A DNA stretch of 64,000 nucleotides from Acephala macrosclerotiorum. Lineage: Eukaryota > Ascomycota > Leotiomycetes > Helotiales > Mollisiaceae. The notes under the pieces are model-generated. The model was not told where the DNA came from. It saw only the letters and a list, made by a program, of their open reading frames with translations, and did not search any database. The stretch covers positions 434,001 to 498,000 of the forward strand of contig MU119205.1 in assembly GCA_014904845.1 (NCBI GenBank), in the 5' to 3' direction. The position numbers were made by a program, and so were the translations under genes. Below, in pieces: positions 1-64,000 of the stretch. Positions within the stretch are counted from its first letter, which is position 1. The number at the start of each line of letters is the position of its first letter.

Positions 1-2139
1 GGTTCTTAATCAAAAAGAGTTGTGCGTCCATGATCCCCGAGGTTCGCATAATAGTTGTAGCTGCTTTTTGAAGGGATTCAGTGGCTTGGTGAACGATTTC
101 GTACAGAACGTCACTGTCTCTCTATACGTTTGTCAGCGGTGAACCTTAATCTAGCTAAGAGAGAGCGTACTGGTCTGTCATATGTCCCTTCGTGATACAG
201 GACAAGCAACTTGATAGCAGTCTGAACTGTTGGGTAGGTATAAGATACTGCCGGTCCTTGAGTTGTAGGCGTCGGAGGCTTCTCATCATCCGGCTGCCCA
301 TTGCTTGTCGTTGGCCTTTTCTTCCCTCCTGCAAGCGGCGCAGCATTGATAGCTAATCGAAGGTCCTCCGGAGTAGGTTTGAATTGGCTGATCTCTCCAG
401 CTGTTTTGAGGAAAAGCGAGTCCAACAGCTTGTAGAGATGCCTGACCAGGAAAGCTTGAGCTATGGGCTTCTTATCGTTGTGCGAATAGTCGTCCATATC
501 CCCATCAGAAGAGGACATGTACATTGTTTCCAACCAATTTACGACTCCGCAGATCTTCTCGACGCCACCGGTGCTCAAATACGGCACGAGAGTAGCGTTC
601 AAAGGCTCGAGATGCGAAAGGATATTGTCTTCGAGTCTGCCTCCATACTGGGTGCTTTTGTTCCATCCCTCCATAGGACCATAATCGGCTAAGAGAGGAC
701 CGTCGTGGAAGAACTTGGTGACCAGTTTCTGCTCGTTGTGACAGACATCGAGAATGTGCTGGATGCAGAGTCTGGCAAAGGACTCAAATTCCGTATCAGG
801 CTTCTCATTCACGACATACTTCTTCAAATTCTTGGATACCACAATGGCTACTGGCTCTCGAGACCTGAGGTAAGACTCGATCAGTTGGTAGTAGAACTCA
901 TGAAATCGAGACACCTGGGGTCCTAGGAGCTCATCAGAGCCTGCTTGCCCAAATGCGAATTCTCTAGTGGTCAAAAGCTTTTCCACTTGGGATCCTAAGT
1001 TGTCGTAGACAGTTTCATATCTTCCGTGCGTCAGAATATATTCCGCTGTCTCGTTATGGTCTCTGGAGCGCAACTCCCTGGTGACCTCATCAGTCACCTC
1101 TCTCATAGCCGAAGAGAATGCTGTTTGAACAATGTTGAGCGATCGTTCAAGTAGAGATATGTAACGCGTCTTGTAGACTGTAGAATCGCGGTAATTTGGC
1201 TGATTGTGTTAGCTTGTCGCCCTCGGATTCGCACATGAGTTGAAGTCTTTGCTTCAACAAAATTATTTCAAAAAGGGGGTAATATAAGATAGAGAATTCG
1301 TACATGCTGATCCATGAAGTCAATGCAAGTGTTGAGATTCATCAGCATATCGAGGAAATCGTCGCTTCTGACTAGCCTGCCAGCTCCTGGAGCATTAAGA
1401 CGTCTGGTCAGAGGCTCGAGATATGCATAATATTGAAGGTCAGTCCCAACTTCATCAGCAAGGCTTCGTAGCCGCTGCTGCTCAGCCAGTAGATCTTCAC
1501 ATTGGGCCTGGAATGCAGTAGTCTCTGACTCAACAGCTTTGAATGACTGTGATAGAGAAGCCAATAGGTCTAATGCATCGGTGGTATCTTTGAGCAAGGT
1601 GTTCAGATGCCTTTCTGATAAAGCCAACTGATCTCTATAAAGTCTGCTCAAAAGTCAATCACAGTTCAAGTAGGAATAAACCAAAACATACTGATATTCT
1701 TCTTGGCTTTCGTCCAGAAGTTCGTCCTCTACATCTTCATATCGGGCTGTGAGGGTGAGAGCAGCTGTTTTGTCTTCATTGGGCTCCAACACATCACGTG
1801 GTGCTTTTGTCTGAACTTCGTTATTCAGAAAGCTCATGGCAACATCGTAGAAGTCACTATAAGACTTGGCTCTTCTGACAAGGGTCGCTTGCGGTGGTCC
1901 TTTGATACCAATGGTATCTTCATATATGTCCATCATTGGCCTATGACCAATATTGGAATTGCTATCCTGTCGACATATCAGTAATGTTTTGTTATTCACG
2001 TTGTTTTGCAGTGTAAAGGACAGACATTTGTTTGCTGGAGCAAAGACTCTCTCCGCTGATGCTTTGATGGCTGAGAAGCTATGGAGTCACTCTTGGAGTG
2101 CGAGTTAGGTACATAGCTGTACCAGGAGTCTTCGTACAT
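1..2139 (-). CDS. COG3: Conserved oligomeric Golgi complex subunit 3 (Sec34), 3' end outside window
   Basis: Subunit of the COG tethering complex, which captures recycling vesicles at the Golgi. The start ATG is at 2139 (protein begins MYEDSWYSYVP). I read introns at about 1974-2032, 1644-1691, 1200-1303 and 122-170; each has GT-AG ends and keeps the frame. Joining across 1200-1303 gives the COG3-typical HPNYRDSTVYKTRY segment, and the last intron (122-170) restores the frame into DSDVLYEIVHQATESLQ and then DAQLFLIKN, the conserved COG3 C-terminal region. An in-frame TGA at 111-113 is therefore not the end of the protein: it lies in the wrong frame downstream of that intron. The gene is cut by the left edge. 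It is divergent from the RCC1-repeat gene at 2409. Family assignment is firm; the exact first intron is less so. Confidence 0.9.
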
Positions 2140-2408
2140 CCTGATCTGTCGGTGGAGTGGTTTGCTAGGAGAGGAAGCGGGAAGGGAAGGCTGACAGAGA
2201 ACACGGTTCGTGACGCACGGGCTACAAGACAAGGCTGCACAATTGCTCCTCTAGCTAACCGTAATCGCCCAAAATCATACCGTCATGGATGGCGAGGCTG
2301 AAGAAAACAACATTCGATATCAGCTTAAAGGCCAATTTGCTAATTCAACGATCATCCGCAATCCAATGGACTAGAATCACGAAGATACCGGTTACCACGT
2401 TCTTCAGT

Positions 2409-4130
2409 ATGTTTTCCTTGAGATCAACAGCACGACAACTTCCTCGAGCATGTAAGTGGTCACGAGCGCAGATTCTTGCCACAAGAAGTTTTCGAAGGGA
2501 AATCCAGACTCGAGTTGCTGCTGCTAGTAGAACTGGTGGACGGAAGGCTGGATTAATTGCCTCTTTGTTAGTAGGAGGAGGATGTCTGTATGCTCTTGGA
2601 TATCCGAGAAGCTTGCAAGCAGAGGCAATCCCGGCACCAGCGGAAATCAAGTTCGAGGAGCCTCGAAAGAAGCCGGCTTCGAGAGAGGAAAATAGAGAAT
2701 TGATCAGCTCACAGCATCTTCAAGTCAAGAATAGTTGGGAGAATCTAGGTGTCTATGCGTGGGGTAGCAACACCGGTCGAGTTGCTGCTCCAGATTCAGA
2801 CGAATCAATTATAAAATCTCCGAGAAGGATAACTTACTTTGACGGAAAGATCATTCGGGATATCAAGCTGGACAAGAACTTTGGAGCTGCAATCGCTGAA
2901 AATGGAGATTTGCTCCAATGGGGGGGAACTGGATGCCGAGAGCCTACGCCAACTTTGAGAGGGAAAGATTTGATCAAGCTCTCGATTTCGAGGGATAGGA
3001 TTATTGCTCTGTCAAAGAATGGGACAGTTTACTCAATACCAGCAGTCCAGGAGGATCAAACTACTGGACCCAAGTCTCTAGAGAGCTCCTGGTTCCCCTT
3101 CTGGAAGAGTAGGTCGAATATTAGTTATCGAACGCTTCAACTGAGCAAGATGTCATGGGGTGAGAAGGTATCGGATGTCAGCAGTGGACTTGAGCATTGT
3201 CTCATCTTGACATCGACTGGACGACTATTCTCCGCAGCTTCTGGGACAGAAGACTTTCCATCTAAAGGACAACTTGGTGTGCCTGGATTGACTTGGACAA
3301 CAAGACCTGAAGGTGCTTACGACCAGCCTCATGAGGTCAGCACTCTGCGAGGCTTTGATATTGCCAAGATCGCTGCAGGAGATTTCCATTCTCTAGCTGC
3401 AGACCAAGCTGGCAGAGTATTTGCCTGGGGAGACAATTCATTTGGACAACTCGGTTTTGAGGCCACACCAGAATCTCCTTTCATCGACGCCCCTTCTCTT
3501 CTTCCTATCGACAAGCTTTACAAGGGCACAAATCTGCTGCCACGAGTCACCGGTTTGGCTGCAGGAGGCGTAAACAGCTATTTCACTATCGATGCTACGC
3601 GGGCAGCTGGACAAGGTGGGGAGGATCCGCGAGGACTTGGCCGTATTACTGCGGACACATGGGCATGTGGACAAGGAATCTGGGGTGGGCTTGGGAACGG
3701 ACGATGGACTCATGTTCAAGGGACGCCAACCAAAATCAAAGCGTTATCAGGTCTCTTCGAGTACGACGAAACAACGAACAAGGTCATTCCTATACGATTA
3801 GCTCACCTCAACGTTGGGGCTACGCATATGTCTGCTATAATGAGCAATGTCACCTATGTTGGAGCCCATGGTAGGAGCTCAGGGAATGAGGTGCTTTGGT
3901 GGGGTAACAACGAATATTATCAGCTAGGGACAGGCAAGAGGAACAATATCAGCAATCCTACATACATTCCTCCTATGGATGTTGAAGCGGACAAAGAGAA
4001 AGGAAGAAGAGAGGAGCATCGTTTCCAGATCGCTCCGAGGAAGACGATCAGAGTTGACGGAAGGAAAGTAAGCGTGGAGCAAAGGATTGAGTGTGGACGA
4101 GGGGTAACAGCTGTGTATTCTGGGGCATGA
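2409..4130 (+). CDS. FMP25: Mitochondrial RCC1-repeat protein (Fmp25-like)
   Basis: Probable mitochondrial inner-membrane protein of the Fmp25 family; the yeast member is needed for an early step of respiratory complex III assembly. The frame is open from 2289, but I prefer the ATG at 2409, because it starts directly with an arginine-rich, acid-poor presequence (MFSLRSTARQLPRACKW) as in mitochondrial imports. A hydrophobic stretch (LIASLLVGGGCLYALGY) follows and should be the membrane anchor. RCC1-like blades are visible as YAWGSNTGRVA, LQWGGTG, FAWGDNSFGQLG, WACGQGIWGGLGNG and WWGNNEYYQLGTG, spread over the last 450 residues, giving a seven-blade propeller. Single exon, about 573 aa from this start. 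Divergent from COG3, about 270 bp between start codons. Confidence 0.85.
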   Translation: MFSLRSTARQLPRACKWSRAQILATRSFRREIQTRVAAASRTGGRKAGLIASLLVGGGCLYALGYPRSLQAEAIPAPAEIKFEEPRKKPASREENRELISSQHLQVKNSWENLGVYAWGSNTGRVAAPDSDESIIKSPRRITYFDGKIIRDIKLDKNFGAAIAENGDLLQWGGTGCREPTPTLRGKDLIKLSISRDRIIALSKNGTVYSIPAVQEDQTTGPKSLESSWFPFWKSRSNISYRTLQLSKMSWGEKVSDVSSGLEHCLILTSTGRLFSAASGTEDFPSKGQLGVPGLTWTTRPEGAYDQPHEVSTLRGFDIAKIAAGDFHSLAADQAGRVFAWGDNSFGQLGFEATPESPFIDAPSLLPIDKLYKGTNLLPRVTGLAAGGVNSYFTIDATRAAGQGGEDPRGLGRITADTWACGQGIWGGLGNGRWTHVQGTPTKIKALSGLFEYDETTNKVIPIRLAHLNVGATHMSAIMSNVTYVGAHGRSSGNEVLWWGNNEYYQLGTGKRNNISNPTYIPPMDVEADKEKGRREEHRFQIAPRKTIRVDGRKVSVEQRIECGRGVTAVYSGA

Positions 4131-4409
4131 TGATGTATGAGACATGCTTCTACGATGTATTTTGCTGTATTTCATCTGGGAGATAGAGTGGATGGGTTCC
4201 ACATTTGTATACGCCTCCTCCAAACGGCCATTCTGGGTCGTTTTGTAATAAACGTAAATCTCCCTTCTGGGGTCCATGTCACAACTAAATCCAACAAAAT
4301 CGTGCTTATAGGTTCATTGCCAAGTAGCTCTTCTATTCGAAGCTATTCTTGAAGAAACACATCCCAATTTCCATGCAATTGACGCCCATTCTCCCACCCA
4401 AATGACCTT

Positions 4410-5093
4410 TTATGCCTGAGTAGTCTTGGCAGCAGCCTGGTTGGGATTGACCTTCTTTCCATCCTTGTTGTATCGGACTCGTGGAGGAGGAGCACGGTTG
4501 CGACGACCTTCGCGGGATCGGACACTGAGAAAATTGTCAGCCCTGCTGATCTTCTAAGGATGTTCGACCAAGGTTCATCTCAGTGCGTAACGTACCGGAC
4601 AATCTTGCCATGGATAGCGCAGGAGACACAGTACTGCAACTTGAGGTACATCTTGGGAACGGTGTATTCCGGGAATACAGATGCGTCCGAGATATCACCT
4701 GTGGGAACAGTATGTCAGCATGATTTTTAAGCAGTATGAGGAATATTCGATCCCAGTGCTTCTGAATTGTTTCCAAGCCCGAATATGGAGGAAAGTACGT
4801 ACGAATAGCGGCAGACTCGACCTATGTTTGAACCTCGACGTTAGCTTATTCCTCTGCATATTCTTCCAGAAATTTTGCTCACCATGTTTCTGATTGTAAA
4901 TCTCTTTATTGCCTTATCTTTGGGTGTGCAGCGAGAGCAGTTGGAGCAGCGGATAGGCTTGACATGACCGCGTCCCTTCTTGTTACGACCGCTGAAGTTG
5001 ACTTATTAGCCTTTGCGTCTTTGAGATCTCGGGATCCTGAAGGAGGAAGTTGAAGGAGGGAATTGCTCACTTGCTTGCTCTCTTCTTCACCAT
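4410..5093 (-). CDS. RPS26: 40S ribosomal protein eS26
   Basis: Small-subunit ribosomal protein at the mRNA exit region. Five exons by eye: 5071-5093, 4883-4991, 4803-4821, 4596-4698 and 4410-4524, totalling 369 nt (122 aa). The protein begins [20 protein letters not shown] and shows the family's zinc-site cysteines in [14 protein letters not shown] and [12 protein letters not shown], then [19 protein letters not shown]. The third exon is only 19 nt (codes VESAAI plus one base), so automatic annotation may miss it. All introns have GT-AG ends, and the joined protein matches eS26 end to end. Head-to-head with the ubiquitin-ribosomal fusion gene at 5413, suggesting co-regulation of two ribosomal genes. 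Confidence 0.96.
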
Positions 5094-6070
<977 letters not shown>

Positions 6071-6787
6071 AGCAATGGCGGCGGTAGATGGACGGATGGC
6101 TTCTGAAAGTGCATGATGTACCTAGTCAAGCTTACTCATCAAATGCTAAGCAGTTGCTGGACTGACAATACAACGGGGTTTTTACTTGTGATTTGAAATC
6201 AGTGGTGATATGTATGATTTGTTCTGAGAAGTCTCCTTGAGCTCATCCAACCGTTCGAATGCCCCATTGCACTCCGGGACATCAAAATATACGCAGAAGG
6301 ACCAACGAGCATTTAGGACCTCTTCACTGGGGCGACATTCAAGTGGATGTACTGCTGCATGAAAGGGAGTCTGAACGGTTACTCAATACTAGAATTGATC
6401 ATTACGACGGGATGAAGTCATACTCAAGAATACGATTCTTAAGACATGCCTTCTTACTCCGATAACCACATAAATGGTTCTCGCAGCCTTTCGCCACACT
6501 TTACGAGTTGGTCTTAAATTCACCTTTGATTATAGTCGAGCCGCGAGTAGTTTTCTCGGCTCTAACGTCGTCGTCTTTTCTACCGAACCACACCTATCAT
6601 TTACACGACACATCCAAATTCGCGGTCTACTACGTGATAGCCTCGTTTCCCTTGTTTTCTTCATAGAAGATCAAGACTAACGCAGTCGACTTCAAATTCG
6701 AACGCGCTCTCAGATCGATCAGACTCTTGAAGCCGACACCTAGTACGAAGTCTCCGTCACCTTCATAATTGCACTGCTTAGACACCC
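6071..6787. other. Intergenic, no gene seen
   Basis: Downstream of the ubiquitin fusion; the open frames here are short, of mixed composition and match nothing I know. The last 200 bp probably contain the promoter of the small gene at 6788. Confidence 0.5.
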
Positions 6788-7231
6788 ATGTTCATAGCGG
6801 ACTGCCATCCAAAAGCCAATCTGTCCTCTCAAACAACCCCCTCAGGCACGACTGGACTACCTCGTCTCAGCACACGTAGCGAGGTTGAAGATGCCTTGAA
6901 GAAGGTATGTCACACTTTGTCTCAACCCAATGTGTTTTCGCGCATGCTGATGTTTTCTATACAAATGAAGATGAAGATCAAGGAGGAGAACACAAAGTCT
7001 ACGGCTATTGCGGCGGCAGAGGTTCCTCGGACAGCTCTGACGGAGACAAAGCAGCAAGGACCAGCGGAGAATCGATATCTGCTACGGGTTACTACAGGTG
7101 AAGAGTATGATAAACCGGGGCTCTATATTCCAAATATAGAGAGTGCAATTCTGTATGACCGGATCGAGAAGTCCTTCGCGAGCAAGGCGCAAAAGAAACG
7201 AGAGGAGCAGGAGGGAAAGCAACAACGATAG
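6788..7231 (+). CDS. Small hypothetical protein
   Basis: I do not recognise this protein. It starts at the ATG at 6788 and reads open to TAG at 7229-7231 (147 aa). A plausible intron lies at 6905-6970 (GTATGT donor, GCTGAT branch-like site, acceptor AAATGAAG). It is 66 nt, a multiple of three with no stop, so spliced (125 aa) and unspliced products are both in frame. The segment RYLLRVTTGEEYDK looks like a conserved strand-forming core, and the C-terminus is lysine/glutamate-rich and helical (SKAQKKREEQEGKQQR). No signal peptide or membrane segment. Cytosolic or nuclear location is only a guess. Confidence 0.5.
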   Translation: MFIADCHPKANLSSQTTPSGTTGLPRLSTRSEVEDALKKVCHTLSQPNVFSRMLMFSIQMKMKIKEENTKSTAIAAAEVPRTALTETKQQGPAENRYLLRVTTGEEYDKPGLYIPNIESAILYDRIEKSFASKAQKKREEQEGKQQR

Positions 7232-7952
7232 ACTATACAGCAAGGCAAGAGCAATAGCTAGCCAGCTGACAGCACGACGATGAGTTGAGACTTCGAATTC
7301 AAATTGCAGCATGGAAATCGAAATCGATATCAAAACTTCCCGTCTACGTGCCAAAGTGCCCTCTCGTGCCCTCTCGCATGCCCTGCAGTCTCATAGCTCT
7401 CTGGAATTACTACGCTCCAAGGGTAACATTTCAAAAAAATAAAATAAAAAAAAATAAAATTTGGGGGTGATATTCGAAAACTCCCTTGACCAAAAGCAAA
7501 TTCTATCTGTCCTTGATCTCCTATATGTAGAATCAAGTCTTGCGAAGAATTCCACAAAGTCTGTTGAGCAAGCACGTGCCCTCGCCTCCTTTCCATCAAC
7601 CCCGCGCTCGCCAAGGCCCCTAATGCCCCTCCTTTGTGTTTCAGTGTGGAACCATACTAACCCAACTCTCCCGACAGCTTCATTTGCTTGGTGTATGCGT
7701 ACAAGAGGCTCGGCATTCAGCTTAACAAGCATGTTTAGTTTGCTCTTGTTCCCTGATCAGCTTCAATAGTTTGCGTATCTTTTCATTGGCGTGACGTAAG
7801 GCTTGGCAAGTGAAGCCTTGGATAGCAGCTCTGCTCTACCTCGAGTGAGGGTTATTTGATCGTGTGCTCTCTCCTTCTTTTTTCCAAATCCTAAACCTTT
7901 TTGCTTGAATTTAGTCTGCAACACTCACCCGGAAAAAAAACAATCTTCCAAC
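7232..7952. other. Intergenic, AT-rich tract
   Basis: Holds an A-rich low-complexity run at about 7434-7460 (A-runs broken by single T) and otherwise nothing I can assign. The pyrimidine-rich stretch before 7953 fits a fungal core promoter. Confidence 0.45.
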
Positions 7953-8414
7953 ATGGATTTCGTCAACAAATTCACAGGCGGCGGCAATAACCAAGAGCAA
8001 GGCCAAGCCCAGCAGCAACAACACCAAAACCAAACCCAAAACCAAAACCAGCAGAGCCCCGACTCCAATCAATCCGGCGGAGGTCTCTTCGACAACCTAG
8101 GAGACAAATTCAACTCCGCAGCAGGTGGTGGACGAGAAAGCGAGAAGAACGAGGATATGCTTGACAAAGGTACCCTTTCCCCTCCCCTCCTTTACCTGGT
8201 CGTTTTATTCGAGAGTTTTGGGGACAATGGCTGATAATTATACGCAGGAATCGATTTCGTACAAGAGAAGTTCATGGGACAAGGGCCACAAGATAACGAA
8301 TCTGCGGTTGAGCAGGCGAAGGACGAGCAGATTTCAGATTTTATTAGGAGACAGTATAAGGGGGTGACGGGAAACGATATTCCGATTAAGGATAAGGAGA
8401 CTAGGTTTGGTTGA
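7953..8414 (+). CDS. Small glutamine/glycine-rich stress-type protein
   Basis: Two exons, 7953-8169 and 8248-8414 (384 nt, 127 aa), with a GTACCC donor and TATACGCAG acceptor. The N-terminal half is a low-complexity Gln/Asn/Gly tract (QQQQHQNQTQNQNQQ). The C-terminal half has a conserved look: GIDFVQEKFMGQGPQDNE, AKDEQISDFIRRQYKG, and DIPIKDKET. This layout is shared by a family of small fungal proteins often called DNA-damage-responsive; I make that link from memory of the C-terminal motif, and no biochemical role is visible. The start MDFVNKFTGGG is preferred over an in-frame upstream non-ATG codon. No membrane segment. Confidence 0.75.
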
Positions 8415-9062
8415 GATGGATGCTGTCCTCGTTTGGAAGGACATTGAGGGAGTCATGTGTGCGGGTGGTATATGGATTTGAGCCTTTGGGTTTCTCCGAT
8501 CTCAATTCTGTTGTTAAAGTGCTTTCATTTTGTGTTTAAGACAAGATTAAGTCTCGTATTCGTCCCATAGCCCTGCTCAGTCTGAATGGTTTTCAAACTA
8601 CTCCGAACTCACCCTTGTGTGAACTTGTCCGATCTCACAATTCTTCGTTATGTTGCACTTCGCATAACGAACATGTTCATCGCAACGGCAAATTCCCAGT
8701 CTTCAAGTGGACTTTGTGGAGGGAATAGTTGCGATAATATCCATCATCTGATATTAGATGTCTGTTCTCCAGGTTTTGACAGGCCATGTGTAACAGTTTT
8801 CATCTGATGTTCAAGGTCTGGATTGTTCTTATCCGTTCTCTTTTGGGATAGTGGTGTGGTGATCTTACTTGTATCATTCCATTATTCGTTTCATGGAGGG
8901 GTATGAAGCTCATGGATCTTGATCCTGGGGATGTGGAATGTTTAGGAAAGTGCTTGGACTGCAATTGGGCAGCGATCAATTTGGAACCCCATGCTATGCT
9001 TTTGTTTCCAGATATCCACTCAACCTTCCTTCGCCAAACCCATGCCCTACCCCTACCCCGAT
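8415..9062. other. Convergent 3' region, no gene seen
   Basis: Lies between the convergent ends of the small stress-type gene and the chitinase. Only short unmatched open frames; probably two 3' UTRs. Confidence 0.5.
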
Positions 9063-10524
9063 TTACTTAAACCCCTTCCGCAAATTCTCAAACTTCGAAT
9101 GCGGATACTCAATACAATTCTTCTTCGTTTCCAGCTCCCCAAGCACGTTGACCACATTCCCAATCAAGCTCTCACTTCCGGGTTTGTCTGCTGAGCTCTC
9201 CCACCACATCCCGCCACCAAGACGATGTCGTTTGATCCATTCTGCCTTCTCCCTCGCCATCTGAACCGTATCGTACGTAACCAGATGTCTCTTAGCCGGG
9301 TCGTAGCTGTACGTCGCCTTCGCTTCAGGATCATACTTCTCCTCTGCCCCAGGCAACGGCAACGCCTTAAAATCAAACACCCCATTCTCCCAACTTCCTT
9401 GTCCTACGCCGGAATACGGCTTCCCGATCCCATCAGTATTCTCGAATGCTCTGCCATATAACGGCATTCCCAGAACAATCTTGTCTGATCTCACGCCTTG
9501 ACTCCTGTAATAGTCCACGGCCTGTTCGGTGTTAAATGGTGTTCTTTTGGGGTCACCGCAACCGCAAAGGTTGGCCTGATGCCCTGCATGAGAGTCCCAT
9601 GAACCAGCGTAATCATATGCCATCAAGTTCCAGAAATCGAGATAATGGTCCATGCCCCTAATATCCATGTTTTGGTAGTTTTGTGGTCCGGCGGGACATG
9701 CTACCGTGAGTTCGAAATGATGGTGATTTGGTAGAGTTCTTGCGTAGTGATCCATGGCTTCTCGAACTTCTTTGAGAAGTAAGACGAAATGTTGAGCTTC
9801 AGTCTGGGATTTTGGATATTCCCAATCAATATCAATGCCGTCGAATCCGAAGTGTTTGATGAGTTCTACGCAGGAGGAAGCAAATTTTTGGCGGGAAACT
9901 GGGGAAGAGGCAGGGACGGCGAAGTTTGAAGAATAGGTCCAGCCTCCGATGCTGAGGAGGATTTTGAGGGAGCGATTTTTCTGTTTGAGGAGGTTGAGTT
10001 GCTTCATGCAGCCGTAGAGATTGTCACCGACGTCGTTCCAGGAGTCGTTTTCCCAGTGAATGTCTTTGTCGGCCCAGAGGTCGGTGAGGTAGCTGGGAGG
10101 GATATCAGCTAGGATCCATGAGGTCTGAGAAATATTTGAAAGTTCGGTGATCTTCAAGGATTTGAAGGTGCAAGATAGTAAACAAATAAAGTATAAAACA
10201 CAAGAAGCAGAAAACCAGCACTCACACCTCCCCACTATCCGGCCTAACATTAGCAAACGCATACAAAACATGAGTCAACTTCTCCGCCGGTAAATCCTGC
10301 GGCCTATGCTTTCTCCCATAAATCGCCCAGTTGACAAAGTATGCTACTGATTTGTATCCGTCGCCTCCTCCCATTTTGCTATCTTTGCTCTGAAGCTTTT
10401 CTGTTAATGAAGAAGACGAGGTTAGTGAGAACGAAGGGGACGTTTGGTAACGTGATATGAGGAAGGCTAGGAATAGAATGAGAAGAGGGGCTGAACAGAG
10501 GAGGATTCGTCTTAGTGTTGCCAC
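9063..10524 (-). CDS. GH18 chitinase (class V), membrane-anchored or secreted
   Basis: Hydrolyses beta-1,4-linkages in chitin, probably in wall remodelling. Two exons, about 10227-10524 and 9063-10122, separated by a ~104-nt intron (GTGTGAG donor, TTTCTCAG acceptor). Domain marks in order: [40 protein letters not shown], the catalytic [10 protein letters not shown] near 9815-9843 (the last Glu is the proton donor), [17 protein letters not shown], and [11 protein letters not shown] near the end. No chitin-binding module. The frame before the first ATG (10374) encodes a strong hydrophobic segment ([11 protein letters not shown]) after a basic start, but it begins with GTG at 10524. Either a short upstream exon or a non-AUG start supplies the signal anchor, or the protein starts at [10 protein letters not shown] and is cytosolic. 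Confidence 0.88.
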
Positions 10525-11129
10525 GATGGAAGTGAAGATTTGGGAAAGGTCCGAAGGTGAAGGATAGGTTTCCTTTTAATGTCTATTCAAGTGTGGGGTG
10601 TGGCGATGCATTTGTGCTTGAGTTGTTGTCCAAGGCGGAGGCGAGCTGGGCTGGGATGTGGTCAGCTCCAATCACGAGGCTGAGTCGAGACATGACGACG
10701 ACGCAGCAGAGAGACCAAGTGCTGTTACGTTCAATTTACTTATACATTTGCATTTGAGTTATTCACGGATTCGCTGAGATGGGGTTCCTTGGGTCTCATA
10801 ACTTTGCAACGTTTCATTCATTTATATCATGTCGTTCGTCAGCTCTAGGCGGCTGCCAGAACAATAGCCCTTATTGGCCTATTTATCGGCAAGTGTCTGT
10901 TATATTGCCACCTGGGTCTCCTCTACAATGTAGATCTTGGAGAGCGTAGGATCATGACAAGCTGAGCCTTAATAGGTCATCGCCATCAAGTACCGGTAGC
11001 TATGGTATGCGTTCCCCACCATCTCAAAGCTGTCCTCGGAACGCAATACCACATGCGAGCTCCGTTCTCTATCGAATCACTCTTAATAGCAAAGGATGTA
11101 ACGATTCGTTCATCTTTCCCATGCGGCGC
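10525..11129. other. Intergenic, possible chitinase upstream exon
   Basis: No independent gene is convincing. On the minus strand an ATG near 10693 could start an unseen first exon of the chitinase, but I found no clear donor to link it. Confidence 0.35.
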
Positions 11130-12092
11130 CTAATCCTCCTTCGGGTTGTTCTTGCCCTGATAAATGTCCATCCGCCTACCCTTGATGTCCTCACTGGAGC
11201 AGATCTCCTGCGGAGGCAGAGCTCTTCCGAGGCTCTCCTCTTTTGGATCGATCACTCCATACCCTTCTGGATCCCTTTGTTTCAGAAAACTGTGTATTCT
11301 TTCTTCCCTAGATCCATACACGGTCGTCGTCTCCTTCCTCCGGCGCATGAGGTCCTTGGAGATGTTGTCATGTAGAGCATCTCTTTGCTCAACGAAGCTT
11401 ACGCCATAGGTGCCTGCCCTTGTAGCTTGACCTATGCCTCCAAGTGTCGCAAATATCATGATCAAAGCCACAAAGGCACTGTTCGAGACAAATCTTGGTT
11501 CTTGAGGTCCTTTGGCATCTCGCTGATACCACTTCTCCCAGTCCTCCCATGTTGCATTCTGACTAGGCCCACCGGGGCCGCCTCCCCATCCTCTGCCGCT
11601 ATATGTACCCCATGTAGTTGCTGGGTCTGATGAATCTCGAGGTCCAACGACATCCGGTGATCCGTTCCAACCTGCTCCATAGCAGTCATAAGCACCACGC
11701 TTGACGGGATCTGAAAGGATATCGTTCGCAGCAACTACCAGCCGGTATCTCTCGAGTTTCGTAGTGTACGAAAGCCCATCCTGCGATGACTCGAGATCAT
11801 GCCGATCCGGGTGATACTGCTTTACCAGTTCATAGAACCTTTTCTTCGAGTACGGCGATCCCTTCTTCTGACCAAAGATCTGATATGGAGTTGGAACCGA
11901 ATTGGCAGAAGTGAGCTCCGGCCAACGATGTCTCTCATGGTTATGTCTGCTATGGCCGTCCGAGACCATAGCATATGAACGACATTGCTGTTGCGCTTTC
12001 AAGGCCGGATGTGATGACGTCTTCGATGTTGACGAGGTTTGGAGGGAGTGTAAGTTGTTGCATGAGAGTAGTATTCCTGATTTCTTGAACAT
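11130..12092 (-). CDS. J-domain (DnaJ) protein with a membrane segment
   Basis: Hsp70 co-chaperone. Single exon, 320 aa, ATG at 12092. The N-terminus is rich in Ser, Lys and Thr with few acids (MFKKSGILLSCNNLHSLQ), consistent with mitochondrial targeting. The J domain spans about residues 65-140: TPYQIFGQKKGSPYSKKRFYELV, the HPD motif in KQYHPDRHD, then LVVAANDILSDPVKRGAYD. A Gly-rich linker (GRGWGGGPGGPS) follows, and a hydrophobic stretch (FVALIMIFATLGGIGQA) at about residues 205-222 should cross a membrane. The charged C-terminus has no known domain. This arrangement is common for fungal mitochondrial membrane J proteins. The specific Hsp70 partner is unknown. Confidence 0.85.
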   Translation of the reverse strand: MFKKSGILLSCNNLHSLQTSSTSKTSSHPALKAQQQCRSYAMVSDGHSRHNHERHRWPELTSANSVPTPYQIFGQKKGSPYSKKRFYELVKQYHPDRHDLESSQDGLSYTTKLERYRLVVAANDILSDPVKRGAYDCYGAGWNGSPDVVGPRDSSDPATTWGTYSGRGWGGGPGGPSQNATWEDWEKWYQRDAKGPQEPRFVSNSAFVALIMIFATLGGIGQATRAGTYGVSFVEQRDALHDNISKDLMRRRKETTTVYGSREERIHSFLKQRDPEGYGVIDPKEESLGRALPPQEICSSEDIKGRRMDIYQGKNNPKED

Positions 12093-12496
12093 GACTGTTG
12101 GGAAGCCAGTTCAACCACTGGCTACTTCAGTCATTATGAGCAAGAGGGGGAGCAAGCATGATATGCTCTTGAGGTGAGGAGTGGTGCTAGACTTTAGCAC
12201 TACGTTTTGCAGTCGCCGTTCAGCTCGGCGAGGACCACTGCCGAATGCTGGAATTTGCGACACAAAGGCTAGCGCAGTCCTTATCGCATCCGCTAGGGCG
12301 ATAAGAAAGGAGCTCAAGCTCTTTTCAACAAACACGTCCCTCTCAAGAGCTCAATTGTCCTCAAACTCTCGCAGACATCAACGCAGGAAGTGCGTCCCAA
12401 CGAGTGCTTTCTCGCGCAATTGAGCACATTGCTTTCGGCAAATGTCTCCCAGCTCCCTCTTTCTACAAGTCACTAGCAATTCTCACCGCTCCAGGC
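12093..12496. other. Divergent intergenic region
   Basis: Promoter space between the J-protein gene and the gene starting at 12497. The downstream frame is open without ATG from about 12404, so part of this may be 5' UTR. Confidence 0.45.
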
Positions 12497-14023
12497 ATGC
12501 GGTTGCTTTTGAAGTCGCGTCGACGTCGAAAGACATTCGACGTGATACCAATGCCATCCGATAAACATAAGTTTGACGATCAGACGGGACAAATGTTCAC
12601 CGAGACGACAGTCGCTATGCCCGCTCAAAGTGACATCAATTGGCCCTACCGCGCGGGTCTTGCAGCGCTGCCCATATCTGCAGAGAGGAGGAGAGGCACT
12701 CGATCTCTTGTTGCGGTTGCCCTCGAGACAATTGTGCGGAACGTTACTGATCTCACCGTTGATGTTCTTGAACCACTTCCCGGGCGATTGCTACAGCAAG
12801 TCTGGGAGCAGATCAAACAGAGGTAAGTGATTGTCTGACAGCCTCTCCGTTCTTCATACTAATCGGTTCCTAGACAAGCCATAGGCTTTCACACGTGGCG
12901 AGTTTTCTCTGCCTTGCTTCGAGAAGAAGATAAAACACTTCGGATGCGGAGATATAGAGAACAATTACAGACACCCAAGTCGCCTTTACAATACTACGCC
13001 AAACCTCTTACCTCAACCTCTTTCGAGTTCCTGGCATATCTTGGCATAACGACAACCTTCACAATTCCCGACCTAGTGAGGTTGTCTGAATTGAAGAATT
13101 TGGTAGCATTGGAGATTGTCAATGAAGATGCCCAATTCCAACATAGTGTATCAGACAGACTTCTTCGCACGTGGAGTAGTGCTGCTGAGAACGAGGCTTC
13201 CTTTCAAGTCCTTAGAATCCTGAAGCTTTGGAACTTCAAAGAAGTCACTAATGTCTCCCTTGGATATCTCAATTTCTTTCCAGCCCTGGCTGTCTATGAT
13301 GTCTCAGGATGTGGTCTCGATATGCGAGGGGGTATAAAACCACTAGCCCATGGATGGAAGGCGACTGTGGACTCAGATCTGCTTGGACGATTGCAAGCTG
13401 CATGTGTGAAGCGAGCCGATATCTTACGAGAGAAACTGGGTAAGGAGGTGAAAGCTGTCAAGAAGGTGCACGCCCAACAATTGTCAGAGGATTCTTTAGT
13501 TTCTATGCTTCCACGGACGGACGTCCCCGGATTTCTGACTGGGGACGAGATGGCGACTACCACACGAGTCAAAGCGGCCAAGACTTGGGACTACTCAGTC
13601 TACACGACCGTCTGCAGGATTGGCGAGTTGAGGAACGATATTGATCTCGTGAGGGCTGGCATCGAAATCGGGGAGCAGCCATTTATCGAGAACGAGCTGA
13701 TCTGCCCACTTCCTATTGTCTCTCTTCGCCTAGGTCCAACTCCGAGCTGCTTGAAAAAGAGCTCTGGCAAAGACGCTACCATCAAGGTGCAACATCTAAC
13801 ATTCTCTCGAATCAAAGTCGGTGTTGACACCGTGTCGTCCTCAGCAGATAAGAAAAGAGTGGGCCCTCAAGAGGGGTCTTCAGTCGAGGGTCTGACTAAA
13901 CGCCCGAATCCTGGAGACTCGTGGCTAACCTCTTTGCGAGAGTCTGCGCCAGCTAAGCGTCGAGCCACTGGTATGACTAGGAAGAGGCAGAATCTTGATT
14001 CTGTATTGGATTCCTTCTCGTAA
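12497..14023 (+). CDS. Conserved hypothetical protein, possibly F-box/leucine-rich type
   Basis: Two exons, 12497-12822 and 12874-14023 (491 aa); intron GTAAGT...CCTAG of 51 nt. I do not recognise a named family. The N-terminal part has a leucine/proline pattern reminiscent of a degenerate F-box (LTVDVLEPLPGRLLQQVWEQIKQ). The middle has short leucine-rich strand-helix units (LVRLSELKNLVALEIV, LRILKLWNFKEVTNVSLGYL, FFPALAVYDVSGCGL), suggesting an LRR-like solenoid. The C-terminus is basic and low-complexity (KRRATGMTRKRQN), consistent with nuclear location. The F-box idea is inference from the layout only. The start at 12497 is the first ATG in frame. Confidence 0.7.
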
Positions 14024-14220
14024 AGGGTGTGGATTTTATTCATTTGAGGGCGTTTACTGCATTGAGAGGCGTTCTGTTAGATATGATACCCGGATATATC
14101 ACCCACGCTTGAAATAATGAACATCCATTATACAACTTGACCTCAAGTCAAGAAGCATGTCAAAAAGTCCCTCGAATCAAGCACATTGGAGAATGCATTC
14201 TTGATGATGCGCTTTTGCTC

Positions 14221-14820
14221 TCAGCTGGGACAATGAGAGAATGTCGTTGCACATCTCGCAGCGGCAAGGCTCTGGTCCGCCCCCACCTCCACCCCTCTTT
14301 CCTCTCAGCGGTGCCCTTTCAGCGAAGATGAGGACACTCTTCTAATACAAATCTCCCAAAACCAACAGGGCAATGAGAATTGAAAGTTTCGTTGCATATC
14401 TACGTCGGCGCTACGATAATTTGAGCCCCGAAAAACGGGCTTGCCTCTACTTGGGCTAGCTCCCGAATAAATTTTCAAAGGTGAGGGACGAAAGTCCTCT
14501 CGCATGGCTGGGACATTCAGACTTTCGTTGCATGTCCACGTCGGCGCTAAGTCTGGGGCAGTGGCCAAGCAGATATGTTCCTGCCTCCAAAGCTGCCTCT
14601 GATTAACTTGGCTACTATGGAACGACCTTTCCTAGTCAGTTTTGATAACTGTCTTAAAGCTAACAGGATAATGGAGGTTTCGTTGGCACGTCTGACGGCG
14701 GGCATGTCTTTCTCCGGAGTCTTAGCTAAACGAATGTTGCATAGCTCTTCTCTTCGGTTTGTGCGAATGTCCCCGCCTTGAGAGGACAATGAAACGTTTC
14801 GCTGCGTATCTTACGGACAC
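14221..14820. repeat. Five diverged direct repeats, ~120-150 bp apart
   Basis: A core of about 45 bp recurs at roughly 14221-14268, 14368-14415, 14505-14550, 14661-14702 and 14780-14820. Each copy carries a GGGACAATGAG-like lead, then TTTCGTTGCATRTC, then ACGTCGGCG or a close variant. Units 4 and 5 also share the following CACGTCTTTCTCCG(G/T)AG block. Start-to-start spacing is about 147, 137, 156 and 119 bp, not in phase of three, and the minus-strand frames across it are broken between units, so it is not a coding repeat as it stands. No terminal inverted repeats seen. It could be an old decayed minisatellite or a tandemly copied regulatory or RNA element. Confidence 0.6.
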
Positions 14821-15280
14821 GTCTTTCTCCGTAGCCTTTAGTGTGGTTGTTTGATGCCATTCTGGGTAGCTCTTTGTTATCCCAGACAGACACTTCGTCG
14901 CTATTTTCATTCTGCAAGACTGTCAGATTACTTTTCTGTGAGTCTGAGAATGAAGGCATCTGTGTTTGAGGTTTGGTTCTAGGGGCAGAGTGATAGTTAG
15001 CTATGAAGAAGGTATATGAATAAATTAAAAGCAAAATGTAATAAATGACAAGATATATGTACACTTACGCAGCGAAAAAGAGTCTACACAATAGGTCCGA
15101 AGATTGGAAGGCAACCTTCTACCACCCAAGGCTCCAAAGATACATTACTAAGAAAAGTAGCACGTTCGCTTGCAATTTTGCTTACAGAACAACATTCTAG
15201 TAAAGAGATACCGCTGGTAAATGTCCTCCCCGAGCCTATACAATCCCGGCTCTTAGTCCCATCTCAGCCCAAAAGACAGC
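14821..15280. other. AT-rich intergenic region
   Basis: AT-rich from about 14990 to 15065. No gene is supported. It lies at the 3' end of the flavoprotein gene. Confidence 0.45.
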
Positions 15281-17429
15281 TCACAATTCCTCCTCGTGCC
15301 CCTTCTTCTCCTCACCAACAAACTTCTGCTTCTCCTCTCCCATCCCCCGTCCAGTATCCTGCTCCAACTGTAAATAATCATCAACAACCAACCTCGCAAC
15401 ATTCATCCCCATCAACGCACTCGTCTCCATCGTACTAATAAAACTCTCCATGCCCCCAGTATAATAGAAACCCCTCGCCAACTCCGGATCCTCAAACGTA
15501 ACCCTAGGATACTCATACGGATAACTTTGCCATACATGAGGATAGAACCATGTCAAATCCTCGCTTAATTCGAAGTTGTCGGAGATGGAAGTGTTTAGGA
15601 GTTTTGACAGGAAGGGGGGTTTTATGGGTGTGGGTGAGAATATTTTGTATAAGTGTTCGGGTTGCAGGGTAGAGGGGTTTATGACGGTGCGGAGGGTAGA
15701 GATGGACCAAAAGCCGGCGGAACCGACGCCGTGGGAGGCGTTGGGTGGGATTTCGTCTGCTGGCAAGGTGGTGAGGATCGTGGTTGGGACGGCTGTACCA
15801 GGAGTGAGGTTGAAGAATCCACCGCTGATGGAGTGAGGGGAGGTGAAAAGTGTTACGTGCAAGGTAACGTAGGGAATTTCGTCGGGTGTGCGTTTGAGGA
15901 GGTTGTCTTCGATGGAGATGTTTGAGTATTGGTGTGGGCCGGCGAGGATCACGGTGTCGAAGGGCTCGGTGTTAGAGAAAATATCAGAAGAGTCGAGAGA
16001 GGGAGTTGTCGTCTTGATGTTATATTTTCCGGAGTTCTTGGTGATGGATGTTACGGTTGTGTTGAGCAGGGTGAGCGCTTGGGAGGAGTTAAGCATTCCG
16101 GCGAAGATTCGCCAGTTGCCACCCTCGATTTGCATCGCTCCGTCGATGGCCATGCAGACCATGGTTTCAAGGCCGTGAATGACATTGAGGTTTTGACCAT
16201 AGTTCACTCGGGTACTGGCTTGGATGATGTCGGTTGTGAATGGTGCTCCAATCTATGAATGTCAACAGAGGTTCATGAAGTACCTGGGCTAACTTACGTT
16301 GTTCTCCTTGAGTAGCTGCTCGCCTGTCAAAGTTGTAACTTCTGTAAGACCCAAGTCGAATACTCGATCCGAGAGCGACTTAAATGGGAAGAACGGGAAC
16401 TCATAAAGCTTGCGGAATTTCCCAACCGTACTCTGCATCAAACGTTGTGTTCGGATCGGAGCAAGTCCATACTTCCACAGCAGCTTGGCAATGTCCCAGT
16501 AATACCATCCACTGTCTTGTTGCTCGAAGACAAATTCTTTACCATTCCAGATTCCTAACAGCTCTTTATCCTCCCCTTCAGTCTGTTCTCGAGGTCTAAG
16601 ACCAAAAGCCTCGCTTGAATTTTTGAGGATGGTGTTGACTTCGACGAAAATACTGGCTCCAAGTTCAACTGGTTCCAAAGGATTGCCATAAGCATTGACG
16701 GTAGTCGATCGTCCTCCTATGTAAGAGCTACGCTCGAAGACAGTAATGTTGATTGGTATGCCTGATTTATTGGCATATTGTTGCAAGTAATAGGCTGTCG
16801 ATGAACCTGCTGCTCCAGCGCCTGTAAGAACACGTTAGTCACTACTTCGCAGAGGAAAATTGCCGCTTTAGAACAGTATATACAGACACCTGACTGAGAT
16901 CATCTTGACTTTCGAAATATATATATTGAAGAAAGAAGGAATGCTGAACTAGAAATTCCGATATGCAACCTAACTCTCACGTGTTCGTACACTATGAGCA
17001 CTTGAAAATAATCACTTGAAAGCTTAGGAAAGGCTACAAAATATGAAATTTGTTCTGAATTGGGCGCTGATTCTAAATGATAGCCATGAATGAGGAATGC
17101 ATGCGGCTTGACGTTATTCACATCCCAGACGGGATGGACTTTCAGGGGTACCCGTCTTAGAAATCAACGAAAGATTAGATGAAATAGACATCAAAGTATT
17201 AAAGCCCGTATAGAAACAAAACCATCGAGGTCCTATATTGAATATTGAGTAAAAACGTACCGATGATTGCAATCCTTTTAGCTGTTGGATCTGCATAAAT
17301 ATTCGAGCCGTCCGCGTCATCCGTCTTTGCAAAAGCGACGGATGAAAATGGCCACAAATTCAAGCCATGAGTTTGGTGGCAGAGTAAAGATATAATGAGG
17401 GTGAGCACGAAGTTCCAGCCTGCGTACAT
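15281..17429 (-). CDS. Prenylcysteine oxidase/lyase-type FAD protein
   Basis: Probably a flavoenzyme that breaks down prenylated cysteine left from turnover of farnesylated or geranylgeranylated proteins, in the secretory or vacuolar lumen. Exons 17261-17429, 16298-16821 and 15281-16252 total 1665 nt (554 aa). A signal peptide is clear (MYAGWNFVLTLIISLLCHQTHG). The FAD-binding dinucleotide motif is split by the first intron: AKRIAIIG-AGAAGSSTAYYLQ. Later marks are VFERSSYIGGRSTTV, VELGASIFVEVN, and the conserved LEPTHLY-like region (LQPEHLYKIFS), then LARGFYYTGGMESFISTMETSALMG near the end, typical of the family. Several N-x-S/T sites fit a glycoprotein. Intron 1 is 439 nt, far longer than others here. 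Divergent from CCT6. Confidence 0.88.
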
Positions 17430-17664
17430 TTTGAGATAGTTGTTGATACAATCAGTTTGAACACTGATGAAGTTGTTTTTGAGAGGTGTGGTGTCAGCCT
17501 GATTGACAGCTGCAGCCTCGCCAGGAAGCGAGATTTCTTGGCATCGCCGTCGCGATAGAAGCGCGTCGACGAAAAAAAGCTTTGAACATCCAACTCCTCT
17601 ACCACGACCCCTCACGACCTCCAATACCTCAGACAAGCTTCTGAAAGAGTTAACTAATCTGAAG

Positions 17665-19535
17665 ATGTCTGCCGCACAGCTTCTCAACCCTAAAGCCGAA
17701 TCGAGAGTCAGTCTTTTGCTCGCGCAGAAAAAAAATATGTACTGACTAGACCCAGAGAAGAGGAGAAGCTCTTAAAGTCAACATCAGTGCTGGTGAAGGA
17801 CTGCAAGATGTTCTCAAGTCGAACTTAGGTCCCTTAGGGACTATCAAGATGTTTGTGTTGCCATATGCGCTCGGAATTCATAGCTAACGTACCTAGGCTT
17901 GTTGACGGTGCAGGTGGAGTATGACCAAGCTCCCAAGCTATTGCTATGCCACTTCTAACATTCTGCAAAGATAAAACTTACCAAAGATGGAAACGTACTG
18001 TTACGAGAAATGCAAATCCAGAATCCTACGGCGGTAATGATTGCGCGAGCAGCTACAGCACAAGACGATATCTGCGGTGATGGAACAACCTCAGTTGTGC
18101 TCCTCGTCGGAGAGCTCCTTAAGCAAGCAGACAGATATATTTCTGAAGGGTTGCATCCAAGGATTATCACAGATGGCTATGAGATTGCCAAGACAGAGTC
18201 CTTGAAGGTATGTACGGCCATAGCTTGTGAAGACTCCATTTAACAGCTGTTGTAGTTCCTCGACGAATTCAAGCTGTCAAGAGAGGTCGATCGAGAACTC
18301 CTGCTATGCGTTGCACGAACCTCCCTATCTACGAAGCTCAACCATACCTTGGCAGAGAAGCTCACCCCAGATATTGTCGATGCGGTTCTGACCATCTACC
18401 AACCTCCTGCGAAACCCGATTTACACATGATTGAAATCATGAAGATGCAACACAGAACCGCTTCCGAAACCCAGCTTATACGAGGTCTTGCTCTAGATCA
18501 CGGCGCGAGACATCCTGATATGCCCAAGAAGGTGGAGAATGCCTTCATTTTAAGTCTGAACGTCAGCTTGGAATACGAGAAATCCGAAATCAACTCTGGC
18601 TTTTACTACTCGAGCGCTGAGCAGCGGGATAAGCTTGTTGAGAGTGAGCGTCGGTTCGTAGACGAGAAGCTACGCAAGATCATTGAGTTGAAGAAGGAGG
18701 TTTGCGGTAACGACCCAAAGAAAGGCTTCGTCATCATCAACCAGAAGGGAATCGACCCTCTGTCTCTTGATGTTTTAGTGAAGAATGGTATCTTTGCCCT
18801 GAGAAGAGCCAAGAGACGGAACATGGAGAGATTACAGTTGATCTGTGGTGGCACTGCTCAGAACAGCGTGGATGATCTAAACCCCTCGGTTCTTGGATGG
18901 GCAGGCAACGTCTACGAGCACCAGTTGGGCGAGGAGAAGTACACATTCATCGAGGACGTCAAGGAGCCAAAATCCGTCACTATCCTTATTAAGGGTCCAA
19001 ATCAGCACACCATTACCCAGATCTCGGATGCAGTTCGTGACGGACTCCGCAGCGTGTACAACATGATTGTTGATAAGAGCGTTGTTCCAGGAGCAGGAGC
19101 TTTCCAGGTAGCTTGCGCAGCTCACCTAAACAGCGAGGCTTTCCGCAAGACTGTCAAGGGCAAGGCGAAGTGGGGAGTTCAAGCATTTGCGGATGCTTTA
19201 TTGATTATTCCAAAGACCCTAGCTGCTAATGCTGGACATGACATCCAGGACGCACGTAAGTTTATTTCAGGCTCCTCACATGACCCTCTTCTAACGTTTG
19301 TATAGTTGCCAGTCTTCAAGACGAGCAAGCAGAAGGCAATATTGTTGGCCTTGACTTGAAGTCAGGCGAGCCAATGGATCCCGTTCTGGATGGAGTGTAC
19401 GATTCGTTCCGAGTCCTGAGAAATGCCATTGCTTCCAGCTCTGGCATTGCATCAAATCTTCTGCTCTGCGACGAGATGCTGAAGGCACGACAGATGGGTA
19501 GACAAGGTGGTCCAGGTCCCGGAATGGATGAGTAG
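17665..19535 (+). CDS. CCT6: T-complex protein 1 subunit zeta (CCT6)
   Basis: Subunit of the cytosolic TRiC/CCT chaperonin that folds actin, tubulin and WD40 proteins. Six exons by eye: 17665-17706, 17756-17850, 17897-17918, 17971-18207, 18256-19255, 19306-19535 (1626 nt, 541 aa). The third exon is only 22 nt. Group II chaperonin ATP-site marks are [24 protein letters not shown], the [14 protein letters not shown] nucleotide loop and [32 protein letters not shown] and [20 protein letters not shown] are zeta-specific in my recollection. The protein ends in [12 protein letters not shown]. Full length and intact. Confidence 0.97.
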
Positions 19536-20527
19536 AGGGCATAGGGGCACAGGCACACGTGCGGTTTTCGGCTCGTTTCTCCCACGATGCTCAACGTTGG
19601 CATGGCATGGTGTCTTCGGCGCTTCTCGTTTGACGATGTAACACTGCACTGTACAGTAACACTCATCCCGAGGAAGAATTGGAAGGCGTATGTACCGGAT
19701 GAATAGATCGCATCGAAGCCAAAATAGTCAAAGAACAAACGCCCTTCACTCTTTGGGACTTCATGCTTGTCGTGATCTTGTACGACGGCAGCACGGCACC
19801 TAGAACCCAAATGCGAGCTGTCCTAAAGCGTGAGAATGCCTAATTACCTCTGGCCAAGAGCAGCCAAGGTGCCAAGTCTCAATAAATGTTTCTTCGCTCG
19901 GCGCTGCAGCCTATGATGCTCAAGTAGAATACCCTTAAACATGCGGGGTCGATTTAAGCGGGTAAATGACCCATTCAGGAGTTTAGAGTTTGTATGCGCT
20001 GTTCCTCTTGGGCCGCTCAGAGGCGTGGGATACTTTTCGGGAAGCTTTGCAGTCTTCAAGATCTGACAAGCAAACTTAAAGTTCCGGTACTGCGCATACA
20101 TTATTTACACTTCCACCCAAGAAAGGAGGTTTTGCTTTCTTCTTTTGAATCTTTTCATCCTTCAAGCCACTCATTCGCACCAAAGAAGCCTAGCAAACGG
20201 AAGCCAAGTCCACAATCTACAGCTGACACAGTCTCCAAAATTAACCCTGTAGCCAGCCCCTGTCGCTAGACCCAGCAAAGCAGCCGAGAAGCAGCAACCT
20301 CGCCGCTCGCATTCTCGTCCTCGAGACAAAAAGTCCCTGAAGGGTTCACCATTTGACGTTTCTGGATTTCAGTTTGCTTCTTCTTTACCCGTCGCGCCTT
20401 CAAGTCGCCAATTCCGCTTAGTAATTCTGCCTTCTTTCTGAAGATGCTGTTCCGGTCAACAACACATCGCTGACAACTTGGTGTCGCGTGCTTCCCTCGG
20501 TCCTTTCGTCCCCTTCGATCCTCGAAA
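19536..20527. other. Intergenic, promoter of the mannosidase gene
   Basis: About 1 kb with only short frames. Pyrimidine-rich stretches at 20380-20470 before the ATG at 20528 look like the mannosidase core promoter and 5' UTR. Confidence 0.5.
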
Positions 20528-23500
20528 ATGTTTCGCTTTCGACGGTACCGGGTGTTCGTGGCCTTTGCAGTAATTGCGATTGTTCTTTTCTATCGATTGA
20601 GCTATTCGAGAGACTGGGCTCTGCCGCAGCTTGAGGATTTCGAGGTATCGCGCCCAGAAGAAGGGAACAATGTCGGATCAAACCCGATCAAGACTACTCC
20701 TCCGGCGGCTCTGAAAGATGAGACCAAAAAGAAAGTCCAACCTCAGACGACGCAGATTCGCACATCGACTTCTACGAAGACCCAGCTGGCCACTTCAGTG
20801 GCTGAAGTCGTCAAACAGACACCGACCCCGACAGCGAAATCCGATTCTCCCTCAGTCCCAGCTATTATCCTCCCTAATCGAAAACCTATACCACCGACCA
20901 AAGTTTCCGAAGATGAGGACGTAGACGAGATACACGCAGTCGGACCTCCTGGCAGACAAGAATTGCCTTCTTTCACAGCAGTGCCGACAACTATACATTG
21001 GGTGAAGCAGGTGGAACATTTCCCTGTAGCTACAGAAGACATAATTCATTTACCAACCGGAAAACCTCTCAAGATACCCAAAATTCAACACTCATTCAAT
21101 GACGAGACACCAGACGCGAAGATCAACAGGGAGAAGAGGCAGACGAAAGTGAGAGAAGAGTTCCAAAAAGCCTGGGCAGGATATAAGACGAAAGCATGGC
21201 TGCACGATGAATTGTCGCCTGAAACGGGTACTTTCAAAGACCCCTTTTGCGGGTGGGCAGCGACTTTGGTGGATAGTTTGGATACACTTTGGATTATGGG
21301 TCTGCACGAGGAGTTCGAGGAAGCCGCCAGAGCAGTCGATCTACTTGACTTCACTACTAGCCCGCGCGGAGACATCCCTGTTTTCGAGACCACGATCAGA
21401 TACTTGGGAGGCTTGATTTCAGCTTATGATGTTAGTGGATTCAAGTATAAAAATCTCCTGGATAAAGCTGTGGAATTGGCAGAGATATTGCTAGGAACTT
21501 TCGATACTCCCAACAGGATGCCAGTCCTGTATTACCACTGGAAGCCGACATTTGCATCACAACCAAAGATAGCAAGTCAAAGGTCGAACTTGGCTGAGCT
21601 TGGATCACTATCCATGGAGTTCACAAGATTGGCTCAACTGACTCAGAACCAAAAGTACTACGATGCCGTTGCTCGAGTTACGGACGCACTTTCTGAGTGG
21701 CAGGATCGCGGAACAGCTCTCGGACATGTATTCCCTAGCAATGTGGATGCTTCGGGTTGCAATCGTACCGCTAAGGCTCAGCAGCCAATATCTGCGGTCG
21801 GAGAACCAGCAATTATTCCGGGAAAGATTACTGAGGAACCGATTGGGTATAAGCCAGAGACTCCCGGCAACGTTCCAGAACCTAAGCCTAAGAAGGCAAA
21901 AGACAAATCTGGTCCAGGAACGTTGGAACTTCAGATCACAGATGGTGGACCAGGATCAGTAGCTAAGGGCAAAATAACTGGATGGGATGTAAACGACAAG
22001 AAGCATGCAAAGAGACAATTGGATACAGCAGCTCCTATCCTTTCGAATGCTACGTCGAAACCTACAGCAACTGTGGATACGGTTACTGGTCTGCCCCTCG
22101 ATATTCCAGCAGCGAAGGCAAAGGTAGGTGATTCTTTGGGCAATTGGGGTTGCCAACCGCAGGGATTGACAGGGGCTACGACATTCGCTGCTGAAAAGTT
22201 CTCAATGGGCGGTGGTCAAGATTCTACGTATGAATATTTCCCAAAGGTGAATTTTCTCTCAAATATTTGGGCTCATCGCTAACTTCTCAAAGCAATATCT
22301 CCTCCTTGGTGGCCTCGAACAAAAGTACAAGAAAATGTACCTCGAGACAGTTAAAGACATCAAGGAATACATGCTCTACCGACCTATGATTCCGGACAAT
22401 CGCGACATCCTATTTTCAGGATCCGTCACCACACGAGGCGATCCTAAGGAAGATGCAAAACTCAGTGCAGATGTAGAGCATCTTACTTGTTTCATTGGAG
22501 GAATGTTGGGGATGTCAGCTAAAATTTTCGGTCTCGACGAAGATGTCGAGATCGCAAAGAAGCTTGCTGATGGTTGTGTATGGGCCTATGAATCTACGGA
22601 ATCGGGCATAATGCCCGAAAGTGCGACTGTGTATCCTTGCGAGAGCGTTACCGATTGCAAGTGGAATCAGACGGCCTACTACCTATTCCTAGATCCTATG
22701 GGAGAGACAAGAGATATCCAGGTCCAAGAGTACCTTGAGTCGAAAGCCGAGCGAGAAGCTGAAGAGATGGCTGCTTTGAATGCTGGCGGGATCAAAGAAG
22801 CTGCAGGGTCGAAAGAAGAGGATGCCGAGACCGACATTATCCCAGATATTCCTTCTGGCAATTCCACAGTCGATTTGGACTCGACTGATCCATCTCGTGG
22901 CACTGAATCCCTGAAGAAAGAGAAGCCCATATCTTTACCGAAGCGATCTGTGGAGAAGCGTCAAGATAACCCCAAAAAGGACTTGCCAAAGCCAATCACC
23001 CACAACTTCGCAGACGGCACTCCCGCAAAGTCCAGTCCACCCCAAGGTCAAAGCAAACCACAATATTCAAAGTCGGACATTGTTACAGCGGCTACAGAGA
23101 AAGAGAAGGCACTCAAGCAAAAGTTGGATAACACAGAAGCTGAATTGGAAGACATTGCCTCATCTGGACGTCAAGCCGAAATGCCACTTGTTGAGCACAA
23201 GCTGCCCAAAGGAGATCTTAACGCACAAACATTGCCATCAGACCCATTACGTCCTCTCAATCATACGGAATATGTTGAGGCTCGCATCAAGCAAAATAAC
23301 CTCCCTCCTGGATTCGTGACCCTGAAATCAAGGAAATACATCCTCCGGTAAGTCAAACAATGCCCTCTTTGCTCAACCTACTAAAAATGTCCAGGCCCGA
23401 AGCTATCGAATCCGTCTGGTACATGTACCGCATCACTGGTGACTCTTTATGGCAAGACAAAGGCTGGAAGATGTTCGAATCCATCATAAACGCTACTTCA

Positions 23501-23689
23501 GTCGAATACGGCCACTCGGCCATCTACGACGTCACGATCGCTTCGTCAACCCCTCAGAATTCCATGGAGAGTTTTTGGCTTGCGGAAACGCTGAAGTACT
23601 TTTATTTACTTTATTCTACGCCTGATACGATCAGTCTTGATGAGTGGGTGCTGAATACGGAGGCGCATCCTTTCAAGAGACCTTCGTGA
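20528..23689 (+). CDS. GH47 class I alpha-1,2-mannosidase, unusually long
   Basis: Trims alpha-1,2-mannose from N-glycans in the ER/Golgi lumen. Three exons, 20528-22246, 22293-23347 and 23395-23689 (3069 nt, 1022 aa). Type II membrane topology: [10 protein letters not shown] then [14 protein letters not shown]. After a Pro/Thr-rich stem (about residues 40-180) the catalytic domain begins ([21 protein letters not shown]). Family marks follow: [97 protein letters not shown] and [15 protein letters not shown]. Two large low-complexity insertions (about residues 430-540 and 735-925, Lys/Glu/Pro/Ser-rich) roughly double the usual ~500-600 aa. Two exons end in frame with GTGAAT and GTAAGT donors. 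The long-insert type is known in fungi. Confidence 0.93.
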
Positions 23690-24348
23690 ACCATTCCTGA
23701 GTAAGGAAGATGAGAAGGGCGAAAAGAGGTTGAAAAGTGATCCTGTATTTCAGGGCATCGAGGGGCTGGAATTGGAGTTCTAGGTTATTGTTGTTGCATT
23801 TCCGCTATCAGATAGCTGGGAAGACCCATATTGGGATGCGCGTCCTGATATGGATGCATGTATATGTCTGGCGTTGAAGGCATCTTCTAGGAGATGGAAG
23901 CGTAGAAGTCTCAAACGAAATTCATTTGTCATCATGCGTTTTCTCAAATCTCGGCATCGGTGATATATTCTCGCGTTGAGAACATCGGTCCTGGAATTAG
24001 GGATGACAAGTGCCTAAATCCTCCTCCCAAGCGTTCGACTATCTTTCTGTATTTGGCAGCTTTGTTCTCTAGCGCGCCTTCAGTCGCTCAGACGCAGCAA
24101 TACCATTCTAATGTTTTCGTACACCCAAAATCTTCTTTGTCGTGCACTGTCCACAAGCTCGCTTCTTGATCATCTTTGTTGATCGCGATTAAACCACCCG
24201 CACGCAACAATGCAGCACACAGAACAAAGGCACAATATGGCTACCGTCCATTCTCAAGGTTTGATCTTTCAAATCTCATTTTCTTGCCTTTTGCTTTGGG
24301 CTTTGGTCGATACCCTATTCGCGTCGTAGGATACGAAAATAGCTAATC
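23690..24348. other. Intergenic, kinase promoter
   Basis: No gene seen. The region just before 24349 may include a 5' UTR intron (GTTTGATC... to GTAGG), but I cannot confirm it. Confidence 0.4.
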
Positions 24349-26434
24349 ATGGCAACTGTCAATCCACCAACTGCGAATCCTCCAGCTAGAGCTCCAGCAA
24401 TTGTCACTATGCCTCCTGGACCTTACACAGTCAATCCCAGCATTATTGATCGAATGAGTCAGCGTCGGCAATTTGCTTGGCTTGAGCGTAGTAAATTGTG
24501 AGTCTCTGTCTAGCCAGCATGTTTCCTGCCTGCCTTTTTCCCCAGACATCTGCATTCGAAACACAAGGCCTGACAAATTTGCGCTAACCTATGTCCTTTG
24601 GCATACAGATGGCCCGGCATGGATCCCACCCAATGGCAAGCCCGCAAAGTCCTCGGAATAGGAACCACTGGACTCGTAGGACAATGGGACTACATTGGCA
24701 GCGACCCAAACATGCCACGTGCCATGGTAGTCAAGCAAAGCGCACCGGACGACGATATCCAAATGCACAACGAATCCAAACTTCTTCATATGCTCACAGC
24801 TACAGGCACGAATCACATCATCAAGCTATTCAAATCTCATCACTACAGTGGAGGGACTGGCACTACTACCACGCAAGATCCTCTACCACTTAAAAAAGGG
24901 AAGTACAACTCAGATCGCGAGGTTTCAAGGATGTATCTTGAGCTTGGAGAAGGTGGTGATATGTTTGATTGGATTCGAACGTTGCAGCGTACAGACCCAA
25001 TTGGAAAACCCCCAGAGGAGCATATGTGGAGGGTATTTGGTTGCTTGGTGAAGGGGCTTCTGGTTCTTGAGACGGGGTCTGAAGACCCGAATATCCCAGA
25101 TCCATATTGGAGTAAGTTCTTCTAGCATTGATAATCCCTTCGTGTCTGCAACCCAAGTATATTTTGTGCATGCGAGGTTGCTTCACAATTCTGATGCCCC
25201 CAGGCGATGGGCTAACATATTCTAGCACGCAAGATTGCACATTTGGATATCAAAACCGCGAATATTCTGATTTGTGGTCGAGACCAAAACGAACATAAAC
25301 GCCTCGAGACCTTCAAGCTAGCCGACTTCGGCATGTCACTTTTCGTTCCCAGAACATTGAAAAACGTGGCCAAGAGGTCTGAATGGATTGAAGAGACGGA
25401 ATGGAGGGCTACGCGAGGATATATGGCACCTGTAAGCCGATTTTCCTTGTCCTCATTTGTTACAGATGCTGATTTTTCATAGGAACAATATTTCAGGAAA
25501 CATCACAATCGTGACATTGGGACCAAGGTTAACGTTTGGAGTATCGGAGCGAGTATGTGGGAAATCTCAGAAGGGAATCAACCTGATATCAACACTACGT
25601 TCAACCATAGACTTGGGGCTATTTTCGTTCGTAAGTAGAATATCTCACGTCTAATCGTTCTATATTCGAAAAGGACCCAGCTCCCATTCCAATACACTTA
25701 TTGACTCCACTCTAGAAGTCTCAGGAAACCCAAGTATTCTCTACGACAGAGACATCTTCCCCTACAGCCAACACTACATCGACACCCTCGCCATGGCCCT
25801 AGCGTACGACCCCGCCCTCCGCGCCAGCCCCTCGTTCCTCCTCAGACGCATCCAAACAGTAATCGACATGTACATCACTCAAACAGCCAACGATCCAATT
25901 GACCCTGACTCTCTCACAAAAGGCAACATCGGTCCAGGCCCCCTTCCTAATCAACCTTTCCCCGGCCAACGAGGTGGCCGATTTCAAGAACAGAGATTCC
26001 CCGCTGCCGTAAGCCAGAGACTCGATTACTCAACCAATGCAGAAGCTCGAGACTACGAACTTATGACTCCCACCCGTCCCGATTTACCTGATTTACTATT
26101 TTCAAACACTCCATTCCCGCCACAAGTTGGTCCATATCCATTTACAAGGTTGCCAGCAACGCCGAGACCTCGCAAGCCTCCTGTTGTAGTCCCTCCGCCA
26201 GTCCCTTATTATAAGCAGAAGACGATGGATTGGGTGGCGGCTTATAGGGGTTGGAGGGGCACGGGTCTGGTGTTGAATGACTGGTTTATGAGTTTTTGGT
26301 TCTTGGCGGTTGTTTATGCGTTGTTTGGGGGGTTTTTGAGTGTGATGTTTCTGGTGCAGACTAGGGCGGCCTTTAGGGATCCAGAGGTTAGGGAGAGTTT
26401 GGGGAGTTTGTGGGTGTGGTATACTGGTCAATAA
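24349..26434 (+). CDS. Protein kinase with C-terminal membrane anchor
   Basis: Five exons: 24349-24497, 24609-25111, 25226-25431, 25483-25630, 25716-26434 (1725 nt, 574 aa). Kinase marks by approximate residue: Gly loop LGIGTTGLVG (65-74), lysine in AMVVK (92), catalytic loop HLDIKTANI (223-231; HLD in place of HRD), DFG in KLADFGMS (251-253), APE as YMAPEQY, and NVWSIGASMWE, where the usual DxWSxG Asp is Asn. So catalysis is plausible but two conserved spots deviate. After the kinase domain comes a Pro-rich linker with KPPVVVPPPVPYY, then one membrane span (WFLAVVYALFGGFLSVMFLV, ~530-550) and a 24-aa tail. Tail-anchored-like topology would place the kinase domain in the cytosol. I do not recognise a named subfamily. 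Confidence 0.82.
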
Positions 26435-27244
26435 GTTGTGTTATTCTGAATATTGAATGTTGTGGTCTATGATATTGCATTTTAAATCTTCTTAATTGTC
26501 CTAGGTTCTGCTGGTATTTCGAGGAAGAGCAACGGTGGCCCGAGTTGGGGCCTCCTTCCTTCCTCAGGCTGTGGATTTGACCAGATGTCCTGGAGACAAG
26601 TAATCCGAGGCAAGCTCTTCAACAATCTTTTTTTCCCGACACTCTCCGCGTCAATGCGAATTGATGTGATGCATGATTACGGGCTGGGCTCTTGAGCCGA
26701 GTGACTTACTTGAGCTCAGTTTGAAGGCTAAACCTTCTTTTGCTCGACTTATCTCTGGTTCTCCTTGGGGTTCTGTACTCGTTTCTAGCCACTTGTTGCG
26801 CGAGATCTGCGAAGCAAGATCTGTTATGCTCACCAGTTTCTGCAACGAAATTATTGCAACTTCTTTGAATCTTTGGTTAGCGGTAGTGTTTTAATTCGGG
26901 TCACAGAAACACGCTTTGTACTTTAAAGAGGCTATGAAGTTTGCAATAGGAATTGCTGCGTTTGTCTACTCGCCAGGTTCAGAAGTCTATTCAAGTGCCT
27001 GACCAGTTCCTAGACTACAGTCTAACTCCTAGCAACGAAAAGGTCCCGGGATCTTTGGTGATTTCGGCAAATCGGATCATCGGATGTCTTTTGTGTTATA
27101 TATACCAATTTATCCAGTATAGGCTTTCTAGGGAGGTGATCTGTCTCGCCTATGGTCTCAAGCATCCGGGAAGACTTCTGAACGTGGCGAGTAGTCTCTA
27201 TTGCAATTTCACACCTGTACACACGGTTCGAAGTATAGGGCGAC
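26435..27244. other. Intergenic, convergent
   Basis: Between the convergent kinase and orphan gene. A plus-strand open frame at 26953-27330 overlaps the orphan gene's 3' end and shows no domain; I see no gene. Confidence 0.45.
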
Positions 27245-28579
27245 TCAATCTATTGGAATATTTTGTGGTCCGGAGACGCGTTTCTCCTCGGCTCTTATGG
27301 ATTCTTCGATCTTATAATCAAAGTAATTGAAAATCCTCTGCTCGGCCTCTTTCCGAGCTCGCCACGCATTTATACATTCCATCAGCTTTGGATAACTTTT
27401 ATTTCCCGTCTTTCTGCGGATATATTCCGTCTCTTTCAGCAACATCCAAAAACCTTCGTCTATACGCCATGCTTGCTGTCTTCGGAAACAGAGCTTCTCG
27501 TCAAAAGCTTGGTTACGGTATCGCTGACAACTACATCTGCCAGTCTCATGCTCGCAAAGTTGGTTGCAAGAGTGGAACTTCATCGGCCTTTGCCGCTCTA
27601 CCTCGCGTATCTTGAGTATTTCCTCTTGGCTCTCGATAATTTGTCGTAGGTCGCACGAGAGAGGTCGCTCCCAAAAATTCAACAAATTAACGTGGCTCTC
27701 ACGGCACCGAGTGAAGAGACCATTATAGTAACCCACGCAAAGCTCGACCCTTTTCAAGACCTTGTACATTGCTGCCACGCTGTCTATAATTGTCTGTGCT
27801 GCCCTAAATATCGTCAGCTAGGGCGAGCCCTCATTCTCATACTCGAAATACTTACCATTCGGCTCGCAGCCGTCGCCACACTCTTGTGTGTCTGGTTATC
27901 AAAGCATCAAGCGAGGTACTTTGAACCAGCAAAATATCGATCACTTGATTTAAGCATTCGATTCGATTGGTTATGCTCATCGGCTCGATCTGTTCCCAGA
28001 AACATCTTTCGACTTCTCCTTTCGTTCTTTCGTCCATGACTTGTCTCGTTCGGCCAGACCTGTTTGGTGCAAAGATAGCCATGAGATTATCCACGGTTGA
28101 GCCTACGTTGAAGAAATCCCACTGGAAGCTCATAATGTGAACATATTGGACGTCGTCTAAAAGAGGGTCATCGGTGAACTGGTCGGGATCGACTGGTAGC
28201 TGATGGAGAAGAGGCATTGTGAAGAGAGTTCGCGATTGGGTGATTACATTCGACTCTGGGATGGGAAGCAGGTATAGCAAAAACTGAAGTGGTTTGTGCA
28301 GAATGCTCCGCTGTATATGTGCGGTGTCAAGTTAGACCGGATCAAAACCTGCAGTCTGGGACCAACAATTTTGATCTCGACTGGACACTGCCCTTTACCG
28401 ACAAGGTTTAGTCGAGATGAGAAGCCCTCTAAAATCCAATCTTCGGTGTCTTTCCTCTGATTCTTCGAGCCATGCATGACAGTCTTTGGGCATTGCCGAT
28501 TGCGCGCTCTGGTGCTTACAGTATGTTCTGAGACCAAGTCTGTCTGGGGGAAGAGAAACTCACACAACGATATTTCCAT
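27245..28579 (-). CDS. Orphan hypothetical protein (405 aa)
   Basis: Not recognised. Three exons by eye: 28349-28579, 27856-28283, 27245-27803; introns of 65 nt (GTTTTG...CTTCAG) and 52 nt (GTAAGT...ATTTAG) keep one frame throughout, giving 1218 nt. The ATG at 28579 starts MEISLCEFLFPQ. Further upstream a second open frame (from about 28800) could splice in with a GTGAGT donor after NGNIV, but it has no ATG, so the N-terminus is unsure. Visible features: SFQWDFFNVGSTVDNLMAIF, a Cys/His-rich patch CNQLCEHETGRCSCQRYRNQ that might bind metal, and a basic helical C-terminus (ECINAWRARKEAEQRIFNYF). No signal peptide or membrane span. Lineage-restricted gene is the likeliest reading. Confidence 0.55.
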
Positions 28580-29023
28580 TAAATTGAGGCAAGAGAGACA
28601 ACTGATCAAGAAACCCAAGGGTGATCTTCTCACACTCCGCGTCAGTGCGATGTATTTCTGTCTGAATTTTCTCCAGTTGTGTAGCTTGTCGCACGTAGCA
28701 ATTTCCATATCTCCTTGACCCAATGTCCGTGTTCGACACGAAGCCCAGAAGCAGCAGCAATCCCGGAAACCTCCTCAGACATTTGGCATATTCTACGAAG
28801 AGAGCATTTGCACCTCGATTGGTATTTGTTGGAGGGGTTCGAGTTCTTTGTTGAATAGGACTGGGATTCAGCTACTGTACTGTAGCGAAAAGGGATTGCT
28901 AAGCGAGGATAGGGGAAGACTTAGGTAGGTTGAGGTGAGGTGATGCCCGCTTCCCTTTTAATTATTTACATGTCTTCGGTTTGGGTTTTGTTGTGAAGGT
29001 GATTCACATCGCCCCTCCGACGC
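28580..29023. other. Upstream open frame and intergenic region
   Basis: The minus strand holds an ATG-less open frame at about 28580-28860 that may be an extra 5' exon of the orphan gene. Otherwise nothing is seen. Confidence 0.35.
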
Positions 29024-31435
29024 TCAACTTGAATATAAATTCTCTTTCCTCTCGATACCATACCGCCTCACCTTTCTCAACCCAACGACCTCACTCTCCA
29101 CCCCGAAACCCGCTCTCGCAGGCTTCGCTTCTGGATCCTCTTCATCACCATCCCCATCAACCAACTCTCCAACCCGAATTTTCAATTTCATCAATTCCTT
29201 CAGTACGTTTTCCACTCCTCCTAAGCAACCACCTGCAGCAGCTTGGTTCAGCACTCCCAGTCGTAGTAGTAAGTATCTGCAGAAAACTGCCACCCGCAGT
29301 GCTGACACCATTCTGGCTCAATGCTACGAGTCCCATGATGAGAAACGGTATGGCCAATCCTAGTGTTAGGGAATAAGGGATGAAGAGGTTGATAGGTCGA
29401 GATAGGGAGAAGACGTTGCTCGCTGTTCGAATCGTCGCGTTGCTTTCGGTTGACCATAGATTGTATGAGGCCATGATGGAGATTGTGAAGTTGAGGAGGA
29501 AGGAATTGAGGCTGTCTTGCGTGGCGTTGAAGTATAGTTTTGGAGGGCTAGGGTTATAGTTTTAGTACTCTTGGAAGTAACTGCAGAATCGAGAGGCTCC
29601 AATGAACAAACCAGGGCTTAGACCTAGTTTACACTAGCACAGTCTGTCAAATTCAGTGAAATCAAATCCGAGATTGATTCCGAAATGCCCTACCCTCGTC
29701 TGGAGTTCCTCCGGCTTGGTCAACGATCAGCAGTTCTATGAAAGTAATGTCGTAGGTCCATAGATCTTTACTGCGACTTGAAGGAGGATCATCGATAACT
29801 GTGTTGCCGAAGGACAATGGCGAGGTTTCATTGAAGGGGCCATTCATAGTAACTCACACTGTGTAATTGCCAAGTAGCGACTCGACCAGGGCTTGAAAAA
29901 TCCCCAATATGTTTGCGTCATGATACCATTTGATGGCTTCAGTGCTCTAATTTCCAGGCGTCGGACTGTTAGGAGCAATGCCACTAACATTGGGGCCCGG
30001 ACCTGTTCGAAATGAAGTTCTGGGGCATCTGGAACAAATTTTACCTCCGAGCTATCCACATGGTGAATGTTGTTCTCGTACGTATTGACCAAGATGTAAT
30101 TTGCACGACACATGGAGCAGCTCAGATTGTTTTGTAGCCCTGCAATATACACAGCGCCCGTTTGATAGAAATTCTCCGTGTTATTGCTGCACCGTAATAG
30201 CCACCCCTTGTGATAGGAGTGCTGCCGTAAGTGGCGTTGTATGCTACTGCGCCGGTGGTGTTGCTGAAATCTGTCCAGTCTAAATATGCAACGTTTTCAA
30301 TAGTGTTGCACTCAAACCAAGGACCCTCGAACTCAATTGTGTACGAGCAATTGACGCCGCAAGGAAATGGTATTGTTGTTGGCTCTCCTGCCATCAGCAC
30401 TTGTGTGGCTAGCTGAACCAAAATGGGTGCAATAGCTCCCCTAAACGATTCGTTAAGTGGGATATTTCAATGGGATATGGGTTTGCTGGACTTACTGTTA
30501 GGCAACCATGGCTGGACCATCCTTGGACGGCTGAATGAACAAACCCCCAAGAAAGTATTTGGCTACATCTGGACCGCTTCTATTGCCCATCTATAGCTGG
30601 GTTATTACTCGAAGTCTGGAGTAAATTATGGGTAATGTACTTTTGCATCATCGAACGTCAACACAGAACGCATATCATGAGTCGTTTTGTTTGTGGCAAC
30701 GACGGTCAAAGCACCCGTAGGGAAACTGACAGCAGCGTGTACACTTCATATCAAAACCGCAATCAAGAAAAGAAGCGGGGCGGTTTTGATATCATCGCTC
30801 TTAGGAAGTAATAGTGGGTTTGGCCGCAACGAGGGTAGCACTTCGATGGTTGAGACCTTTGACGCTGAGCGTCGAACCACCAGATATACTGGCAGAATGC
30901 AAGGGTAAGTGCTGCGTTTAGACTAAGTGCGAGCGTATTTGCAAGGAAATTCGATGCTATCAAGACATACTAAGTGGCTCGAGTAATCAGTTGGGGCCTT
31001 AAAGACTAAGAATAGATAACAGGCACAACTTTACGAGCCGGAATACTGATTTGCCATTGCCATTAAGTTCTATAAAAACAAGAGAACTTACAGATTGCGG
31101 AGCAACTTGATTTGGCCCGTCTGCTGGCTTGCCGTCCACATAGTAGAAGAAGATGATATGAACTATTGCGATTACCGAAGCTATTATCAACATTCTGGTT
31201 AGCATAAGTCTTTAGGCCCGAACAGAGAAGCGGAGGTCATCATACCAAGGCAAAAAGCGCCGACTATCATCGAAGGAGTCCGTCAACCAATTCCCCAAGT
31301 ACTAAGTGTCCTTAAGCTTTCGTCACTGCGCTCCACTTCATCGTAGCGAGCTTCGTTAGAGCTACCTGATTGAATGGATAGCTGTGTAGTGCTGCTGTTC
31401 GTAGATCTGGTTGGTTTCCGTTTGATAAGAAACAT
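29024..31435 (-). pseudogene. Decayed fungal multi-span membrane protein gene
   Basis: Remains of a large fungal membrane-protein family of unknown function that I recognise from its block order. It starts at the ATG at 31435 (MFLIKRKPTRSTNSS). Conserved blocks appear in order but in different frames: SDESLRTLSTWG, DSFDDSRRFLPWYDDLRFSVRA, MLIIASVIAIVHIIFFYY, DGKPADGPNQVAPQS, ASNFLANTLALSLNAALTLAF, STIEVLPSLRPNPL, FPTGALTVVATN, PCGVNCSYTIEFEGPWFEC, YIAGLQNNLSCSMCRANY, NVFSLSRPINLFIPYSL and AAAGGCLGGVENV. Frame breaks lie near 31290 (WG to NWLTDS), 30875 (before STIEV) and 30170 (before NTENFYQTG). In-frame stops follow SVRA and LIAVLI. GT-AG introns remain visible between blocks. Loss appears to be by single-base indels and stops. 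Confidence 0.75.
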
Positions 31436-32300
31436 CGCTTACTCTGGAGATCTTCGATACTCCCGTGGGCAAATGAACCAAAGAATTTGGGACTTTTTCG
31501 TTGTCAAAAGGTATAGCTGTGGTTCAGGAACTGGGGACGTAAGACATAAAAGGAAACGCAGCAGACGTCGTATTGAAAGTCCTGGGCTGTGCTATGCTGT
31601 GCCATGCTGCACACTAAAGATCAAATTGGTGGCAGTCTTGCGAGCGATACCGATGCCGAGGGTGGTTCTGATTTGATGGGATGCTCTGGACCCTAACATG
31701 CACAAGGATTGTTGTATATAGGCAGTTCGAACCTCGTTGAAACTTCGAGTGCGATGATGAAAGACTGAAATTCGAGCAATTTGCAGCGCCTTCATTCAAG
31801 GCAGGTTTGCGCAACGAGAGAAAGGAAGGAGCCTCTTGCACTAGCGCGATAAAATCTGGTGGAGCAGGTCAAAATTGGTAATTGCCAACGCAGTTCATCT
31901 TGAGGAACGAGTCTTCAACTGGTACCTTTAACTTCAAAGATATTGGCGGGGCTTGACTACAAGCATAGATTTGAAATCCGACTTTTAGTTGAAGGCACAA
32001 ATATCAAACCACTGATGAATAAAAGACTGAGGGGACATTTGGATATACAACGAGCTTTTATTCTTCTCATCTTATCTGAAGATGTTCTCGAAGACATCAC
32101 AGCCATGCAAATGGTGATGTATAACACAGAAAGGACTCCGTAGTGGTATCCAGATCAACATAATAAAAAAAATAAAAACATATGAACAATAGAAGCCAAG
32201 TCAAAAACCTCATCCTCCCCCAAAGTCATAAACACATGAAAAATCTCGCTCAAACCAGCAAATATGCATCATTCTCACCCCCCATCTACCCAGTGCCGAC
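31436..32300. other. Intergenic, no gene seen
   Basis: Only short unmatched frames. It was probably the promoter of the decayed gene and the 3' flank of the gene at 32301. Confidence 0.45.
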
Positions 32301-33008
32301 TCATCTCCTCATGCTATCATCCCACTTCACCTCCCTCACACTCACCCTCATATCTGTCCTACTCTGCCTCTTATCATCCTTCCCTTTCCTCCAATCCATC
32401 TTATCCAGCCCCATCTTACTCAACCTCTTACTCGCTTTCGACATCGACATCGATTGGCTCGCTGTAGATGTAGTTGGTGATTCTGCCTCCTCGCTATCGC
32501 TAGTTCCTGCGCTGCATTTCGCGGAGTAGGAGGATGTGGGAGAGTAGATATATTCGCCGTCGACGTATTGTGCTTCTGATACGAATGTGCTGCGTCGGTT
32601 ACGGCGGCGCGTGTATCGTTGTTCGAGGCGGAAGAGCTCGATCTTCTGGTTGATGAGGTCCATGAAACGCATGGTGGCGGTTGAGGAGGTGATTTGAAGT
32701 AAGGTTGCGCTGAGAGTGGGAGTGGCTTCGACGGATTGGGAGGCTGGAGAGATCGTGTGCAGCGATGCGGTTATGCGATTGCTGTATCGGTGTTTGGAAA
32801 AGGGCTGGGGAGTGCTGTCCTCAAACAATTCGCGAAGCTCCTTCGTAATTGGGAGGCTGGCGTGTCGTCGTAGTGGTTCTTTTGAGGTCTCGAATGAAGG
32901 TGGTTTGTTGCTGGGTGATCGTAAAAAGCAACAAGATTTCAGATAGCAATCTAGATCTCGATCAATTGTATATCTATAGAATGATCTCCGCGAGAAACAG
33001 AAACAGCA
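32301..33008 (-). CDS. Small conserved Ser-rich hypothetical protein, start unresolved
   Basis: An open frame runs from a stop near 33010 to 32301 and looks coding throughout: FLRSPSNKPPSFETSKEPLRRHASLPITKELRELFED, then TATMRFMDLINQKIELFRLEQRYTRR and a Ser/Lys-rich end (SKRLSKMGLDKMDWRKGKDDKR). Its first in-frame ATG is only at about 32671 (MRFMDLINQ), well inside the conserved-looking part, so the true start probably lies in an upstream exon joined by an intron ending at a TAG near 32950-32970. No signal peptide or membrane span. The basic Ser-rich nature and RRHAS-type motif suggest phosphorylation. Function unknown. Confidence 0.6.
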   Translation of the reverse strand, partial: CCFCFSRRSFYRYTIDRDLDCYLKSCCFLRSPSNKPPSFETSKEPLRRHASLPITKELRELFEDSTPQPFSKHRYSNRITASLHTISPASQSVEATPTLSATLLQITSSTATMRFMDLINQKIELFRLEQRYTRRRNRRSTFVSEAQYVDGEYIYSPTSSYSAKCSAGTSDSEEAESPTTSTASQSMSMSKASKRLSKMGLDKMDWRKGKDDKRQSRTDMRVSVREVKWDDSMRR

Positions 33009-33911
33009 TCAGTGTATAGATCGTAGAAACACTTCGTGAAGCAGAGCAGAAGAGGTCGAGAACGATAAGGCCCCCTTCCAAGTACATATTAACTCGCGGA
33101 CCCCTGGATAGCCGATCCCCGGACCGAACATGCACCCCTTACTTCGACGATAACTCGCTCCGCCAGTCAGGGAAGGGTCAGGGCCAAGTCCGCCGGAATG
33201 GGCAAGCTCAAAGGCTAAAATGCAGTCGAGAGCACGCCAGACCAGGACCCTGCCCCAACTCTGCCTATCTTGTGCATCGAAATCTCGGTCGTTAGGCTGG
33301 ATGTGTCAAATCCAACGCTGTCGATAGGGGTCTCACGTCTTTTCAGTGGGGCCAACTGGGCGACACCAACACTAGAAGACGCCATCTAGCAGGTCAAAGC
33401 ACCGACTATTGGCCCTCTTCGGGGGCCTCCTTTTAGGGAAGGTGGGTGAAATTTTGGTATCTTGGTGCGTTGGAAGCTGTCAGCCCTTCCAAAGTGGTGG
33501 TACGAAAGGGTGGGATGGTGCACCGTTGGGTAACCATCCGATTCAAGCGCTGCACACGGCCTTGAGAGATCTGTAAGGATGCATTGGGCCAAGTGCCAGC
33601 GTGTCGGAACGCCAATTGCAATACTCCCAGAAGCGAGGATATTCGCTGGCCCTCCCTGCGGGCCGGATGTTAGATGCATCCCAACGATGTAAAATGATTG
33701 CCTTTTATCACGCGTGACAAGATGCACAGCACGGTCTGCTGTGAGGCTTCATAAGAAGAAAAAAATCTTTCCAATCGAGCGGCGATCATCCCGTCTATCA
33801 GGCCGCCATTGAGACACGGGGTATGCAGGTAACATGTTACAGAATATGTCCAATCCCTGCTGCCATGTGGTTTTTCGCCATTACCCTCTATCACGATTGC
33901 GAACACACCAA
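33009..33911. other. Intergenic, moderately GC-rich
   Basis: From about 33060 to 33330 the composition is GC-richer than the flanks, without a supported gene. No terminal repeats or transposase frame seen. Confidence 0.45.
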
Positions 33912-36095
33912 TCATTTTGTTGGTGAAGGTTCGTCTTTCTCATCTTCAACGCTGATATCGTCTATTTCGACTTCACGTTCTGAGCCGTCATCACTGAACA
34001 TAGTCTCTTGGTCTGTGATACGTCAGGTCACAAAGGTGAGAGGAGAACTAGATGACTTACTACTCCAGAGCTCTGAGTATACCCCGCCAGTGTCGACTAG
34101 CTCCCTATGTGTGCCGCTCTCGACGTTCCGCCCTTCCTTAAGGACAATGATCATATCACTGTCGTAAATCGTTCTTAGGCGATGAGCAACGAATATACTT
34201 GTTCTCACTTTCTCCTTCAAGATGCTATTAATGTTCTGCATAAGAGCTTGCTCCGTGTGAGAGTCCAGTGCAGAAGTAGCTTCGTCGAAAAACAGTAGGG
34301 GTGGATCCTTCAGAATCAATCTGGACACCGCCAAACGTTGCTTCTCTCCACCTGAGATCATCATGCCTCGTTCGCCAACCTGGGTGTGATAACCATCTGG
34401 AAGTTTGGATATCGTTTCATCGATATGCGCCTTTTGGGCAGCAGCAAGCACTCTCTCGGGCGATGCAGTCAAGTCGCCATACCTGATATTATGCTCAATA
34501 GTATCGTTGAAGAGTGGAGTATCTTGAGGAACGACACCAATAGCTTTTCTCAGCGACTCCAAAGTCACTTCTCGGATATCTTGACCGTCGATCAGGATCC
34601 TGCCTTCCTGGGGATCGTAGAAGCGAAAGAGAAGCTTCAAGATTGTCGACTTGCCACACCCACTAGGGCCAACTACAGCAATCTTCTTCCCTGCTGGGAT
34701 CGTGAAGCTCAGGTTCTTCAAGATATGACGATCAGGGTGGTACCCAAAAGTCACATTTTCGAATGTGATCTCGCCGCCTTTTGTGAGTTGAAGCGGCTTT
34801 GCATTTGGTGTATCTTTGATAACCACATTGACCTTTTGTAGATTGAAAAGTGTCTCCATGTCCATGAGTGATTGGCGAATTTCTCGGTAAACAGACCCCA
34901 AGAAATTTAGGGGAACCGAAAGTTGGAAAACGAGTTGGTTGACCATGACCAAGTCCCCAACCGTCAAAGTGCCTTTGGCTACACCATCTGCAGCCAGGTA
35001 CATCATTGCTGTTAGAGCGCTTGAAAATATCAAGTTTTGGCCGGAGTTGAGCATGGCAAGCGATGTCGTAACTTTGATCTGTTGCTTCTCGTACTCCTTT
35101 AATGCTTTATCGTATCTGCCAACCTCGAATTTCTCGTTGTTGAAATACTTAACAGCTTCATAGTTGATCAACGAATCTACAGCAACAGTGGAGCCTTTGT
35201 TGTCTGCGGCATTGGCTGCTCTTCGAAATTGTGTTCTCCATGAAGTTGTCCAGATTGTGAATGTCGAGTAAGCTACCATAGTCACTGCGGTTATAGCCGC
35301 AAACTTAGCACCATACTGGTAGGTAAGAATACCACAGACCATTGAAATCTCCAATGCCGTTGGCAGGATGTGAAAGATCATGGCTTGTAGAAGCCATGTG
35401 ATGCCTTTGGTACCTCGGTCAAGGGCTTTCGTCAGACCACCAGTTGATTTCGAAAGATGAAAATTCAGGTCCAGCCTTAATAGGTGGTGAAAGATATTCC
35501 CAGCAGCGTTGCGGACGGCCTTCTGTGCAACACTTGCGAAGACTGCATTCCGGACTTCCTGAAAGACTGTAGCGCCAATTCTTGTAAGGCCATATGCCAG
35601 TATCATGGATCCTGCAACTGTTGTAGCTGTGCCTCCAACCGCTACGAAATCGATGTTCATAGCATCCACAATGCTCTTGAAGTAAAACGGCACCTGGACA
35701 TTCAGAACTTTCGCTCCCACCAGAAGAGCCACAGCTACTCCAACCCTGAACCGTGTCCCAAGATTGTCTTTCGGCCATAAGTACTTGCTCATCTCCTTCA
35801 GGATAGCCCAATCAATTTTCCGCTGCTCCTTGTTTGTCTTGTCGTCAAGAGCTAGAGGATCTTTCCGGACCGGAGGAGGTTTCTTCGCAGTCTCTGGAAT
35901 CGTTCCTGGCAGATCTTCTGCGGTCTTGGGTTGCCGCAGAGCTTGGCTCTGTATCGAGGTAGCCTTCACATCCTTCCAATGTCGATTCGTGCCAGTGAAG
36001 ACGCGGAGGCCCAGTTGATGTTGATTCCATAGCCTCGACCGCACTGAAGCTCTTGCACTTAAGCAAGAAGCTCCATAGAGACCCCTTATAATCAT
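33912..36095 (-). CDS. ATM1: Mitochondrial ABC transporter Atm1
   Basis: Inner-membrane half-transporter that exports a glutathione-linked sulfur compound for cytosolic iron-sulfur assembly. Exons 34061-36095 and 33912-34012 (711 aa); the 48-nt intron GTAAGT...ATCACAG restores the acidic tail [14 protein letters not shown]. The N-terminus is a basic presequence ([22 protein letters not shown]). The membrane domain follows, with [19 protein letters not shown] and EAVKYFNNE typical of ABCB7/Atm1. In the ATPase domain: Walker [10 protein letters not shown], signature MISGGEKQR, Walker [13 protein letters not shown] and the switch His in FVAHRL. Full length and intact. Head-to-head with AIM24, another mitochondrial gene. 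Confidence 0.96.
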
Positions 36096-36476
36096 TCTCG
36101 CCGTCGGTAGAGCTCTACTATCGGCCCAAATTCGTAGATGCTCCTCCCAGCATTTTCTTGTTGCTGTGCACAGAGCTTGGAGGGGTAGCTTCAGGAAGCT
36201 GTCTCGAGAGTTGCCGGGCTATTTTTCTCCTCACTCCCAAATCATTGCAAAGTCCGAGCCTCCTTGAGGACTTTCGAGAGTAGGTTTCGCGTCTTGAGTG
36301 ATTTTAAAAGCGTTTTGACATTCTGCCCGAATGGCGTAATATTAAGCTCGGGTTGTCGCAGAGATCATTCGGCATATTTGCCTCAACTTTGAGGCACAAA
36401 TCTCAAGAGCTTGAAATGTTCTCAATTGACCAAAGATATCAAGGTCAACAGCAACAATCACTGTTCAATAGCAGCA
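36096..36476. promoter_or_regulatory. Shared divergent promoter of ATM1 and AIM24
   Basis: The 381 bp between two start codons of mitochondrial-protein genes. No single motif is decisive; a co-regulatory role is inferred from the arrangement only. Confidence 0.4.
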
Positions 36477-37730
36477 ATGCGCGGTCGAGTACCGCTGGAT
36501 AATGCTTTCCGAAACTTTCGGCAGCTTCGATGTCCTGGCGCTGGAGCTCATGCCCGGAGAGCTATTCAGATCAGCGCAACACCCACTACGGAGTCGCCAA
36601 ACCTGACTGGAGATGTTCTCAGTGGCTCAATTGACGCTTTCTCGGACCCTGCAGGTTGGTGTCCTCCCAATTGGCACTCCTGAACTCAAGCTAATGTGTT
36701 GCTGAATTGCAGATGCTCGATTCGAGGTCCTAGGCGCACCATATTCCCTTTTGTCCGTTTCGTTATCGGCATCTCAAAAGCTTTATACCAGGAGAGGCAC
36801 ATTAGTTGGAGTTAGCGGGAAGTCAGAAAATGTCAGTATTGAATTCAGTCTGAGGGAACTATTGTTAAAGGGTCATAGGCACAATCAACATTGTCTATAC
36901 TGGAACCCTTCCGCCGAGCGCCCCTGGGCATACCATTCCTTTACCAAAGAATTTCCTCAACGAGTCCTATCACAGCTTTAATATCGACCAAATCACCAAT
37001 CACTTCTTTCACCGTATTACACCTAAATGGAACCGTGGACTGGATGGTTGCCCAGCGAAAGGCGCTGTTGGCATGGACGGGACATACACTTTCAGTCACC
37101 CCTACCATGAACACGAAAATGAGTCTTGCACATTGGGGAAACTCTGAGGTCTCAGGACGAGGTCTTGTAGCATTGGCTGGACCAGGTCAGATCTATCAAG
37201 TCAATTTGAGGGCAGGCGAGGAATACGTGGCGCATCCTGGCAATGTGGTTGCGTATACCATTACCCAGCATCCTCCTTTACCATATCGACTCAAGTCATC
37301 GAGTTTAAGATTCCAGGTACCGAATCTTGGTCTTGGCTATCTTCTGCCAGACATCAAGTTCTTTAGGGTGATGAGGGAGACGTCAACGTGGAAGGGCATC
37401 ACATCTCTGCTCTTCAATTTGCGAACAGCTGCGAGGAGAACTATCTGGGGAGATAGCTTGTTCTTGAAATTCCACGGACCAACCACGATATTGATTTCCT
37501 CGAGAGCATCAAGGGTCGGTGATGTTTTGACATCACGGGATGTGAATGAGATTGCAGATTCTCCAGCTGGAGCTGTGACTTCCGCGGTCACTTTGATGAG
37601 TAAACCCAAAGAAGAGGAGTCGAGCAAGCAAATCTCAGACGTCCCTACCGGCTTCCACGTTGCTGAAGTCGGTCGAGATGGAAAGGTTAAATTTGAGGAT
37701 GCAGAGGACATCAAGCAGTTTGTAAGGTAG
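36477..37730 (+). CDS. AIM24: Mitochondrial inner-membrane protein Aim24
   Basis: Aim24 supports inner-membrane architecture and the MICOS complex in yeast. Exons 36477-36654, 36713-36831 and 36879-37730 (1149 nt, 382 aa). Introns are 58 nt (GTTGGT...TTGCAG) and 47 nt (GTCAGT...TCATAG). The basic N-terminus ([18 protein letters not shown]) fits import. Family marks are [84 protein letters not shown] and [15 protein letters not shown]. An unspliced second intron would read through in the wrong frame. Divergent from ATM1. Confidence 0.93.
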
Positions 37731-38840
37731 TACAAAAGGCATGTATGAATATGATGCTTGGACGAATGTATAATACCACTCTCACGACCCAGTGGACTTT
37801 CCCAGCTTTGATCTGAGCAGTAAGAATATGAAGCTTAGCTCCTTGATTTCTCGACTTCCGTTCTCACCCCTCTCATGACGAGTTCACCTACGTCGAGCTT
37901 TTCTTCAACTCCTCTGGCTTCATTCTGCATCATGACCAAGCCCCTAATAGCTCCTTAGCCTACTACAAAGCAGGAAATTCATACTCAAAAAGCAATTTAA
38001 AAAAAAAAGATGGCAAGTGGCTAACTTGAAATGCATCCTGTACAATGAAGGTCCAAGCATCTCCTCATTTGATCATCCGCACTGCATTGGCTCTTTTGCC
38101 TTACTGTCTGCTATCTGCCACCCACAGTCTCGCCAGAAAAACTGGACGAGGGATTCTACATAGTGCACATAGTCCAAACGGAACCTTAGGCAGATATAAG
38201 TCTGTTCTCATCAGACGAGTTGATACTACTGAAGTACCGAAAATATTTGCTCGCATTGAGTGTAGCTTCAGATTACAGACGCAGAGGATCTCCGGCCTTC
38301 ATTCTTGCAGTCTTTCAGTAGACGCACAAAGACAATTTGCCTAACAAAGAAGTAAAAGTGATACTTCGCTGAGGACCTGGCATATGCTTTCCTCTTTTAT
38401 GTAGGTAACAGGCGGGTAGACTTTCAAACTAATAGAGACGAGACTAGCGTGCTGAGCAATTGCCCTCTGAGGTAGAAGCAAGTGACGTCTTCACATACCT
38501 GTGCCTTCTCTTTTTGTAGAAGCGAGATCGGCGGAGTTGCGTTTCGTTTTCTCGCCCCGAAGTTATAAATTGGCCACCTTCTACCTTCAAGCCTCCTTCC
38601 CCACGACACTTTACAGCGTAACGCGACAGGATACAAGACCCTTTCTGGCCAGTCCTCCAGGTATGTCCTCACGCCAACCAAGCTTTCTATGACCTTTCAT
38701 CTTCTTCGTTGCTGATCCCAGCTAACGTCTATAACTTTCCTAGTAATCCACTTCAGCCATTCGATTTCACCACTTCCGCGATCAGCTTGACTATTCCAGT
38801 GACCAAATCACTTTTGAAAAGATCAAGACAAGTCGCAAAC
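37731..38840. other. Intergenic, no gene seen
   Basis: A 1.1-kb gap with a short A-rich run near 38000. The stretch 38700-38840 is probably the 5' UTR of the secreted-protein gene, with a possible UTR intron. Confidence 0.45.
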
Positions 38841-39873
38841 ATGAAGTTCATTGCTACCATCTTGATGCTTCTTTCCCTCTTCATCTCGGTCGTAAGTTTT
38901 TAGTCTAGCAGCCCAGCTGTTGAGAAGAGAGCTGATATTTATCTGTCAGTTACAGGTCGTTGGTGGTGCGCTTCCACAGGGCTTGTCCCGCCGTTCAGCT
39001 TCGGACCTGCCATATCCAGTCGGCAGAATGAGCTTCATTGGTACACTCGGTGGTCACGAAGTCCAACTTAATGGCTCTATTGAGGTATGCGAATCATCTT
39101 TGTCTTGCCTTTTGATGTGTTCGCCTATTCATACGACGCTAATAATGGGTAGGAAATGCATGCTCAAATGAAGGTCATCCATCCGGACTTTGACCCCGAT
39201 GCACTCGTTCAGGCCCGCAAACTTGCCCGAGAAAACGGCCCCCAAGACGAACGCAACATTATGGCTCGTGAGGCTAACAATAAGGTCTGTGCCTGTATAT
39301 TCATTTTTATAATAGATAGTGCCACTAATTGTCTTCTGTTAGGCTGCACTCTATTGCTGCCCTAATGATCCTTGGGGTTGGTCATCGGCTACTACCAGTA
39401 TCATCGAGGAAGGCATCGACTACCTAAATCACTTCAACGGTCTCTGCGGTGTCGGAGCCAGAAGCTGTGTAAGTTTCCTTCCAGGAGCAACATTTCCCCT
39501 CTTTGTCTTTTCTCTCGTGGAGTTTCTAGAGATCTAGATTTTAGAAAACGAGGCTATATTCCCTAATTTCTAGGAAGAGGCTTACTGACTCTGCAAAAAG
39601 GTTAGAATTTCATGCAGCTGGAATAGCGGCATCTATCTCTGCAACGATGTAAGACTTCTACGTATACAAGCTAGCAAGCTGCTGACGTTGTTGTTGTTGT
39701 TGTTGTAGGCTTACAACGGAATCACGCCAAGTTGTGTCTACATGGCTTCCTACGCTCAAGACATTATCGACGACTGCCGTGGCACGACCGGATGGAACAC
39801 TAATGATATTGTCTGTGGTCAGAAATTTGACACGGACAACTACAATATCATCGTCCATTGGGACCGCTGTTAG
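38841..39873 (+). CDS. Small secreted cysteine-rich protein, effector candidate
   Basis: Six exons: 38841-38891, 38956-39084, 39153-39284, 39343-39468, 39601-39648, 39709-39873 (651 nt, 216 aa). A signal peptide is clear (MKFIATILMLLSLFISVVVGGA). A dibasic site (LSRRSAS) at about residue 28 may be a Kex2 cleavage point. The C-terminal half holds ten cysteines: YCCPNDPWGW, GLCG, ARSC, ISCSWNSGIYLCND, PSCVY, DDCRG, VCGQ and DRC at the very end; an even number, consistent with five disulfides. The CSWNSGIYLCND, YAQDIIDDC and NYNIIVHWDRC order matches a widespread unnamed family of fungal secreted proteins as I remember it. Function is unknown; a host-interaction role is only inferred. Two introns include unusual features: one of 132 nt, and one with a GTT repeat at its acceptor. 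Confidence 0.82.
39687..39706 (+). repeat. GTT trinucleotide microsatellite inside an intron
   Basis: About six GTT units directly follow a CTGAC branch site and run into the TAG acceptor of the secreted-protein gene's last intron. Slippage here would change the branch-to-acceptor distance. Confidence 0.85.
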
Positions 39874-40631
39874 TGAACCGACTCTTGCTCATCCATCTCT
39901 AGTGCTCGAGTTCTTTCAATAAAGAAGGCTATCTTGCAGACACGTGGTATTGTGGCGCGAGAATGCCTAAGGGTGGCACTTGATGATAGTGGGCTTGTGT
40001 ACTATACTTTGCAAATCTGATGGCGCTGAGTTTGGCATGGAACAAAACTGAGAGTGGTGGCAATTTCAACAGAATTACAGGCTAATTGCGGGCAGCAGTT
40101 GAGCTAGAGCTTTGAAATGAATCAGAACAATTGACACACACAATCGATTTTCGTGGTGGCTGCCGTGAAGAAACTGCTTAGGGGGGAAAGCGTTCACCGG
40201 AAAGATTGTCTGATGCTAACTTAGGTACAATTATATGAAGTGTTTCTTCTTACCAGCTATCGATAAGACTGTCTCCGTCAAATATCTTATTGAAGAAGAG
40301 TCAACACGATAACCTGCCGTGCGATGTTAAAATAGTGAGCGAAAGAAAATAGGAGTTTTAGAGAGCTGGAATGAGAGTAATGCAATGTCGTAGAACTGAG
40401 GGACCTTGCAATGAATTTCGAGAAGCGTCTGGTAAAGATATAAAAGTTCCCTTGGCTTTTTGGAATGATTGTAGCAGGCTTAAATGGAAGATGCATTTTA
40501 CTGTACGATGATGCTTAACACTCTCTATTCCTCCTTCTAACACCGCGAATTTGCTCACTTCTTTTTCAATTCCCCTAGCATGCTTTCCCTTTACACATCT
40601 ATGGGTCTTCAAATCTCTGCCTTTGACGAGA
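39874..40631. other. Convergent intergenic region
   Basis: 3' flanks of the secreted-protein and CoA-transferase genes; no gene seen. Confidence 0.5.
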
Positions 40632-42113
40632 TCAGGGTCTTTTTGTTCCATGTTGTTTTCCAAAGACACCGTCCTCAAGCTCTCTTAGAATCTTTTCGTT
40701 GTGCTCCCCAACTCTCGGTATTGGTCCCATTGTCGGCCGGAAAGTATTCGGTGTCCCAGGCGGCAACAGAGATTTCAACTTCCCGTTTTCAGTCCCAACA
40801 TCCGTCCACATACCTCTAGCTTCTAGTTGAGGATGATCCCAGACACCTTGCATATCATTGACCTTCGCATTCCCAATCTCTGCCCTATCTAGCTTCACAA
40901 CCACCTCTTCAGCAGTCATGCTCCTGAACACGCCCTCAATAATACCCTTCAATATCTCTCTATTTTCCGATCTCGTCGTCGATCCCATGAATCGTTCCTC
41001 CTTCACAAGTTCCGGCATCTCCAGCACACCCTCACAAAACGTCTTCCACTCCCTCTCATTCTGCAACCCCAGCATCACCCCCCCCTCCCCCGTCTCAAAA
41101 ACTCCATACGGATAAATACTAGCATGATCTGCACCCCTCCTCTTCGGTTGCTCCTGCCCTTGGTATGCAAAATACATCGGAAACCCCATCCACTCAACCA
41201 TACACTCCAACATACTAACATCAATCCTACAACCTTTCCCCGTCTTCTCTCTTAACAGCAACGCTGCTATTATATTGCTGTACGCATATATCCCTGCCGC
41301 AATATCCGCTATCGAGATCCCGACTTTGGATTGCATTGCTGGCGTGCCGGTGACGGAGAGAACGCCGGCTTCGGCTTGGATTAGGAGGTCGTAGGCTTTT
41401 TTATCTTTATACCTCCCTTCACTCCCATACCCAGACACATCACAAACGACTAACCCCTCATTTGTTTTCCTCAGCTCCTCATACCCCAATCCCATCCCCT
41501 CCGCTGTTCCCGGTTTCAAATTTTGAATAAAAACATCCGTCTTCCCAATCAATTTTTTCAAGATCTCAAGATCTTTGGGTTGTTTTATGTCTAAAGCGAG
41601 AGATTCTTTTGAACGGTTCACCCAAGCGAAATGAGAAGAGAGACCGGATGCTCGTGTATCGTAGAGACGGGCGAAGTCGCCGGAACCTGGACGCTCGATT
41701 TTTATGACGCGGGCGCCGTGGTCAGCGAGGTGGCGGGTGCAGTAGGGGGCGGAGATTACTTGTTCGAGGGCTATTACTGTTATGCCGTCGAGGGGTTTGG
41801 GTGAGGATGCATCAGGAGGTGAAGTCGAGGAGTAGCGTCGTTTGGAGGTTGATATGTGGTGCTTGAGGTCGTGTTGAAAGCGAGATATGGATGGAGGTTG
41901 ATGGTCCTGTGTGGATGAATTTTTGGTAGAGAGTGGGGCTCGAGCACTGAAGTGGGGTAGCGACGAAAGTCGAGGTCGATGTCTGAGGACTTGACAAGCT
42001 TTGTGGCAATAGCATCGTGCTGATCTGATTTCCATGATGTATAGAGTCGAAGTACGAGAGTGACAAAGATACTGGGTACTTCTCTTATGAAAAGAAGAGT
42101 GAGAGGTCAACAT
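40632..42113 (-). CDS. Class III (CaiB/BaiF) acyl-CoA transferase, mitochondrial type
   Basis: Moves CoA between carboxylic acids; closest in style to succinate-hydroxymethylglutarate (SUGCT-like) CoA-transferases. Single exon, 493 aa from the ATG at 42113; a second in-frame ATG at 42035 (MEIRSARCYC) is an alternative. The first ~100 residues are Ser/Arg/His-rich with few acids, as in a mitochondrial presequence. Domain marks: LDGITVIALEQVISAPYCTRHLADHGARVIKIERPG, VNRSKESLALDIK, IQNLKPGTAEGMGLGYEEL, VSGYG, KAYDLLIQAEAGVLSVTG (conserved Asp in the YD position is the catalytic residue in the family), and IDVSMLECMVEWM. Intact. Substrate cannot be told from sequence. Confidence 0.92.
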   Translation of the reverse strand: MLTSHSSFHKRSTQYLCHSRTSTLYIMEIRSARCYCHKACQVLRHRPRLSSLPHFSARAPLSTKNSSTQDHQPPSISRFQHDLKHHISTSKRRYSSTSPPDASSPKPLDGITVIALEQVISAPYCTRHLADHGARVIKIERPGSGDFARLYDTRASGLSSHFAWVNRSKESLALDIKQPKDLEILKKLIGKTDVFIQNLKPGTAEGMGLGYEELRKTNEGLVVCDVSGYGSEGRYKDKKAYDLLIQAEAGVLSVTGTPAMQSKVGISIADIAAGIYAYSNIIAALLLREKTGKGCRIDVSMLECMVEWMGFPMYFAYQGQEQPKRRGADHASIYPYGVFETGEGGVMLGLQNEREWKTFCEGVLEMPELVKEERFMGSTTRSENREILKGIIEGVFRSMTAEEVVVKLDRAEIGNAKVNDMQGVWDHPQLEARGMWTDVGTENGKLKSLLPPGTPNTFRPTMGPIPRVGEHNEKILRELEDGVFGKQHGTKRP

Positions 42114-42865
42114 CGGCCGTCGAGCTCTCTCCAGTCAACCTGCGGGGTACATTCGGTTAATCGGCACGTGCCGAAAAGGGGTAACGAGGGGGCAATCTCC
42201 AAGATACTTGCATTCGGATAATCACTTCCTTCCTAGGATGAAGCATGTGTAAAAGCGGGATTTCGCTATTAACATTGACCATACTGTCATAGACACATTT
42301 CATCATCTCATCATCACAGTCCTTTCCATCTCATCGTGTCCTCATTATCACATTCCATCATCCAATGCTTTCCAACATAAATCTCAACAGATATCCAAAA
42401 ACTTGACTATACATAGCGACATTCTTCTTGGGCTGAATACCCAGCACTGTTCAGGCTTCCGTTGTTTACAACATCAAGCCCGCCGCACATGATCGTTTTC
42501 CAAGGAAGTCGTCCAACATATGTTGGGAGCGCAACTCTTCCCTTAGACAGCCAGTTGTCCATCAAGGTCTACCGACAGCGGAGCGAGACACCAAATTTCG
42601 TGAGAGTCATGGCTCCGCTGTCTAAATTCTTCGCCAGCTGGAGTGATCGTGGTTGGACAAGGCCAGAAAGCAACCCAACTCGGAGCTTGTCCTAGTGGCC
42701 GTACGAATGTGAGCGACGCTGGCAGATGAGATTGCCCTGAGGCGACTACTGAAAATATTAGCAAGGAAAGATACGGCGGAAGGGATCATTGTACCTAGTT
42801 GTATCGAAGACTATCCTCGCTTATTTATGTTCAAAGTTTGGCTTCTAAAGCTCAGTATTGATACT
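42114..42865. other. Intergenic, no gene seen
   Basis: Promoter side of the CoA-transferase and 3' side of the cysteine-rich protein gene. A TCATCA/CATCAT-rich stretch occurs at 42300-42365. Confidence 0.45.
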
Positions 42866-44779
42866 TCATCCGTTGTTCTGCTCAGGCTGAGGAGGCGTAA
42901 CAGTCCTCCTAATGAACGACGGGTGGCCATCCGTGACCACTGGCTGATCATAATGCGGCGGTGGCTCATTCCCAGTCTGCAGCCGTATATTCTGAGTGTC
43001 GACGTGAGGGTTTGATGTAGGCAACTGTCCTTCTTGAGCGAGTCCCTGCAAATCGGCAGTGAGGTCTCCAAGCGTGCCGAGATGTGCGTGATGACGCTGA
43101 GATAGATGTCTTGGGCTAAGAAGGGCATTTCCTACAGATCCTGAGGCTGCTGATCCGTTCTCTGTGGTGAAAGGTGCGAGACCACTTGTGTTTCCAAGAG
43201 CCATGTGCTGGTTGTCAAAGGCTTGGATATTGGGAACCGAACGTCCTCCACGACCACGCCGGCTTCCCCTTTGCCCGCGCCTGCCATTTTGAGAACCTCT
43301 GCCACGTTGGCTATGGGTGTCAAAATTTGAATTGGCACCGCCCTGTGAACTACCATCCTGGTCGCTGGCGTTGCGTAGGCGATTCTTCCCCGATGATTGC
43401 TTAGGCTTCTTGAAATACTCCTCCTCGATATGGACATTCATCTTCTCATAGGTATCGAAGATGTGGCCTAGGTGACACTCGCAAGTTGGGGGAAATGGTG
43501 TAGAAAGCTTGTAAGTCCATGTTGGTATTTTCGAGCAGTGATGAATCGAGGACTCCCCATCTTGAAATGTCCCTTCGCACAAGAGGCATTGGGATTGACC
43601 AGGAACTAGTGGGAGAACGAAGGCTTCAGGATGCGTTGGATGACATTTTGACAAGTGGTCGTTGAACGGCTTGATCTTTTTGAAAAGTCCGCTTCTTTCC
43701 CAGCACTCCATTGTGAAGTGTGTAACGGCGCTTGGTAGATTCATAAATGCCCCTGAGCACTTGGTACATTGCCATGCGAGGTTTCCATCGTCTGTTACGG
43801 GTATGACCTTGCAGAACAGGCAGTACCATCCCTCTTGTGGATAGTGAGTAGCCCAGAAGTGATTTCTCCAGGTAGAGAAGTAGTAATCACCTGCCAGATA
43901 TTTCGCACATGTTTCGCAAGACTTCCCTCCTGGCGCATATATCGTCCCATTGCTTCGGTATGTAGTTTGGCTGATCACTGATTGTCCGTCCTCGGGCTGT
44001 TGATTTTGCGAGAAGATTGTTGGTGCCTGGCTCTCCTCATTTGACCGAGACGATGACAATGAGAGCCGGGGTGGTGCCTGGTGCTCCTGATGTGCCTGCA
44101 TGGCTTGATCTCTCGATTGGCTGCCATCGCCACGGTTGTTGTCCGATTGGGCATTGTCCGTCTGGGAAGGAATTGTCGAATCCGTTTTCTTGATATTAAA
44201 ATGTACCTCCACCTGAGAGTACTTTAGACGTTTGTTCAGACTATCAAATTTTGACTTGTATTCATCCAATTCTCTCTGCACAAGAGCCTTCTCGTATTGT
44301 CTGTCCTTAGCTTCAGTAGCATCTTGCTGGCTTTCGTCCGAATCAATGGCGCGCTTGTTTGAGACCGATGTGGGAGTAGAGTTGGGACTTTTGGCAGCGG
44401 AGGCGGAGGAAGGTTCGTTTGATCGCCGTTCTTGACTTTGCGGGGTCAGAAATGTCTGGTAGTATTAGCTTTCGACCCGGCACCATGGGTGATGGATACT
44501 GCTTACCGGCGCCGTTCTTGAACTCTCCTGCTGCCCCGCGATCTCCCTGCGCTTGCCAGACAATGAGCGTAAGGAAGGATCGATGTTGCCCTCTCCGCTA
44601 GAATGGTGGGTGTTGTCGTAAGTTTTGTTCTCGTCGAACCAGTTCGTAAGCTCCCGCTCAAATTCGTTATCGTCAAAGGACTCGAGTCGGGTCGAGAAAC
44701 GATCGTCCCAAATAGGACTCGGTGATTCGAGTGCGCCGTAAGCTCCCAACGGAGACTGCTGGTCAAAAGGACTCTGCAT
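42866..44779 (-). CDS. Cysteine-rich, RG-rich hypothetical protein with coiled coil
   Basis: Two exons, 44507-44779 and 42866-44455 (1863 nt, 620 aa); intron GTAAGC...CTACCAG of 51 nt. Start MQSPFDQQSP. Order along the protein: Ser/Thr-rich head; a coiled coil around residues 145-185 (DRQYEKALVQRELDEYKSKF); a disordered Gln-rich stretch; a Cys/His-rich middle with several C-x2-C pairs (KSCETCAKYL, WYCLFCKV, WQCTKCSGAF, QCLLCEGTF, CECHLGHIF) and histidines (THFTMECWE, HLSKCHPTHP), consistent with two to three zinc-binding folds; and an Arg-Gly stretch (RGRGSQNGRRGQRGSRRGRGG) suited to RNA binding. The family is not named in my knowledge. A nucleic-acid-binding role is inferred from the Cys and RG content. 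Confidence 0.75.
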
Positions 44780-45679
44780 TGCGGTAGATATCTGCAAGCA
44801 TGATAGGATGTTGGGACATTAGTGAGAGCGGAGTAGCGACAAGGTGAGTTTTTAGCTAGGATGAGGTGCATCTGTTTATGAAGGGTTGGTCACTCTCGCG
44901 CTAGCCGACATTTGGGGGCAGCTGGGCATTCAGTGATGTGCTGTTGCAGACGGAGCCTAGCGAGAGAGCCCACGGCGGCAGCCACACCGTCATGAGAAAG
45001 GATATTTTGTTTTAATGTTTGCTTGTGAAGTGAGCTTTAGACAAGGCTCAAGTGCAGTCCTTAAGATTTTTGTTGGCTATCAATTTTAAGGTTGAGTTTC
45101 TGTTGTGCAAAATGATCCAGATGTTGAAGAACGTTTGATGGCTGAAGAGTTGCGGCCTCACACTGATGGCTCGGCTCTGCAAATTGACTCGAGATGCTCA
45201 GAACATTACCTCTATGATTTGGAAGAGCGTGCAATTTCAAGTTGAGTTGCTTCGCCGATGGTGATTATCTAGGGTGCTGGTGTTAAATGCCTCTGTGCAG
45301 GTGCCAAATATCTGTAATGCATACACATAGCGTAGAGTGCACAGTTGCTTGAGATTGTTGGTCTAAGGGATATTAAGAGGAAGATGTTCATAGAACCGTG
45401 GTATGCACTGCTCGTATCTTCAACGCAATGGGTATATATACAATAAACTACACTCTTCAAGTAATTGCGATTGCTCGTTCCTCTTTCCCCTAAGGACCAC
45501 TGTACACTCTCCAGCTCTAACATTCGTTTCATCAACCCACCAATTCATCGTGCTATCACTCAAGCCCTACTCGTAGACAAAGTCGTACTCCATGCTGTAC
45601 TTTCCATCGTTGTTCACCACCATGCCTGTTGTTAATCCCAATGTCCAGTACCCTGTCGAAAATCTAGTGGATGGCGTGC
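44780..45679. other. Intergenic, no gene seen
   Basis: Promoter of the cysteine-rich protein gene and 3' flank of the membrane protein gene; only short unmatched frames. Confidence 0.5.
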
Positions 45680-46579
45680 CTATCCTCGATACAAGGCCCA
45701 GATAATGATGACCATTACCAATGCTCCAAGAAAAGAGATCAATGGCTTGCCCGTAGTTGCCAACCATGGAAAGACCGTGTCGAAGAAAAAGATGGCCGCA
45801 TCTGCAATCACATCGATGCAAAGATAAGTGATCTCAACAGCGAGGGTGATGACACCAGGAGCATACGACAGATTGATGTGCTCTGGCTCGATCCACTTCA
45901 AGAACAGAGCTGTCACTCCAAGACCCAAACAGATAAGACGAAGGCACTTCTGTCTGAAGACATCAAGGCGGCTCCATTCTCCACGAAGTGCGTGAATGAC
46001 GAAAGTCGCAACCCAGACGCCGATGAAACTCCAGTTGAAGATGCGCAATGCGCGCTGTGGCATATTGATGAACAATCCACTCAGTTTCTTTGCGGCGAGA
46101 CGAGCATTGTAGGCGGGATCGGAGAGAAAGCTGATGACAATGGAGCTGACCATGAAGAGGAGATTGATGAATAAGAAGTAATCCATGCCACCTCCAGGCT
46201 GTGGGTAGGCATGAACCACATTACCGGCAGGAGGGGCTGCTTCGAGATCATTGTGGCCGTTTTCCGCAGCTCCATTACTGACGTCCAAAGGCCCAGGCGC
46301 AGCAGCGTCTGGTTTTCCGTCCTGGTTGTCTCCGGGCAATGCATCTTGCTGACCCGGTGTGTCAACTTCCCCGAGGTCATGGTCCTCGACTTCGTCGTTG
46401 GCAATCATTCCTGCTCCCTCTACTTGTCCATCCTGGTCTTGGTCATTAACATCTACAGCATCCTGATCCTCTTGCATATCGCCAGCAATATATCCAACAT
46501 CTCCAACTTCATCTACACCTGCAATTGGGTATTCGTTCAACTCAATGCCGATAAAGGCGGGTTCAATGTTGTCCGACAT
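45680..46579 (-). CDS. Five-span membrane protein with acidic N-terminal domain
   Basis: Single exon, 299 aa from the ATG at 46579 (MSDNIEPAFIG). Residues 1-125 are strongly acidic and disordered (DQDQDGQVEGAG, NDEVEDHDLGEVD). Five hydrophobic spans follow: YFLFINLLFMVSSIVISFL, WSFIGVWVATFVIHAL, LRLICLGLGVTALFL, ITLAVEITYLCIDVIADAAIFF and LISFLGALVMVIIIWALY. The protein ends just after the last span (RG stop). I do not recognise the family. The long acidic part is probably cytosolic. The opposite strand is also open over 167 codons but looks like a shadow of this gene. Confidence 0.72.
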   Translation of the reverse strand: MSDNIEPAFIGIELNEYPIAGVDEVGDVGYIAGDMQEDQDAVDVNDQDQDGQVEGAGMIANDEVEDHDLGEVDTPGQQDALPGDNQDGKPDAAAPGPLDVSNGAAENGHNDLEAAPPAGNVVHAYPQPGGGMDYFLFINLLFMVSSIVISFLSDPAYNARLAAKKLSGLFINMPQRALRIFNWSFIGVWVATFVIHALRGEWSRLDVFRQKCLRLICLGLGVTALFLKWIEPEHINLSYAPGVITLAVEITYLCIDVIADAAIFFFDTVFPWLATTGKPLISFLGALVMVIIIWALYRG

Positions 46580-47312
46580 GTCTCGGGACTCTCGAGGAGC
46601 TTCCAAAATTGATGTGATCAATTGAGAATGGGAATATGAAATTGAGATCTACCTTCTGTGAGCTTATATCCATCATTTGAGATTGTAGACGAAGCAAAGC
46701 AGCTTTTCTAGAGCTAGAAAAGGGTCTAGGGATAGGAAGTTCATACCTTTTCGAGTGCGAGAGAGTAGTAGCTCCGAAAGCTTGATTTCGCGAGTGCAAT
46801 TAAGATTCGTATTTATTTAGCCTCTGGCAGATTTCTAAAGGTTAAAAAACGACAGAATAGAGGATAACTGGTGTCGAAATTGATGGTTATCGATGAGGAT
46901 AGTTGAGTAGAGACGACGAGGATAGCTCTTCGTCGCTATAAACTGCTTGCCCTGAAGCCATGGCGAAGCTTTCTCGTGGTATAGTGAAGGGCATTTGTCT
47001 TGGCGGAGTTGATCGTGAGAAAGTGGTGGTGTAAAAATTGTTCGTGAGGAAGAATTTCTCACGAAGAAGAGGTGAGGTTGTCATAAGAGGGGGTGGCACG
47101 AGCCATCGCTCTGGCTAGCCAATCAATACCCCTCATTTCCATATCAGCGGCCCTCCACGAACAACTGAAGCCTTGTTGAGTGGTTTTCATTTTGCCTTGT
47201 CTGACTTTATATATAAAGGGCGGATATTCCATATATTTCTTCGTCGTGATGTTCAGTTTTTCATATACGTTTGGGAATCAATTCCCAAAAATCGACTCAA
47301 TTTGACTCTCGG
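46580..47312. other. Divergent intergenic region
   Basis: Promoter space between two divergent hypothetical genes; a minus-strand frame at 46887-47099 has no recognisable content. Confidence 0.45.
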
Positions 47313-47983
47313 ATGCCGTCCAGAACAACGACTTTACCTACTGCACTTGCTGGAAACACATATTCTTGCTTCTTCTGCTTCCAGAAATTAGTAAGAACGA
47401 CCTCAGAGCAACAAGCGTTCTGTCCACTTCGTCCGTATGGACTTCGGATTCGCAGCCGTATCGTTGGTCGTACAGACTGGGTATGCTCTAGCTCAACATC
47501 GTCAGGTATGTCAACGCCAGCTTGAAGCTCATTCGGTACACAATTGACAATCATTAGCTCCTAGACACTGAAGGAGACAACACTTTCATTCAGCTCCTCG
47601 AAACATTGATACCGACGAGACTGGGATTTACAACCGATCTTGTGTCCGACGACATCAGCATCCTCTGCTCGACATGCATGACGAGTGGCCTTCTCACTTC
47701 AATATATCAACAAGGACGAGGAGAAAAACTCCATGCTCCTCTTTTCGTAGCAATTGTCGTGGGGACCCTCGCAATGTGGAGAATGTTGAGTGTACAAGTA
47801 GATATCTTGGCATTGACTATTTTCCAATGGATGCTTGCTTTAGCCATGCTCATTAGCAGATGCTACGAGCACCTGAATCTTGCTGACCGTGAGGTTCAGT
47901 GTGGCTTCTCTTGCTCAGCGCCTTACGAAAAGGTAGCTAGAATAGAAATTGTCAACACGGGTAGCACCAAGGTGGGGCTTTGA
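47313..47983 (+). CDS. Hypothetical membrane protein (203 aa)
   Basis: Exons 47313-47505 and 47565-47983 join in frame (612 nt); intron GTATGT...CTCCTAG of 59 nt. Choosing the second of two nearby AG sites keeps the frame. Begins MPSRTTTLPTALAGNTYSC. A small Cys-rich region (CFFCFQKL, CPLRPYG) precedes hydrophobic segments at about residues 125-175 (APLFVAIVVGTLAMWRML, ALTIFQWMLALAMLI), so one or two membrane spans are likely. Not recognised; it lies just downstream of the HeLo-E2 gene in convergent orientation, with no evidence of a functional link. Confidence 0.5.
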
Positions 47984-48511
47984 AGGCTCTTGTGGAGAGG
48001 GACTACACAAGCCTGGGTAACAATTGTGTCGTTGGAGGCAAGAATGGTTTATTTCTCTGGATTTGACTCTTGAAATTCTGTGTATGTACCATCATGGGGG
48101 AAAGCCTATTTCAGGAAGTAGGAGAGTATCGAGATTGAATGAACTGTTGATATAAAATTTGTCTGAAAATATGAATCATCAGACCTCTTCTCTAGGAATG
48201 CATGGCAAGAATTTGAAGGAAAGCACTGACAATCATTTTCTCTAACCTGACAGGCTGAATATGGTGAAGCCAAACATAAGAAGTCAGTCAAATATGAGAT
48301 ATAGGGAGGAAAGCGTCTACTTCTCTTGGTCAATTTGATCAGATAATCTTTGAAAAGCCTATTTACAAGCACTGTTGACCCTACAGTCCCTATATTGTCT
48401 CATTCGAGCAGAATCCCAGAACCAGCCACAATCTCATCTATTCAACAAGCACGAAATTCTGTAGGCTGCAAATACAGCTTGAAATACCAAAACTTGTCAT
48501 CAACTAGATCG
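47984..48511. other. Convergent 3' region
   Basis: 3' flanks of the hypothetical membrane protein and the HeLo-E2 gene; no gene seen. Confidence 0.5.
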
Positions 48512-51500
48512 TTACATGAACGGGGATAACCTCTGCAGGAGCTGTAGATTACAAAGCCAGAGTTCGTATATGGATCTGTCGTCTGGACGAAAGCACCATT
48601 GGACCGTTTTGGTTCTTACAGGGCCTGGAGATCGTGCAGTATAGGTGACTGATAGAATAGCGCCTTCGTTTTTGGGGGCTTTGTGCTGAGAGCCGCTGCC
48701 AGAAATCCTCGATCGAAGTCTAGAAGACCACTGGGATTGTGCCTTAGGCTGTTTAGGTTGGCACGTAATCGCATGGGACGGTACCGCCATAGATGAACTT
48801 GTCTCCTCAGTGAGAGTTCTTTTCGAGAGCTTTAGGCGGTTCGACTGTTGTTTGGTATATTCATCCACCCTCGAGTCGTTGAATGCGCTGGTTGATGATC
48901 CTGGTGTGACACCCACGAGATCTGTAAGAAAAAGGGATTCAACGCTGTCGCCATTTCGCCAGATGATACACCAACTCTGCTCGCCATCGTCCTCAGTATC
49001 CAGTGTACACAGCTTCTTCAGAGCCAAGGAGTATTTCTTCAAGCGAACAATTCTACCAAATGTGGTTGGAATTGTGATTTCGACATGGTTGCGTAGCCTT
49101 GGTGACATCGCACAGTCAAGGTGTATCGAAGGATGGAAACGGATCTGTGGGCCATCATTGAAAGTAATTGCCTGACCTGAGACTATAACAGGACAGAAAA
49201 ACGAAACGACTTCTGGATCTAGTAACATTTTCCTCATGTCCACGCGAGAGATGTGGCGTACGATGTGTTCCAAGAGAATGTCCATTCCTTGACAGGCGCT
49301 TGGTTCATTGTCAGAGACGACAGTATTGTAGTCACTCTCACATTTAGTACAATCCCGGTGCGTGCCATCAAGCAAATACATGTCCAGAATTCGATGCAAA
49401 CGCGCAATTGCGTCCCATTTCCGGTAGAAAGTCCAATTCAAGTTTTGCTTGTTGATGACAGCAGATAATTTGAAAGACATAGATGCCTCGTCACTCGACG
49501 TTTGGATATCCATAGCACTGAGGATCGCCGCAAAGTAATCAATACACATATCCCGTAGAGCTGACATAAAGTCGTCAAAATGGGTTGCCCTGCGACTTTC
49601 GAGGACGAGCAACTGAAGAATTGGATAGTAGACCATGACATCCCTGAAGTCAATTATCGTTCCAAGATTCAGACGCTTGCGGGTTACGTCAAGTATCATA
49701 GAGTGCTCGAATTGGTCTCTTCGCTCTGGACTAAGTCTCCGCCAACCGTAGTCCATACGAAACTTATTCCAAATACGGCATAAAGCTCTCCAGAAAGGTT
49801 GCTCCGTTGCAGCAGCTACTGTATCTTTGTTCCCATCGCGCTGAACCGTAAAATCTCGACTTGTGGTCTTCTCTGATCTTCTTGCTTGCGGGATTTTCAC
49901 GTCGAAGACCTCCCGGAGTGAGCTCTGTAAGCTGACCAGGTCAGCCTCAAACTCAACGTGCCTGGAGATCTCTTCAACATTTGGCGCCACAGTCTCGATA
50001 CTCGGGGTGTCGTTAGAGAAGACCAATTCATCAGATTTCGGCCTCGATTTTTTCGCATAGCGCTCAGTGTAGATCTTGGCGTTGTTCCAATACTTGTTGT
50101 AATCGGTCAGGTATGTCTGAGCTATTTCTGGAACGAGTGGATCATCAACATCAGGCGTAGCCAGCAAACCGCACAACGCGGTAAGAAGTGAGCCAAGCGA
50201 CCAACGGATCTCTGTTGACTTCTTCGTGTACCATAATGACGCAGGATCTTCCACTGGCCCCTTGAAAACACCAGCGGACAGAACTGAGGCCCATCGTTCG
50301 CTGTAGTCGGCGCAAATATGGCCTCGAGAAGAAATGTTCGGATGGTATATTTTCGTATGAAACTTCATTGATGGGGGAGCACACAGACTTTCATCCAAGA
50401 AATTGACAGTAATCCAGAAGACGCCCCCTTCATAGGGCGTCTCTGGTGGGCCCTCGATGCAGGCTAAAACTTTCGTTAAACTGTCTCCAACAGGAGCAGC
50501 ACTGACGAATGGAACCTTTCCTTCTCGAATGTCTCGCAGCTCAAAGAACATGCGTTTAGCTACAGATAATCCATTGTAGGCTTGGGTCAAATAACTCACG
50601 GACTCCTCGATCCATCGTTCCTCGTCTTCGGTTTTGAACTTTGCTAAGGCCTTGCCATAGTCGGTATCTCCCGCGGCAAAGCTCAGACGTGGTCGTGGTT
50701 TGGCCTCCACTAGTCTTAGCAGGCGCTGATTCTGTGGCAATTGAGAGGATGTGATAGGAAGTGATGCAGTCTCCTCTACAAAGCCAGTAAGAACGGGGTC
50801 CGGTTCAAGGACTTCACTCGGTTGCACAGACACGAGGCTACATATCTTGTTGGTTTCCTGGCATCTGACGCAAAAGATAGGGTTGGTACTAGGCGTGCAT
50901 TTGTAGTGTTCTTCGAGGCATTCTTTGCAGGTACGACGCTGGCGGTTTGCATTCTGGTTAGCGAGCACTGGTAGTCTGCTTCGCTTTAGCACTCTAGAGC
51001 TTGTCATGGAAAACTCGGGCCAGGACCCAGGAAAATGCGGCATATTACTCGAACTGTCAGTCAATGCAGAGGGTCTACTTCTGGCAGTAGTGAATGACTC
51101 TGCTGTTCCACCGGTTACTGGAGCGGACCACATTGTTGCACCTTTGACAGACCACTCTGTCATCGTGATCAACCGTTGACTAGCGGCGTCCGATATGCCT
51201 TGAAGCGAGGAACCGTGTCTAGATGAAGCATCGCGGAGTAAACTAAGACTCCCAGTATCCGATATGGTTTCTATTTCATGTTGAAGTCTTTTATGTTGCT
51301 CGTCAAGCAATCCCAAAGACTTAGTAATGCTCTCCAAACCATCCACAAATTCCCTCAGACGACCAATCAAGGCCTCGAACTTGTCGGAATCGTGTATAGC
51401 CCATCTCGTAACATTCCACGCAGATGTCTCCTTCTGGTGGCTCTTGATGTTGAACTTGAACCTCTCGAAAGGAGTTCGGAAGATGTCTAATCCTCGAGGC

Positions 51501-52084
51501 GTTGAAACCTCGGAAGATTGTGTAGGGGACCTTGGTCCGTATCTCGCATCAACCTGACTAGCTTCGTCCAACAGCGACTTTATGTTGTTGAGGATCCTTT
51601 CCACGCCTGGTTTGATATCTGGTCGGTCAAGGTTCTTGTCGTATTGTAGGCGTTGACCATCGTGAGGGTTCGGGATCAAGCCGACTGACTCGCCCCAAAG
51701 ACCAAATCGAGCGCGCTGTAAGGAGAGCTACAGAAGTCAGCCAGACATGCCCCGCAGAAAGTGTAACATACCACAAGAGGAAAGAACGATCAACGGAATC
51801 GCAAGAGTGGAATTGCAAGGACTCTTGGGAAAATGAGAAAGAGCGAGCTTGGTGAGCCTCTCCACACCACACCCTCAACTTCTCGTCCGGAGTTGCTTCC
51901 GTTGCAAGCTAAAGAATAGGGACAGCGAACGATTACTTACTAAAGCACAAAGCTGCTCATAATCCTCACTGAAGTTTTTCCCAGCAACCACAATATCAAA
52001 GCACTGAATGCAAGTCGTAAACAAGGCGGCAACGCTGACCGCACTCAAGGCCAAACCGGCAATTCCTTCTGCAGCACCAGACAT
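48512..52084 (-). CDS. HeLo domain - Zn2Cys6-like cluster - E2 (UBC) fusion protein
   Basis: Two exons, 51941-52084 and 48512-51715, joined across a 225-nt intron (GTAAGT...CTTACAG) in phase 0: about 1115 aa. (1) Residues ~1-210 form a HeLo domain: hydrophobic start (SGAAEGIAGLALSAVSVAALF), TTCIQCFDIV, DYEQL, the hallmark RFGLWGESVGL, KFEALIGRLREFVDGLESI. In HET-S type proteins this domain inserts in membranes and kills the cell. (2) Residues ~311-340 show C-x2-C-x6-C-x8-C-x2-C-x6-C after a basic run, the exact spacing of a fungal Zn2Cys6 cluster. (3) Residues ~432-603 form an E2 fold: AKRMFFELRDI, APVGDS, GPPETPYEGGVFW, TKIYHPNIS, catalytic Cys ~516 in GHICADY, then DVDDPLVPEIA. An insert of about 25 residues follows the Cys region. 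(4) The last ~500 residues are unassigned; the extreme C-terminus (VQWCFRPDDRSIYELWLCNLQLL) is PH-like at best. Exact splicing of exon 1 is the weakest point. Confidence 0.88.
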
Positions 52085-53395
52085 GGTCTCCCATCCTCCA
52101 CCTGCTCTTGGACATTCACAGGCGATCTTTCACAAGCTCAATTTCGGACCTTCTCAATACCCGAATGCAGATCTAGCACGAGAATAACCTCAATACCAGG
52201 AACCCGTTCATTGAAAACATGCAACGGTTTGAACAACTGCACACACGGCACGGCTCGATCTCACACTCGTACTCACAATCACCTGCAACTGCAAGGAGAG
52301 AGTCCCCAACGACATAGGACATTGAGGCTATGCACTTGCATCACAGCCTCACTGTCTCGCCAGCACACATTGGCATATCCACAAAATAACGCCTATCCAA
52401 CAGCTTCGTCTTGTCATTCGCTCCCACGAAACGCCACAACCGTGCAACGTGACAGTTTGACCCGTCCAGATGCAGCCGATAGCCGAATGGCATGCCCCAG
52501 GAGGTCGTGCCGATATCTGTTTCGAGATTGAAGTTTCAAGTCTCTGGTGCGGTGAACGGGGTGCAGGAAAACATTTACATGTTTCGCGTTTCTCTACCAG
52601 GGGAGTTTCATCCCAATCCGGTCCCCAGCCTGCGCAGCCTCTTCATAATTTCTGCTTGCGCTTTTGGGCCTGTCAACCCAGGCCAAAACCAGGAGACCAG
52701 GATTCGACGTTGATTGCACGAAATGAGCGATGCGGGCCGCCAGATTGAGATTGCAATTGAGTTTTTAGGATCTCCCGTCAGCTATTTATAGAACTCGCTA
52801 GACGACTAGTGAAGGGATAAGCATTTTGCCTCTGCACCATGTGTCGATCTTCCCCGTGATTAGTTCTTATGAGGTGGTTCTGAGGCTCGACGCTCCACGA
52901 GAATTTGGATGAGCTTCAAATAAGTGCCATAAGACGATATGCGAGATGCATGGTATTAACATTGTAGTTGCATTGTAAATCTAGAACTGCATGAGTCCAA
53001 CTATGTTTATCCAGCGAATTCTTGCCATTTGTCCGCCGACGTGTCAGAGTCGTACAGGTGACGACGAGAGTAGGGGAAAATTGGACCTGGAAGTGACTTT
53101 TCGTGATAGTAGAGTGTCGTACAAGTTTGAGAAGGACTCGATGACGCCGATATCCGGGTAGTTGAACGAGTGTCCGGCATGCCAGGTTTGGTGAGTATCA
53201 AGAGTTTGCATCTTGACTACCAATTCAACTCTGGATAGAACTTCTTTTTTTGTCCGTGAAATGCCATCGTGGTGTCGTAGACCGTTGAGCCATCTTTCCT
53301 ATTCCCTTGCTCATTCTTGAGATGCTCGAGAGGCCATTAATTAGATAGCGAGCGTGGTGGTGAAGCGATCGTATCCATAATCCCCATTAAAATAT
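52085..53395. other. Intergenic, no gene seen
   Basis: 1.3 kb upstream of the HeLo-E2 gene. Open frames on the plus strand (52211-52748) are Arg/Ser/Pro-rich with no recognisable content. It should hold the HeLo-E2 promoter. Confidence 0.45.
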
Positions 53396-54298
53396 TCATC
53401 CCGAACTCCTCGGTCGCATCTCCCATCCCCATGATTCCCACGAATCCCGGTTTGAGTCCCATTGACTGACAACATAAGGCGGCGGAGGCGACCTTATAGG
53501 CGATACCACACTCGAATTCCCCGCATCGTCAGTTCTCACCGCCCATCCCAGACTCCTCGGTCCTCGCGGCATCTCTCCGACACTATCCCAAGTCCACGAT
53601 TCCCATTCATCATGGGGAAGACTATCCACAGACAACATCGCCAAATGCAAGTCCTCCAACTCCCTGACCCGTTGCGGATCTTCACCACGTCGATTCTCAA
53701 CCTCAATCCCAACCAGGGACGGTGCTTCATTTTCTGGCGACGAAGGACGATACCAAGGTTCCGTTGACCAAGGCAAGTCGTCTTCGCCGAGACGATACTG
53801 TGATGGGAGAGGTGGGAGAGGTCGTTCGAATCCTTCTAAAGGCATGCTTGAGGTGTGTTGAATCGGCATGATCGGGCTGACGGGACTGGTAGGCATCTGA
53901 GGTCTTTCTGTCAAAGATGGTGGTGCTGAGCTGCCCCTCTCATACTGTTCCCTCGTCCTCACACCTAATGATCTTTGCTGCTGTTGTCGTTGTTGCTGAC
54001 GATTTCGACGATAGTTTGGATCTCCCGATCCAGGTGTCAGTGTAGATGGATGCGGACCACTCCAAAGAGGTTGTTCGAAGGGGTGGTGATGATTTCTTTC
54101 TTGTAGTAGTAGCTCGTCTTGCTCTCGCCGTTGTCTGGCTAATCTTTCTTGCATGCGTCGCGACGTGTAGTTGAGCTGAGCCGTGTGGGGCCTATTCCGG
54201 TTCGTGAACGATATTCCAAACTCGACGTTCACGAAGATTCCCGGAGCCGGAAACCGTGATGAGGTCCGAGGAGGATGTCGAGGTTCCCAATTCGCCAT
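53396..54298 (-). CDS. Low-complexity hypothetical protein with PPxY motif
   Basis: Single exon, 300 aa, ATG at 54298. Residues 45-75 are a basic/acidic helix (RRMQERLARQRREQDELLLQE); a Gln/Arg run follows (RNRQQQRQQQQRS). The rest is Pro/Ser-rich disorder with PLPPLPSQY, an SH3-ligand style motif, and PPPPYVV near the C-terminus, a PPxY motif of the kind bound by WW domains of Rsp5-type ubiquitin ligases. Tryptophan-rich repeats DEWESWTWDS and RDSWESWGWE occur near the end. No domain is recognised. Its position 1.3 kb from the E2 fusion, both on the minus strand, is suggestive but not evidence of a shared role. Confidence 0.6.
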   Translation of the reverse strand: MANWEPRHPPRTSSRFPAPGIFVNVEFGISFTNRNRPHTAQLNYTSRRMQERLARQRREQDELLLQERNHHHPFEQPLWSGPHPSTLTPGSGDPNYRRNRQQQRQQQQRSLGVRTREQYERGSSAPPSLTERPQMPTSPVSPIMPIQHTSSMPLEGFERPLPPLPSQYRLGEDDLPWSTEPWYRPSSPENEAPSLVGIEVENRRGEDPQRVRELEDLHLAMLSVDSLPHDEWESWTWDSVGEMPRGPRSLGWAVRTDDAGNSSVVSPIRSPPPPYVVSQWDSNRDSWESWGWEMRPRSSG

Positions 54299-55412
54299 CG
54301 TGAATATGATCCTGTGTCACTCGAATATTCCAATTAAGTGCAACGATCTGATAGTGTTGTAGTTCGAGGTTCAGCCGCATGAAAGTTGAAGAACAGAAGT
54401 GGAGGTGTGGAAGGTTTTGATGTCTGCAAAATCGTGTGGTCCTACCAGAGCCAAGGCTATTCTCCGCCACTTCGGGAAGCCGACAAGTCACAACTTTCGG
54501 CCGCAATGAGATGAAACAAAAACCGGACATCAAATGGCACGCCTCCTAGTGTCCAGGGTACTTCGCCCTCAATTCCGCTGTGGGCTCTGGAATGTTGTTC
54601 TGGTGCCAACGCTTAGATGGGCGAAAAACGAAGGATTGTGATCCTTGAGGCTGTGCTGCCCATGCGCACGCGATGCCCCCTCTGGAAATTACTAACAGAA
54701 CGGCCTCGGCCAGATAGCGGAGATGAGAATGGATTTTCGTATAACTTCACTTCGCATTCTTTGCATTGCGATCATGAAAAATTTTGCTGATGTTGTTGTT
54801 GTTGTTGTTGCTGGAAAGAGAAACAAAGTTCCGAGACCAAGAAGGAAATGTTCTCCCTAGCCGATCGCGTGTTAAATCCTTTTTATTTTTATTTCCGGGA
54901 GCCCTCCTGATTTGCGCAGGGGACGATGCGACGACATTTCCTTTTCCGGAAGCCTGTGATGTCTGAACGTAATGATCTGAAGATTGAGAAGTCGCATGTT
55001 CTCCCCTTTGGCGCATACTAAGCCACGAGGTATCAAAAATACCTAATCAGCCGAAGCTTTCTGAGTCAGGAGGCTGCGGTTGAGAGGAAGGCTTGGCACT
55101 CGTGCTCGTTCACAACGAACCTCAGACTCTTCCTAATCATCAGCAATTAGCCACAACAAGGAAACATTCCGAGGGAATGGGATGCGGCTTGTCACTCTCT
55201 CTTGGCCGTTCAACTCGGGAGTGTCCTTAATTAAGGACATTTGAATGTGTCCGTGTTAAAAGAAGAGATCAGGAACAAGACTGAAGTCCGATGAGCCTCA
55301 CACTTTATCTCATGCGTTCTTCTAGAAGGTCTTCATTATGTAAGAACTTTGTCGACTCGCTCGAACACATAAGCTAGGCTTCTCCTTCCCAATGAGAACA
55401 GTGTGCTCGGCT
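54299..55412. other. Intergenic with GTT microsatellite
   Basis: Contains a GTT run at about 54792-54810. The minus-strand frame across it (54747-55016) is a product of that repeat and not a supported gene. Nothing else seen. Confidence 0.5.
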
Positions 55413-57033
55413 TTATTCTGTGGTCAAGGAAGGAAGGGCCCACGACTATGCATAACGTGATTATTGTCAGCAAGGATGCTTCATCTCGTTCCAAAGGTAT
55501 GCTTACTTCCAAGACCACCTCACTGTTTCTCGAGAACACAGCAACAATCTTTTGGTTCGATAGGTAATTTCCAGACGGCAGCTGAGCTCGCGAGTTCTTG
55601 CAATATATCTCCGTTGCTCACTAAAATACATAAGTCAGCTCTGTTCGAGGTAAGTCAATTGTCCAATGTTCACCTACTGTTCCAGACCTTAACCTTCCCA
55701 TCTGCTCCTCCCGAAACAATCGTCGAACCGGCGCACAGCATTGATGTGACCGAGTTATCGTGCGCTTCGATGGTCTGAAGTTCGTTGTATTTGTCCAATG
55801 ACCACATGTGCATCTTGCCGCTATTGTCGGCGCCAATTAGCACAGAAGGACGATGAAGTTGTCCAATTAAATCTGCCCCAACTTTCAAGACTGCGATACA
55901 AGAGCTAATACGCCAATGAGTACGCTTTCACATTAGGTTCGTTGGAGAACAAAAACACTAACCCTGAATCAGGATCCCACACCCTGGCGGAATGGTCAAG
56001 ACCACCAGCCACGATTCTGCTCCCATCAAAGTCCACAACATATGCTGGACTTCATGTCCTCTGAGCACTCGAAGGCATTGATAGTAGTTATTGCTGTCCA
56101 GACCCCACGTCCTTCCATCATGATCATAGCTGACTGAGACAACGATGTCTCCAGACACAGCGAAATCACGAACGCATACCGTGTGTCCTTCTAGCAAAGC
56201 TCTACACTCTGCAATTTGGATATCCCAGATTCGTAGAATCGAGTTGCGAGAGCTTGAAATTAGAGTCGTGTCTGATAATACTTTCACACAACGAACAGTG
56301 GATTTGGGGCGACCAATCCTGCTTTCTTCTCCCTGCCAACATATGTCAGTGAGCATTCCAACTTTTGATCCCCTTCGCCTTTTCCGCTGCACGCCTTTTC
56401 TCGTCTAGTGCTTCCGTGCGAAGGGAAATTTTTTTTTTTTTTTTTTTTTTTTTCTTGTTGATAAAAGCCTTCCGTCAGAACTTCGTCAAATCATCAAGCT
56501 TACCGCACATTCAGAACTGCACCATTCAAGAACTAGATTTCGAACAAAGGCAGACTCATAAAGTCCCAGCATTCCAAATTCCCACGACCGAGTCGACCCC
56601 TCCCACAGCCACGAACTCGTCCCTTCCATCATCCCAAATATCCAAACACCAAACGCGCATCTTACTCGCCCTCAATTCCCTTTCATTCTTCCCATCCAGG
56701 TCTAAAATGCTGACAGTTCCATTATCCAACCCCAGGAAAACATTGCGAGCAGTCGTTTTCATGCAGGTAACTACGGCGCGATCTGAGCTGACCACAGTTG
56801 ATGAAAATGGGGAAATTTTGTCTGTTGAGGCCATATTGAATCGACACGAGAATACTATTGACTAAGTAAGAGGGAAAAGGAGGAAAAGAACCAAGATATA
56901 TTGATACCTGGAGTTTTCTACTAAGCGCCGATACGGATGATGCGTTTAGGGGCGAGATCTTCAAGGCTTCGAGCAGCGAAGCAGCCTCAGCCTCGTCTCG
57001 GCGGAAGACCCTCATATATTGGCAGAACATCAT
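55413..57033 (-). pseudogene. Decayed Cdc4-like WD40-repeat gene
   Basis: Starts at MMFCQYMRVFRRDEAEAASLLEAL (57033); a GT-AG intron then leads to VVTCMKTTARNVFLGLDNGTVSILD and VAVGGVDSVVGIWNAG. Later WD40 blades are recognisable: STVRCVKVLSDTTLISSSRNSILRIWD, LLEGHTVCVRDFAVSGDIVVSVSYD, YVVDFDGSRIVAGGLDHSARVWD, VLIGADNSGKMHMWSLD, IEAHDNSVTSMLCAGSTIVSGGADGKVKVW and VFSRNSEVVLEV. The order resembles the propeller of Cdc4/Met30-type F-box proteins, but no F-box is seen. Frame breaks: near 56050 (after VLRGHE, the next blade is in another frame), near 55560 (before QKIVAVFSRN), and the stretch after WNAGTL (about 56340-56570), which has stops and a 25-nt homopolymer. So the gene is probably dead. 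Confidence 0.68.
56429..56453 (+). repeat. 25-nt poly-T run inside the WD40 relic
   Basis: An uninterrupted T run (poly-A on the relic's coding strand). It may be a slippage tract or the tail of a retrocopied insertion; no retroposon body is seen beside it. Confidence 0.85.
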
Positions 57034-60000
57034 TGCTCATCCGAATACAACAGCTCAATTAGACTAGCTTTTGTCCCATACAAATGTAGGCAGAAGTGGT
57101 ACTTTTGATATCAAGGGGAAGTCGCGAGGAGGTGAGATTGGAAAATATTTGGCGCGGAGAAATTGTGGGTCTAATGTCTCAGCCCACGACCTCAAGCGAG
57201 CTGGACGACGACCCTTCCATGACAGACAAACCGACGAGGAAATACTGAGATTGGGCAAGTTAATGCGTTCCTATAGCAGAATACAAGTCTGAGAATCTGA
57301 TTTTTGCTGATTTTTCATCTGCTATCTCTCTATTATGAAATACTGTACTGCAATTTTGAGTTTCTACCTATTGCAACTCATCTCATAGACTTGGGCGAGA
57401 ACCTATCTCAGAGGCAAGCTTAATTCTTCTGCAAGATGGAGAAGTTGCTGGGATCAGCCTAGACTCAATCCTGTCGGAAACGTGAGAGCGCAAGGTCTGA
57501 TGCCCAATCCAGGTTCCGCAACGACATGCCGGTGATGGACAATTAAGAAGCCGGAGCCTATTTCAACACGATGTGATATACTCTCTGTACCTACATTACC
57601 ATTACACTATTTGTTATGTTTTGCAAATGGGTTTTGTTTGATAGATAGAAAAGGCGATCTGAATGACACTGTTGTCTCTTCTTGCTTCAAAGGCAGTCGT
57701 TTGAACTTTAGCAACTTGCTCATTCGTCTCGTGAGTGTAGAAACCTTGATTTGTCACTGTCGAATGCTGTATACTGTTCATAACTTGTAGGTACTTTGTT
57801 TGTGAAGCTGTTTAGCTTCAAAATATGTGCTATTGTCAATCCTTCTTTGAGATGTGCTCGACGTTGTCCCTCCTATCTCAAATATAATTTCACAAGGAAA
57901 TTCATATAGAAATCTCCCATGACAAGCTCCTAGACCTCTAGAACTATCTACTTTAGAAATTTCCCAAGATTTCCCTCGCCATCCGCCTATTTTGATCCAA
58001 TGTCCAACCATTCAAATATCTTCGATTCCATTCCGGTCTCGCACACCCCCCTTCCCCAGCTCACCTCCAAGTCACCTTCGAACTTTCAACGTCTATATAG
58101 ATTTAAATAAGCAAACCGCCTCTCAGCCAAGGCACCCATGTAACGCGTAAGCTAACTCATTTCCACTTCCTTCCCAAATTTATAACTAACAAACAACAGC
58201 ACTTCGAGCGGTGCCTGCCTCCTGGGTTCAAATCCCTTGGTCGCCAATCCCGAGCCTCCTCCCTCCCAGGGGTTCGCCCCTGAAGACTCGAGTTCAAAAA
58301 TCCGCACCAGCGGGTTTTATATTCCCCACCCTACAACCCAACGAGGTTGATAGGTTGGGGTTGACTTTTTAGTTGCCAAATCGATTTTTCCGTTCTGGAG
58401 GAGTGGAACCGACGCCTAGTGTCAAAAGGGGAAGCGAGTCGAAGCGAGAGCTACCCAGATAGAAGAGCGCATGAAGTTTAAGCCATTTCTTTGGGCAATT
58501 AGAAGTTGGGCAAGATGAAAGGACATGCCACTTTGTTATCTTTGCTGGATCTAGGAAGGTGTGGAAAAGCATCCAGTCCCAAAGTTCCGAGAACGCTAAC
58601 TCCCAACAGTATAAGTCGCACCAAGAATCCTAACTCAAAACTTGTTTGTCACATCAAATGTCTTCGAATTCTGCTCAGGAAGCACGCTTGTCTTCCGACG
58701 TCATGGATGCCTCAAATCGAATCCCACACCCGAGCAAGATTCACTCGAGCCCACCACCTGCGCAGAGATTTTGATCCAAGCTCCTATCCTAGTACCATCT
58801 CTTCAAATATGGAATTTCCTCTCCTTAAGCTTCTATTAGAGCTACGGCATATTGCCTTCCAACGGCTTCTCGATACACAACATGTGCCAAAAGCAAACAG
58901 CACAACGTTTTTACTCCGCCACTCAAGGCAGCCAGTAGCTAAAAGACGAAATTGAGCGATATATCTGAGATCAAGCTAGCGCTAAACATATTGTCACATC
59001 TTCTGTATTCGGAATATTCAATAGAAATATGACGACCTTCAGAGAGTTCTGCCCAAGCCATCGTGGCAGCATCCGCGTGCGGTATCCACCAAATGCATAT
59101 GAAACAACTGGAACTGCAGGTCAAGCGGATCCGAAACAGCATCTACAAAAACTTGAGTGCTGGCAGAGATGGATGGATTCTAGTGGACCTGACCTGAAAG
59201 GTATTACTGTAAATGAATTCGACGATTAGGTTTCTAGACCTGATGGATGGAGATATAAGGAGCATTGTTTGATTGAGTGATCTACCTGAAGGATAACTGG
59301 CTCCGAGTCTCAAGCTCTACGTTGAATCCGAGTTGTACAGATGAGTTGGTTCTACGAGAGGTGTGTAGAAGGAGAGTTCGGTGACTTGAGCCGGCTGGGT
59401 GGCATTACATTTGGGCACTATTTCGAGTTTTCTGGTTGGATCTGGGATTCCCGTTGCTAGCACATCTTGCCTCATTTTTCTAGGTCAGAGACGTCTTTTC
59501 CACTCTTCTTGCAAACAATCTTGTGAAAGCATCTTTCCTCACTTTCCGAATCTACTTCGATATCACCTCATACCTACATCTACTTCACCTTCGTTGGACT
59601 TGAAACAACAACATGATAGCTCTCAGACTTTCGACATCTCAAAGGAAAAGACTACATTTGCAAGTCCACAAACATACTCGAATCGAAATATCTTCTCTCC
59701 GCCGAAACTCCAGCTCAAAGTCCCAAAAGCACCCCAACACTACTCTCCCATCTCCTCAAACTCCCTCTCGAACTCGACATGCGATTTTCTCGCACCTCCT
59801 CAACTCACCCCCACCGCCATCACCGCCACCACCACCTCCTCCGCTGTCCCTGCCGCTGCCGACGACAACCACGACGACAAGCTCATCATATCCTCCATCT
59901 TCAACATCTTCAACATCTTCAACAAAGAAACAACAACCTTCTGCGTCCGATTCCCTAACGACCCCTCTATAGACACCTGAAAACCCTTTAGTTGGTTCCC

Positions 60001-60737
60001 ACCTGATGAATTCTCAGATTATATACTAGAGAAACTTGAGGATATTCAGAGAGGTATGAATAAGAAGGGGGATAGGATGGAGGAGAGAAGTTTGAGAAAA
60101 TGAAGAAATATTTTTGTACTTTTAAGATTAAGGGAAAGGGAGGGCAAACACGACGTGGTTGGCACGAGGAGGAATGAGATGAGGTGGAGGATTAGATTTG
60201 ATAGTTGTGTAAGGAAGGGTGCCTGATTGTTACACTGTGCCACCACTTTCATTTCAGAACTGCAATATTATCGAACATCACTTGAGAACAGACTGGCAGA
60301 AAGATAAACAAAGGCATGTATGCATGTACAAACACATTCTTATTCGCTAGTCTATGTATATACTCTACTTCTCCTGTTCGCTTCTCTTCTCTTCGCTCTA
60401 CCTGCCTGCTCGTTCTCCAAACCCCATTCGGAACCAGTGCAAAATCTTAAGACAGCACACGCATTATCATAAAACGCCCAGCCACCAAAAAGCGAGCGTG
60501 AGATGCATGCCAAAACGTAGTGTAAAAAAGGAGAGAGAAAAAACGGGGCTTATCGAAAGCACACTCGCTTCCATCTAAGCAAAGCAAACCAGATCAGATC
60601 GCCGCCAACCATGCCATGCTATTCGGGCCAATGAATGATTCCTCTTACCCAACTCTACAAGACCATCCGCCGAACCACAACTCCAGTCAACCCATCCAAC
60701 CTGACTCAAAGACCTCCTCGGTAAGTCAGATACTCAT
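57034..60737. other. 3.7-kb gene-poor stretch
   Basis: No convincing gene. At 58225-58235 the plus strand has GGTTCAAATCC, a perfect Pol III B-box-like string, followed at 58267-58282 by a CAGGGG-TTCG-CCCCTG hairpin. From 59399 to about 60101 a Ser/Pro/Thr-rich open frame with a possible 3' splice site (CCCTAAC...CTATAG) and a coding-like stretch WFPPDEFSDYILEKLEDIQ just beyond could be a small spliced gene or a relic; I cannot build a model. The last 600 bp are the 3' flank of the oxysterol-binding protein gene. Confidence 0.5.
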
Positions 60738-62425
60738 CTAAGCACCCAACTCCTCATTCTCCCTCAACTCCCACCTCTCCTCCTGCAACCCCCTCAACAC
60801 CTCCCTCCCCTCATCCGTCAACTCCGGCTGCCCCAACGGCGTCACCGCCCCCACAAAAAACCTCGGTTTCCACTCCTTTCCACTCTCCTCCCTCTCTTTC
60901 GCTTTCATCCTCTGCCTCTCTTCCAATTCCTGTTTAAGTGCCGTAGCGCGCGAGAATTGGCGCGAGGAGATGGCTTCTGTGACGCCGGACCAGAAACGGA
61001 GGGATTCGTTGGGGAGTTGGGTTGAGGGCGGGGGGAGGATTTTCGGGGCTACGGTCAGGGGAGCTAGGTCTATTAGTTGGATTTGGGGGGCGTCCTGATT
61101 TACTTATTAGTCTGAGATCTTGGTGGGAATGGGGTGAAGGGTGGAGGTACGGATTTTGGACCAAGAGAAAAAAATGTTTTCTCTTTCCAATTCCCAGATA
61201 TCCTAGCCAAAACATCCTTATCAGGTACATCCCGTATCCTCGTCTTATCATCCTTCTCTGGATCATAACGGAAAACCACTCCTTCAACTTTATTCTGCGT
61301 CTTTCCAAGCCAGCCTTCTTCCATGTAATGCAAGATGGTTTTTATCTTTGTCTTGGTGCAGGTGATGTAGCATTGATCTCCTACTGTGACGGAAAGACTT
61401 CCTCGCAATAAACCGCCGAGATGAGCGGATGGGTGAGTGAGTTGGTATTGTTCGTTATCTCGCTTTGCGAGCGTGATGAAGATTCCGAGGTTGTGTTCGC
61501 CGGCGGTGACTTTGATGCTTGTTCCTGTAAACTTGGCGGAGAGCTGGTCGAAGCCTCGGGCTGTGAGACCTTTCTCTGGACATTCTACGAAGAAGGCTGA
61601 GACGGGCGGGTGGTGAGATGTTTGTTCTGTCAGGTACGAAACCTTGACCTTCTTGCCTGACTTCTCGGAGGAGAATGCCGCGCCATCTAGTTTCGGTATT
61701 ATGGATGGAGAACCATTTCGTGATGCTGCTGGTGTCTTCTTCCCTTTTATTGAGGAAGCAGCACTTGAGGTCTGGGATTGCGATCTAATTGCTGGTATTG
61801 GCGGGGCTGTATCTTCAACTTCCCAGTTACACTACCAAGATCAGTGACTGGAATGATATCCAACCAGAGAACCTTACCCTAAAGAACTCTCCCAGTGCAG
61901 AATTATACGGCTTGCATGGCTTCCCCTTCACATATTTTAAATCCTTGGTGAACCAGAACCGTAACACTTCCAGCATGCGGTCAAATTCATCATTGGAATC
62001 GCCAATAGCAATGAATGTATTTGGTTGATCGAGGTAATTCCAGTATTCGAGGTTGGGAGTTGGTTCTAGGAGTTGTGCCGGCAGAGAGAATCGGACAGAA
62101 GCAATGTCTGCTACTCCAATGAATCTACCAAGGTGGTTCCCATTAGCTTTTTTCAATTCAAGTATCTGCAAGTTCTTGAAACGTGAAACTCCTCCTAGCG
62201 CATGCCACACATGGCGGTGTAAAGCTCCTCCCAATTGCTCTCCCAGAGTACAGGAATATCTGCTCACTTTCTTAATATCCCCAGAAACATCCGCAGCTTC
62301 GAAGTATCGTCAGGCGGCTTCTCGGGTGTAGCGTGTGCGCTCGCGATACTTGTATCGGAGGTCGTGGACGATGGGGCGGTCGAGGCGGGAGAGGGCTCAT
62401 AGGAGCCTGAAGATGCCGAAGCCAT
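60738..62425 (-). CDS. Oxysterol-binding protein homologue (short Osh4/Kes1 type)
   Basis: Lipid-transfer protein moving sterols and phosphatidylinositol-4-phosphate between membranes. Exons 62270-62425 (approx.), 61878-62124, 61151-61831, 60738-61094, about 479 aa. The N-terminal part is Ser/Pro/Thr-rich, then KLRMFLGILRK-FIGVADIASVRFSLPAQLLEPTPNLEYWNYLD, joined over a 144-nt intron. The ORP signature EQTSHHPPVSAFF is present, followed by HLGGLLRGSLSV, YMEEGWLGKTQNKVEGVVFRYD and a Glu/Arg-rich helical end (ATALKQELEERQRMKAKEREESGKEW). No PH domain or FFAT motif seen, so it is the short type. Intact. It is the last clear gene on the right. Confidence 0.93.
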
Positions 62426-64000
62426 AATGATACTGTTATGAGATATGATTAAGAGCTGTGAGCTGGCAACTGGATGCAGGTGTGGTATTGTTCCTGGACA
62501 AAAATGTGGTTGTACGGGTAGAGGAGACCAACGAGGGCGAGTAAAACGTCACCAGGGTGCGTGCGATAAGGACGATAGCGGTCCGAGAGGGCTTGGCGGC
62601 TGCAAATGTTGCACCTCAACAAATCGCTATTTCACAACAGCACGACGGACACTTATCATGGAAAAATGAACGAAAATGCTCTCGTGAGAACTAGAGGATT
62701 TGGATGAGCTGATACCGGTGATCACTCAACGCAATTAATTGTGAGTTGAGGCACGAGGTGATGTTTGAATTTGGAGGTCACTCATAGCCTCTCGTCGACC
62801 ACACATGGAGAGATCGATTGGTCCTTGAGGACCGCTAGTCGAGTCAGAGAGCGCAGCCTCGTTTCTTTGTCACGTTGGAGGGATGAAAAAGACAACCTGG
62901 AAGGTATTGACGATATTCAGACGTCACGTTATCTGCTTACCATGATCTTTATCGGCTTGGACACAGAAAAGAAGGTGATAGTTGGGTTGTCGAGGGGAAT
63001 AGCTTCAACCCTCAAGACTCCTCGGTGAAGTTTGCCCCTGAACATGACTCAGGCAAGCCTTTCAACCAAAACATATCACCGCACGATATCTTGAATACCA
63101 AAAGTTTAAATATTTTGATATAGGCAGGGTATCAGCTTCAGATATCTTGCTCGTGCGAATTATTGCTTTCCTGTGAGCTCTATACTCAAAGCAGTACACT
63201 GCATCATCCACCCAGCTGAACCATGGCTAGAAACGGTATTGCAACCCCACACAAATATCGGGGAAACACCTCATGCGGATTGAGGTCGTATCGAAGGGGA
63301 CAGCATGAACTGGGGTTTCCCATCGTGCATCGGACTTGGCCTGCGAAGTCCCCTTTTTTCCAGCAAAACGTTGCATGTGGAAAGACATACGATGCTTCTG
63401 TCACAGCTCGCCTCGAGGTCGCCAGGCAGGAAGCATGCATTCGCGGTGGCGAATATCAAGAAATCCAAAAAAGGGACCCTGGTGGTCAGAAGTCAAACCA
63501 ACTTTCGAATGCGAAGATCAACGTCCGGATCACGGCGCGTGGACTCTATCAGATTGAAGAAACAAATTCTGGTACGGTAGATTATTCTTTCGTGAGACCC
63601 TGGATATGGGTGGAGTAGCTTCCATGCGCACAGTTCGGTTGCCGGAATGCACACCACATCCTGAGGGTGACATCGTTGTTCGCTTGGGACTCGTAATTGC
63701 TTTGAATAGAATCAATGACGTCGTGTCAGACCCCGCCTTGTGAAAAAAGTATGACTTTGGCAGATCAACACTCAATTGAGTTTGCAGATCTAAGGGTCCT
63801 CGTAGAACCTTTTTAGAAACATAATCTTCCGAAGTATAAGAGTTGATAGTTTGTGTCGGAGTGGGGCATTGCTCCTCGTTTTTTCCACTTCCGTACCGTG
63901 GAAGAACCCAAGAAAGTCAATCCCATCGATGGCGAATTGCTGTCTTATCTGGTTGAAATGTAACGCTGGGGCGTGGCTATATTTTGTGGCGACTCTGTGC
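62426..64000. other. Right edge, no convincing gene
   Basis: Upstream flank of the oxysterol-binding protein gene. A plus-strand frame at 63223-63618 (131 aa, from MARNGIATPHKYRG) has an ATG but no recognisable domain, and two other frames of the same stretch are equally open, so I do not call it a gene. Confidence 0.45.

Follow-up and report, generated by a model that had tools for sequence, protein, structure and literature searches.

A conserved family of predicted fungal proteins joins a HeLo domain to a ubiquitin-conjugating (E2) core

Acephala macrosclerotiorum is a root-associated fungus (Leotiomycetes, Helotiales, Mollisiaceae). Papers that deal with root endophytes and mycorrhiza name the species in their available text. 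One of its contigs carries, on the minus strand and within the window (the whole 64,000-nucleotide stretch of DNA that was analyzed), a HeLo domain and an E2 core in a single frame of 1071 codons at 48512-51727 (Table 1). The match to the HeLo profile PF14479 covers exon-2 residues 1-164 at 113 bits against a cut-off of 23.2, and the match to UQ_con (PF00179) covers exon-2 residues 396-551 and profile positions 5-137 at 80.2 bits against a cut-off of 27. The original prediction, made from the letters of the DNA, had read the gene as a HeLo domain and an E2 in one chain, and this reading is borne out by significant matches to both profiles (E 2.1e-32 and E 1.4e-22, respectively), each far above its curated cut-off in the one frame. 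Since both domains are in the uninterrupted frame of exon 2, the HeLo-E2 fusion is real and would stand whichever way the intron were called or spliced.

The start of the HeLo domain is supplied by exon 1, which alone matches PF14479 positions 1-37 (E 6.1e-12, 46.2 bits). The segment between the exons contains in-frame stops, so its removal as an intron is required. The spliced product of 1119 aa is identical letter for letter to the public protein P0001 (BDZ45DRAFT_735513), which as a comparison model for the exon join is a prediction too. An intron at 51716-51940 and a length of about 1115 aa had been proposed earlier; the boundary at 51940 stands, the other moves to 51728, and the length becomes 1119 aa with a join that matches P0001. 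The four residues gained, LSLQ, align with residues of relatives, P0002 among them.

Table 1. Features of the HeLo-E2 gene and its product, in window coordinates.
Feature	Position	Strand	Description
Exon 1	51941..52084	-	residues 1-48, hydrophobic HeLo N-terminal segment (MSGAAEGIAGLALSAVSVAALFTTCIQCFD...)
Intron	51728..51940	-	213 nt, GTAAGT...TGTAG
Exon 2	48512..51727	-	residues 49-1119 and stop; open through HeLo, linker, E2 and C-terminal half
HeLo domain, exon 2 part	51236..51727	-	residues 49-212; PF14479 positions 40-205, E 2.1e-32
C6 zinc-cluster-like motif	50840..50929	-	residues 315-344; six-Cys pattern CX2CX6CX8CX2CX6C
Conserved pre-E2 segment	50624..50737	-	residues 379-416; PQNQRL...F..GD..YG......D
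E2 core	50075..50542	-	residues 444-599 by Pfam; 433-609 by structure
HPN motif	50336..50344	-	residues 510-512; 120/120 homologues aligned
Catalytic cysteine (by alignment)	50312..50314	-	residue 520, aligned with UBE2D1 C85; 120/120 and 145/145
Insertion after E2 loop 7	50204..50290	-	residues 528-556, at the UBE2D S94-P95-A96 E3-docking loop
Fast-diverging C-terminal module	48515..49804	-	residues 690-1119
PH-like fold (predicted)	48515..49120	-	residues 918-1119, interrupted by a disordered loop

Two homologue searches returned 142 and 194 significant matches, and the best 120 of each were taken, giving 158 distinct sequences. In precomputed Pfam annotation all 158 carry UQ_con and 146 carry the HeLo and UQ_con pair, so that the taxonomic search proposed with the original prediction does find the same architecture in other fungi; among the 12 that lack HeLo are models whose first residues already lie in the linker, such as P0098 and P0100. 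Members are found in genera which we take to belong to the Leotiomycetes (Hyaloscypha, Phialocephala, Mollisia, Botrytis, Sclerotinia and Glarea) and the Sordariomycetes (Apiospora, Podospora, Gaeumannomyces and, in Fusarium, F. decemcellulare), with a single Eurotiomycete, Cladophialophora psammophila, among the matches listed. A second, diverged HeLo-E2 copy lies on contig C87 of the host genome; it has a C6 motif too and a different C-terminus. Distances in the HeLo and E2 trees are correlated (Mantel r 0.86, the best of 500 permutations reaching 0.14; 105 of 120 sequences), as expected if the two domains were fused long ago and have been inherited as a unit since. As judged from these models, HeLo-E2 is a conserved family and no one-off.

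The protein starts with a hydrophobic segment, whose best 19-residue Kyte-Doolittle mean is 2.09. A hydrophobic N-terminus (19-residue mean of at least 1.6) is present in 75 of the 78 intact-looking sequences among the 158 homologues listed; two of the three exceptions score 1.48 and 1.55, and the third is a truncated model. The predicted first HeLo helix is thus hydrophobic as a conserved property of the family. In HeLo killing it is the N-terminal helix that attacks membranes, as given in the available text of PMC10197012 and PMC12881547. Four columns of the HeLo region (139, 144, 147 and 164) hold Lys in 64-86% of sequences, the window protein having Ser at 144 in place of the common Lys. 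No amyloid signalling motif was matched by Pfam at E<=1 in the window protein, a scan that short motifs can evade.

Several features lie beyond the original prediction: a C6 zinc-cluster-like motif and a conserved pre-E2 segment between the two domains, an altered E3-docking face on the E2, and a variable C-terminal half. The six-Cys pattern recurs in 57 of the 158 homologues listed, 49 of them with exactly the same spacing, and in 0/2400 shuffles. In the structure model, successive ten-residue blocks of residues 311-350 have pLDDT values of 74, 77, 84 and 69 between disordered flanks, which gives the appearance of a folded island. The motif has no Pfam match at E<=1 (PF00172, Zn2Cys6), and zinc binding is putative. 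The segment preceding the E2 is nearly invariant at Q380 (119/120), R383 (120/120), F398 (117/120), G406 (119/120) and D416 (117/120).

The E2 motifs cited in the original prediction are all present: GPPETPYEGG at 474-483, HPN at 510-512, Cys520, which sits eight residues after the HPN Asn, and DDPLVPEIA at 576-584. Structural comparison of the model returned match lists filled by E2 folds. Gly517 is invariant in the 120 homologues aligned, and HPN and the Cys are retained together in 154 of the 158 listed. Three of the four exceptions are models that break off or lose the frame at this point; the fourth, P0140 of Botrytis fragariae, has Arg for Cys, and most of the HeLo bundle is missing from this model as well. 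Residue conservation was scored on 145 homologue E2s aligned to UBE2D1. In the catalytic region N77 is kept in 145, C85 in 145, D117 in 143 and D87 in 128, and the backside residue S22 is retained in 140. At K4 and R5, which we take to be E1 contacts as in UBE2D, K or R is found in 129 and R in 135, respectively (K439 and R440 in the window protein). On these residues the E2 domain is predicted to be active.

The E3-docking surface is altered. The UBE2D residues F62, P95 and A96, presumably the E3-docking triad, are retained in only 28, 17 and 29 of the 145 E2s, respectively, and the window protein has C497, S529 and V530. These positions vary among ordinary E2s as well, so loss of the triad is no proof of E3 independence. 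The docking loop itself is the site of the loop-7 insertion, in which W547 is retained in 117 of 119 homologues aligned. The model has low pLDDT at 529-545 and 550-555, and the stretch following the catalytic Cys (521-560) lies at pLDDT 40-63. This pattern suggests an E2 that is probably loaded by E1 yet would not dock to RING or HECT ligases in the usual way, a combination that would suit ubiquitylation of its own chain.

The C-terminal half is variable. Among 7998 scored candidates, residues 690-1119 (430 aa) matched only themselves at E<=1e-3, and at E<=1 the module found only itself in its own genome. Against the C-termini of relatives (BLAST, a set of 131) the best match is E 2e-5 at 23% identity, whereas the E2 is 61-68% identical to the E2s of 16 relatives; the protein thus has a constant core and a fast-changing tail. 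A crude global alignment of the C-termini gave identities no better than shuffled controls and was set aside in favor of BLAST E-values. Residues 918-1119 may adopt a PH-like fold, a call made by VIA-align alone on a model with a mean pLDDT of 69, while a slight search with residues 690-917 gave no informative structural match. The window protein has no repeat domain by Pfam.

Across the homologues listed, the sequence after the E2 ranges from none to about 800 aa. Grouped by sequence, the 131 C-termini that reach 60 aa form 34 clusters, the largest with 64 members and 24 with a single one. Only 12 of the 158 proteins have any Pfam domain in addition to HeLo and E2. Ten relatives were chosen for a domain scan, mostly because they carry an extra domain, and in that selected set seven have TPR, ankyrin, kinase, DnaJ, C2H2, PPIP5K2_N or DUF7896 matches in their tails (P0073, for example, has its kinase match after the E2), P0018 has its extra match, WW_2, ahead of the E2, and the remaining two have no extra domain. 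Two relatives carry TPR arrays of high internal identity: seven repeats of 42 aa with 90% mean identity in P0017, and three of 42 aa with 97% in P0013. In the available part of PMC4986451, high internal conservation, defined as a stretch of 100 aa or more with identity above 85%, is described as specifically enriched in fungal NLRs, and TPR and ankyrin repeats of this kind are found to be under positive selection, chiefly on their concave face. Some NLRs have this feature and others do not. The arrays of P0013 and P0017 fall within this definition, and only these two of the 158 relatives do; the ankyrin repeats of P0046, at 76% identity, are under the mark. Ten of 154 chains end at or before the estimated end of the E2, some of them truncated gene models, and with 146 of 158 having no extra Pfam domain and NLR-type repeats in 2 of 158, a sensor tail is not universal.

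No partner gene is evident among the ORFs scanned around the gene. The window has 28 stop-to-stop ORFs of at least 170 aa, of which 21 were scanned with Pfam (the gene itself and 20 neighbors). Twelve of the 20 neighbors match families of housekeeping types (COG3, RCC1, GH18, DnaJ, Cpn60, GH47, ABC transporter, CoA-transferase III, prenylcysteine lyase, AIM24 and oxysterol-binding) and eight have no match; none of the 20 is an NLR, E1, E3 or DUB gene. The genome has at least 76 NACHT matches (87 of 129 candidates scored), none of these 76 on contig C4, which holds the window.

A role in fungal incompatibility or immunity had been suggested in the original prediction. This agrees with the presence of a HeLo domain, with C-termini that change from relative to relative and with repeats of the NLR kind in two of the relatives; the activities such a role implies, namely cell death, ubiquitin transfer and recognition, we infer from that anatomy. 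Our favored reading, held at somewhat less than even confidence, is that this single-chain protein with its variable C-terminal half would be an NLR-like death receptor of immunity or self-recognition, with control over the HeLo domain falling to a predicted-active E2 and not to an NTPase or (pseudo)kinase. The C-terminal half would sense a partner or lipid and gather copies of the protein; the E1-charged E2 would then ubiquitylate its own chain or a neighbor, with little need of a usual RING or HECT ligase; and the ubiquitin mark might license HeLo assembly. This last step is the least certain, as the mark could restrain the killer instead: the licensing direction is drawn from one mammalian analogy, MLKL, and the sequence is compatible with either direction and cannot choose between them. 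A more far-reaching version, which we consider possible but distinctly doubtful, is that HeLo-E2 proteins form their own class of fungal immune or allorecognition receptors built of a killer, an E2 switch and an interchangeable sensor. Here ligase-independent self-ubiquitylation on sensor engagement would trigger or release the HeLo domain, with ubiquitin conjugation replacing the NTP hydrolysis of NLRs and the phosphorylation of MLKL.

The main rival to a licensing switch is self-restraint, in which the E2 would mark its own chain for turnover, and a block of the ubiquitin system by a mycovirus, competitor or incompatible partner would stabilize the HeLo domain and kill. This guard arrangement draws on the same anatomy and conservation as the switch, and the four Lys-rich HeLo columns would offer sites for the mark (Ser at 144 in the window protein). 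In the available text of PMC8816944, ubiquitin on the HeLo domain of MLKL sends MLKL to endosomes and not to the cell membrane, which would be a precedent for restraint. However, the common lysines may serve the fold only, and the diversity of the C-termini would be superfluous to a protein that merely restrains itself; we consider this reading rather unlikely.

Ubc6 works at the ER, and a membrane-tethered E2 for quality control is conceivable here as well. The HeLo domain would then be a mere membrane or oligomer anchor, the variable C-terminus would pick membrane substrates, and the protein would have no role in death. The hydrophobic N-terminus (75/78), the active-looking E2, the PH-like C-terminus and the DnaJ or kinase tails of some relatives are consistent with such an enzyme. 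A four-helix HeLo bundle, however, would far exceed the needs of an anchor, and neither the NLR-type TPR arrays of two relatives nor the altered E3-docking loop is what it would call for; we regard it as unlikely. That the E2 fold is a non-catalytic scaffold, in the manner of the MLKL pseudokinase, seems highly improbable. The Cys-to-Arg copy P0140 and the altered E3-docking loop would suit a scaffold, but conservation of the catalytic residues (Cys and HPN in 154/158, D117 in 143/145, R5 in 135/145) disfavors a dead E2, and P0140, the only Cys-less copy, also lacks most of the HeLo bundle in its model. Finally, an annotation or assembly artefact in which two adjacent genes are read as one is rejected: the gene model is predicted from sequence, but a single 1071-codon frame covers both domains, the pair is shared by 146 of the 158 homologues listed, and the HeLo and E2 trees agree.

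The architecture already appears in databases under automatically assigned names ("UBC core domain-containing protein", "ubiquitin-protein ligase"). The original prediction knew of no described system with this layout, and no description of HeLo-E2 proteins was found in the open-access literature searched, subscription papers and preprints being outside its scope. None was seen in the available portions of PMC9815663, PMC12258605, PMC8778642 and PMC5737690; in that of PMC9815663, "ubiquitin" occurs in two places and refers only to a Crinkler domain. The main text of PMC6509819 has the order name Helotiales only and no UQ_con, and the word "ubiquitin" is absent from the main text of PMC12881547, PMC10197012 and PMC9262711. 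HeLo-E2 is a variant of HeLo cell-death proteins undescribed in the open-access literature searched. Its layout is receptor-like without the NTPase of NLRs, it occurs in 146 of the 158 homologous models listed, and surveys based on NACHT or NB-ARC would likely miss it. A chain with both a necroptosis-type killer domain and an E2 with its catalytic residues also allows a direct test of whether a four-helix killer is licensed or restrained by the ubiquitin it carries. Studies of MLKL differ here: one reports licensing, and another diversion from killing (available text of PMC8816944).

Like fungal HeLo executioners of the HET-S/HELLP type, the window protein has an N-terminal HeLo domain with a hydrophobic first helix and its regulatory part C-terminal. 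It differs from them in its E2 core and in the long tail, variable among relatives, that follows; no amyloid motif was matched by Pfam, and no NLR adjoins it among the ORFs scanned around the gene. In the het-V system of Podospora anserina, the methyltransferase HET-Va is proposed to control the HeLo/TUDOR protein HET-Vb (available text of PMC9262711). There, too, a HeLo-type killer is proposed to be under covalent protein modification, but methylation would be the work of a separate protein, with a TUDOR domain as its reader, whereas in HeLo-E2 the conjugating domain is in the same chain. HELL-kinase fusions exist in fungi (PMC12881547) and MLKL is ubiquitylated (PMC8184782, PMC8816944), each as stated in the available text of these sources. 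Both begin, as HeLo-E2 does, with a four-helix killer and continue in the same chain with a domain of enzyme type; in HeLo-E2 this domain is an E2 with retained active-site residues instead of a (pseudo)kinase. With no kinase or pseudokinase match by Pfam, the window protein is not an MLKL. Fungal NLRs with an N-terminal HeLo domain and C-terminal TPR, ANK or WD repeats (PMC4986451, available part) resemble the family in that domain, in changing C-termini and, for two relatives, in TPR repeats of high internal conservation, but HeLo-E2 has an E2 in the middle. No NACHT or NB-ARC was matched by Pfam at E<=1 in the 1071 aa of exon 2, and having no NOD, HeLo-E2 is not an NLR. The UBE2D/Ubc4-Ubc5 enzymes are the closest solved relatives of the E2 and have its catalytic and E1-contact residues in common, from which it differs in the loop-7 insertion, the mostly lost docking triad and its embedding in a chain of 1119 aa. 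BIRC6 is a giant E2 that restrains apoptosis and acts on caspases and IAP antagonists; although its flanking domains are unrelated, it resembles the proposed role of HeLo-E2 in placing an E2 within a large regulator of cell death.

The segment directly N-terminal to the E2 core of the HeLo-E2 protein falls beyond the limits of the Pfam E2 match and is almost invariant among relatives, with R383 conserved in 120/120 aligned sequences and Q380 in 119/120. This segment could serve as a coupler of HeLo to E2. The six-cysteine (C6) pattern of the linker was present in 57 of the 158 distinct homologues among the matches listed. Among the named members that were sorted by class, it was found in 17 of the 27 from Leotiomycetes and in none of the 35 from Sordariomycetes.

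Features of the HeLo-E2 gene, its surroundings and its second copy
Feature	Location	Strand	Remark
Almost invariant pre-E2 segment	window 50624-50737	minus	directly N-terminal to E2; conservation over 120 sequences
C6 zinc-cluster-like motif	window 50840-50929	minus	linker separating HeLo from E2
306-codon open frame	window 53399-54316	minus	upstream of HeLo-E2 exon 1
Second HeLo-E2 copy	contig C87, locus L010, 310-2853		A. macrosclerotiorum genome

The 306-codon frame had no match when scanned with Pfam; by eye, it is rich in proline and arginine. A search of the A. macrosclerotiorum genome returned at least 76 NACHT matches, none of those listed being on the window's contig. These matches are not all necessarily NLRs, because a control search also produced matches in 11 of 14 unrelated genomes (above the cut-off in 3). 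The C-terminus of the second HeLo-E2 copy is unlike that of the window protein, and its C6 motif appeared by eye similar to that of Phialocephala subalpina P0093.

In P0043 (Oculimacula yallundae), HeLo-E2 is followed by a PPIP5K2 N-terminal domain (Pfam), which may reflect a merged gene model. P0018 has a WW_2 match (Pfam, E 4e-11, residues 279-305) within the linker N-terminal to E2, and P0152 carries period-24 repeats (73% identity) C-terminal to E2. P0140 (Botrytis fragariae) has Arg at the catalytic Cys position and a gene model without most of the HeLo bundle, a sequence with the look of a decayed copy. P0030 comes from Cladophialophora psammophila; no other named Eurotiomycete was noticed in the matches listed. 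This protein contains the C6 motif and was placed by the tree with Xylogone (support 0.979) inside the Leotiomycetes, a position possibly due to horizontal transfer or contamination.
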